Shown here piece by piece: positions 1 to 37,091 of a stretch of DNA of 37,091 nt. The notes beneath the pieces were generated by a model. That model made no database searches. It saw only the letters and a program-made list of their open reading frames with translations, and was not told the origin of the DNA. The position numbers and the translations under genes are program-made. The DNA is from Prevotella sp. (lineage in GTDB: Bacteria; Bacteroidota; Bacteroidia; Bacteroidales; Bacteroidaceae), in NCBI GenBank assembly GCA_017474925.1, contig JAFVGN010000057.1, positions 1-37,091 on the forward strand, read 5' to 3'. Positions within the stretch are counted from its first letter, which is position 1; every line of letters starts with the position of its first letter.

Positions 1-418
1 CCACGATCATCACCACCACCACGATCATCATCATGATGAGGGTGAGGCCGAGGAGTATGGCATTGGTACCTTTGTGTACTATGCCCGTCGTCCCTTGAAT
101 CTTGGACTCTTCGACGAGTTCGTTGCACGAAAGTGGCCCAAGAGCATCATCCGTGCAAAAGGCATCTGCTACTTCAAGGGCGAGGAAGACATCTGTTACG
201 TCTTTGAGCAGGCTGGCCGTCAGGTGTCGTTACGCAATGCAGGCCAGTGGTATGCTACCATGCCTCAGGACGAGCTTCAGCTGATGATGATGCAGAACCC
301 TCAGTTGCGTCGCGACTGGGATGAGCAATATGGTGACCGTATGCAGAAACTTGTATTCATCGGCCAGCATCTGGACAAAGATCAGATAACAGCCGCCCTT
401 GACTTCTGCCTGGATTGA
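1..418 (+). CDS. CobW/COG0523-family GTPase, C-terminal part (5' end outside window)
   Basis: The reading frame is open from base 2 and enters from outside the window, so this is a truncated gene and not one beginning at the internal GTG at 74. It opens with a metal-binding-type linker of about a dozen His and Asp codons (bases 2-40). The CobW C-terminal domain follows, recognisable by YGIGTFVYYARRPLN near its start and by the later segment IIRAKGICYFKG. Proteins of this family are GTP-dependent metallochaperones that deliver zinc, cobalt or other metals. The His-rich loop fits metal handling but does not identify the metal. The GTPase domain (Walker A, CxCC) lies off the left edge. The gene ends 14 bp before the convergent stop of the TonB receptor gene. 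A link to that receptor through metal or corrinoid uptake is only a guess. Confidence 0.85.
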   Translation, partial: HDHHHHHDHHHDEGEAEEYGIGTFVYYARRPLNLGLFDEFVARKWPKSIIRAKGICYFKGEEDICYVFEQAGRQVSLRNAGQWYATMPQDELQLMMMQNPQLRRDWDEQYGDRMQKLVFIGQHLDKDQITAALDFCLD

Positions 419-432
419 CAGGTTCTTGTCGC

Positions 433-2478
433 CTATTGGCCGATTCGCATTCTGGCTCCTGCCACAAAACAGCAACCTGGCTGGGGCACGTTGCCATAGT
501 CGACGTATGAGTGGTTGGTCAGGTTGTTCCCTCCTATATATATAGAAAAGGTGTCCTCGTCCCAGGTCAGGCGACCGTCTATGACCGAGTAGGGGCGGTA
601 GTCTTGTACATTTCCCACAGTATCGGTATACGAACCCATGCGGTCTTGCCAACGGTAGTCCAGGGTCAGATACAACCGTGCGAAGAGGGCCGTCTGTAGC
701 TGGGCGGTTACCTTGTGACGCAGATATTCCAGCGAGTATTGCGATTGTAGATAGGGTAGCTCGTCCTTGTTTTGGTGCAGATGACAATATGCCAGCTGGA
801 AGTGAACAGCGGAATGCTGGAAATCCAAACTCATTTCTTGTCCGAAGGTATTGATCTTCGTATGGTTCATGCTCTGCCAGATGGCATCAGCATGGCGGGT
901 GTCCATCACCCAGTCAATCATGTTGCGCGCGTGGTGATAGAAGATGTCTGCCTTGACCGAGAACCAGCGCACATGGTACTTCACACCGCCTTCAATGGCT
1001 CGTAGCTCTTCGGGTTTCAAGTACTTGTCGGCTTGATGCCCGCCTACGTTGTAGTATAGTTCTGTGAATGACGGCATGCGTAGTGACTCGTTGTATGATG
1101 CATATACCTTCCAGTTGTCCCCCAACCGAAAACTGGCGTCAATGCCAGGATAGACGGTGAAAGGCATCTCGTTCCATGTGTTCTTCACGACTATCAGACC
1201 TGCTGACAAAGTAAAACGCCTGAGCAGCACATTGTGTTCCAGATGGAAACTCATGTTCGTGCGGTTGAGGCCTGTTTTGTAGACGTTGAAGGGATGGTCC
1301 AGCGGTTCCCCCAGATTGGTGCTTACGATATCCTCGTTGCGGAACTCGGTCCCTAAGGCCGTACGGCCGGCAGACCAGTCGAAAAAACAGTTCAGGTTGA
1401 TGCCGAAGACATCGGTGCGGTGATAGTTGAAGGGTACTTTCTCTTCTGTTCCGCGTATCAGCTCAAAGCGGTCGTACGAACGGTTCCAGTAGATGGAAGG
1501 CTTGAAGTGAATCCGTCCCTTCGTCTCGCTCTGCAGGGCAGTATAGATCTTGGTGGTATTCTCGTATTGCTCGTCGAATTTGGCACTATAGAAAGTATTC
1601 GATCCAAACCCCTTTGTGCTGAGGCCTACATGCCAGTCCAGACGGGCTTTCTCGTGCTCATAGCCTCCTTGATAGAACATCTTGCCTCCCTTGTAGTCAC
1701 TGTTTAGTGCTCCCGCTTTCGAACGGCTATATCCGTCAGATCGCGTATACGATGCGCTCATGTGAGAGTAAAAAGCCTGACGATAAGCTATGCGTGCAGC
1801 AGTCTGTAAGTAGCCATAGGAGCCCCCTTCCAGCCTTCCTTCACCGAGCCATTTCTCATCGGTCACCTCTCGTTGCGCGTGTTTTTGTGTGACGATGTTG
1901 ATGGCTCCTGCCAGCGATGAAGTCCCATAGATTCGACCTGCCGGCCCCTCCAGCACCTCAATGCGCTCGATGTCGCTGATGTCGCAAGGTATGTCAAAGG
2001 TGTTGTGGCCAGTCTGGGGGTCGCAGATGTTGATGCCGTTGAGCAGGATGGTTATCTGCTCACTCGTGCTGCCCCGGATGCCGATGTCAGTCTGGGCACC
2101 TAACGGACCTCGTTGCCGGACATCGACACCGACTGCCAGTTTCAGCAAATCATTAATACTTTGTACAGGCGCCGCCTGAATGTCCTCGCGGCTTAGTACA
2201 GTAACCATTCTCGCAGCTTGTCCAAGTGCCAGTGGGGCACGTGATCCCGTCACCTCCACATCGTCGAGTGTCGCCTCTTTGTCCGTAACGCGTGTTGTGT
2301 CGTTACTCACCTCGTCCGTGCTGACGTGACGATGGGCGGCAGTTGCCGACTGCAGGGTGGCTACGCTCAGTACACCAATGGTGACCACTCGTCCCAGACA
2401 AGCAAACAAGGCATATCCCTTCCGTGTAAACTGTCGGAAGCGAAGAGCCTTGCGTTGGTTGAATAGTGGCTTAAGCAT
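433..2478 (-). CDS. TonB-dependent outer-membrane receptor (BtuB-like architecture)
   Basis: This 681-residue protein has a hydrophobic signal segment at about residues 28-47. A linker leads to a complete plug domain at about 70-200, with the motifs VTVLSREDI, GVDVRQRG, IGIRGSTSEQITILLNG, IERIEVLEGP and GAINIVTQK. The remainder is a 22-strand-type beta-barrel rich in alternating aromatic and polar residues. The plug most resembles the BtuB/siderophore-receptor class and not SusC, because there is no N-terminal carboxypeptidase-like domain and no SusD partner. Such receptors import cobalamin, heme, siderophores or metals using TonB energy. The substrate cannot be read from the sequence. The gene lies 23 bp downstream of another barrel gene and is probably cotranscribed with it. 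The C-terminus ends RMRIGQ without the usual terminal aromatic residue. Confidence 0.85.
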   Translation of the reverse strand: MLKPLFNQRKALRFRQFTRKGYALFACLGRVVTIGVLSVATLQSATAAHRHVSTDEVSNDTTRVTDKEATLDDVEVTGSRAPLALGQAARMVTVLSREDIQAAPVQSINDLLKLAVGVDVRQRGPLGAQTDIGIRGSTSEQITILLNGINICDPQTGHNTFDIPCDISDIERIEVLEGPAGRIYGTSSLAGAINIVTQKHAQREVTDEKWLGEGRLEGGSYGYLQTAARIAYRQAFYSHMSASYTRSDGYSRSKAGALNSDYKGGKMFYQGGYEHEKARLDWHVGLSTKGFGSNTFYSAKFDEQYENTTKIYTALQSETKGRIHFKPSIYWNRSYDRFELIRGTEEKVPFNYHRTDVFGINLNCFFDWSAGRTALGTEFRNEDIVSTNLGEPLDHPFNVYKTGLNRTNMSFHLEHNVLLRRFTLSAGLIVVKNTWNEMPFTVYPGIDASFRLGDNWKVYASYNESLRMPSFTELYYNVGGHQADKYLKPEELRAIEGGVKYHVRWFSVKADIFYHHARNMIDWVMDTRHADAIWQSMNHTKINTFGQEMSLDFQHSAVHFQLAYCHLHQNKDELPYLQSQYSLEYLRHKVTAQLQTALFARLYLTLDYRWQDRMGSYTDTVGNVQDYRPYSVIDGRLTWDEDTFSIYIGGNNLTNHSYVDYGNVPQPGCCFVAGARMRIGQ

Positions 2479-2501
2479 GAATCAATATTTGTAATAAAAA
2501 A

Positions 2502-4235
2502 TCAAAAACGGTATGTCAATCCGAGTGTGAGTGCCCGGTTGTGAAAACCATCGGGTATTTGTAGGTAAGATATTTTGGGCGTACCTGCTATATCGTGGAA
2601 TTCGGCATAAATGTTACAATGGCGTCCCAAGTCTTTGTTTGCCTTGATGGAGGCATAGAGATGGGCAGGTTGGCCATACTCCTTTTCTCCGCTATGGTAG
2701 AGTAGTTTGGAGGAAAGGCGCAGACCTTTGCCTAACAGCAAGGATGGAACAAGTTTAAGGATGACATAGTTGTCATTGGAGGCAGGAATTTGCTCATAGC
2801 TTCCAATATGATTGTGATAATAATTGACACCTCCTGTCAGTCTGAAAGCCCCTTTGTGCCACGTCACCGAAGTCCTTATACCCGTCAGTCTTTCATGGGC
2901 TGTGGGCGTATCCGTCATCCAGCTGTGAATGACGCTGCCCACCAGTGCCAAGTTCCGTTTCTGGTAGGAATAGCGCAATTCCGTGCGCCATATTAAGTTG
3001 GTCTGGTAGTGCAGGTTGAGACTCGACTGGTCGGAAACATCCTCGTAGAAGTCATCTATGGTAGGGACGAAGAAGTCGCGGTTGAAGGAACCTTGAACAT
3101 AGTGACGCCCCCATTTGTAGCCCAGGCTGACAAGGAAGTTGTTGGCATTCCTGTGGTGTTTCCATTGCTTGTCTTCTTCACTATCACTATATTTGTACCA
3201 GTAGTCCAGCATGGTGAAGCGATTGCCAAGGGTAATGACCCATGGCCCGTGGTTATAGTCAAACTGCACGTAGAGGTCGTTCTTCAAATACTGCTGGCGA
3301 TTCAGTCGCTTGACCCAAATGTTGTTATAGCTGATTTCCCATCCCGCCAACATCCAGAGTCCGTCCAAGAGGAATGGTGTGTTCAGTTCTGTATAGAAAT
3401 AGGGCGTGTTATAGTACATCGACACACCTGCTTTCGTATCGTTGTTGAAGGAACTTCCCGCTTCTGCCAGTATCGTCGCTTCTTGGTCGTTCAGCGTATG
3501 GGTGTAGCTTGCGGTAAGCGACTGCAGACGTTCTATTTCTGGTACATCGTAGGTGAAAATAGCATGCTCGTGCTTGTCGTTCCAGTCTGAAAATTGTTGG
3601 AACAGTTTGATGACCAGATTGTCCACAGGAGTCATGTCCCAGTCCAGGCTCACATGGGCGTTTTGCTCGAAACGTCGAGAGATGAGGGTGCCGCCTTCGT
3701 CGGTGCTTGCCTTGGCAAAGTATGAGTTGACCAGGGCATAGCCTTTCATGTTGATTTGATGCTGTTGGGTAGTAGCATCGGTATATAGCTTTCCATTGCC
3801 ATACGTACTGCCTTCTAATACCGCTTTACCCGTCGTGTCGCCAGAGGCAGGTTTCTTGAAGTAAACGTTAATGATGCCGTCAGAGCCTCCCACACCTTGT
3901 GATACAGAGGGATTCGTATAAACGAGTATACGTTCCACTTCGCAGGCTTTCACCATCTCCAGGAATGTCTCGTTGTCCAGAAACAAGTCTATGTTGTCCA
4001 CACACAGGATGTAGTTTTCTCCAAGGGTCTTGCCATTCTCCGGCATCAGTTCCGGACACATATATAGCACGTCTATCAGCGCCATCTCACTGTCGGGATT
4101 CAGGGCCTCTACGTTAATGACGTAGTGGTCGCCGTTATATTCAATCAGGGGCTCATCTCCCCATGCTGCCAGATGACAAACAGACAGCAAAATGACAGTC
4201 AAGAACCTTTGTATGCTTTCAGATTTAATCTTCAT
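2502..4235 (-). CDS. TonB-receptor-like outer-membrane beta-barrel protein with a short plug
   Basis: The 577-residue protein starts with a signal peptide (residues 1-26, ending near HLAAWG). A compact plug-like region at about residues 30-130 contains ILVYTNPSVSQGVGGSDGI and then INVYFKK, the usual plug-to-barrel junction. The rest is amphipathic beta-strands ending in YRF, a classic outer-membrane terminal motif. No clear TonB box or carboxypeptidase-like domain is visible, and the plug is shorter than normal. It may be a divergent receptor or a companion of the downstream receptor. The start is well supported: the -7 box on the minus strand ends only about 9 bp upstream of the ATG, so the mRNA has almost no leader. 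It is the first gene of a two-gene operon with the 433-2478 receptor. Confidence 0.75.
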   Translation of the reverse strand: MKIKSESIQRFLTVILLSVCHLAAWGDEPLIEYNGDHYVINVEALNPDSEMALIDVLYMCPELMPENGKTLGENYILCVDNIDLFLDNETFLEMVKACEVERILVYTNPSVSQGVGGSDGIINVYFKKPASGDTTGKAVLEGSTYGNGKLYTDATTQQHQINMKGYALVNSYFAKASTDEGGTLISRRFEQNAHVSLDWDMTPVDNLVIKLFQQFSDWNDKHEHAIFTYDVPEIERLQSLTASYTHTLNDQEATILAEAGSSFNNDTKAGVSMYYNTPYFYTELNTPFLLDGLWMLAGWEISYNNIWVKRLNRQQYLKNDLYVQFDYNHGPWVITLGNRFTMLDYWYKYSDSEEDKQWKHHRNANNFLVSLGYKWGRHYVQGSFNRDFFVPTIDDFYEDVSDQSSLNLHYQTNLIWRTELRYSYQKRNLALVGSVIHSWMTDTPTAHERLTGIRTSVTWHKGAFRLTGGVNYYHNHIGSYEQIPASNDNYVILKLVPSLLLGKGLRLSSKLLYHSGEKEYGQPAHLYASIKANKDLGRHCNIYAEFHDIAGTPKISYLQIPDGFHNRALTLGLTYRF

Positions 4236-4243
4236 GTTGGCTG

Positions 4244-4251
4244 CAAAGGTA
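4244..4251 (-). promoter_or_regulatory. -7 promoter box TACCTTTG for the outer-membrane receptor operon
   Basis: On the minus strand the sequence reads TTTGTACCTTTGCAGCC, a perfect Bacteroidetes -7 box (TAnnTTTG). The start codon at 4235 lies 8 bp beyond the box, so transcription should begin within a few bases of the ATG. Confidence 0.75.
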
Positions 4252-4289
4252 CAAAATAAATCATGAAGAATTGGGCATAATTCATTTTT

Positions 4290-4339
4290 TTTTTGTATTT
4301 TCCTTCATAATAAATTTTTGTATTTTCCTTCATAATAAA
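4290..4339 (+). repeat. Perfect 25-bp tandem duplication upstream of the leader promoter
   Basis: Bases 4290-4314 and 4315-4339 are identical 25-bp AT-rich units (core TATTTTCCTTCATAATAAA). They lie between two divergent promoters and end 23 bp before the rightward -7 box, so the duplication covers its -33 region. Confidence 0.9.
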
Positions 4340-4362
4340 ATAGGTATGTGAGAAAAATTTTG

Positions 4363-4370
4363 TACCTTTG
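4363..4370 (+). promoter_or_regulatory. -7 promoter box TACCTTTG driving the structured leader
   Basis: The context is TTTTGTACCTTTGCACCC, a consensus -7 box with a start site expected at about 4375. A T-rich -33 region from the tandem duplication precedes it. No protein gene starts within 390 bp, so the first product should be the untranslated leader. Confidence 0.7.
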
Positions 4371-4374
4371 CACC

Positions 4375-4693
4375 CGCTATCACGCCGTACTTGCCCATTA
4401 GGGCAGTGAAGGTGTGGGCGCAATTTTTATTGGTACAGCGTCTTACAACGCGTGTTTTTGGACTCTTGAAACTGCGAATTTCAACAATCCTGTCAAAGAC
4501 ATTGCAGAGTGGATGCTTAGGACGTGGTTATATAACGCCCCGTCAGTGTGTGGTGAGGCTCTTTCTGGGCCTCCGCACACTTCACGGGTGTGAACATATA
4601 ATCAACGGCGTGAGCATGAATTCTGTCTGTTTACAAGAAAGGTTTTCGCAGGCCTAAGAGTTGGACGGGCAGAGTGAGGTTCACGCTCTTTTT
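4375..4693 (+). ncRNA. Putative structured leader RNA or small RNA of about 320 nt
   Basis: This stretch runs from a strong promoter to a terminator-like hairpin and holds no convincing protein. Visible structures include TGCCC-ATTA-GGGCA at 4394-4407, a GTTATATAAC palindrome near 4527-4536, and a strong two-part hairpin at 4546-4580. In the last, GTGTG/CACAC encloses GAGGCTC/GGGCCTC with a 5-nt loop. I looked for RNase P, tmRNA, SRP and cobalamin-riboswitch signatures and found none. Its position just ahead of a NusG/UpxY-like gene matches the known layout of Bacteroides capsule operons. There, the cis-acting UpxY antiterminator prevents termination in a long 5' leader. That role is inferred. 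It could instead be an independent small RNA. Confidence 0.45.
4671..4693 (+). terminator. Intrinsic terminator / possible attenuator at the end of the leader
   Basis: AGAGTG at 4671-4676 pairs with CGCTCT at 4684-4689 (6 bp including one G-U), with a 7-nt loop and a T5 tract. The stem is weak to moderate. It lies 80 bp before the NusG-like reading frame, as expected for an attenuator that the NusG paralogue would have to overcome. Confidence 0.5.
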
Positions 4694-4772
4694 GTATTCT
4701 TGGGTCATCTTCGACCGAGTTTCCATTTTGAGCTTCGCTGTTTTCAAGACGCACTGGCGTAACAGTCAGATA

Positions 4773-5130
4773 ATGAGTATGCAAGAAGACTCTAATGCGT
4801 TAATAACTCATGTTGAGGCTCAAAGTGAAAACGGGGGGCATGCGGCGGAGCCGTGCCAAAAGATTACCAGAAATTATCGTCGGTTGCGCAGTCTGAGCAC
4901 CAACCGGATGCTCCATCAGGAGAAGGACCCCCCCCGTTGTCAAGAAGGAGTTTGACCCTACAGCCTGGTATGTCTATGGTGTGAAGAGAAACAAGGAGAT
5001 AGAAACTTGCTCTTTTTTCAACGATTCCCAGAACATCCCTTTTGCCATAGAGGCATACGCATCCGTCCAGCAAAAGAAAGTCAGGACATACCCTATAGCA
5101 AAGATACGAAAAAAGTCCAGCGTAAGCTGA
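4773..5130 (+). pseudogene. NusG/UpxY-like transcription antiterminator remnant, frameshifted and truncated
   Basis: From ATG 4773 (MSMQEDSN...) the frame stays open into a run of eight C (4928-4935) and then stops at 4953. If one C is removed, the frame continues through EFDPTAWYVYGVKRNKE and EAYASVQQKKVRTYP to a stop at 5128-5130. The WYVYGVKRNKE segment is the start of a NusG N-terminal domain as found in the UpxY-type paralogues that head Bacteroidales polysaccharide operons. Even with the frame repaired, the product is only about 118 residues. It lacks the second half of the NGN domain and the KOW domain, so it is a remnant whichever C-tract length is right. The upstream promoter, leader and terminator appear intact. 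Assignment to the family rests on one short motif region. Confidence 0.55.
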
Positions 5131-5190
5131 ACTTTTATATGTATAAGTGGTTATTTAGGGTCAAACCCTATATAATTGCCCTTTTTTAAG

Positions 5191-5267
5191 ACTGCGCGGT
5201 GGCAGAGCGATAACCTTAACAAATGGTATCGCGGGACGACGCGATGATGTTTTCAAACGGCTGCGCT
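5191..5267 (+). repeat. Isolated copy of the 69-bp palindromic repeat family
   Basis: GCGCGGTGGCAGAGCGATAA (from 5194) is followed by ATCGCGGGACGACGCGAT (5228-5245), the same two blocks that form the tandem array at 8043-8313. ATCGCG and CGCGAT form a perfect 6-bp stem. This copy lies 2.8 kb from the array, on the other side of the toxin-antitoxin and aminotransferase genes. Confidence 0.85.
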
Positions 5268-5340
5268 CAGAGAATCTGCAAGTGGATTACATATCCGCAT
5301 GAAAAAGCGGCAAACATTTGGCGTTTTCAAGTAAAAATCG

Positions 5341-5348
5341 TATTTTTG
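5341..5348 (+). promoter_or_regulatory. -7 promoter box TATTTTTG for the toxin-antitoxin pair
   Basis: TATTTTTGCAG matches TAnnTTTG, with a TTTGG-containing -33 region about 20 bp upstream. The antitoxin ATG is 26 bp downstream of the start of the box's 3' flank. Confidence 0.55.
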
Positions 5349-5373
5349 CAGTCGAATATAAAGATTAAATGCC

Positions 5374-5682
5374 ATGTGTACATTAAATGTTAAGATGGAT
5401 GACCAGGTGGTAAACCGGATGAAGTCACTATTCGATGGTGAAAAAGCCATGAACAGGTGGATTGAGACTGTGTTGCATAAGGCTATGGTGGAGTATGCAG
5501 ATGAGGCTGAAGCGAAAGCCAAGAAGGGTATAGAATCCGAGATGTTCCTGGAACGTCTGGCAGCACTTAAGAACGATTCTGAAGGCTTTTTCAAGATGGG
5601 TGGCATATTTGGAAAGGTTAGTGATGACTTCTCGTGGGATGAACTGCGGGAAGAGGCTATGCTTGAAAAATACGGCATATGA
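5374..5682 (+). CDS. Putative antitoxin (ribbon-helix-helix-like) of a PIN toxin pair
   Basis: The 102-residue acidic protein begins MCTLNVKMDDQVVNRMKSLF, a beta-strand followed by helices as in ribbon-helix-helix DNA-binding antitoxins. Its C-terminal half is charged and probably disordered until it meets the toxin. It ends in ...MLEKYGI with the stop overlapping the toxin start codon (ATGA), which is typical translational coupling in VapBC-type modules. Its job would be to bind and neutralise the PIN ribonuclease and to repress the shared promoter. The family label is based on the N-terminal pattern and on gene context, since no exact subfamily is recognised. The gene itself is intact. Confidence 0.7.
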   Translation: MCTLNVKMDDQVVNRMKSLFDGEKAMNRWIETVLHKAMVEYADEAEAKAKKGIESEMFLERLAALKNDSEGFFKMGGIFGKVSDDFSWDELREEAMLEKYGI

Positions 5683-6126
5683 ATATTCTTCTGGACACAA
5701 ATGTGATTTTGGAGTATTTCGCTGTTCGTGAGAAATACGCAATAGCCAAGCAACTTTTTGAGCATCTTCGTGGCGAAGGAGATGTTTTGTTCATGTCGGC
5801 TGGCAGCTTTTATACAATGGTCTTTCTTGTGGACAAAATGCTACGAAAGCAGATGGGGCTGCAAGGCGAAAGTAGGGTGAAAGCCCTACGTGATATCATG
5901 GAGCAGATACTTAACACAATCGCAGTAGCTGAGCATGACAGGGAGTCGCTACTTCGTGGCGTGAGAAACATGCAGTTCAAGAATATTGAAGACGGATGCC
6001 AGTTTGAACTGGCCAAGAAGGCTTCTTGTGAAATGCTGCTAACATTCAATGATTCCTTATCCTACTGATACTGAGTCGGGCGTGACAGTACTTTCGCCTG
6101 AGGAGTATCTGGAATCTTGTAAATAA
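5679..6126 (+). pseudogene. PIN-domain toxin (VapC-like), frameshifted near its C-terminus
   Basis: The frame opens MNILLDTNVILEYF, the first PIN motif with Asp6, and contains IEDGCQFELAKKA around residue 104, the third conserved acidic site. After LLTFN (about base 6050) the open frame ends quickly in DSLSY and a stop. One frame over, the sequence continues without a stop through VTVLSPEEYLESCK to a TAA at 6124-6126. VLSPEEYL is the usual end of this PIN subfamily. A single-base insertion near 6047-6052 therefore removes the native last 25 or so residues. The N-terminal catalytic acids remain, so activity may be reduced and not absent. An intact antitoxin beside a damaged toxin is a common state of decay. 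A sequencing error is the alternative. Confidence 0.7.
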
Positions 6127-6145
6127 TCATAGTTTTTGAATCAGT

Positions 6146-6195
6146 TGTGTCAGGGATCAGTTCCTGACACATAGGTCATCGCATGAGTGATGACC
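6146..6195 (+). terminator. Two consecutive hairpins after the toxin gene
   Basis: TGTGTCAGG at 6146-6154 pairs with CCTGACACA at 6163-6171. GGTCATC at 6174-6180 pairs with GATGACC at 6189-6195. The stems are 9 and 7 bp with 8-nt loops. The second is followed by a short mixed T tract (CTTTGTTGG), so termination is plausible but not certain. Confidence 0.5.
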
Positions 6196-6393
6196 CTTTG
6201 TTGGTTTAAGATAATAGTAAACACAAAAAAATATATGGCAGAAAGAAAACGTATTTACCTTTGTCTGGCGCATATGTCGGACGAGGGGATTGAACAGAAG
6301 TATATCAAAGAGGCGTTTGATACGAACTGGGTGGTACCGTTGGGCCCAAACGTAAACGCATTCGAGAAGGAACTCGAGCGTTTCGTTTGTTCC

Positions 6394-6427
6394 CAAATGA
6401 GAAATGAGAAATTAGAAATTAGAAATG
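6394..6427 (+). repeat. Intragenic AAATGAGAAATGAGAAATTAG-type repeat in the aminotransferase
   Basis: Four short units of the form GAAATKA lie between the conserved FEKELERFV and KRVVALSSG blocks. They encode an extra segment of about 14 residues (MRNEKLEIRND) without breaking the frame. Confidence 0.7.
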
Positions 6428-7137
6428 ACCTTGCCAGTAAGCGGGTGGTGGCGCTGTCGTCTGGAACTTCTGCCGTTCATCTGGCGCTGATAGCGTGTGG
6501 CGTGGGGCCTGGTGATGAGGTGTGTGTACAGTCGTTCACGTTCTGTGCATCGTCACATCCTATTACTTACCTTGGTGCTAAACCTGTGTTCATTGACTCG
6601 GAGAAGGATACTTGGAACATGGATCCGGAACTGTTGGAGGTGGCTATCAAGGACCGCAAGGAGAAGACGGGTAAGTACCCGAAGGCGATTGTACCTGTGG
6701 TTCTCTACGGTATGCCGTACAAGATTGACCGTATCATGGAGATTGCGGACAAATACGAGATTCCTGTGATTGAGGATGCTGCTGAGGGCTTTGGCTCTAA
6801 ATTTAACGGCCAGGTGCTTGGTACGTTCGGCAAGTATGGTGTGCTGTCGTTCAATGGTAACAAGATGATTACGATGTCGGGTGGGGGGAGCACTGATTAC
6901 CGAGAATGAGGACGAGTGGCGCGAGATTATGATGTACGCGACACAGTATCGCGAGAGCTATCCGTACTACCAGCACGAGAAGATTGGGTATAACTACCGT
7001 ATGTCGAATATCTGTGCGGGTATCGGACGCGGCCAAATGACGGTGGTGAATGATCATATTGCTCATCATAAGAAGGTTCAGAAGTTGTATGAAGAGTTGC
7101 TGGCTGGAGTTCCCGGTATTACCGTGCACTCGCAGCC

Positions 7138-7276
7138 GGTTCAAGGTTGCCTTTCAGGCGAGTCTGCTCACGCTCGGGACAACTCAAACGAGCTTGGTTC
7201 TCCACTCGCTCATTCGCAGACTTCAAAGGTTCAAGGTTCAAGTCCTGAAACCTTTAACGTGAAACCTGAAACCGCT
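7138..7276 (+). repeat. Intragenic composite repeat insertion in the aminotransferase
   Basis: Between GITVHSQP and YDSNYWLC about 45 extra codons appear. The first half (about 7170-7217) has the layout of the dispersed promoter element (CGCTCGG... CTCAAA... CTTGG... ACTCGCTCATTCG), but the -7 box is missing. The second half is AAAGGTTCAAGGTTCAAG followed by CCTGAAACCTTT, which are inverted arms. Confidence 0.7.
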
Positions 7277-7530
7277 GTCTACGACAGCAACTACTGGCTA
7301 TGTACGATAACGCTGGATCCGGATATGAGGATTAAGGGGCAGGAGAATGCCTACAAGACCATCGTGACGGGTGCCGTGGGTGGTGCAGCAGGTGTGATTC
7401 ATGCGGCTTCGTCGGCAATAACGGACTGCCAGCCGAATGATAACGTAGAGGCATTGCGTGTGGCTCTCGATAAAGCCCAGATTGAGGCAAGGCCGGTATG
7501 GAAGCCTATGCACAAGCAGCCGGTGTACAG

Positions 7531-7580
7531 AAAGGGTTCAGGGTTCACGGTTAAAGGTTCAGGGTTCACTTGTGAAACCT
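7531..7580 (+). repeat. Intragenic GGTTCAGGGTTCAC-type repeat in the aminotransferase
   Basis: AAAGGGTTCAGGGTTCAC is followed by a near-identical AAAGGTTCAGGGTTCAC and by GTGAAACC, which inverts it. The insertion encodes GSGFTVKGSGFT and keeps the frame open. Confidence 0.7.
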
Positions 7581-7837
7581 ACGAAAACAGTGTGGCGTAT
7601 GTCAATGGAGTTTCTGAAGAGATATTCAAAATAGGTATGTGCTTGCCGGCAGGGCCGTATGTTAGTGATGAGGATGTGAAGTATATTGTGGAGTGCATCA
7701 AGAATGCTATGGAATAACCTTGACCTACTGTCGACCTCTCTCACGACTCGACAAAGTTAAAGCGAGTTTTGCTTTGTGCTCACTGCTCCATCGGTTGACT
7801 GATGTGTTCTTTTCGAAAAGAACCAAAAGGAATTGTC

Positions 7838-7917
7838 TTTTTCGAAATCCCCCGTCCCCTTCACCCTTAAAGGGTTCTTTTCGAACATCCCCAGTCCCCT
7901 TCACCCTTAAAGGGTTC
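7838..7917 (+). repeat. Two tandem 40-bp repeats with a palindromic CCCTTAAAGGG core
   Basis: Units of 40 bp at about 7838-7877 and 7878-7917 share TCCCCTTCACCCTTAAAGGG and TTCTTTTC. A third, diverged unit follows, with the hairpin CTCCTTA-tcc-TAAGGAG near 7937-7953. No protein gene is credible anywhere between 7718 and 8472. Confidence 0.8.
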
Positions 7918-7972
7918 TTTTCACAACCACCCGCCCCTCCTTATCCTAAGGAGGGCCCACCTCCTCTCCAAA

Positions 7973-8035
7973 CCTCTGCCCCCGTCAAGGGGGAGAGGCT
8001 AAAACAAAAGGTTGCAGAGACCGACAACCTTTTGT
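7973..8035 (+). repeat. Two strong adjacent hairpins
   Basis: CCTCT-g-CCCCC / GGGGG-AGAGG folds over 7973-7998. ACAAAAGGTTG at 8004-8014 pairs perfectly over 11 bp with CAACCTTTTGT at 8025-8035. The second could act as a terminator in either direction for the aminotransferase side or for readthrough into the tandem array. Confidence 0.65.
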
Positions 8036-8042
8036 GGGTTTT

Positions 8043-8313
8043 GGTATCGCGGGACGACGCGATGGGCTTTTTTAAGGCTACGCGGTGGCAGAGCGATAAC
8101 CTTTAACAAATGGTATCGCGGGACGACGCGATGGGCTTTTTTAAGGCTACGCGGTGGCAGAGCGATAACCTTTAACAAATGGTATCGCGGGACGACGCGA
8201 TGAAGTTTTTGATGGCTGCGCGGTGGCAGAGCGATAACCTTTCTTAAATGGTATCGCGGGACGACGCGATGAAGTTTTTGATGGCTGCGCGGTGGCAGCA
8301 GAGCGATGACGTT
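8043..8313 (+). repeat. Tandem array of four 69-bp palindromic repeats
   Basis: Units start at 8043, 8112, 8181 and 8250, an exact 69-bp period. Each contains ATCGCGGGACGACGCGAT (6-bp stem, 6-nt loop), a variable middle of about 15 bp, and GCGGTGGCAGAGCGATAACC. The unit's first GGTATCGC can also pair with its last GCGATAACC. Units 1 and 2 share one middle (GGCTTTTTTAAGGCT) and units 3 and 4 another (AAGTTTTTGATGGCT). Unit 4 has an extra GCA and a diverged end. Because 69 is 23 codons, reading frames cross the array on both strands, but they show no sign of being genes. A lone relative lies at 5191-5267. No RAYT transposase is in the window. Confidence 0.9.
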
Positions 8314-8318
8314 TTTAT

Positions 8319-8354
8319 GAGAGCCGGGAATGCACATCCGCATTCCCGGCTCTC
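8319..8354 (+). repeat. Perfect 15-bp inverted repeat (hairpin)
   Basis: GAGAGCCGGGAATGC at 8319-8333 and its exact complement at 8340-8354 flank a 6-nt loop. No U-tract follows on either strand, so a simple intrinsic terminator is unlikely. It separates the repeat array from the queC promoter region. Confidence 0.85.
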
Positions 8355-8362
8355 TGTGTATA

Positions 8363-8468
8363 ATTCGGAAAAGCTCGCTTATTCGTACCTTTTTGCGTTG
8401 CAAGAAGGTACTCTCGCTCGGAAAAGCTCAAATAGATTTGGCTTTTCGCTCGCTTATTCGTACCTTTG
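8363..8468 (+). promoter_or_regulatory. Duplicated palindromic promoter element upstream of queC, -7 box at 8461-8468
   Basis: A short copy (CGGAAAAGCTCGCTTATTCG at 8366, then TACCTTTTTG) is followed by a full copy. The full copy has CTCGGAAAAGCTCAAAT at 8417, the inverted arm ATTTGGCTTTTC, then GCTCGCTTATTCG and TACCTTTG at 8461-8468. The palindrome (12 bp plus one bulge) occupies the -33 region. The queC ATG is 4 bp past the box, so the transcript is probably leaderless. Confidence 0.7.
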
Positions 8469-8472
8469 CAGA

Positions 8473-9126
8473 ATGAAAGATTCAGTTTTAATTCTCAGTG
8501 GCGGTGTTGACTCGACCACATTGTTATATGAAGAACGTGAGCGTATTGCGCTTGCTATATCGTTTGACTATGGTTCAAAGCATAATGAGCAGGAGATTCC
8601 TTTTGCCAAATGGCATTGCGAAAAGTTAGGTATTCGTCATATTACCATCCCCCTGGACTTTATGACCCGTTATTTCCATAGTTCCCTCTTGTTGGGTGGG
8701 GAAGAGATTCCAGAGGGGCATTATGCAGATGAAAACATGAAGTCGACGGTGGTCCCTTTCCGGAATGGCATTATGCTGTCTATTGCCGTCGGTATTGCCG
8801 AGTCGAATGAACTGAAATATGTGATGATGGCCAATCATGGAGGCGACCATACCATTTATCCTGATTGTACTCCACAGTTTGTCGATGCTTTCGACCAGGC
8901 TGCCTCGGCAGGCACTTATGTCCATGTCCGTCTGCGCTCACCATACACGAATATCACCAAGGCGGATATAGCCCGTCGTGGAAAACTTTTGGGTATCGAC
9001 TATTCCAAGACGTGGTCGTGTTACAAGGGGGGCAAGAAACACTGTGGCAAATGTGGCACTTGCGTCGAGCGTCGCGAAGCTTTTGCCGAGGCAGGCATTG
9101 ACGACCGTACGGAATATGAAGATTAG
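8473..9126 (+). CDS. queC: 7-cyano-7-deazaguanine synthase QueC
   Basis: QueC converts 7-carboxy-7-deazaguanine to preQ0 using ATP and ammonia, in the cytoplasmic pathway to queuosine. The 217-residue protein begins MKDSVLILSGGVDSTT, which is the PP-loop ATP pyrophosphatase motif SGGVDST. It ends with the zinc-binding cluster SCYKGGKKHCGKCGTC plus ERREAF, both diagnostic of QueC. The start at 8473 is chosen because the family begins here and the -7 box ends at 8468. The longer open frame to 8248 only translates repeats. Other queuosine genes are not in the window. The gene ends in a 3-bp overlap with the convergent radA stop (TTAG). Confidence 0.95.
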   Translation: MKDSVLILSGGVDSTTLLYEERERIALAISFDYGSKHNEQEIPFAKWHCEKLGIRHITIPLDFMTRYFHSSLLLGGEEIPEGHYADENMKSTVVPFRNGIMLSIAVGIAESNELKYVMMANHGGDHTIYPDCTPQFVDAFDQAASAGTYVHVRLRSPYTNITKADIARRGKLLGIDYSKTWSCYKGGKKHCGKCGTCVERREAFAEAGIDDRTEYED

Positions 9127-10577
9127 CCGAACAGGGCGCGAAGGGCTTCTTCTACCTTGCGGACGGGAACAAGTTCAATCTTGAACTTCTTCTGGTTAAG
9201 GCCTGAGAGATTGTATTTGGGTATGATGATGTGTTGGAATCCCAGTTTCTCAGCTTCGCTAATACGCTGCTCGATACGGGCGACGGGACGTACCTCGCCA
9301 CTCAAGCCCACCTCGCCTGCCATGCACCAGCCTTCCTCGATAGGCGTGTCGACATTCGAGGAGAGAACGGCAGCAATGACTGACATATCCATAGCCATAT
9401 CTGTGACTCGTAAACCGCCAGCAATATTCAAGAAGACATCTTTCTGCATGAGTTTGAAGCCTACGCGCTTCTCGAGAACAGCCAACAGCATGTTCAGACG
9501 ACGCTGGTCGAACCCTGTGGCAGAACGCTGGGGCGTCCCATAGGCGGCCGACGACACCAAAGCCTGTGTCTCGACAAGGAAGGGACGAACACCCTCAATG
9601 GCCGAAGAAATAGCAACGCCAGACAGTCCGTCATGGTTGTCGGTGAGCAGCAGCTCGGAGGGATTGGACACTTGTCGGAGTCCTGTCTGCTGCATTTCGT
9701 AGATGCCTAATTCCGAAGTGCTGCCAAAACGGTTCTTGATGCTGCGCAGGATGCGGTACATATAATGCTGATCGCCCTCGAACTGAATAACAGTATCGAC
9801 GATATGCTCAAGGATTTTCGGACCTGCCAGTGTGCCTTCCTTGGTGATATGACCGATGAGGATGACGGGGACACCACTGGTCTTGGCAAAACGTAGCAAG
9901 GACGAGGCACACTCACGAACCTGTGCTATAGAGCCAGCACTGCTCTCAACGTCTTCCGTCGATATGGTCTGGATGGAGTCGATGACCACCAGCTCGGGCT
10001 GTACCTCTTTGATGTGGTCGAAGATGGCTTCAAGGGAGTTTTCGCAGAGCAGAAGGAAGTTGTTGTCGATGCTTATGCCGTTAGCGGTATGGCCATTGGC
10101 AGACAGGGAGCCTTGCATGATTCGTTCGGCACGCATCTTCAGTTGGTGGGCACTCTCTTCACCGCTGACGTATAGCACACGCAAGGCCCTTGCTTGCTGA
10201 TTCACGCTTCCTGTTCCGGAAATGGTCAGCATGGTCTGCAACGACAGTGTCGACTTTCCGATACCAGGCTCACCTCCTAAAAGAACGATGCTTCCTGGCA
10301 CCAGTCCGCCACCCAGGACACGATTGAGTTCTTCGTCGTGCATGTCGATGCGTGGGTCATCGTGTGCCGAGATGTCGCTTAGCTTCAACACTTTGTTCTG
10401 CCGCAGCTGATGTCCGGCAGATGCCGCAGCCGTGGTTGCCGCCACTTTTTTCCGGGTGTCGGCTATCTTGATCTCCTTGAATGTGTTCCATTGTCCGCAA
10501 GCGGGGCATTTGCCAATCCACTTGGCCGACTCTTGTCCGCAATTGTCGCAGACGTACATTGTCTTGTCTTTTGCCAT
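9123..10577 (-). CDS. radA: DNA repair protein RadA/Sms
   Basis: RadA is a hexameric DNA helicase-like ATPase that promotes branch migration in recombination. The 484-residue protein has all family parts in order. These are an N-terminal C4 zinc finger (YVCDNCGQESAKWIGKCPAC), Walker A GGEPGIGKST at about residue 103, Walker B VVIDSIQT near 200, the RadA signature KNRFG near 265, and a C-terminal Lon-protease-like domain (LAVLEKRVGFKL, then GGLRVTD). It is about 25 residues longer than the usual 455-460. The extra residues are two small loops (GTGSVNQQA and LSANGHTANG). The start at 10577 is set by the zinc finger beginning at residue 7. A near-consensus promoter lies just upstream. Confidence 0.95.
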   Translation of the reverse strand: MAKDKTMYVCDNCGQESAKWIGKCPACGQWNTFKEIKIADTRKKVAATTAAASAGHQLRQNKVLKLSDISAHDDPRIDMHDEELNRVLGGGLVPGSIVLLGGEPGIGKSTLSLQTMLTISGTGSVNQQARALRVLYVSGEESAHQLKMRAERIMQGSLSANGHTANGISIDNNFLLLCENSLEAIFDHIKEVQPELVVIDSIQTISTEDVESSAGSIAQVRECASSLLRFAKTSGVPVILIGHITKEGTLAGPKILEHIVDTVIQFEGDQHYMYRILRSIKNRFGSTSELGIYEMQQTGLRQVSNPSELLLTDNHDGLSGVAISSAIEGVRPFLVETQALVSSAAYGTPQRSATGFDQRRLNMLLAVLEKRVGFKLMQKDVFLNIAGGLRVTDMAMDMSVIAAVLSSNVDTPIEEGWCMAGEVGLSGEVRPVARIEQRISEAEKLGFQHIIIPKYNLSGLNQKKFKIELVPVRKVEEALRALFG

Positions 10578-10585
10578 ATCAGCTG

Positions 10586-10593
10586 CGAAGGTA
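10586..10593 (-). promoter_or_regulatory. Near-consensus -7 box TACCTTCG for radA
   Basis: On the minus strand the sequence reads TTCTTCGTACCTTCGCAGC. It differs from TAnnTTTG at one base and lies 9 bp before the radA start codon, matching the spacing at other genes here. Confidence 0.5.
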
Positions 10594-10656
10594 CGAAGAA
10601 ATGAACAAATAACAAAATAAAAGATTCGATTATTTGCGCATTCGGATTCTTTTGCT

Positions 10657-10664
10657 TACCTTTG
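10657..10664 (+). promoter_or_regulatory. -7 promoter box TACCTTTG for the lipoprotein-TPR pair
   Basis: The sequence TTGCTTACCTTTGCAACC is a consensus -7 box. The first candidate ATG (10688) follows 23 bp later, after an AGGAAAG stretch that could act as a weak ribosome site. Confidence 0.7.
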
Positions 10665-10687
10665 CAACCTTATAAATAGGAAAGACT

Positions 10688-11722
10688 ATGATAGGAGCGA
10701 AGCATAAGATGACTGTTATGAAGCAATTGATGACCACAATAGTCTGCCTTTTGCTTTTAGCGGCATGCGGCCAGTCGTACGAGGAGACAAAGCGCATTAC
10801 GCAAAAGCAGCGCAGAGAGGCGGCACGGAAAGACTCCGCAGCACTGAAGGTGGCTGTGATGCCTACACTGGACTGCCTGCCCATGTATGTTGCTGAGCAT
10901 TATCAGCTGTTTGACACACTACGGGGTGGGGTGCGCCTGAAATTCTTCATGGCCCAGATGGATTGTGATACTGCCTTGGAACGCGGCAGGGTAGAGGGGG
11001 CGATCTCAGACCTTGTACGTGCAAAGCGGATGGAACAGCATGGACTGAAGTTGCGCTACGTGGCTGCAACGAACGCTCACTGGCAACTGATAGCTAACCG
11101 CAATGCACGTGTGAAGCAGTTGAAGCAGTTGGACGACAAAATGGTGGCCATGACGCGTTTCTCGGCTACCGACTTGCTGACTGATCGTGTGATTGATTCG
11201 GTGAAACTGGATAAGGACCGTGTGTTCAAGGTGCAGATAAACGATGTCAGTGTGCGCTTGCTGATGTTACAGAACAACGAGATGGATGCGCTGTGGCTGA
11301 CAGAGCCTCAGTCTACTTGTGCCCGACTGATGAAGCACAATGTGGTTTACGATACGAAGAAAGAAGACTTGCGACTGGGAACCTTGGTGTTCCGTGAAAA
11401 GGAGATGCAGCGTCAGGCGCGTAGTCTGCAACTGAAATTGTTTGTCGATGCCTATAATAAGGCGTGTGACTCCATCAATAAATATGGCATACACCATTAT
11501 AGCCGTCTCATAGCAAGCCGTTGCCGTATCAAGGACAACATGGCCGATTCGTTGCCCAATCGTCTAAAATATGACCATGCTGTCGGTCCCAGGGAAATAG
11601 ACTTCACCTTGGCTGAGAAATGGCTGGGAAAGAACGAAAAGCCGAAAGAAAAGAAAGCCGCAGCAGCAAAGACAACTGGCAAGAAGGCAAAGAACAAAAA
11701 GGTGAAAGGTAAAAAGAAGTAG
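10688..11722 (+). CDS. Lipoprotein with a periplasmic solute-binding (NMT1/ABC-substrate-like) fold
   Basis: The protein has 344 residues from ATG 10688. ATGs at 10709 and 10718 are possible, the last giving a compact signal peptide MKQLMTTIVCLLLLAAC. The lipobox LLAAC places the lipidated Cys at residue 27. The body starts LKVAVMPTLDCLPMYVAEHY and includes MDALWLTEPQ, a pattern of type II solute-binding proteins such as the NMT1/SsuA group. There is no permease or ATPase gene nearby, so transport is not established and it may be a binding or sensing lipoprotein. The last 33 residues are unusual: more than half are lysine, with an AAAAK stretch, suggesting binding to an acidic polymer or membrane. 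It is followed after 5 bp by the TPR gene, so the two are probably cotranscribed. Confidence 0.7.
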   Translation: MIGAKHKMTVMKQLMTTIVCLLLLAACGQSYEETKRITQKQRREAARKDSAALKVAVMPTLDCLPMYVAEHYQLFDTLRGGVRLKFFMAQMDCDTALERGRVEGAISDLVRAKRMEQHGLKLRYVAATNAHWQLIANRNARVKQLKQLDDKMVAMTRFSATDLLTDRVIDSVKLDKDRVFKVQINDVSVRLLMLQNNEMDALWLTEPQSTCARLMKHNVVYDTKKEDLRLGTLVFREKEMQRQARSLQLKLFVDAYNKACDSINKYGIHHYSRLIASRCRIKDNMADSLPNRLKYDHAVGPREIDFTLAEKWLGKNEKPKEKKAAAAKTTGKKAKNKKVKGKKK

Positions 11723-11727
11723 CAGAA

Positions 11728-13866
11728 ATGGGTACATTGGATATATCATTGGAACGCATTTTTACCCAGCTGATTGAGGGTAATGCCGGACTGGCCATCG
11801 CTGAGACGGAAACCTATCTGGCGGCATGGCCCAATCCGCAGACGAAAGAAAAACTGGACACGCTCAAGTCGGAGTACCTGCTGATGACAGACTACTGGAA
11901 GCAGGGACTGAAGGATCCGCAGCTGGAGGAACAGTACCAGAGACTGTTGCAGCGTGTGTATGTGCTGTGCGCCAATATAGCGATTCACAAACACATAGCG
12001 ACATCGTCCTATTTGCTGGGCCTGAAAACACAGGCACGGATGTCAGGGCGTAACTGGTCGCTGGAGTCTATTCGTCAGGAAATGGAAGACTTTGTCAGCG
12101 AAGTGGCCATGCTGCAGCTTGAAGCTGAGAACCAACAGAAGGAGAAGAGCAGGGTGCTTTACAGGCAACATCAGGAACAGATGAATGGCCTTTTCAACTA
12201 TATACTAACCTCGCACGTATGGACTGACGGTGTGGGGCGTGATATGGAGGATATCCTGTTATCACCCACGGTGGACTCAAACGACCAGCAGTTGGTCGTG
12301 TCGGCCATAACGCTCTCGCTGATGAACCGTTTCGACATGGTGAAGTTCCGCCTCCTGGTGAATGTGTATCAGCTGTCGCAGGATGAGAAGGTCAAGCAAC
12401 GTGCCTTGGTGGGATGGGTCTTGGGTATTGACGATGATTTCCTGTCCGTCTACCCGGAACAGCGAAAACTGGTGGAACAGTTGCTGAAGTCGAAGAGTGC
12501 CTGCCGTGAGTTGACAGAACTGCAAATGCAGCTGGTATATACGCTGAATGCCGAGAAGGACCACCGTACTATCCAGCAGGAAATCATGCCCGACTTGTTG
12601 AAGAACAACTCCTTTAGGATTACCCGTAATGGCATAGAGGAAGTGGAGGAGAATACGCTGGAAGACATCCTCCATCCTGATGCTGCCGAGCAACGCATGG
12701 AAAAGTTGGAGAACTCGTTCCAGCGCATGATGGACATGCAGAAACAGGGTGCTGACATCTATTTCGGTGGTTTCTCGCAGATGAAGCGATACCCATTCTT
12801 CTACGACATCAGTAACTGGTTGGTGCCGTTCTTCCTGCAACATCCTGATATCGCTCAGTTTGTTGAAAAGCTGGAGTCGTCCAAAATGATAGAGAACGTC
12901 ATGCAGCGGGGCTCCTTCTGCAATAGCGACAAGTATTCGTTTGTCATCGCCTTCCAACAGGTGGTCAACCAGCTGCCTGCCAAGATGCGGGAAATGATGA
13001 ATAGTGGCGAGTTGCAACTGGGTGAGATGGAAGAGGAAGTGCAGCAAACACCGGCCTATCTCCGTCGCATATATCTAATGGACCTTTACCGTTTCTTCCG
13101 TTTGTTTCCTAACAGGACTGCTCTGTGTAATCCCTTTGACCTGTCGAAGAACGAGTTGGGCATGTGTATGTTCTTCTCTTCTGCGTTGTTTAGAGATACG
13201 CCTATAGAGGTTCATAAGCGTGAGGTAGTGGCTGTACTGATGAAGCAGAAACTGAAAAGCTCAGCCATGTTGCTGCTTGATACTTTTCCCAGGGAGATGC
13301 AGGATGTGCAGTATTTCCTGTGGCGTGGGCAGTTTGCCCAGGCGTTGGAACTGGAACCTGACAATGAAAGGGCATTGGCAGGACATGCCCGTGAGATGTT
13401 CAGGTCGAACAGGATGGAGGAAGCGCTGCTTGACTACGACCGTCTGCTTCTGATTCATCCTGACAAGACCGGCTACTTGCTGAACAAGGCAGCATGTCTG
13501 TTGCAGATGAAAGAGTATGAGGAAGCCCAGCGGCTGCTATTCCAGCAGAATTATGAACATCCGGATGACGACCGTGTCAGCAGGGTGCTTGCATGGGCAC
13601 TGACCTGTGGGGGCAAGCTGGAACAGGCAGACAGGATGTATGCTGAACTGACTTCGCGTGAGCAGCCACAAGCCGACGATTTCCTGAACCAGGGCTATTG
13701 CCTATGGTTAGAAGGGCGTATCAGCGAAGCAGCCCAGAGCTTCAGGAACTATGTGAAATGGTCAGGCAGCAACACGGACTTGGAGTTTGACGAAATATCC
13801 TTGCTGAATGAGCATGGCATCACCCATACTGACATGATGATGATGCGTGCCCTTGTGCTGCAATAA
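11728..13866 (+). CDS. Large tetratricopeptide-repeat protein of unknown function
   Basis: This 712-residue, largely helical protein has no signal peptide or membrane segment, so it is probably cytoplasmic. Degenerate helical repeats fill the N-terminal part. Recognisable TPR units lie near residues 535-690 (for example ALELEPDNERALAGHAREMF, YLLNKAACLLQMKEYEEAQ and DDFLNQGYCLWLEGRISEA). The middle part (residues 300-470) contains a conserved-looking block around YFGGFSQMKRYPFFYDISNW that I cannot assign to a named family. It resembles conserved hypothetical TPR proteins of Bacteroidales. It is coupled to the upstream lipoprotein gene with 5 bp between them. A scaffold role is the most that can be inferred. 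Confidence 0.75.
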   Translation: MGTLDISLERIFTQLIEGNAGLAIAETETYLAAWPNPQTKEKLDTLKSEYLLMTDYWKQGLKDPQLEEQYQRLLQRVYVLCANIAIHKHIATSSYLLGLKTQARMSGRNWSLESIRQEMEDFVSEVAMLQLEAENQQKEKSRVLYRQHQEQMNGLFNYILTSHVWTDGVGRDMEDILLSPTVDSNDQQLVVSAITLSLMNRFDMVKFRLLVNVYQLSQDEKVKQRALVGWVLGIDDDFLSVYPEQRKLVEQLLKSKSACRELTELQMQLVYTLNAEKDHRTIQQEIMPDLLKNNSFRITRNGIEEVEENTLEDILHPDAAEQRMEKLENSFQRMMDMQKQGADIYFGGFSQMKRYPFFYDISNWLVPFFLQHPDIAQFVEKLESSKMIENVMQRGSFCNSDKYSFVIAFQQVVNQLPAKMREMMNSGELQLGEMEEEVQQTPAYLRRIYLMDLYRFFRLFPNRTALCNPFDLSKNELGMCMFFSSALFRDTPIEVHKREVVAVLMKQKLKSSAMLLLDTFPREMQDVQYFLWRGQFAQALELEPDNERALAGHAREMFRSNRMEEALLDYDRLLLIHPDKTGYLLNKAACLLQMKEYEEAQRLLFQQNYEHPDDDRVSRVLAWALTCGGKLEQADRMYAELTSREQPQADDFLNQGYCLWLEGRISEAAQSFRNYVKWSGSNTDLEFDEISLLNEHGITHTDMMMMRALVLQ

Positions 13867-13887
13867 AGGGTCATGCTATATCCAGAC

Positions 13888-15183
13888 TTAGAGGAAAGGT
13901 TGCAGCAAGTGGGCAAACCAACCACGGAATTTCTGCCATCCAGTCCGGAACTCATCCCATGACTCGTCAGTCAGTTCAAAGCTTTTCTGCTTGTCACGGT
14001 AGAACATGTCGTCCAGTTCGCGAGTCGTGGCAGGGTCGATGACAACGGCATTCTCCTCAAAATCACATTTCAAGCTACGGGCATCAAGATTGGTGCTGCC
14101 AACAGTACAGAACAGACCGTCAACCATCATAATCTTTGAATGGTGGAAGCCTGGTTTGTAGAGCCAGACCTTGGCACCGCGCTTCATCAGCTTGCGGGCC
14201 TGATAGAGTGCGCAGTCGGGGGTCAGGGGGATGTCGCTCTTCGATGAAAGCATAATCTCCACTTTTACTCCACGACGGATGGCTTTTGTCAAGGCACGTG
14301 TGACAGAGGGTATCAGCGTGAAGTAAGGGTTGATGATGTGTATGGAATCCTTAGCCTGGTTGATGGCGTTGATGTAGAATGTGCGCATGATTTTGGGCGT
14401 CACATGGGGTTCCCGGTTGATGATGCCTATCATTTTACTGCCTGCAGTATAGGTCGTGTCAGGTTTCAGGTCTTTGAAAACAGTCGGTGTTCCGCCACGA
14501 TAGTATTTCGCACCATGGACGTTCTGCCTTGTTGTGCGATTCCAGATGCGCAGGAATATAGCTTGCAGTTCATTGACAGCATCCCCCTCAATGCGACAAT
14601 GCATGTCGCGCCATTCGCCTACCACCTCGGTACCTCTTATATAATAGTCGGCAACGTTCATGCCTCCGGTGTAGGCTATCTTCCCGTCGATGACGACAAT
14701 CTTGCGGTGGTCACGGCCAAAGATGTGGTTGACCCAGGGAAAGCGTATCGGAGAGTATTCTACAATCTCTATGCTGTCGGCACGCAGGGCTTTCAGGTGA
14801 TATTTCTTGAGGGGCTGGTTGTTGGAGTCGTTGCCAAAGCCGTCGAACATGGCACGTACTTCTACCCCTTCGCGACGTTTTTCACGAAGGATATCAAACA
14901 ACAGCGACGCAATAGAGTCGTTGCGGAAGTTGAAATATTCAAGATGGACGCTACTCTTGGCCTGTCGGATGGCAAGGAACATGTCATCGAACTTCTGCTG
15001 TCCTGACATCAGCAGTGCGACACTGTTGTCGTAAGAGAAGCGGATGCCGCTTTCGCGCAAGGTCTGTACAATGAGTGAGTCGCTTCTCTGTGCGAACGCC
15101 TGAAACGGTAAAAGGGTAAAAAGGTAAAAAACGATTAAACTAATCCGCTGATTGGTTCTCCCAAATAAAATCTTCTGTCTCAT
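13888..15183 (-). CDS. Phospholipase D / cardiolipin synthase-like protein
   Basis: The 431-residue protein contains two complete HKD motifs. They are DHRKIVVIDGKIAYTGGMN at about residues 158-177 and HHSKIMMVDGLFCTVGSTN at about 345-364. This matches bacterial cardiolipin synthases of the ClsA/ClsB type, which join two phosphatidylglycerol molecules. It lacks the usual two N-terminal membrane helices. Instead it starts with one hydrophobic segment ending in QAFAQ, which looks like a cleavable signal peptide, so the enzyme may act in the periplasm. Other PLD-family activities, such as a phospholipase or nuclease, remain possible. It lies 52 bp downstream of the giant regulator gene, in the same direction as kdsA and kdsD, possibly as the last gene of that unit. 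A 21-bp inverted repeat encloses its start codon. Confidence 0.85.
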   Translation of the reverse strand: MRQKILFGRTNQRISLIVFYLFTLLPFQAFAQRSDSLIVQTLRESGIRFSYDNSVALLMSGQQKFDDMFLAIRQAKSSVHLEYFNFRNDSIASLLFDILREKRREGVEVRAMFDGFGNDSNNQPLKKYHLKALRADSIEIVEYSPIRFPWVNHIFGRDHRKIVVIDGKIAYTGGMNVADYYIRGTEVVGEWRDMHCRIEGDAVNELQAIFLRIWNRTTRQNVHGAKYYRGGTPTVFKDLKPDTTYTAGSKMIGIINREPHVTPKIMRTFYINAINQAKDSIHIINPYFTLIPSVTRALTKAIRRGVKVEIMLSSKSDIPLTPDCALYQARKLMKRGAKVWLYKPGFHHSKIMMVDGLFCTVGSTNLDARSLKCDFEENAVVIDPATTRELDDMFYRDKQKSFELTDESWDEFRTGWQKFRGWFAHLLQPFL

Positions 15184-15216
15184 CTTCTTGCTTCGTTACC
15201 TTTTTATCCTTTTACC
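15107..15216. repeat. 21-bp inverted repeat flanking the start of the PLD gene
   Basis: Bases 15107-15127 (GGTAAAAGGGTAAAAAGGTAA) and 15196-15216 are inverted copies with 20 of 21 positions matching. They enclose 68 bp that include the PLD start codon and first codons. Each arm is itself built of GGTAAAA-like units. No invertase gene is in the window. Confidence 0.75.
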
Positions 15217-15235
15217 TGACGATGTTATCAATCTT

Positions 15236-18200
15236 TTATTTCCTGTTCCTCATGCGATACTCCAATGGAGTCATACCAAACTTCTCCTTGAAGATGGAAG
15301 CAAAGTTCTCTGCAGTCTGGAAACCAACGTTGATGGCCAACTCGCTCATGTTGATATTGGTGCTCAACAGCAAGGTGCAGGCATGCTTCAGTCGCAACTC
15401 ACGGACAATTTCTGCCGGGGTCTTGGTGGTAATGGCACGTACCTTGTGGTAGAAGGGTACGCGACCCATACCCATGGCACTGGCCATCTCTTCCAGACTG
15501 ATCTGGCCACGGCTCATGTTCTGCAGTACGAACTGCTCAATATTACGCATGAGCTGCTGATCCATGGCATTGCTCATGGAGTAGTCACCGATGGTGTTGT
15601 CGCCATAATACTGCTGCATCAGGAAGATACCGCTCTGTTGGCTTGATGCTGCTTCGGCAGCTCCTGCGGCCTTCTCTTCCTGTTGTGTGGTGCTCTCTTC
15701 GTCTGGCAAAGCCTTGGTTGGCTTGACGGTACCTTCATCTTCGTAGGAGAACGATGCTGTGGTCATACTGGCATTGCGGCCTTCCAGCCTACGGGTCTCG
15801 CGGCCCTCAATGGTGTTCTGCTCCATTTCGATAGGTCCAAGACCCATCAGCTTGTTGAAACGCATGACGGCCTCTTGGATATTGAACGGCTTGGCGAGGT
15901 AGTCATCGGCAGCAAGTGTAATGTTCTGGTTGTTCATGTCCTGCTGGGTCAGCACACCGTCGGTAAGTAGCACGAACTTGGTCTTGCTGCGACGTGGATC
16001 CATCTTGAACTGGTTACACAGCTCACTACCCGTCATGTAATCCATATTCTGCTTACAGATGACGAGGTCTGCATCGAGCATCTCAATGTCAGGCAGGGCA
16101 TCCTTGATGTTGTCGTAGGTGTGGAAGTCGTAGACCTCGCGCAGATGAGCGTTGATAAAGGTTAGGAACTCGCGGTTGGAGTCGATGAATACAACGCTGA
16201 ATTTCTTGGCCTGTGTGTCGAACTTCAACGGCTTGATGTCGGCAGTAAGTTCCTTCGTTGTCGCATTGGATATCAGGGCAACCTCGCCATGGTCGTTTAG
16301 CTCCATGCGGTCTTTGGCCGTGGATTCTGCCTTTCTTTCAGGATTCTCCAACGTAGACTGCATCTCTGAAATTCGGGTGATGACTTGCAGCAGCTGGAAG
16401 TGGAGAGAGTTCAGCTGTTCGCGTCCTTCCATCGTTTCTTCCTTCATGGCCAGATTGCCGATGATGGTGGTCATACGTGCCATAGGCTGACGCAGGTCGT
16501 CGCTCGTCAGCTTGATTTCCTCACGCTGACGTTTCAGCTCGTCAATGACGGTGCGCTTGCTCATCCATATCTTCTTCACCTTTTTGTAGCCGAAGCGCCA
16601 TACAGCCAGGATGATAATGGCGATGATGACATAGATAGTCAGCATCCACCAAGAAATCCACCAAGGACGGTCGACGGAAATCTCAAGGGTGCGCTCCTGA
16701 TTGCTGACGGCACCGTCGGCACTGACAGCTTTCACATGCAGGGTATAGTTGCCGCTACTGAGATTCGTGAATTTGACTCCATGTAACAGGGCATCACCAT
16801 TGCGCCAGTCATGGTCCAGACCTTCCATCCAGTACATGAATTGTAAGCGTTCGCTCTGGTTGTAGTTGCCTGCAGCAAACTTGATGGTAATGGTGTTCTG
16901 GTTGTTGCCAAGCTCCAGTTTGGAACTCTCGTTCATTGCTTGTGTCAACAGAACGCGTCCATCGTATTCATGTCCAGTCAAGATTTCCTCTTCACCTACG
17001 AAAAGCTGGGTCAGCATGACGCGCGGCAGCGATTCCTGATCGTCCTTGTTGCCTTGGCGTACCCAGTTGACACCGTATAGTCCTCCAAAGAGTACGATAC
17101 CGTCGTTTCTGGTCATGATAGAGCCAATATTGAACTCGTTGCTCTGCAGGCCGTCATAGACACTGTAGTTGTAGAGACCGTAATTGAAGGTTCCGTCCTC
17201 ATGGTTACGCTGGATGACGACACGGCTGATGCCATTGCTGGTGGTAATCCAGATGTTGTGGTTCTTGTCTTCTGCAATACCGCAGATGGAATTATTGCAA
17301 AGTCCGTCTTTCTCGGTCAGATGACTCAGATTGTCGTTCACCAGGTTGAGAATGTTGATGCCTTCACGTGTTCCAATCCAAATCAGACCGCGTGAGTCCT
17401 CATAAACCTGTGTGATATAGTTGTTGGTAAAGGTTTCCAGATTGGTCGTGTTACCTGTCAGTATCATCTTTTCGCGCGTTGACAGGTTCAGGATAATCAG
17501 ACCTTCAGAAGTTCCAATCAGCATGTTGTTGTTCTTGCCATAGAACAGCGAGGTAATGTTGTTGGTGTTCAGCATGCCGTTCTCACGGGTGTACGATGAG
17601 AACGAGTTCATCTTCGGATTATATACTTGAAGTCCACCGTTGGTGGCAATCCACAGGTTGCCCGACTTATCGCTGCAGAGGGCGTTGATGTGGTCGTCAA
17701 TGACCGTCTTGATGCTGTCACGGGCTACGGAGTAGAATTTGCTGGTGCCATTCTGGATACGTGTCAGTCCGTTCTGCTTGGAACCAACCCAGAGGCTTCC
17801 GTCAGACGTTGTGGCCATGCAGGTCACTTTCGTACTGGCCAAGGGACCATTGTAGCCTAAAATTCCCTGAGAAGCTGTTCCGTACCAAATGGTGCTGTCG
17901 CTGGTCTGGGCAATGGCTGTAACGTCGCCTACCAAGTCGGTGGAGAACTTATAGATGTTGCTGCCATAGTAGGCAACGCCCGATTTCTCGGTTCCCACCC
18001 ACAACAAGTCGGTATCGTCTACGTAAACACTCTGGATGGATATGTTTTCATTGACAATGCGGTTGTCGTTGATGTTACGTGGCTGAACACTTTCAATCTC
18101 GCTGGTGTTGTTGACATTGGTGCGGAGCAATCCCCCACGGTCTGTACCAATCCATATGTTGCCGCTTCGGTCGCCTGTCATACCGTTGACACTGTGGTCT

Positions 18201-19003
18201 ACGGCTATGCTGCTCAGTCCCAGACGATCGCCATAGGCGGTGTTCCACGTATTGGCATTCTTGTTGTAAATCATCAGGGTTCCTTGTCCGTAAAGCCAGA
18301 TGTTGTCCATCTGGTCAGCAAAGGCCTTCAGCGATTTAGTCTTGCGCAGGTGCTGTTGGGCAACAAAGTCGCTCTGCCATACTGTTTGCTGCTGGCGCAT
18401 GATGTCACAGCATACCAGACGTCCGTCTTCATAGACGAGGATCGTACCGTCACGACACTCGCTGATGGAGCTGATGTTACCCTGCGGGATACCGTGGGCA
18501 TCGTTCGTATAGGCAAACGGATAACTTGTCTGCTGCTGCATGTTGTATGCGATGACTCCCTTGTTGGGTATGGAGGCCCAGAAGTTCTTATGGCGGTCGA
18601 TAAACACCACATTGGGCTTGCCGTCTATACCCATGCTGGTATAGGTTTGCTTCAGGTCGCGTTCAAAACTCTCAGACTGTGGATGATAGATACAGAATCC
18701 TGCCGAGGTTTCTATCCATAGGTTGCCGTCCAACATCTCCTGAATGCTTATAATGTAGCTGTCGGGAAGTGAAGAACCGTCCTGCGAGTTACTTTGGAAG
18801 TTCTTGAACGTATAGCCGTCAAAACGGTATAGTCCGGCTGGGGTTCCAAACCACATATAACCTCGCTGGTCTTTCAGTATGCAGTTAATCTGACTGCTTA
18901 TCAGACCATTACGCGCATCAAGCGTTTTAAAAAGATAGACACCAGCTGCTGCCATGGGCAGTGCAAGCATGATGATTAGCAGTATTCTTTTCAGTTTGTT
19001 CAT
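15236..19003 (-). CDS. HTCS-type sensor/regulator with degenerate kinase and receiver domains
   Basis: The 1255-residue protein has hybrid two-component (HTCS) architecture. A signal/membrane segment (residues 5-22) is followed by two-component-regulator propeller repeats (about 30-690, many GYMWFGTPAGLYRFDG-like units), a Y_Y_Y domain (about 700-770) and a membrane helix (about 782-803). A coiled segment, a receiver-like domain (about 930-1045) and a C-terminal AraC-type HTH pair (about 1150-1254) complete it. The enzymatic parts are altered. The H-box reads SDDLRQPM where SHEFRTPL is usual, so His is Asp. No HATPase domain exists between about 895 and 930. In the receiver, the phospho-acceptor position in LVICKQNM is Lys, although the Lys in DDYLAKPF and the Thr in LLTD remain. 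It should bind a periplasmic ligand and control transcription without phosphotransfer. It follows kdsD by 12 bp, suggesting cotranscription with Kdo synthesis. Confidence 0.85.
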   Translation of the reverse strand: MNKLKRILLIIMLALPMAAAGVYLFKTLDARNGLISSQINCILKDQRGYMWFGTPAGLYRFDGYTFKNFQSNSQDGSSLPDSYIISIQEMLDGNLWIETSAGFCIYHPQSESFERDLKQTYTSMGIDGKPNVVFIDRHKNFWASIPNKGVIAYNMQQQTSYPFAYTNDAHGIPQGNISSISECRDGTILVYEDGRLVCCDIMRQQQTVWQSDFVAQQHLRKTKSLKAFADQMDNIWLYGQGTLMIYNKNANTWNTAYGDRLGLSSIAVDHSVNGMTGDRSGNIWIGTDRGGLLRTNVNNTSEIESVQPRNINDNRIVNENISIQSVYVDDTDLLWVGTEKSGVAYYGSNIYKFSTDLVGDVTAIAQTSDSTIWYGTASQGILGYNGPLASTKVTCMATTSDGSLWVGSKQNGLTRIQNGTSKFYSVARDSIKTVIDDHINALCSDKSGNLWIATNGGLQVYNPKMNSFSSYTRENGMLNTNNITSLFYGKNNNMLIGTSEGLIILNLSTREKMILTGNTTNLETFTNNYITQVYEDSRGLIWIGTREGINILNLVNDNLSHLTEKDGLCNNSICGIAEDKNHNIWITTSNGISRVVIQRNHEDGTFNYGLYNYSVYDGLQSNEFNIGSIMTRNDGIVLFGGLYGVNWVRQGNKDDQESLPRVMLTQLFVGEEEILTGHEYDGRVLLTQAMNESSKLELGNNQNTITIKFAAGNYNQSERLQFMYWMEGLDHDWRNGDALLHGVKFTNLSSGNYTLHVKAVSADGAVSNQERTLEISVDRPWWISWWMLTIYVIIAIIILAVWRFGYKKVKKIWMSKRTVIDELKRQREEIKLTSDDLRQPMARMTTIIGNLAMKEETMEGREQLNSLHFQLLQVITRISEMQSTLENPERKAESTAKDRMELNDHGEVALISNATTKELTADIKPLKFDTQAKKFSVVFIDSNREFLTFINAHLREVYDFHTYDNIKDALPDIEMLDADLVICKQNMDYMTGSELCNQFKMDPRRSKTKFVLLTDGVLTQQDMNNQNITLAADDYLAKPFNIQEAVMRFNKLMGLGPIEMEQNTIEGRETRRLEGRNASMTTASFSYEDEGTVKPTKALPDEESTTQQEEKAAGAAEAASSQQSGIFLMQQYYGDNTIGDYSMSNAMDQQLMRNIEQFVLQNMSRGQISLEEMASAMGMGRVPFYHKVRAITTKTPAEIVRELRLKHACTLLLSTNINMSELAINVGFQTAENFASIFKEKFGMTPLEYRMRNRK

Positions 19004-19015
19004 AGCCTTATTGTT

Positions 19016-19969
19016 TTACAACACACATGCATAACGGTCGACGATACCGAGCAGATGGCGCTCTTCGTCGACTACCAGTACATTGTGTATCTTATATTTG
19101 TTCATCGTTTTTTGTATCTCCGATATTTTTGTTTGCAGTCCCACCGTCTTGGGTTGGCGGGTCATGATGTCTGCCACGGTGCGGTTGAAGAACTCTGCCT
19201 GCCATTTCTCCATGGCACGTCGGATGTCACCGTCGGTGATAAGTCCGCTGATACGTTCGTCCCTGATGGCGACACCCAGTCCCAGCTTGCCTTTACTTAC
19301 CAGGATGATGGCTTCGCCCAGGTGCATGTCCTCAGTCAGGATGGGCAGGTTCTCCGTCAGCATCACGTCTTGGGCAGTGGTGAGCAGGCGCTTGCCTAAC
19401 TCTCCGCCAGGATGGAACTGGGCGAAGTCCTGTGGCTGGAAGTTACGTTTCTCCATCAGTGCTACGGCCAGTGCGTCGCCCATGACCAGAGTGGCGGTGG
19501 TGCTGCTGGTTGGAGCCAGATTCAGCGGACAGGCTTCTTTCTTCACGCTGATGTTCAGGTGGCACGTAGAGTATTTGGCCAACAGCGACTGCGGATTGCC
19601 GCTCATGCCGATGATGGGAATCTCCATGTGCAGCACCATGGGAATGAAGCGCAACAGTTCGTCAGTCTGTCCTGAGTGGGAGATGGCCAACACCACGTCT
19701 CCTTTCGACATCACTCCAAGGTCGCCATGATAGACGTCAAGGGGATTGATGAAAAACGAGGGTGTGCCCGTCGAGGCCAGCGTTGCTGCTATCTTTGCCC
19801 CGATGTGTCCGCTCTTTCCCACGCCAGTGACAATGACTTTGCCTTGGCACTGCATGATGAGTTCTACGGCACGGTCAAAGTTATCGTCCATCTGCGGTAT
19901 CAGGTCCAGCACCGCTTGTGCCTCGTCCTGAATACATTGTATTGCGTATTCTCTTACTGTCACTTTCAA
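19016..19969 (-). CDS. kdsD: Arabinose-5-phosphate isomerase (KdsD/KpsF family)
   Basis: The enzyme interconverts ribulose 5-phosphate and arabinose 5-phosphate, the first step of Kdo synthesis for LPS. The 317-residue protein has an N-terminal SIS domain (about 35-170, with VTGVGKSGHIGAKIAATLAS and ISHSGQTDEL), the linker motif FHPGGELGKRL, and two CBS domains (about 200-317). These three features in this order are diagnostic of the KdsD/KpsF/GutQ family. The neighbouring kdsA 4 bp upstream in the same direction supports the Kdo role over gluconate or glucitol metabolism. It is followed after 12 bp by the giant regulator gene. Confidence 0.93.
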   Translation of the reverse strand: MKVTVREYAIQCIQDEAQAVLDLIPQMDDNFDRAVELIMQCQGKVIVTGVGKSGHIGAKIAATLASTGTPSFFINPLDVYHGDLGVMSKGDVVLAISHSGQTDELLRFIPMVLHMEIPIIGMSGNPQSLLAKYSTCHLNISVKKEACPLNLAPTSSTTATLVMGDALAVALMEKRNFQPQDFAQFHPGGELGKRLLTTAQDVMLTENLPILTEDMHLGEAIILVSKGKLGLGVAIRDERISGLITDGDIRRAMEKWQAEFFNRTVADIMTRQPKTVGLQTKISEIQKTMNKYKIHNVLVVDEERHLLGIVDRYACVL

Positions 19970-19973
19970 CGTT

Positions 19974-20732
19974 TCAACTGTTCAATTGTTCGATGACGCC
20001 TTCCAACTTTTCCAATTCCAGCATGTTGGCAGCGTCGCTGAGACCCTGGTCTGGTGTCGGGTGAACTTCAAAAAACCATCCTGTGGCCCCGAAGGCTTTG
20101 GCAGCCAGGGCCATCTGGGGTACATAGCGACGGTCGCCGCCAGTCTTGCCGTCAGCTCCTCCCGGACGTTGCACGCTGTGGGTACAGTCCATGATGACGG
20201 TGGGTACTATCTCTAGCATGTCAGGGATGTTTCGGAAGTCAACTACCAGGTTGTTGTATCCCATCATGTTGCCTCGTTCTGTCAGCCAGACATCGGTGGC
20301 TCCGGCATCCATGGCTTTTTCCACGGGGTAGCGCATGTCGCGTCCACTCAGGAACTGGGCCTTCTTGATGTTGACAGTCTTTCCCGTATGTGCGGCTGCA
20401 ACGAGGATGTCGGTCTGGCGGCATAGGAATGCAGGAATCTGCAAGACGTCAACCACCTCGCCTGCCGGCTTGGCCTGCCATGCTTCGTGAATGTCCGTAA
20501 GGATCCTCAGACCGTATTTCTCTTTTACGTCGTTCAGCATCTGCAGACCTTTGTCAATACCAGGTCCCCGGAAGGATCTGATTGACGTGCGGTTGGCCTT
20601 GTCAAAGGAGGCCTTGAATATGATGTCGGTTCCTAGCTTTGCATTGATTTCCACCAACTTGGCTGCTACGGTGTCAAGCAGTTCAGCCGATTCAATGACG
20701 CATGGTCCCGCAATAAAAGTCTGTCCTGTCAT
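19974..20732 (-). CDS. kdsA: 3-deoxy-8-phosphooctulonate synthase (Kdo-8-phosphate synthase)
   Basis: KdsA condenses phosphoenolpyruvate with arabinose 5-phosphate, the product of the adjacent KdsD, to give Kdo 8-phosphate. The 252-residue protein begins MTGQTFIAGPCVIES and contains IFKASFDKANRTS, the family loop RSFRGPGIDKGL, LTDIHEAWQA, FLCRQTD and DCTHSVQRPGG. The cysteine in GPCVIES is the position that is metal-binding in class II enzymes, though the metal class was not checked. The start is ATG 20732 and not the upstream TTG at 20759, because that TTG is part of the promoter -7 box. Expected 5' leader length is about 20 nt. It is probably the first gene of kdsA-kdsD-regulator, possibly extending to the PLD gene. 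Confidence 0.95.
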   Translation of the reverse strand: MTGQTFIAGPCVIESAELLDTVAAKLVEINAKLGTDIIFKASFDKANRTSIRSFRGPGIDKGLQMLNDVKEKYGLRILTDIHEAWQAKPAGEVVDVLQIPAFLCRQTDILVAAAHTGKTVNIKKAQFLSGRDMRYPVEKAMDAGATDVWLTERGNMMGYNNLVVDFRNIPDMLEIVPTVIMDCTHSVQRPGGADGKTGGDRRYVPQMALAAKAFGATGWFFEVHPTPDQGLSDAANMLELEKLEGVIEQLNS

Positions 20733-20756
20733 GAAGTCAGTATCGATATTACCTTG

Positions 20757-20764
20757 CAAAGGTA
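20757..20764 (-). promoter_or_regulatory. -7 promoter box TACCTTTG for kdsA
   Basis: On the minus strand GCTTACCTTTGCAAGG contains the consensus box. It lies 24 bp before ATG 20732 and decides the kdsA start, because the alternative TTG start would be inside the box. Confidence 0.75.
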
Positions 20765-20803
20765 AGCATTTTTCTGATAACTTCCAACATTTCCCTTTGT
20801 TTT

Positions 20804-23140
20804 TTATCTCGAAGTGTCTTTTATGTGTACATCTTGTTGTGGGAATGGTATCTCAATACCGTTGGCGTTGAGGGTGTCGTAGATGCATTTCAGCACGTCG
20901 CTGATGACATACGATTTCTTGGGGGCATCGGCCCATACGAACATTTTCAGGTTGATGCCCGAGTCGGCCAACTCGCCTACGACTGACTTGACCTGCTTCG
21001 TTTTGTCCATCCATTTGTGCTTCATCTGGTTGACAGCTCCGTCAACCAACTGTATGACTTGCTGCAGGTTGGAACCGTATGCCACGCCGTAGGGTACTAC
21101 GGCCAGCACATAGCCGTGGTTACGGGTCAGGTTCTTGTAGTTGTTAGTGAAAAGCTGTGAGTTCTGGAAGGTGATGATTTCACCGTATAGCGACTCGATA
21201 ATCGTTGACGTGTAGCTGATGCTGGTCACTCGGCCCATAGTCCCGTTGACCTCAATCCAGTCGCCAACCTTGATGCGACCGGTCATCAGGGAGGCACCGT
21301 AGAAGATGTTCTCGATGATGTTCTTCGATGCGAAACCGATACCTGTTGACAGACCGCCCGTGATGGCTAACAACCATGAGACACTAATGTGCAGGATGCT
21401 GAGCGACAAGAGCAGCCAGGTTCCCCAGATGATAATCTGGATGGCATTCTTCGACATGGCCGTACGGCTGTCAGCTGACGATGGGTCTTTGCTCTGGAAA
21501 TGCAGGTACAGCAGCTTCAGCAGGGTCTTGCTCAGATAGGAGAACAGGAAAAACAGACACACGACCATCGTAATCTTGATGATGCTGACTTGGATGTTCT
21601 CCATGTCTATGAAGCGGTAGTTGAAGATGCGCCAGCAGAGGTCGGAGAGATTGAACACGTCAGCGGCCCACCAGATGCTCAGCATGATGCTGATGACGCT
21701 CAGTGAGGGTAGTATCGCCTGGTACATCAGGTCGTAGCCCCAGGTCTTGGTGACAGGCTTTTCCTCAAAGTGGTGTCTCTTTCCATACAGCTTCAGGTAC
21801 TGGCTGATACAGGTGATGGTAAGGATACAGGTCAGTTGCATGATCCACCATATCAGCACCTGTACGGCCATCAGGGTGTAGCCCACCCATGAGCAGATGA
21901 CGGAGGCGGTGAAGACCATCAGCGAGATGTAGGTGTAGAACATGTCTGAACGTGGAACGTTCTTGTTGTGCCGTTTGATGACGCTCCATTGCCATATTGC
22001 GCATGCCAGCAGTACCGGAGGGAATAGTATCTTTACCAATTCGCTGGGAATCAGCACTATGCGGAACACGATGACCAGGAAGCCTACGACAATCAAGGGC
22101 GTGTAGATGCGGAATGCACTTTTGATCTGGTCGCCACTGACGCGAAGCAGCAGCGACATCAGTATGACGCCCAGCAGCCAGGCATACGTCACGAGCAAGT
22201 TGGCTGCCATGATGAAGAAGTTCTGGTCGGTGATGGCCAGCATGATGCCTAAGATGACGGCAAAAGTGACCGTCGTCGTGGCCATAGTGATGCAGGTCCG
22301 CTTCTTCATGAACTCCTCGGTACGTAGCTTCTTGGGTATCACATAGCGGATGGCAGTAAAGTTAAGTGCCGAGGCGATGATGACATAAAAAACGATGCTG
22401 ATCAACAGGCCGAAAATCCAGCGGCTGTCCCATTGCGAATTGTCCGTAGGCTGGTACTTCTTAGCCACTGTTCCCTTCATGTTCCGCCAGTAGAAAGCCC
22501 AGTTCCTCAGGATGCTGTAATACGACTCGCCACCATTTTTGAAGATGCTGGTCTGTATGTCGTTGTAGCGCTTGTTGGCATAGTCATTCAGACGTGAGAG
22601 ACGTTGCTCGGTGACTTGGTATATGTGGATATAGTCCGCCAGTTCCGAACGGTTGTCTTCCAGCGTGTTGCGTATGCTGGTGGCCAGCGTCAGACATACG
22701 TTGCGGTCGGTCTTGGTGGCAGCGTCGAGCATGTTTGTGGGCATGGCCTGCAGACTGTTGATCAGCGAGTCGTAACGGGCAATCTCGCCGTTGGTCTTGT
22801 TCATGAACGACTTGAAAGGCAGCTGCTGCCGTTGGAATTCCTGATAGAGCTCAGTCGCTTCATGGCAGGCATAGGTCAGGTCGAACACGTACTCCTGCTC
22901 CTGTGAATAGAGCATCAGAGAGTTCTGGTTCGAACGTTTCATGATGGTGATGAGCTGGTCGCGCACGATTTCGTTCTGCTTCTGGTGCCTGATCATTCGT
23001 TCTGACAGTTCCATGTGATATTTGGTCAGTTCCGTGCGCAGAATCTGAAGTGTCTGGCTTAAGTCTTTTTCCTTTAATACTGCATGACACTGAAACGTCA
23101 GCAACAAAAGGGCTATAATAATGGAGATTCGTTTCGTCAT
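20804..23140 (-). CDS. Large MscS-family mechanosensitive channel
   Basis: The 778-residue protein has a signal peptide (1-20) and a periplasmic helical, coiled-coil-like region (about 25-210). Roughly ten membrane segments and the MscS core follow near the C-terminus. The pore helix and beta domain are recognised by ITGGLSTGIGFASKN (about residue 593) and GRIKVGDWIEVNGTMGRVTS, followed by NSQLFTNNYKNLTRN. It resembles the MscK/YbdG-type enlarged MscS proteins, which release solutes on hypo-osmotic shock. It is a paralogue of the protein encoded at 27814-30483, with the same layout and the same ending (DVHIK versus DVHLV). It lies 70 bp from kdsA in the same direction and has its own promoter. 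Confidence 0.9.
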   Translation of the reverse strand: MTKRISIIIALLLLTFQCHAVLKEKDLSQTLQILRTELTKYHMELSERMIRHQKQNEIVRDQLITIMKRSNQNSLMLYSQEQEYVFDLTYACHEATELYQEFQRQQLPFKSFMNKTNGEIARYDSLINSLQAMPTNMLDAATKTDRNVCLTLATSIRNTLEDNRSELADYIHIYQVTEQRLSRLNDYANKRYNDIQTSIFKNGGESYYSILRNWAFYWRNMKGTVAKKYQPTDNSQWDSRWIFGLLISIVFYVIIASALNFTAIRYVIPKKLRTEEFMKKRTCITMATTTVTFAVILGIMLAITDQNFFIMAANLLVTYAWLLGVILMSLLLRVSGDQIKSAFRIYTPLIVVGFLVIVFRIVLIPSELVKILFPPVLLACAIWQWSVIKRHNKNVPRSDMFYTYISLMVFTASVICSWVGYTLMAVQVLIWWIMQLTCILTITCISQYLKLYGKRHHFEEKPVTKTWGYDLMYQAILPSLSVISIMLSIWWAADVFNLSDLCWRIFNYRFIDMENIQVSIIKITMVVCLFFLFSYLSKTLLKLLYLHFQSKDPSSADSRTAMSKNAIQIIIWGTWLLLSLSILHISVSWLLAITGGLSTGIGFASKNIIENIFYGASLMTGRIKVGDWIEVNGTMGRVTSISYTSTIIESLYGEIITFQNSQLFTNNYKNLTRNHGYVLAVVPYGVAYGSNLQQVIQLVDGAVNQMKHKWMDKTKQVKSVVGELADSGINLKMFVWADAPKKSYVISDVLKCIYDTLNANGIEIPFPQQDVHIKDTSR

Positions 23141-23157
23141 ATTGTCCGTTTTGGCTG

Positions 23158-23165
23158 CAAAGATA
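23158..23165 (-). promoter_or_regulatory. -7 promoter box TATCTTTG for the first MscS gene
   Basis: The minus strand reads ATTTCGTATCTTTGCAGCC. The box ends 17 bp before the start codon at 23140 and is divergent from the kinase-operon promoter 45 bp away. Confidence 0.7.
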
Positions 23166-23209
23166 CGAAATTATTGTTAATTCTGCATGGTTAATTCTGA
23201 ATTATTTCT

Positions 23210-23217
23210 TACCTTTG
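23210..23217 (+). promoter_or_regulatory. -7 promoter box TACCTTTG for the glycan-processing operon
   Basis: TTTCTTACCTTTGCAG at 23206-23221 contains the consensus box, 13 bp before the ATG at 23231. It should drive the four genes to 27767. Confidence 0.7.
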
Positions 23218-23230
23218 CAGAAAAAAGAAC

Positions 23231-24127
23231 ATGATACTGATAGCAGACAGTGGAAGTACCAAGACAGATTGGACTCTCCTTAATACCCCTTATCCCACAG
23301 CCACAAAGGTTATAGCCACTTTTCATACCCAGGGCATCACGCCTATTCACCAGACTCCTGACGTCATCCGTTACATCCTGGGGCAGGAGCTCATGGGACA
23401 GCTTTCCACCTTCCCACGGGCAGCACTCATCAAGTCGGGCGTGCTGGACACACCTTTGCTTTCCAACCTCAACGTGTTTTTCTATGGCAGCGGCTGCACA
23501 CCGGCTCACGTGCCCATGATGAAGCGGATGCTGGGCGAGGTGTTCTCGTCAGAAAAAGTCGAGGTACACAGCGACCTGATGGCTGCTGCCCGTGCCCTTT
23601 GCCAGCACGAGTCGGGCATAGCCTGTATTTTGGGGACAGGTGCCAACAGCTGCTTGTATGACGGGCAGGACATCGTGCAGAATACTCCCGCTCTTGGCTA
23701 TATCTTGGGCGACGAGGGCAGCGGTTCCGTGCTGGGACGCCTGTTTATGAATGCCATTTTCAAGAACCCTGCTTTTGTTGAAGTCCGCGACGACTATCTG
23801 AAACGGGAGCGGCTGACGCAGGCCGACATCATACAGCGTGTCTACCGCGAACCCATGGCCAACCGGTTCCTCGCTACTACCTCTTTATATATAATACAGC
23901 ATTTGGACAATCCGCTGCTCCATAATCTGGTGGTGCAGAACTTCCGCCAGTTCTTCTGCCAGAACATCAAACCCTATCAGCGCACCGACCTGCCCGTTCA
24001 TTTCGTAGGCTCCATGGCTCACAACTATCCGCAGCAGCTGGCTGAGGCGGCAGAGGCCGAGGGCTTCCATGTCGGCAACATTCTGCAAAGCCCCATGGAG
24101 GGACTGATAGCCTACCACGGGCAGTAG
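23231..24127 (+). CDS. BadF/BadG-type ATPase, probable N-acetylglucosamine-kinase-like protein
   Basis: The 298-residue protein belongs to the ASKHA/actin-fold family. It begins ILIADSGSTKTDWTLL, the phosphate-1 motif with the catalytic-type Asp. It continues with the phosphate-2 motif region ACILGTGANSCLYDG (about 134-148) and the signature GYILGDEGSGSVLG. Bacteroidetes homologues of this length are annotated as amino-sugar kinases or as BadF/BadG/BcrA/BcrD ATPases. I favour a cytoplasmic sugar kinase because the next genes encode glycoside hydrolases, but the substrate is not shown by sequence. It is the first gene of the operon and is separated from the GH5 gene by 30 bp. Confidence 0.8.
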   Translation: MILIADSGSTKTDWTLLNTPYPTATKVIATFHTQGITPIHQTPDVIRYILGQELMGQLSTFPRAALIKSGVLDTPLLSNLNVFFYGSGCTPAHVPMMKRMLGEVFSSEKVEVHSDLMAAARALCQHESGIACILGTGANSCLYDGQDIVQNTPALGYILGDEGSGSVLGRLFMNAIFKNPAFVEVRDDYLKRERLTQADIIQRVYREPMANRFLATTSLYIIQHLDNPLLHNLVVQNFRQFFCQNIKPYQRTDLPVHFVGSMAHNYPQQLAEAAEAEGFHVGNILQSPMEGLIAYHGQ

Positions 24128-24157
24128 ACGTATGACAGCCAAAATAAATGATAAAAG

Positions 24158-25459
24158 ATGAAAAAGTTATTGCTCTTAGTGACAATAGCCGCCTGTGTGG
24201 CCGCTTGTCAGCAGAAAAATGCCGAGGTGTCTGATTTCGTCCGGGTGGAGGACGGACACTTCATGCGTGGTGACAAACCATATTATTATGTGGGAACCAA
24301 TTTCTGGTATGGTGCCATCCTCGGTTCCGAGGGACAGGGTGGCAATCGTGAGCGGCTGGTCAGGGAACTCGACGAGATGAAGCGCATGGGCATCGACAAC
24401 TTGCGCATCCTTGTGGGTTCCGATGGCGAGCGGGGAGTCAAGACCAAGGTGGAACCGACATTGCAGGAGAAGCCTGGCGTCTATAACGACACCATTTTGG
24501 CTGGACTTGACTATCTGCTTATGGAGATGGGCAAGCGACAGATGGTTGCCGTGCTCTATCTGAACAATTCGTGGGAATGGAGTGGGGGATACGGTTTTTA
24601 CTTGGAACATGCCGGACTGGGCAAGCAACCGCGACCTGACGAGGCTGGCTATCCTGCTTTCATGGAGGCTATGACCCAGTATGCCACCAATGAGAAGGCC
24701 CATCAGCTGTTCTACGACTATGTCCGCTTCATCATTGGCCGTACCAACCGCTATACTGGTCTGAAATATATTGACGACCCTGCCATCATGTCATGGCAGA
24801 TAGGCAATGAGCCGCGTGCTTTCTCCAAGGAGGCCCTGCCGGCTTTCGAGAAGTGGCTCTCCGAAGCTTCTGCCCTTATCCGCTCGCTCGACCCCAACCA
24901 CCTCATTTCTGTTGGCAGCGAGGGCTCCTGGGGCTGTGAGAACGACCTGAGCTCGTGGACGCGCATCTGTGCCGACCGGAATATCGACTATTGCAATGTC
25001 CACCTGTGGCCCTTCAACTGGGGCTGGCTGCGAAAGGCCGACGGCAAGGAGGTGATGAACGACTCCACCCTGACCGTTGCTCTCAAGAACACGATGGACT
25101 ATGTCGGACAGCATCTGGCCGTCTGCGACTCGCTGAACAAACCTCTGGTCATGGAGGAGTTCGGATTCCCCCGCGACGAGTTCTCCTATGCCAAGAGCAG
25201 CACGACCATGTGGCGCGACAACTATTATCAAGAGGTATTTGGTGTCATTTCCGACAATGCCTCCAAGGGTGGCCACTTTGCTGGCTGCAACTTCTGGGGT
25301 TGGGGCGGCTTTGCTGAGCCTAAGCATGTCCAGTGGGAGCCCGGTGACGACTATACCAACGATCCCGCCCAGGAGACTCAGGGACTGAACAGCGTCTTCG
25401 CCACGGACTCCACGACGCTGCAGGTGATCAGCACGGCTTGTTCGGCATTTCTGCCGTAG
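24158..25459 (+). CDS. GH5-type lipoprotein glycoside hydrolase (probable beta-mannanase)
   Basis: The 433-residue protein has a lipoprotein signal with Cys at residue 17 (CVAACQQ), so it is anchored to a membrane, probably surface-exposed. The (beta/alpha)8 GH5 fold shows VGTNFWYGAILG at the start and QIGNEPR near residue 216, where Glu is the acid/base. MEEFGFPRDEF near residue 332 contains the nucleophile Glu. These motifs are closest to the mannanase group of GH5 (GH5_7-like). It would cleave internal beta-1,4-mannosidic bonds of mannan or glucomannan. Other GH5 specificities cannot be excluded. No SusC/SusD pair accompanies it. Confidence 0.85.
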   Translation: MKKLLLLVTIAACVAACQQKNAEVSDFVRVEDGHFMRGDKPYYYVGTNFWYGAILGSEGQGGNRERLVRELDEMKRMGIDNLRILVGSDGERGVKTKVEPTLQEKPGVYNDTILAGLDYLLMEMGKRQMVAVLYLNNSWEWSGGYGFYLEHAGLGKQPRPDEAGYPAFMEAMTQYATNEKAHQLFYDYVRFIIGRTNRYTGLKYIDDPAIMSWQIGNEPRAFSKEALPAFEKWLSEASALIRSLDPNHLISVGSEGSWGCENDLSSWTRICADRNIDYCNVHLWPFNWGWLRKADGKEVMNDSTLTVALKNTMDYVGQHLAVCDSLNKPLVMEEFGFPRDEFSYAKSSTTMWRDNYYQEVFGVISDNASKGGHFAGCNFWGWGGFAEPKHVQWEPGDDYTNDPAQETQGLNSVFATDSTTLQVISTACSAFLP

Positions 25460-25495
25460 CCGTACCTTTCGTTCCACACAAACTCTGAATAGAAT

Positions 25496-26695
25496 ATGAA
25501 GCATTGTCTTTGCTTGTTACTGGTTGCCGCGATATGTTTGCCTTGTTCTGCTGACAACATCAAGGACATTCTGCGTGAGACCCAGGCAAAATTGGAAGTT
25601 ATCCATTCGGCAACCTATGAATGTGTCTTTAGGGATTGGGAACCCTATGGGAAGGAAGAGGAGCGTCCGCTCAGGACGGCTAAGTTCATGGAAGTGGATA
25701 ATCCTGCCGATCCCTATGCAGGTTGCAGTTACGTCGAGTGGCAGGACGGAAAGATGACAATGTGCTATGATGGTAGTCGGAAGATGGTGCTTGACCAGCG
25801 CCAGTCAGGAACCTTTGAGATTGATTCCGTCTTTCGCGGCATCAGGGAATATCGCATATTGGGCATCCCTTTCTATCACACCTGCCGTAGGCTCATTGAC
25901 TATGCGCTGCAGCCTACTGACTCCATCTCGCTTTCGCTATCAGGAACCGATGCTCTCTATACCATCGACCTCGTTATATATGGCGAAGTCAAGGTCGAGT
26001 TCAGTATGGCACGCCTTGAACCGCATCTCACGGATACCCACGGTGTCCTTCTTGATGACCCCACGTCTCACTATATCCTGAAGATTAGCCGCAAGACGAT
26101 GCTGCCTGTGGAATACTGTCGCCTGATGAGCCATCAGAATTCGCGCATCGCTGTGGTGGGGAATCCTTTGATCCGGAAAGACCAGGTTCCTCCCCTCAAT
26201 TGCTATGCCTTGATACCAGAGGGTTATACCGAATACAATGCCCAGAAGACGGAGGCGAAACCTACCCCTGACCTCTTGATAGGCAAGCCCGTACCGATAT
26301 TCCAGTTGTGCGATGAGGATGGAAAGAAGGTGACTCTGGACACAGGAAACGGGAAAACCAAACTGCTCATGTTTACAGGCGTCGGTTGTGGCTGGTGTAA
26401 GAAGGCCCTTCCTTTCGTCAATGGGTTGATGGCAAAGGCTGATGAGGGACAAATGGAGATTATCGGTCTGGAATGTTGGGGTAGGTCGGCATCTGACGTT
26501 CGCGATTATCGCCATCACCAGAAAATCCTGTTTCCGGTATTGGTCGGGGCCAAGTCTATTTTACCCCAATATCATCTGGATGGTTCGGCCCCCCATTTCT
26601 TTATCATAGGGAAAGACGGAACCGTCGAGGCTCATTTCTCCGGTTGGAGCAAAAGCGTGGAAGACGGTATTCTTTCCCAAATATCAGGGAAATAA
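25496..26695 (+). CDS. Exported protein with C-terminal thioredoxin-like (TlpA-type) domain
   Basis: The 399-residue protein starts with a signal peptide (1-19, ending PCSAD). Residues 20-250 form a beta-rich domain that I cannot assign to a named family; it resembles the N-terminal part of Bacteroidetes TlpA-like proteins that are not linked to a defined substrate. Residues 262-399 are thioredoxin-like: IGKPVPIFQLCDEDGKKV, then GVGCGWCKKALPF with the CxxC motif at about 299-302, and the cis-Pro-containing GSAPHFFIIG loop. It probably acts as a periplasmic thiol-disulfide oxidoreductase. Its place between GH5 and GH43 genes (36 and 19 bp gaps) suggests cotranscription, but no direct link to glycan use is visible. 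Confidence 0.75.
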   Translation: MKHCLCLLLVAAICLPCSADNIKDILRETQAKLEVIHSATYECVFRDWEPYGKEEERPLRTAKFMEVDNPADPYAGCSYVEWQDGKMTMCYDGSRKMVLDQRQSGTFEIDSVFRGIREYRILGIPFYHTCRRLIDYALQPTDSISLSLSGTDALYTIDLVIYGEVKVEFSMARLEPHLTDTHGVLLDDPTSHYILKISRKTMLPVEYCRLMSHQNSRIAVVGNPLIRKDQVPPLNCYALIPEGYTEYNAQKTEAKPTPDLLIGKPVPIFQLCDEDGKKVTLDTGNGKTKLLMFTGVGCGWCKKALPFVNGLMAKADEGQMEIIGLECWGRSASDVRDYRHHQKILFPVLVGAKSILPQYHLDGSAPHFFIIGKDGTVEAHFSGWSKSVEDGILSQISGK

Positions 26696-26714
26696 TAATA
26701 AATAACGAATAACG

Positions 26715-27767
26715 ATGAACACAAAGACTATTCTTCTGACAACGATGCTGCTGTGTGCTTGTGCGCTGTCGCAGGCTCAGGAGCGACGCTTCCCGCGTGA
26801 GGCTTTTGTTACAGACACTCCGATGGTTCATGACCCCGTGATGGCCTATGAGGAAGGCACCTACTATTTGTATGCCACAGGCATGGGAATACAGCAGATG
26901 ACGTCAAAGGACCGCAAGAGCTGGACGGTGAAACCTGAACCCCTGATGACAGTCATTCCTGGATGGACACGCGACTCGGTGGCTGGATTCAAGGCCCATG
27001 TGTGGGCGCCTGACATCATCCGCTGGCATGGTCGGTGGTGGATGGCTTATAGCTGCTCGACCTTTGGCAGGAACGGCTCTGCCATCGGACTGCTTTCCTG
27101 CCGTTCCCTGGCCTATCCGCTATGGAGCGACGAAGGGTGTATCGTGACGTCGCGTGAGAAGAGGGACAACTGGAATGCCATAGATCCCAACTTTGTCATT
27201 GACGAACACGACCAGCCCTGGCTGGTGTGGGGGTCGTTCTGGGACGGAATACAGCTGGCACGGCTCGACACTACAATGCATTTGGCCAAGGGCGAACGGC
27301 CGCGCACCATAGCACGCCGCTACAGTCTATCGGACAAAGATGCCAAGAGCTCATTGCCCCTGAATCCCAACCCACCAAAGAATCCCACCTCGGACTATGC
27401 CGGGCCTAATGCCATTGAGGCTCCGTTCATCTTCAAGCACGATGGCTGGTATTATCTGTTTGTGTCGTGGGACTACTGTTGTCAGGGCAGCAAGAGCAAC
27501 TACCGTGTTGCTGTTGGACGCAGCAAATCGGTGGAAGGTCCCTATCTGGACCGTCAAGGCAACGACATGCGCTATGGCGGTGGGAACCTCTTTCTTGAGG
27601 GCGACAAGGTCAGCTTTGAAGCTGCAGGCCATTGTGCCGCCTACCATCTGGACGACGAGGATGTCTTCATCTGTCACGGTTACAGTATAGCCCACAAGGG
27701 AGCATCCATACTGGTGCAGAGGACTATAAAATGGACTGCCGACGGCTGGCCGGAGTTGGAGAGGTGA
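26715..27767 (+). CDS. GH43-type secreted glycoside hydrolase (arabinanase-like)
   Basis: The 350-residue protein has a signal peptide (1-21, ending SQAQ) and then a five-bladed beta-propeller of family GH43. The three catalytic carboxylates are seen in order. MVHDPVM (about residue 40) gives the base, AIDPNFVID (about 157) the pKa modulator and AIEAPFIFKHDGWYY (about 235) the acid. HVWAPDIIRWHGRWWMAYS and YYLFVSWDYCCQG are typical of endo-1,5-alpha-L-arabinanase-like subfamilies (GH43_4/5). The likely role is extracellular or periplasmic cleavage of arabinan side chains. Exact specificity is uncertain. It is the last gene of the operon, and 46 bp separate it from the convergent second MscS gene. 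Confidence 0.88.
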   Translation: MNTKTILLTTMLLCACALSQAQERRFPREAFVTDTPMVHDPVMAYEEGTYYLYATGMGIQQMTSKDRKSWTVKPEPLMTVIPGWTRDSVAGFKAHVWAPDIIRWHGRWWMAYSCSTFGRNGSAIGLLSCRSLAYPLWSDEGCIVTSREKRDNWNAIDPNFVIDEHDQPWLVWGSFWDGIQLARLDTTMHLAKGERPRTIARRYSLSDKDAKSSLPLNPNPPKNPTSDYAGPNAIEAPFIFKHDGWYYLFVSWDYCCQGSKSNYRVAVGRSKSVEGPYLDRQGNDMRYGGGNLFLEGDKVSFEAAGHCAAYHLDDEDVFICHGYSIAHKGASILVQRTIKWTADGWPELER

Positions 27768-27813
27768 GAGGTGTGAAGACGGCTACTTATACACCAATGT
27801 ACTGTGTGTATGA

Positions 27814-30483
27814 CTAATTCTGAACCAGGTGTACGTCGCATTGCGGGAAGGCGATGGTGATGCCGGCAGCGTTGAGGGCCTCGTAGATGACCTCCTTGGC
27901 ACGGTCCATATAGCCAATTCGCTCAGCCACGAGCACGTACTGTTTCACGTTGATATCCACAGCACTATCGCTCATGTTGCCGACGACCACATAGACGCCA
28001 TACTTGGGATCCACGATTTCGCGACCGTAACGGTCCTTGGTACACATTTTCTGCATGGCTTCCACAAGCACCTCGCGCACTCGTTGCACTTCAGTGCCGT
28101 AGGCCACGCCTACAGTAATGATAGTAAGCTCGTATGAGTTGTTGCGCGTCAGGTTGTTGAAGTTCTTGCCAAAGAGCGACGAGTTGAGGAACGACATTTC
28201 CGTGCCCTCGATGGTCTCTGCCTGTACGCACTGATAATTGATGGCGGTCACTTTGCCACGAATACCGTCACACTCGATCCAGTCGCCTACACGCAGGCGT
28301 CCACCCATCAGCTGGATGCCGTAGATGAAGTTGTTGATGACATCCTTCAGCGCAAGACCGATACCTGCCGACAAGCCTCCAGCTATCAGTCCCAGTGAAC
28401 CTGTAGGAATCTGCCATACGGAAATGACCACCACAGCGAATAACATCCAAATAAGTACGCTGATGATACTGTTGCCCAACGACAGGTTGATTTCATTGGG
28501 GCGGATAGAGGTACGGTTGTGTCTGCGCATGAATGCAAAGTAGCGGGCGTATTGCCAAATGGCATGAATGGCCCGACTGACGTAACGCAAGATATAGAAG
28601 AGTGCCAACAGATAGACAATGCTCCTTGCAGAGACCCTTAATGTCTCAACACCATTCGTGTCAAAGAGATTGACAAAGGGATTCTCGTAGAATTTTACGA
28701 ACAGGTCGTCAAAGTCGAAGATGCTTAACGACAGACGCACACACAACGGCAGGGAGAGCAACACGATGGTGGGAATTGCCACCTGACGGATGAAGTCGTA
28801 GAACCAGGTGGCACCAAACAGCAGCGACTCGCGGTCTTCGCCCGACACGTAAGTAATGCGCTTGCGCATGCTCTCCACCCGCTTGTCCAGCCAGCGTTCT
28901 TTGTATCGGTTCATCAGGTCCAGAATACAGACCACAGTCAGCCAGGCTGCCAACAGGAAATACCACCACACCAGAATGAGCAAAGCCACAAAGGTGTAGC
29001 CCAGGAAGGCAAACACGAAGGCAACAAGATAGACGGCCAATGACACCCAGCCCAACGTGCGGTCAATGGATGTGGCTTTACCGCTGAACCAGATGCAGCA
29101 GCATAACTGCCATATAACAATCAGCAGCAGGATGGGTGGGAACAGGAGCACCATCAGCTTGTCGGGTACGAAGGTGATGCGGCAGGAAATGATGATCAGC
29201 ACCACTAAGAAAGTGGCGGAATAGAGCAGGAAACCTTGCCGGAACTGGTCGGGCTTTACACGGAGCAGCAGTGAGCTTGTGATGGCAATGAGCAGCCATA
29301 GGAAGGTGTTGACGTGCTCCACACCCAAATTGATATATTCATCGCCATACAAGGAGAAGCCAAATACCAGGAAGTAGACGATGGTACCGATTAGTATCGA
29401 GATGATAGACACCTTCTTCTTGGGAATGTAACGCTTCAGTCGCGTGAAGCGATGAAGCAGCTTGAGAACCAGCAGCGTCAGGAGCCAGAAGAAAGCCAGC
29501 ACGACTACTTGAATGACACAGACAATCACCAACAAGGTATTTTCGGCCTTACTGGAAAGATGCTGGAAAAACTTGGAATCATCCTCTTCTTCAGAGGCAT
29601 TTTCAGTATGATCGGTTTCATCAAGACATTTATTCAATTCGTGCAAGCTGTACTGTCCGTGCAAATCCACCTTCGTCTTTTTCCAAAAGTAGCCTGGATT
29701 TGCCATAATGTCCAGAAACGGTGTCTGCCCATCCAAAAAGACATAGCGTTCCAGTTCCCGATAGCGCGACTCGGCATAGTCGTAGGCCTCCTTCAAGCGC
29801 AGGTACGCCTCCTGGTAGTGTGTGCTGTCAGCAATCACGGTAGCCCGGTTGTTGGCGTTCATTTTCAGGATTTCCGAGACAAAGAAGATGCAGGAGTCAC
29901 GCAGCGTCTCACCTACCGAGTCCAAGACAAAGGGAGTCGAGAGCGAATCCTTAAAGGCAATCCTGATAACCTCCATTTCCAACGAAGAGAGCGAGTCTGA
30001 CATGTGAATTTCCAGTGAGTCGTTGCGGTACAACAAACTGTCTGGCACGATTTCCATCTCTATCTCCTTCTTCATCGGTGGCAGTCTGCGCAGGGCCTCT
30101 ATGAGTCGAGCATTGCGGTCAATCTCGTAGTTCAGATTGTTAACGATGTGGTCATACGGTCTACGGTCCCCGTTGAAGGCTTTGTAGTTAGCCGTCACCT
30201 TCTTCAGGGCATAGGCCAGGTCGAAGGTCATTTCCTGTTCCTGCGTGTAGAGCAGGATGGAGAGTTCGTTCGACTCAGTAATGACGTCAATCATCCGTTG
30301 ATGTTGGCGGTCAAAATCCTCGTTGAAGCGCTGCTGCGCATCTGCACGCTGTTGGTAGGCAGCTTGCAGCTCCAAACAAAGGTCTTTTAGCGTATTGGTC
30401 AACGAACGACCGCTCACGACAGCCATGAGCGGGAGAGAGCACACACATAGTGCAAAAATGAGCGTCAGAACATATTTTTTCAT
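27814..30483 (-). CDS. Second large MscS-family mechanosensitive channel
   Basis: The start is ATG 30483 (MKKYVLTLIFALCVCSLPLM), giving 889 residues. The 22 residues upstream in the open frame come from promoter sequence and are not credible. After the signal peptide come a long periplasmic helical region (about 25-320), about ten membrane segments, and the MscS core IAGGLSAGIGLALKD (about residue 698), GRLRVGDWIECDGIRGKVTA and NSSLFGKNFNNLTRN. The paralogue at 20804-23140 shares this layout but is about 110 residues shorter, mainly in the periplasmic part. Function is probably osmotic-shock release, with possible differences in gating threshold. Confidence 0.9.
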   Translation of the reverse strand: MKKYVLTLIFALCVCSLPLMAVVSGRSLTNTLKDLCLELQAAYQQRADAQQRFNEDFDRQHQRMIDVITESNELSILLYTQEQEMTFDLAYALKKVTANYKAFNGDRRPYDHIVNNLNYEIDRNARLIEALRRLPPMKKEIEMEIVPDSLLYRNDSLEIHMSDSLSSLEMEVIRIAFKDSLSTPFVLDSVGETLRDSCIFFVSEILKMNANNRATVIADSTHYQEAYLRLKEAYDYAESRYRELERYVFLDGQTPFLDIMANPGYFWKKTKVDLHGQYSLHELNKCLDETDHTENASEEEDDSKFFQHLSSKAENTLLVIVCVIQVVVLAFFWLLTLLVLKLLHRFTRLKRYIPKKKVSIISILIGTIVYFLVFGFSLYGDEYINLGVEHVNTFLWLLIAITSSLLLRVKPDQFRQGFLLYSATFLVVLIIISCRITFVPDKLMVLLFPPILLLIVIWQLCCCIWFSGKATSIDRTLGWVSLAVYLVAFVFAFLGYTFVALLILVWWYFLLAAWLTVVCILDLMNRYKERWLDKRVESMRKRITYVSGEDRESLLFGATWFYDFIRQVAIPTIVLLSLPLCVRLSLSIFDFDDLFVKFYENPFVNLFDTNGVETLRVSARSIVYLLALFYILRYVSRAIHAIWQYARYFAFMRRHNRTSIRPNEINLSLGNSIISVLIWMLFAVVVISVWQIPTGSLGLIAGGLSAGIGLALKDVINNFIYGIQLMGGRLRVGDWIECDGIRGKVTAINYQCVQAETIEGTEMSFLNSSLFGKNFNNLTRNNSYELTIITVGVAYGTEVQRVREVLVEAMQKMCTKDRYGREIVDPKYGVYVVVGNMSDSAVDINVKQYVLVAERIGYMDRAKEVIYEALNAAGITIAFPQCDVHLVQN

Positions 30484-30518
30484 TGTCTCGTTATCGGAGT
30501 TACAGCTTAAATTTCTTG

Positions 30519-30526
30519 CAAAGTTA
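30519..30526 (-). promoter_or_regulatory. -7 promoter box TAACTTTG for the second MscS gene
   Basis: The minus strand reads CTCTCG, a T run, CGTAACTTTGCAAG. An 8-bp palindrome (AAATAAAT-ga-ATTTATTT) lies just upstream, as in the queC promoter element. The start codon is 36 bp downstream. Confidence 0.7.
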
Positions 30527-30785
30527 CGAAAAAAACGAGAGCAGAACAAAATAAATTCATTTATTTTTTATGCCGAAGTGTAGTAACTTCGCGGTCTCTG
30601 ACCGCAATGTTACGAAAAGTCGAGAGAAATGCAAAAGAAAAACTCGTTTTTCTTCTCATTTCCGAGACGAAGTAACTTCGGCAGAGCCAATGTTACGAAA
30701 AAACGAGAGAAATGCCAAATTTATTTGAGCTTTTCCGAGTGCAGAGTAAGTTCGGCAGAGCCAATGTTACGAAAAAAGCTTGTAA
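30519..30785 (-). repeat. Tandem imperfect copies of the palindromic promoter element
   Basis: Anchors of the form AATGTTACGAAAA occur at 30606, 30689 and 30763, matching the promoter copy AAAGTTACGAAAA at 30520, with spacings of 86, 83 and 74 bp. Read on the minus strand, each distal copy has CTCGGAAA, a palindrome, ATTTCTCTCG and TTCGTAACATTG, one base off the -7 box. AAGTTACTTCG-type palindromes separate them. No protein gene is seen between 30550 and 31027. Confidence 0.75.
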
Positions 30786-30843
30786 AGAACAACGGATTTT
30801 GGAAGATTAACGCAATTCGGCCTGTAATAAAGGCAAGACGGGG

Positions 30844-30888
30844 ATTTAGAGCCCCTTGATAAGGGACGGCTATAATGCAGGGATAAGC
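30844..30888 (+). repeat. Direct repeat, copy 1 (CGGCTATAATGCAGGG family)
   Basis: This sequence (ATTTAGAG, CCCTTGATAAGGG, CGGCTATAATGCAGGG) recurs at 31064-31107 with about five differences over 43 bp. CCCTT/AAGGG is a small hairpin inside each copy. Confidence 0.8.
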
Positions 30889-30991
30889 AAATTGGGGAGG
30901 ATTGGTGAAGGAGTTAGGTTGCCAAATCGTAACCCGTTCTTATTCCGCAAACTGCTACATTTTGCATAGCGATGGATACCAAAAGAAATAG

Positions 30992-30999
30992 TAGTTTTG
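30992..30999 (+). promoter_or_regulatory. -7 box TAGTTTTG for the integrase remnant
   Basis: TAGTTTTGCAGCC fits TAnnTTTG. It is followed by AAAAAGGAG, which could act as a ribosome site, and the ATG at 31028. Confidence 0.5.
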
Positions 31000-31027
31000 C
31001 AGCCAAAATTAAAAAGGAGTAAGAAAC

Positions 31028-31772
31028 ATGAGAAGTACTTTTAACATTCTGTTCTATGTGAACATTTAGAGTCCCTTGGTAAGGGGCGGCTATAATGCAG
31101 GGTTATCATGGGCAGGGTTACGATTAACGGTACCCAGAGCCAGTTCTGTTGCAAGAAGACTATCCCGCTTGACATGTGGGATGTGAAGGGCAACTGTGGC
31201 AAAGGCCGCAGCAAATTTTGACCGAGGAGGAACTGAAGGCCGTCGTAACCCATGAGTTCGAGGATGACAATCTCGCCTTCGTTCGTGATATTTTTGTATT
31301 CGTGTGCTTCACCGCCCTATCGTTCATCGACGTGAAGAACCTGACGACAGATAACATCGTGGATATCAACGGTGATAAGTGGATTATCAGCAAGCGACAC
31401 AAGACCAACATCCCCTTCCAAGTGAAGCTGATGGACGTACCCTTGCAGATTATCAACCGCTACAAACACCTACAGGAAGACAAGTTGGTGTTCGGCAAGA
31501 TGAACTACTGGTCGATGTGCAAGAAGCTGAAAACGGTGATGACAGCCTGCGGCATTGAGAAAGCCATCTCCTACCATTGCGGCCGGCACTCATTCGCAAC
31601 CTTGGCACTTTCAAAGGGCATGCCCATCGAGAGCGTGAGCCGTGTATTGGGACACACGAACATCGTGACCACCCAGATTTACGCCCGCATCACAAGCTAG
31701 AAACTTGACAACGATCTGACGATGCTCGGCAATAAACTCAACGCATCATTCAAGAATATAAAGAGAACATAA
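31028..31772 (+). pseudogene. Tyrosine recombinase (integrase) remnant, Bacteroidetes type
   Basis: The normal start MRSTFNILFYVN is at 31028-31063, but the frame is then interrupted by a 44-bp insertion, copy 2 of the direct repeat. The arm-binding region resumes at 31108 (MGRVTINGTQSQFCCKKTIP, then LWDVKG-like DMWDVKG) and stops at 31219. The catalytic domain follows directly in a third frame from ILTEEELKAVV, so the core-binding domain has been deleted. Catalytic motifs remain: CGRHSFATLAL (HxxR type), LGHTNIVTT and the Tyr of IYARIT. A premature TAG at 31698 separates the C-terminal tail (KLDNDLTMLGNKL) ending at 31772. The gene cannot make a working integrase. It marks this edge as an old integration site. 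Confidence 0.85.
31064..31107 (+). repeat. Direct repeat, copy 2, interrupting the integrase 5' end
   Basis: It shares ATTTAGAG, CCCTTGGTAAGGG and CGGCTATAATGCAGGG with copy 1 at 30844-30888. It introduces a stop after codon 13 of the integrase. Confidence 0.8.
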
Positions 31773-31799
31773 CTACTAACGGCGCATTAAAACTTCAGA

Positions 31800-31844
31800 G
31801 CAGAAAGACGAATGATAAGGGAAGTCTGTCATCCGTCTTTCTGC
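31800..31844. terminator. Strong bidirectional terminator-like hairpin
   Basis: GCAGAAAGACG at 31800-31810 pairs perfectly with 31834-31844. After one mismatch, ATGA/TCAT extends the stem inwards. It lies between the convergent integrase remnant and the small HTH genes. Confidence 0.65.
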
Positions 31845-31891
31845 GTTATATTCCCTCAGCACACAAACCACTGAAGGCTCTTCCTTTTTCC

Positions 31892-32194
31892 CTATCGTTT
31901 ATAAGCCGGATGATAGCAACTTTCCAGAACCCTTTCCAAATCACTTTCACGATAGAGCACCTTGCCACCTAATAATACATAAGGTAGTACGCCATCATTT
32001 CGGTATTCCTGTAGTGTTCGTCGGCTGACTTTTAGAATCTGAGCTACTTCTTTGTCTGTAAGGTAACGTTCACCATCAAGCAGTGGGCGATAATTGCCTA
32101 TCACCTTATTGTATAGGGCAAGCACCTCCTTCATGTTCTCCAATGCATTCTTCACACCAACGTTATGAGGCATTATCAGTTCATTCATAAGCAC
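31892..32194 (-). CDS. Small HTH (excisionase/MerR-like) DNA-binding protein, second of a pair
   Basis: The 100-residue protein has an N-terminal helical segment. From residue 43 it carries an HTH_17-type winged helix: YLTDKEVAQILKVSRRTLQEYRNDGVLPYVLLGGKVLYRESDL, in which the recognition helix is followed by the wing ending KVLYRESD. Such proteins accompany integrases in Bacteroidetes mobile elements, where they act as excisionases or directionality factors. It overlaps the upstream HTH gene by 10 bp (translational coupling), and the two proteins are distant homologues. ATG 32188 is an alternative start. It may be an orphan left behind by the damaged integrase. Confidence 0.75.
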   Translation of the reverse strand: MLMNELIMPHNVGVKNALENMKEVLALYNKVIGNYRPLLDGERYLTDKEVAQILKVSRRTLQEYRNDGVLPYVLLGGKVLYRESDLERVLESCYHPAYKR

Positions 32195-32505
32195 TCCATT
32201 TTGAGGTTACACATCTTGCTGTCCTTATCCCTACCAACTATGACATGAAGGATACTCTCCACATCCTCAGGCTTATAGTACACCTTATGGTTGATTTGAG
32301 AATAGGCTAACGTCCCGTTATCCCGTAAGGTCTGTAATGTTCTGGGGCTGATGTTCAGCATCTGGCACACGTCTTGGCTAACAAGCCAATCGCCCAACCC
32401 TTTGTTATTGCTTCTACTGGCCATCTCCTTCATCTTTGTGACGAAACTGTTAAAGCTCGTCAGCAGTTCCTCGTAGGTACTGCGCTCAATTGATATTACT
32501 TCCAT
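32185..32505 (-). CDS. Small HTH (excisionase/MerR-like) DNA-binding protein, first of a pair
   Basis: The 106-residue protein has a helical N-terminus followed by DWLVSQDVCQMLNISPRTLQ and TLRDNGTLAYSQINHKVYYKPEDVESIL, the same HTH_17 winged-helix layout as its downstream partner. It starts at ATG 32505, 27 bp after a consensus -7 box. The pair probably forms a small operon that regulates excision or transfer functions of an element now lost. The two proteins could bind as a heterodimer, but nothing in the sequence demonstrates it. Confidence 0.75.
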   Translation of the reverse strand: MEVISIERSTYEELLTSFNSFVTKMKEMASRSNNKGLGDWLVSQDVCQMLNISPRTLQTLRDNGTLAYSQINHKVYYKPEDVESILHVIVGRDKDSKMCNLKMECL

Positions 32506-32532
32506 GTCTATTTAGTTTTTGAAATCTGCGGG

Positions 32533-32540
32533 CAAAGGTA
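32533..32540 (-). promoter_or_regulatory. -7 promoter box TACCTTTG for the HTH pair
   Basis: The minus strand reads GATGTACCTTTGCCCGC, a consensus box 27 bp before the first HTH start codon. Confidence 0.7.
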
Positions 32541-32616
32541 CATCAATATCTTCAGACAGGCTGCCTCTGATAATTATATTTTGGTTTTTAACATTTGAGT
32601 CGAGCCTTTCTATTGT

Positions 32617-32767
32617 CTTTTGCTGAGCTTGCTCATATCATAGCAGTGTGTACTTTTGGGGCATCGCTACAGAAAGTACATATTAGGCTATGCCCTATAA
32701 AGGCATTGCCTATAGAACCTATGCAGTTTTGTGTGGCACTCCACAAAAAAGTGCGTATTAGGCTACA
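32617..32767 (+). repeat. Left inverted repeat of the protease/nuclease cassette (two copies)
   Basis: TGCTGAGCTTGCTC (32621-32634) is followed by GGGGCATCGCTACAGAAAG and TATTAGGCTA. A second partial copy (32725-32765) has GTGTGGCACTCCACAAAAAA and GTGCGTATTAGGCTAC. Both match the reverse complement of 35291-35366. Confidence 0.75.
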
Positions 32768-32895
32768 CCCTTCTATGGAACCTAATTGGGGTATATGAAA
32801 CAGAAATCTGTGCGGATTGTTGTCATATCAAGAGGAAAGGCCACTCTTTTTCTTAATTTATGTTCACGAATTATCGCATCCTCGTTATTTTTGCT

Positions 32896-32903
32896 TATTT
32901 TTG
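32896..32903 (+). promoter_or_regulatory. -7 box TATTTTTG for the aspartic protease gene
   Basis: TTGCTTATTTTTGCAAGC contains TATTTTTG, which fits TAnnTTTG. The start codon at 32921 lies 17 bp downstream. Confidence 0.5.
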
Positions 32904-32920
32904 CAAGCAAAAGAGTAAAT

Positions 32921-34186
32921 ATGATGAAGAAAATAGCTTTTTGTTTATTCCTTCTTTTGAATACAACTATGATGTTGGCACAGGATTTGAATGAATATCT
33001 TCTTGATAGGCTTACTGCGTCTTGGCAATGCCGGCAGTTGGACTATGAAGATATGACAAATGTTGTGCTCAATAATAAAGATAACCTTGATTCATACCTA
33101 CGAGGGCTTGCTTTTGTTGAAATTATGCGTTCTGAAGGTAATGATTCCATGACCATCAAGATGATAGACAAATTGTTTGAGTTGTATAATGATAGTCGTA
33201 TTGCTGGCATGAGAGACTATCTGCTTGATACAAAAAAGAGATTACTGCTCTTGGATAACCGTTACGATGAAATTAGGGAAATGGCCAACTATGTAGGCAA
33301 AAGATGGTCAAGTGATGCAGATATGCAACAATGGGTAATCTGCCACAAACGACTTGCTGACGCAGCAAAAGACACAAAACCAGTAATTCTCAAATGGGTA
33401 AAGAATGAATCAAGGCTTGCTGCTAATAAAAACCTGACTTATCAGAATGACAGTATTCCTTTCATGACATTCAATGCAAGGTTCAACGGAGTCGAGACCG
33501 ACAAATTGTTTATGGATACAGGATTGATGACAAGCATGAATATCATGAGGAGTTTCGCAGACAAGATTGGAGTCAGGTTACTTCCTGATTCTCTTCAGAT
33601 GCGAAGTGCAAACCGATATGGGAAGGTCTTCAATATGCAATTGGGCATTTTAGATAGTCTTCAATTGGGGGACGTCATTATCTACAATCTTCCTGTCTAT
33701 ATTTCTGACGAGGAAGATCAATATGGTAATATTGGTGTAATAGGTGCTCCGGATTTGGCACGATTCGGTTATGTAGAATTAACCGCTGATAGTCTTATCC
33801 TTAAGAAACAATTTGGTTACGAAGAAAAGGAACCCAATTTTACTATGAATCCAGGCATAAAAGGAACAAAATGTATTTGTTTACCTTGTATTTATCAAGG
33901 ACGTACAAGCAAATTCATTCTTGACACAGGCTCGAATAGTTTTTTGATTCCCGAAGGAGACAACACTGCAGAGATTGTTGCCCAAGTTGGTGAGCAGAAT
34001 CTGGAGATAGCAGCAGGAATGTATTCCCATCCGCTAGTGCAAGAGCATGACGCAATCGGATTCTGGGGAATCCCCATATTATGGGCATTAGACAGGATAT
34101 GTTTAGATTTCAAGCACACACACGTGGATTTTATAAGAAGAAAGGGCGTAAGTAATACCCTTCGGTTGGCTTCAAAAAACAATTGA
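32921..34186 (+). CDS. Exported aspartic protease-like protein with two DTG motifs
   Basis: The start is ATG 32921 (MMKKIAFCLFLLLNTTMMLAQ), a good signal peptide. The longer open frame from 32786 crosses the promoter and inverted repeat. The product is about 421 residues. Residues 25-160 are helical and unassigned. Two retropepsin-like lobes follow. The first has KLFMDTGLMTSMNIM (DTG near 197) and the second has KFILDTGSNSFLIP (DTG near 333). Two DTG-bearing lobes in one chain recall pepsin-like fusions, whereas most bacterial retropepsin-like proteins have one. It may act on periplasmic or surface proteins. No substrate is suggested. The gene has lower G+C than the core genes to the left and lies inside the inverted-repeat cassette. 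Confidence 0.75.
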   Translation: MMKKIAFCLFLLLNTTMMLAQDLNEYLLDRLTASWQCRQLDYEDMTNVVLNNKDNLDSYLRGLAFVEIMRSEGNDSMTIKMIDKLFELYNDSRIAGMRDYLLDTKKRLLLLDNRYDEIREMANYVGKRWSSDADMQQWVICHKRLADAAKDTKPVILKWVKNESRLAANKNLTYQNDSIPFMTFNARFNGVETDKLFMDTGLMTSMNIMRSFADKIGVRLLPDSLQMRSANRYGKVFNMQLGILDSLQLGDVIIYNLPVYISDEEDQYGNIGVIGAPDLARFGYVELTADSLILKKQFGYEEKEPNFTMNPGIKGTKCICLPCIYQGRTSKFILDTGSNSFLIPEGDNTAEIVAQVGEQNLEIAAGMYSHPLVQEHDAIGFWGIPILWALDRICLDFKHTHVDFIRRKGVSNTLRLASKNN

Positions 34187-34210
34187 TTATCTGGTAATAG
34201 TAAACAAGAT

Positions 34211-35260
34211 ATGGCAAGCGAAATAGCAGAAACAAAAGCAATTGAGCAGGTAAGTGATAGCCTTTATAAGGGAGTATCCGACATTATTGACAATGCACGG
34301 CAAGAGGTTGTCGTATATGTAAACAAACATTCTGACTTGATGTTCTGGCATATAGGCCATTACATCAATGAGGATATGGGCTACAAGCAGTATTCCGCCT
34401 ATGGCAGCAAAATTCTTGCGACACTGTCGCAAAGATTGACTGCGCGTTATGGCAAGGGATATACCTATACTGCTGTCACAAGGATGATGAAAGTTGCTCG
34501 TTTTTATAGCGACGAAGAAATGTTTGCGACACTGTCGCAAACATTAACGTGGAGTCATTTTTTGGAACTCGTTACCATAGAAGATAATAACAAGCGATTG
34601 TTCTATCAACAGATGGGCATTGCTGAGCATTGGAGTGTCAGGCAGTTACGAGACAAACAGGATGAGATGGCATACGAACGTTCTTTGATAGCTGTAAAAC
34701 CTGAAGATGAGATCGTTAAGACTCTTGAAAGGGTGACTCCAACCCACATGGAGCCAGATGTAGTGCTACGCAATTCATACGTGCTGGATTTCTTGGGACT
34801 GAACGGCTACTATTCCGAAGAAGAACTGGAAGATGCTATCGCCAAACAGTTAGAGGCTTTTATCCTTGAGCTTGGACAAGGTTTCGCTTTCTTGGAGCGT
34901 CAGAAACGTTTCACAATTGATGGCACAGACTATTATCTTGATTTGCTTTTCTATCATCGAAAGTTGAAGTGCCTGATTGCTATTGACCTCAAACTTGGAA
35001 AATTCAAACCTCAATATAAAGGGCAGATGGAATTATATCTCAAATACCTGCAGAAATATGATATGCAACCAGATGAGAATCCACCTATCGGTCTTCTGCT
35101 ATGCAGCGAAGGTAATACAGAACATATTGAACTGATGATGCTGAACGAAGATCACATTAAAGTGGCTCAATACCTTACCTGCCTACCAGATAAGCAGTGG
35201 TTTATTGACAAACTCAATCGTTCAATACTCATTGCTAAGGAATATAATGACAAGCGCTAA
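34211..35260 (+). CDS. YhcG/DUF1016-family PD-(D/E)XK nuclease
   Basis: The 349-residue protein has the N-terminal DUF1016 winged-helix region (about 15-175, with ARQEVVVYVNKHSDLMFWHIG and LTWSHFLELV). The C-terminal PD-(D/E)XK domain (about 190-340) contains YYLDLLFYH near residue 243 and IAIDLKLGKF near 259, giving the D...D-x-K catalytic pattern. The E of the family's usual D-E-x-K is Asp here, which is common in YhcG. YhcG proteins often sit in defence islands or beside restriction systems, but their role is poorly known. None of the usual partners is present. A 12-bp direct repeat GCTAAGGAATAT spans the stop (35234-35245 and 35256-35267). It lies 24 bp after the protease gene and may be cotranscribed. 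Confidence 0.88.
   Translation: MASEIAETKAIEQVSDSLYKGVSDIIDNARQEVVVYVNKHSDLMFWHIGHYINEDMGYKQYSAYGSKILATLSQRLTARYGKGYTYTAVTRMMKVARFYSDEEMFATLSQTLTWSHFLELVTIEDNNKRLFYQQMGIAEHWSVRQLRDKQDEMAYERSLIAVKPEDEIVKTLERVTPTHMEPDVVLRNSYVLDFLGLNGYYSEEELEDAIAKQLEAFILELGQGFAFLERQKRFTIDGTDYYLDLLFYHRKLKCLIAIDLKLGKFKPQYKGQMELYLKYLQKYDMQPDENPPIGLLLCSEGNTEHIELMMLNEDHIKVAQYLTCLPDKQWFIDKLNRSILIAKEYNDKR
34416..34432 (+). repeat. 17-bp palindrome TTGCGACACTGTCGCAA, copy 1
   Basis: This perfect inverted repeat lies inside the YhcG coding sequence and encodes LATLSQ. A second identical copy is 108 bp downstream. Confidence 0.85.
34524..34540 (+). repeat. 17-bp palindrome TTGCGACACTGTCGCAA, copy 2
   Basis: Identical to the copy at 34416-34432 and in the same reading frame (FATLSQ). 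The spacing of 108 bp is 36 codons. Confidence 0.85.
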
Positions 35261-35290
35261 GGAATATCCGCACTGTCGTTGGGTAATAGG

Positions 35291-35366
35291 ACGTAGCCTA
35301 ATACGCACCTTTTTGGCAGGATGCCACAATCTGCTTAGTGAGCGAAGAGCAAGCTCAGCAGAAACA
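35291..35366 (-). repeat. Right inverted repeat of the protease/nuclease cassette
   Basis: The plus strand reads CGTAGCCTAATACGCAC, then TGCCACAA and GAGCAAGCTCAGCA. Its reverse complement aligns with 32617-32690 over its whole length and with 32725-32765 over its GTGCGTATTAGGCTAC end. The 186-bp gap between the YhcG and SEC-C genes holds little else. Confidence 0.75.
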
Positions 35367-35446
35367 AATAATGGTACTATCCACAAGAAATGCGATTGTA
35401 AAGCTCAACAAGACCTCAAAAGAAGATTCAAGTAAACAGCTAAAAA

Positions 35447-36718
35447 ATGAAACAAGCTAAAACACTGCTTAAGATTGTACAAAAACTACAGAGGAAAGAA
35501 CTCATCAGATATGCCTCGAACTTAGGCATGGAATGTGATGAGACATGGGACATATCTAAGTTGAGCAAAGCATACACTGAGTTTATCCTGTCAGACCCCA
35601 AGAAATTGCTTCTGATGTTGCCGAAGGCAGACCTTGATATTATCAGGAAAGCAAAGGATAGCAAAGCAGGAGAGGGTGTGGACAGAGTAAATGATCACCT
35701 GACACCTATCATGGTGTTGTACGGTCTGGCTGAAATGGAATTGTTAGAGCAAGATTTTTTCACTATCACCATTGCAGAGGATTTGCGACAGCTTCTGATA
35801 CCGCACATCGACTGGGCTTTGGAATATGATCACAATCAACAGCGAATGAGCGTGGAAATCATTGTCGAGGGATTGGCTAACATTCTTGGCATCGTTACGC
35901 AAGATGAAATCAGGAAGTATCTGAAACTGCTTATGCAGAATGATAATGACGAAGAAGCGGTGAAAGCGTTTGAGATCATACGCCAGTATTCATTACTGCT
36001 TGACAGTATGGAATATGCAGGAGACCTCGAAAATGCAGAGAACGAAGACATCCGATTTGTATCAAGATATGGATGGGAAGATAAGCGAAAGATGGAACAG
36101 TTCATTGCACAGCATTCCAAGAAGATAGATTCCATGCGTGAGTTCTCGCTCGAAGAATTGGCAAAAGCATCAGGAATCTTGTTTCCTTTCATTCCCAATC
36201 CGAAGATGGAGGAATTCATGCATTTCCTCACTTGTCAGATAGGACTTAGCGAGGCAAGCGCACATATCGTTTGCTTCAATCTGTGGTATTACAAGATACA
36301 TTATGGCGAGTACGCCCTTGATGATATGCCAATGGAACTTCATTTCTTAAGCCACGCACTGACAGCAGGAAAACAAGAACTGACAGACAGGCTGGCGGAA
36401 GAAGGGATGCAGCACCTTGCTGACTTTGCCAACAATCTCCCACTATGGCATTTGCGGGGATTTACAGCTGCTGACTATCCTGCAGAATCCTTTATTCCGA
36501 AACTATCAACCAAAGAGCCGTTAGGCCCTATGTTGAGAAAATTGAAGAAAGAGGCTTACCTAATGACAGACATCCTTAATGGAAAGACTTCCTTGCCCAA
36601 TCATGCAGAGTCATCAACAGAGGAGAACCCATGGGAAGGACAAAAGATAGGCCGCAATGATCCATGTCCCTGTGGCAGTGGTTTGAAATATAAGAAGTGT
36701 CACGGAAAGAGCCTGTAG
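35447..36718 (+). CDS. SEC-C motif protein of unknown function
   Basis: The 423-residue protein has no signal peptide, so it is probably cytoplasmic. Residues 1-380 are mostly helical and match no family I can name. The last 22 residues are a complete SEC-C zinc motif: [20 protein letters not shown], as at the end of SecA and many accessory proteins. SEC-C tails bind zinc and can contact ribosomes or SecB, so the body may be tethered to a complex. The next gene starts 31 bp downstream in the same direction, so they may be cotranscribed. No clear -7 box was found just upstream. Confidence 0.75.
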
Positions 36719-36749
36719 TGCTATTCCTACATATTATAAAACATAGTAA

Positions 36750-37091
36750 ATGAAGAAGAACATCGACATCAAAAAGGCAATACAGCAGATCCCCGTCAAA
36801 GAACTACGAGATTTTGTGGAGGTGCAGATAGGAAAGAACCAAAAGTTCCAAGCTGCTTTCTTAAAACATTTTGAGAACTTTTTCGTAGAGAAGGAATCGG
36901 GCGATGCATACGTGGAACAGGTGCAGGATGCTTTCTGGGATGCGACCCTTGAGGGCGATTGGGTAAACTTCAGTGCCCAAAGCCGCTTGAGCAGTGAAAT
37001 ATATGACGTGGTGGAAACGGCACGCAAGTTCATAGCAAGAGGCAATCCTGAGCCAGCCATCGAAATAGGCTTTACCATTATAGAAAACGGC
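36750..37091 (+). CDS. Hypothetical protein, 5' part only (3' end outside window)
   Basis: From ATG 36750 (MKKNIDIKKAIQQIPVKELR) the frame is open to the edge, 114 codons with no stop. The fragment is helical and charged (for example QAAFLKHFENFFVEKESG). There is no signal peptide. I do not recognise the family. Its closeness to the SEC-C gene (31 bp) suggests an operon. The gene was missed by stop-bounded scanning because it runs off the right end. Confidence 0.7.
   Translation, partial: MKKNIDIKKAIQQIPVKELRDFVEVQIGKNQKFQAAFLKHFENFFVEKESGDAYVEQVQDAFWDATLEGDWVNFSAQSRLSSEIYDVVETARKFIARGNPEPAIEIGFTIIENG

Follow-up and report, generated by a model that had tools for sequence, protein, structure and literature searches.

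The closest described systems to the locus studied here are the sugar-sensing hybrid two-component systems (HTCSs) of Bacteroidota, such as BT4124 and BT4663, where the coupling of the propeller sensor to the AraC output is hard to separate from phosphorylation. The initial annotation of this DNA held that known HTCS proteins depend on phosphotransfer, which is too absolute: BT4236 of B. thetaiotaomicron is an HTCS bearing Gln in place of His, and Gao et al. 2024 suggested a phosphorylation-independent mechanism for it (PMC11253607, cited from part of its text). According to the same part of that paper, substitutions in the S/CHIP motif of BT4124 lead to phosphorylation-independent DNA binding. 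Among receivers, atypical regulators provide another point of reference: in the part of PMC12632262 used here, 18 of 20 such regulators are orphans, and how bacterial pseudo-receivers work is described as a mystery.

In the window, i.e., the whole stretch of 37,091 nucleotides that was analysed, a reading frame of 1255 codons stays open across 15236-19003 on the minus strand, the strand that also carries all the other features given with coordinates below; the DNA is from a Prevotella-like bacterium. It encodes a degenerate transcription regulator of HTCS architecture (1255 aa), for which we coined the label pHTCS; no description of this family was found in one literature library, as judged by titles and the first parts of abstracts. 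The protein comprises a periplasmic Reg_prop propeller sensor (about residues 25-700, 16904-18931, with approximate boundaries; 117 bits over the protein), a Y_Y_Y domain (residues 713-777, 16673-16867), a likely transmembrane helix (a hydrophobic run judged by eye, about residues 785-806, 16586-16651), a DHp-like segment (residues 813-885, 16349-16567), a pseudo-receiver (residues 937-1054, 15842-16195) and an AraC-type DNA-binding domain (HTH_18, 63 bits, residues 1173-1251, 15251-15487). Pfam matches above the cut-off were obtained for Reg_prop, Y_Y_Y, Response_reg and HTH_18/HTH_AraC, in accord with the annotated presence of the propeller, Y_Y_Y domain and AraC output; HisKA and HATPase_c gave no Pfam match in pHTCS.

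Comparison of profiles with hhalign placed SDDLRQPM of the DHp-like segment onto the H-box SHELRTPL of intact HTCSs (probability 80.7, E 1.3e-5), so that Asp835 (16499-16501) occupies the position of the H-box His, just as annotated. The His is absent in all 113 non-redundant orthologues (Asp in 94, Glu in 19), and the H-box residues Pro840 and Arg838 are kept in 113 and 112 of them, respectively. The ATP-binding domain, also annotated as absent, is indeed missing: the linkers between the DHp and the receiver are only 49-57 residues long in the 113 orthologues, so an ATPase domain cannot fit, and the profile comparison gave no alignment of the pHTCS linker to an ATPase domain, thus ruling out that one is hidden there. 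A His in DHp helix 2 was rejected as an alternative phospho-site, since several ordinary HTCSs carry His there too (by eye).

In the receiver, Lys984 (16052-16054) of LVICKQNM aligns onto the acceptor Asp (hhalign probability 99.8), confirming the annotated replacement; none of the 113 orthologues has the Asp (Lys in 112, Arg in one). By comparison, the control HTCS relatives with DHp, ATPase and receiver all possess both the H-box His and the receiver Asp (20/20). The proteins L194 and L197 were judged by eye to be intact HTCSs. A shift of the acceptor to a nearby acidic residue is not favoured, as the Asp at position 986 occurs in 76 of the 113 orthologues and is hence not constant. The annotated Ser in the acidic pair (Ser942, 16178-16180) is real in the window but is not a family trait, the orthologues having Asp (61), Ser (29), Asn (16), Thr (6) or Gly (1) at this position. 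The statement that all the losses agree consequently holds for the His, the ATPase domain and the acceptor Asp, which are lost family-wide, but not for the variable acidic-pair residue.

Two receiver differences beyond the initial annotation were also observed. The S/CHIP contact motif, which belongs to most but not all HTCSs, is replaced by SKTK (15977-15988), its Pro being found in 0/113 orthologues vs. 19/20 control HTCSs, and the residue following the conserved Thr (Asp1015, 15959-15961) is Asp or Glu in 111/113 orthologues vs. Ala in 20/20 controls. Lys1038 is kept in all 113 orthologues and Thr1014 in 111; the retention of Asp941, Thr1014 and Lys1038 could hint at residual regulation, which we count against the explanation preferred below.

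The orthologue set was derived from 135 collected sequences by removing 21 that were exact duplicates over the last 900 residues, together with one that was at least 97% identical. Identity to the window protein reaches down to 55% in the 113 rows, all of which have open frames of 1242-1408 residues, and a check for close homologues with normal residues left the annotation unrefuted. In the degenerate domains, dN/dS was computable for six of eight pairs and amounted to 0.010-0.106; for the window/L001 pair, it was 0.020 in the DHp-like segment, 0.051 in the receiver, 0.025 in the AraC domain and 0.202 in the second linker. Synonymous divergence is near saturation, a point against the reading preferred below: for two of the eight pairs, seven or all eight of the eight segments yielded no value. 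The dN/dS values indicate that the degenerate DHp and receiver are under purifying selection, with the replacement residues fixed. Relatives in two other genera are also devoid of the ATPase domain and have different residues at the vacated sites. Furthermore, in a tree built on sensor columns only, the pHTCS family adjoins the g149 relatives, which likewise lack the ATPase domain and bear Glu or Gln at the H-box site and Glu at the receiver site.

Taken together, the sequence data allow us to conclude that the canonical requirements of a His-to-Asp relay, namely the ATPase domain, the H-box His and the receiver Asp, are missing in pHTCS, and that the protein is probably a transmembrane transcription regulator that uses the HTCS chassis but works independently of phosphorylation. 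As related species share the same losses, gene switching by shape change alone is most likely, and the best inference is that pHTCS would transmit its signal by conformation or oligomerisation alone. The periplasmic propeller/Y_Y_Y part may detect a ligand or the state of the envelope. From there, the membrane helix would carry the resulting change to the DHp-like dimerisation bundle, where the H-box Arg and Pro are retained. The pseudo-receiver would serve as a structural spacer or an interaction domain, perhaps locked in one state by the pairing of Lys984 with the acidic residues that surround the former active site, and the two AraC domains would thereby switch between arrangements that can and cannot bind DNA.

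The genomic neighbourhood suggests what pHTCS might control. Its gene lies 12 bp downstream of a kdsD-like gene for arabinose-5-phosphate isomerase of the KpsF/GutQ family (19016-19969), which is preceded by kdsA for 3-deoxy-8-phosphooctulonate synthase (19974-20759, with a doubtful TTG start from a mechanical call) and, 44 bp before kdsA, by a gene for an MscS-type mechanosensitive channel (20804-23140), which is not constant among relatives. A PLD-family, cardiolipin-synthase-like gene (13888-15183; TIGR04265, 277 bits, below the cut-off of 290) follows 52 bp downstream. Among the best 80 of 242 loci, kdsD was present at 77 and PLD followed pHTCS at all 80. The pHTCS gene thus sits between kdsD and the PLD gene, outside any polysaccharide-utilization locus, and no susC/susD pair was seen in the window. 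Plausible candidate targets of pHTCS are its own operon neighbours in kdsA-kdsD-pHTCS-PLD, i.e., envelope lipid/lipopolysaccharide genes and not a polysaccharide-utilization locus. Inspection by eye revealed no common operator or repeat upstream of MscS (18 rows), kdsA (12), pHTCS (20) and an NMT1-like gene (17); only TAnnTTTG, which is promoter-like, was seen there, and this counts against the preferred reading.

When the two or three best candidates were scored per genome, 91 of the 277 genomes of the genus gave a pHTCS match; no internal stops occur in the matches listed for these 91, two of which are cut at the N-terminal side. When all candidates were scored in 60 genomes, 22 had a match, each in a single copy. 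The PLD gene is present in 275/277 genomes vs. 91/277 for pHTCS, which rejects PLD as an obligate partner, and the kdsD-PLD adjacency persists in genomes lacking pHTCS, so that kdsD and PLD do not need the regulator, which likewise counts against the preferred reading. A recent gain by transfer is not favoured either, as the kdsD+PLD tree needs three changes among 57 labelled rows; this tree, which includes only 14 of the 186 genomes lacking a pHTCS match and has long branches for its two outgroup rows, is compatible with ancestral presence of pHTCS and three losses.

The best-surviving alternative, which we nevertheless regard as unlikely, is that pHTCS binds DNA constitutively: the inhibitory S/CHIP contact would be gone and the AraC domain always active, the periplasmic part would act mainly as an anchor, and operon expression would set the activity. 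The SKTK replacement and the phosphorylation-independent BT4124 variants speak for it. The nearest intact HTCSs, however, also depart from SHIP (e.g., ENIP, SGIP, SKIP), and the propeller and Y_Y_Y domain are as conserved as the rest of pHTCS (mean column conservation 0.80 and 0.86 in 81 rows), so that the role of a mere anchor is not expected.

Action in trans, where pHTCS would be a pseudokinase partner or a dominant-negative in heterodimers formed by its DHp-like bundle and a different propeller protein, seems rather improbable. A candidate partner (G000:C46) is encoded in the same genome, a propeller-Y_Y_Y-TM-ATPase protein without DHp, receiver and HTH, hence carrying the domain complementary to pHTCS. 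It has matches (E<=1e-50) in 49 of the 277 genus genomes, all 49 among the 91 with pHTCS, and its type occurs in three of 298 family-sample genomes, all of this genus and of no other. Nevertheless, 42 of the 91 pHTCS genomes have no partner match at this threshold (with a weaker candidate in one of them, G693), the genes for pHTCS and the partner are on separate contigs in the window's genome, and pHTCS has no H-box His to be phosphorylated. Moreover, the partner distribution needs only three changes among the 55 rows of the pHTCS tree, so the overlap represents few independent events. A variant in which pHTCS and the ATPase-only propeller protein form a split pseudo-HTCS, the heteromer being gated by the partner's nucleotide binding and not by phosphotransfer, would be a long shot; if true, a two-component system would have given rise to signalling that depends on ATP yet not on phosphorylation.

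We likewise give little credence to residual covalent control of the pseudo-receiver by another modification, such as Ser/Thr phosphorylation or Lys acetylation. The cited part of PMC12632262 describes modification of this kind in GlnR, an atypical regulator, but no pointer to it is present in the pHTCS sequence, and that Lys984 is conserved does not in itself count as evidence. Finally, decay, a pseudogene or an assembly artefact, which the loss of three functional elements might suggest, has practically no chance and a frameshift is excluded, given the open frames, the same replacements in 113 orthologues (Asp/Glu and Lys fixed) and dN/dS far below 1; the initial annotation was right to favour selection.

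The preferred reading, a phosphorylation-independent regulator, makes the pHTCS family a natural test of the DHp and receiver as mechanical couplers, because selection removed the chemistry and kept the mechanical parts. A further hint from the family is that an HTCS-like regulator may act on envelope genes, outside polysaccharide utilization.

The novelty of pHTCS is limited by several precedents: SusR, pseudo-receivers, BT4236 and, in the same genome, three propeller-AraC proteins that have no relay. With HTCSs such as BT4124 and BT4663, pHTCS shares the Reg_prop/Y_Y_Y sensor and C-terminal AraC-type output (Pfam) in a single polypeptide, the DHp position and the receiver fold; it differs from them in lacking HATPase_c, the phospho-accepting His and Asp and S/CHIP, and in having no susC/susD pair in the window. 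BT4236 has also lost the H-box His, a comparison made by a description (PMC11253607, in part) that names only this loss and the motif CSIP-EK. SusR-like regulators similarly combine a periplasmic sensor and a cytoplasmic DNA-binding domain in one membrane protein; in the part of PMC3878776 used for this comparison by description, the SusR DNA-binding domain is said to be unlike other families, and no DHp-like or receiver-like segment is mentioned, unlike in pHTCS. The proteins L193, L195 and L196 of the window's genome, as well as L103/L104 and L085/L086 of other Bacteroidales, resemble pHTCS in having a propeller, a membrane helix (by eye) and an AraC domain without a relay. They show no DHp or receiver match at all (nor, for the first three, an ATPase match), whereas remnants of both are present in pHTCS (hhalign), which sets it apart from one-component propeller-AraC proteins. 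As in pseudo-receivers and aspartate-less receivers (PMC12632262 and PMC4395418, both in part), Pfam recognises a receiver fold whose acceptor Asp is gone; unlike those, the pseudo-receiver of pHTCS shares its polypeptide with a degenerate DHp and a transmembrane sensor.

The gene at 15236-19003 on the minus strand encodes a degenerate regulator of HTCS architecture (pHTCS), and its frame of 1255 codons was confirmed to be open. Pfam detected Reg_prop (117 bits), Y_Y_Y (40 bits), Response_reg (41 bits) and HTH_18 (63 bits), with no match to HisKA or HATPase_c. The losses claimed in the initial annotation at the H-box, the receiver and the ATP-binding domain were all borne out. SDDLRQPM aligns to the H-box SHELRTPL of intact HTCS relatives, with Asp for the His, and LVICKQNM aligns to their receiver SDVMMP stretch, ungapped from the acceptor to G-x-E-L-C, with Lys984 for the acceptor Asp. 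As a control, 20/20 relatives with DHp, ATPase and receiver matches carry His and Asp at these columns. Profile comparison gave E 1.3e-5 for the DHp and E 8.9e-29 for the receiver, supporting both assignments, and the stretch linking the two did not align to an ATPase domain. At the level of sequence, these data show a polypeptide without the residues and the domain required by a canonical relay. None of the three relay features tested was found in pHTCS and the HTCS architecture is present; read in this way, pHTCS is not an HTCS in mechanism by the defining features, though it is one in architecture.

A scan of genome contigs gave 242 loci, the best 80 of which were used; these are 62-88% identical to pHTCS, their alignments starting no later than residue 25 and ending no earlier than residue 1251. 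With same-genus loci added, the orthologue set comprised 135 sequences, or 113 once redundant rows were removed, the lowest identity among the latter being 55%. Alignment with HTCSs and Prevotella homologues, the check that had been proposed, found a normal His in 0/113 and an acceptor Asp in 0/113 orthologues: the H-box position holds Asp (94) or Glu (19), and the acceptor position Lys (112) or Arg (1). The H-box Leu and Pro are kept in 113/113 and its Arg in 112, as are receiver Asp941 and Lys1038 in 113/113 and Thr1014 in 111. The Ser at the second position of the acidic pair, initially counted as an agreeing loss, is no family trait: it occurs in 29 of the 113 orthologues, against Asp in 61, Asn in 16, Thr in 6 and Gly in 1. 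For the pair formed by the window gene and locus L001, dN/dS of the propeller, DHp-like segment, receiver and AraC domain was 0.043, 0.020, 0.051 and 0.025, respectively, compared with 0.202 for the second linker; in six of the eight pairs tried, the values for the DHp-like segment and receiver were 0.010-0.106, the other two being saturated there. pHTCS was found in 91/277 genomes of the genus (85/266 at a stricter quality cut), with no stops inside the matches listed for these 91, two of which (G638 and G693) are without the N-terminal part. A smaller sample, in which every candidate was scored, gave 22/60 genomes with the gene, a single copy in each. The open frames, the replacements fixed at both sites and the low dN/dS in the DHp-like segment and receiver uphold the initial reading of selection instead of decay, and show, as far as sequence comparison goes, that selection maintains the domains derived from the relay.

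The S/CHIP position in the receiver alpha3-beta4 loop is described as part of the contact that keeps the DNA-binding domain inactive (Gao, Wu and Stock 2024, PMC11253607). It reads SKTK in the window pHTCS, and its Pro is absent in 113/113 orthologues. In the nearest intact HTCSs the first two positions vary (e.g., ENIP, SGIP) while the Pro is kept in 19/20, the exception being SHIL in L090, so that the loss of Pro is the chief distinctive change in pHTCS. Directly after the conserved Thr, 95 of the 113 orthologues have Asp, 16 have Glu and 2 have Asn, where 20/20 intact proteins have Ala, and profile comparison places there a loop two residues longer in pHTCS. Asp at this position also occurs in relatives from another genus, g149, and in L099, whose receiver retains the acceptor Asp; the acidic change may thus be older than the acceptor loss. 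The acid next to Lys984 suggests a salt bridge that would replace phospho-chemistry.

The minus-strand order is MscS, kdsA, kdsD, pHTCS and a PLD gene, kdsD ending 12 bp before pHTCS and the PLD gene lying 52 bp after it. Among the best 80 of 242 loci, PLD follows pHTCS in 80/80 and kdsD precedes it in 77/80. The PLD gene is present in 275/277 genus genomes; kdsD stands directly before it in 13 of the 14 genomes looked at that have no pHTCS match, and the stretch examined in the fourteenth gave no kdsD match. On a kdsD+PLD tree of 59 rows, pHTCS presence requires 3 changes. PLD also lies near the pHTCS relatives in L120 (one gene intervening) and L124, but was not seen beside the other g149 gene, in L121, or the genes of a further genus, g153, in L125, L130 and L131. 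The scanned genes of the window include no susC/susD pair; a TonB-dependent receptor lies ~13 kb from pHTCS. Promoter alignments revealed no common operator by eye. The sequence TACCTTTG (20757-20764, minus strand) resembles a Bacteroidota -7 element and shares bases with the TTG assigned mechanically as the kdsA start. The true kdsA start is probably a later ATG, and kdsA-kdsD-pHTCS-PLD may have a promoter of its own. Elsewhere in the window, a second large MscS-type protein (27814-30549, minus strand, 911 aa, MS_channel_2nd 39 bits) lies ~5 kb from the first, and a DegT/DnrJ/EryC1 aminotransferase (6187-7717) may carry a frameshift, its Pfam positions 7-182 and 181-266 falling in two frames that overlap. 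At the right end, a fragment-sized ORF of the phage-integrase family (31176-31700) and a YhcG-type (DUF1016/PDDEXK) nuclease (34211-35260) suggest a mobile or defence region.

In a sample of the order, 7/197 genomes matched at E <= 1e-130, including the window's own, and the matches besides the window gene reached at most 653 bits, far under the orthologue score. The top matches outside the genus in a family sample (299 genomes) were two g149 proteins (792-826 bits), followed by g153 proteins (622-683 bits), whose scores overlap those of ordinary HTCSs and of proteins from a third genus, g158. Matches were found in 2/6 g149 and 8/15 g153 genomes. The g149 relatives are without the ATPase domain and have Glu or Gln in the H-box and Glu in the receiver, one of the two containing an internal stop; the g153 relatives have neither DHp nor ATPase domain, the receiver Asp being retained in 1/8 and gone in 7/8. 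Seven g153 loci (L101, L102, L107, L140-L143) encode another pseudo-receiver fusion, a membrane-linked receiver without acceptor Asp and with no DHp or ATPase domain. On a tree of propeller and Y_Y_Y columns, built by a quick method and with long branches elsewhere, the pHTCS family joins g149 (SH-aLRT 99) and then g153 (89), and the loss of some relay part requires at least 4 changes across 50 rows. The g158 genes in L126/L127 and L128/L129, apparently in the same synteny by eye, differ in relay-domain content, one pair having DHp and ATPase domains and no receiver and the other none of the three; this is apparently a stepwise loss. The differences among g149, g153 and g158, together with the tree, indicate that the relay has been dismantled several times.

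The closest match to pHTCS elsewhere in its genome is a conserved 1043-residue protein of propeller-Y_Y_Y-TM-ATPase layout (G000:C46, L137:6832-9960), its cytoplasmic part being an ATPase domain only, with no DHp, receiver or HTH matches. We regard it as very improbable that pHTCS pairs with this protein in a heteromer gated by nucleotide binding and not by phosphotransfer. With a 10-row profile (A3) built on the C-terminal part, it was found at E<=1e-50 in 49/277 genus genomes, 49/49 within the 91 pHTCS genomes, with a clear score gap (at least 188 bits vs. at most 121 for the next), and an earlier single-sequence search placed 47/47 inside pHTCS genomes. At the same threshold 42 pHTCS genomes gave no match, and the distribution requires just 3 changes among 55 pHTCS rows. 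None was found outside the genus in the family sample, where 3/298 genomes matched, all of the same genus.

In the mechanism that we propose for pHTCS, the DHp-like bundle would maintain the dimer and pass on sensor movement, the pseudo-receiver would position the AraC domains, and DNA binding would be controlled conformationally. The window's genome (64% complete) also encodes three propeller-AraC proteins without relay-domain matches (L193:1143-3758, L195:1361-3814, with Y_Y_Y under the cut-off, and L196:723-3119), as well as HTCSs that are intact by Pfam (L192) or by eye (L194 and L197). According to PMC3878776, SusR is a membrane protein whose sensor is periplasmic and whose DNA-binding domain lies in the cytoplasm. 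By analogy with the relay-free proteins and with SusR, relay-free coupling in pHTCS is plausible. pHTCS is real, selected and useful, and precedents exist. Its receiver is a pseudo-receiver as PMC12632262 uses the term. A precedent is BT4236, an HTCS with Gln in place of the H-box His, for which phosphorylation independence has been suggested in print (PMC11253607).
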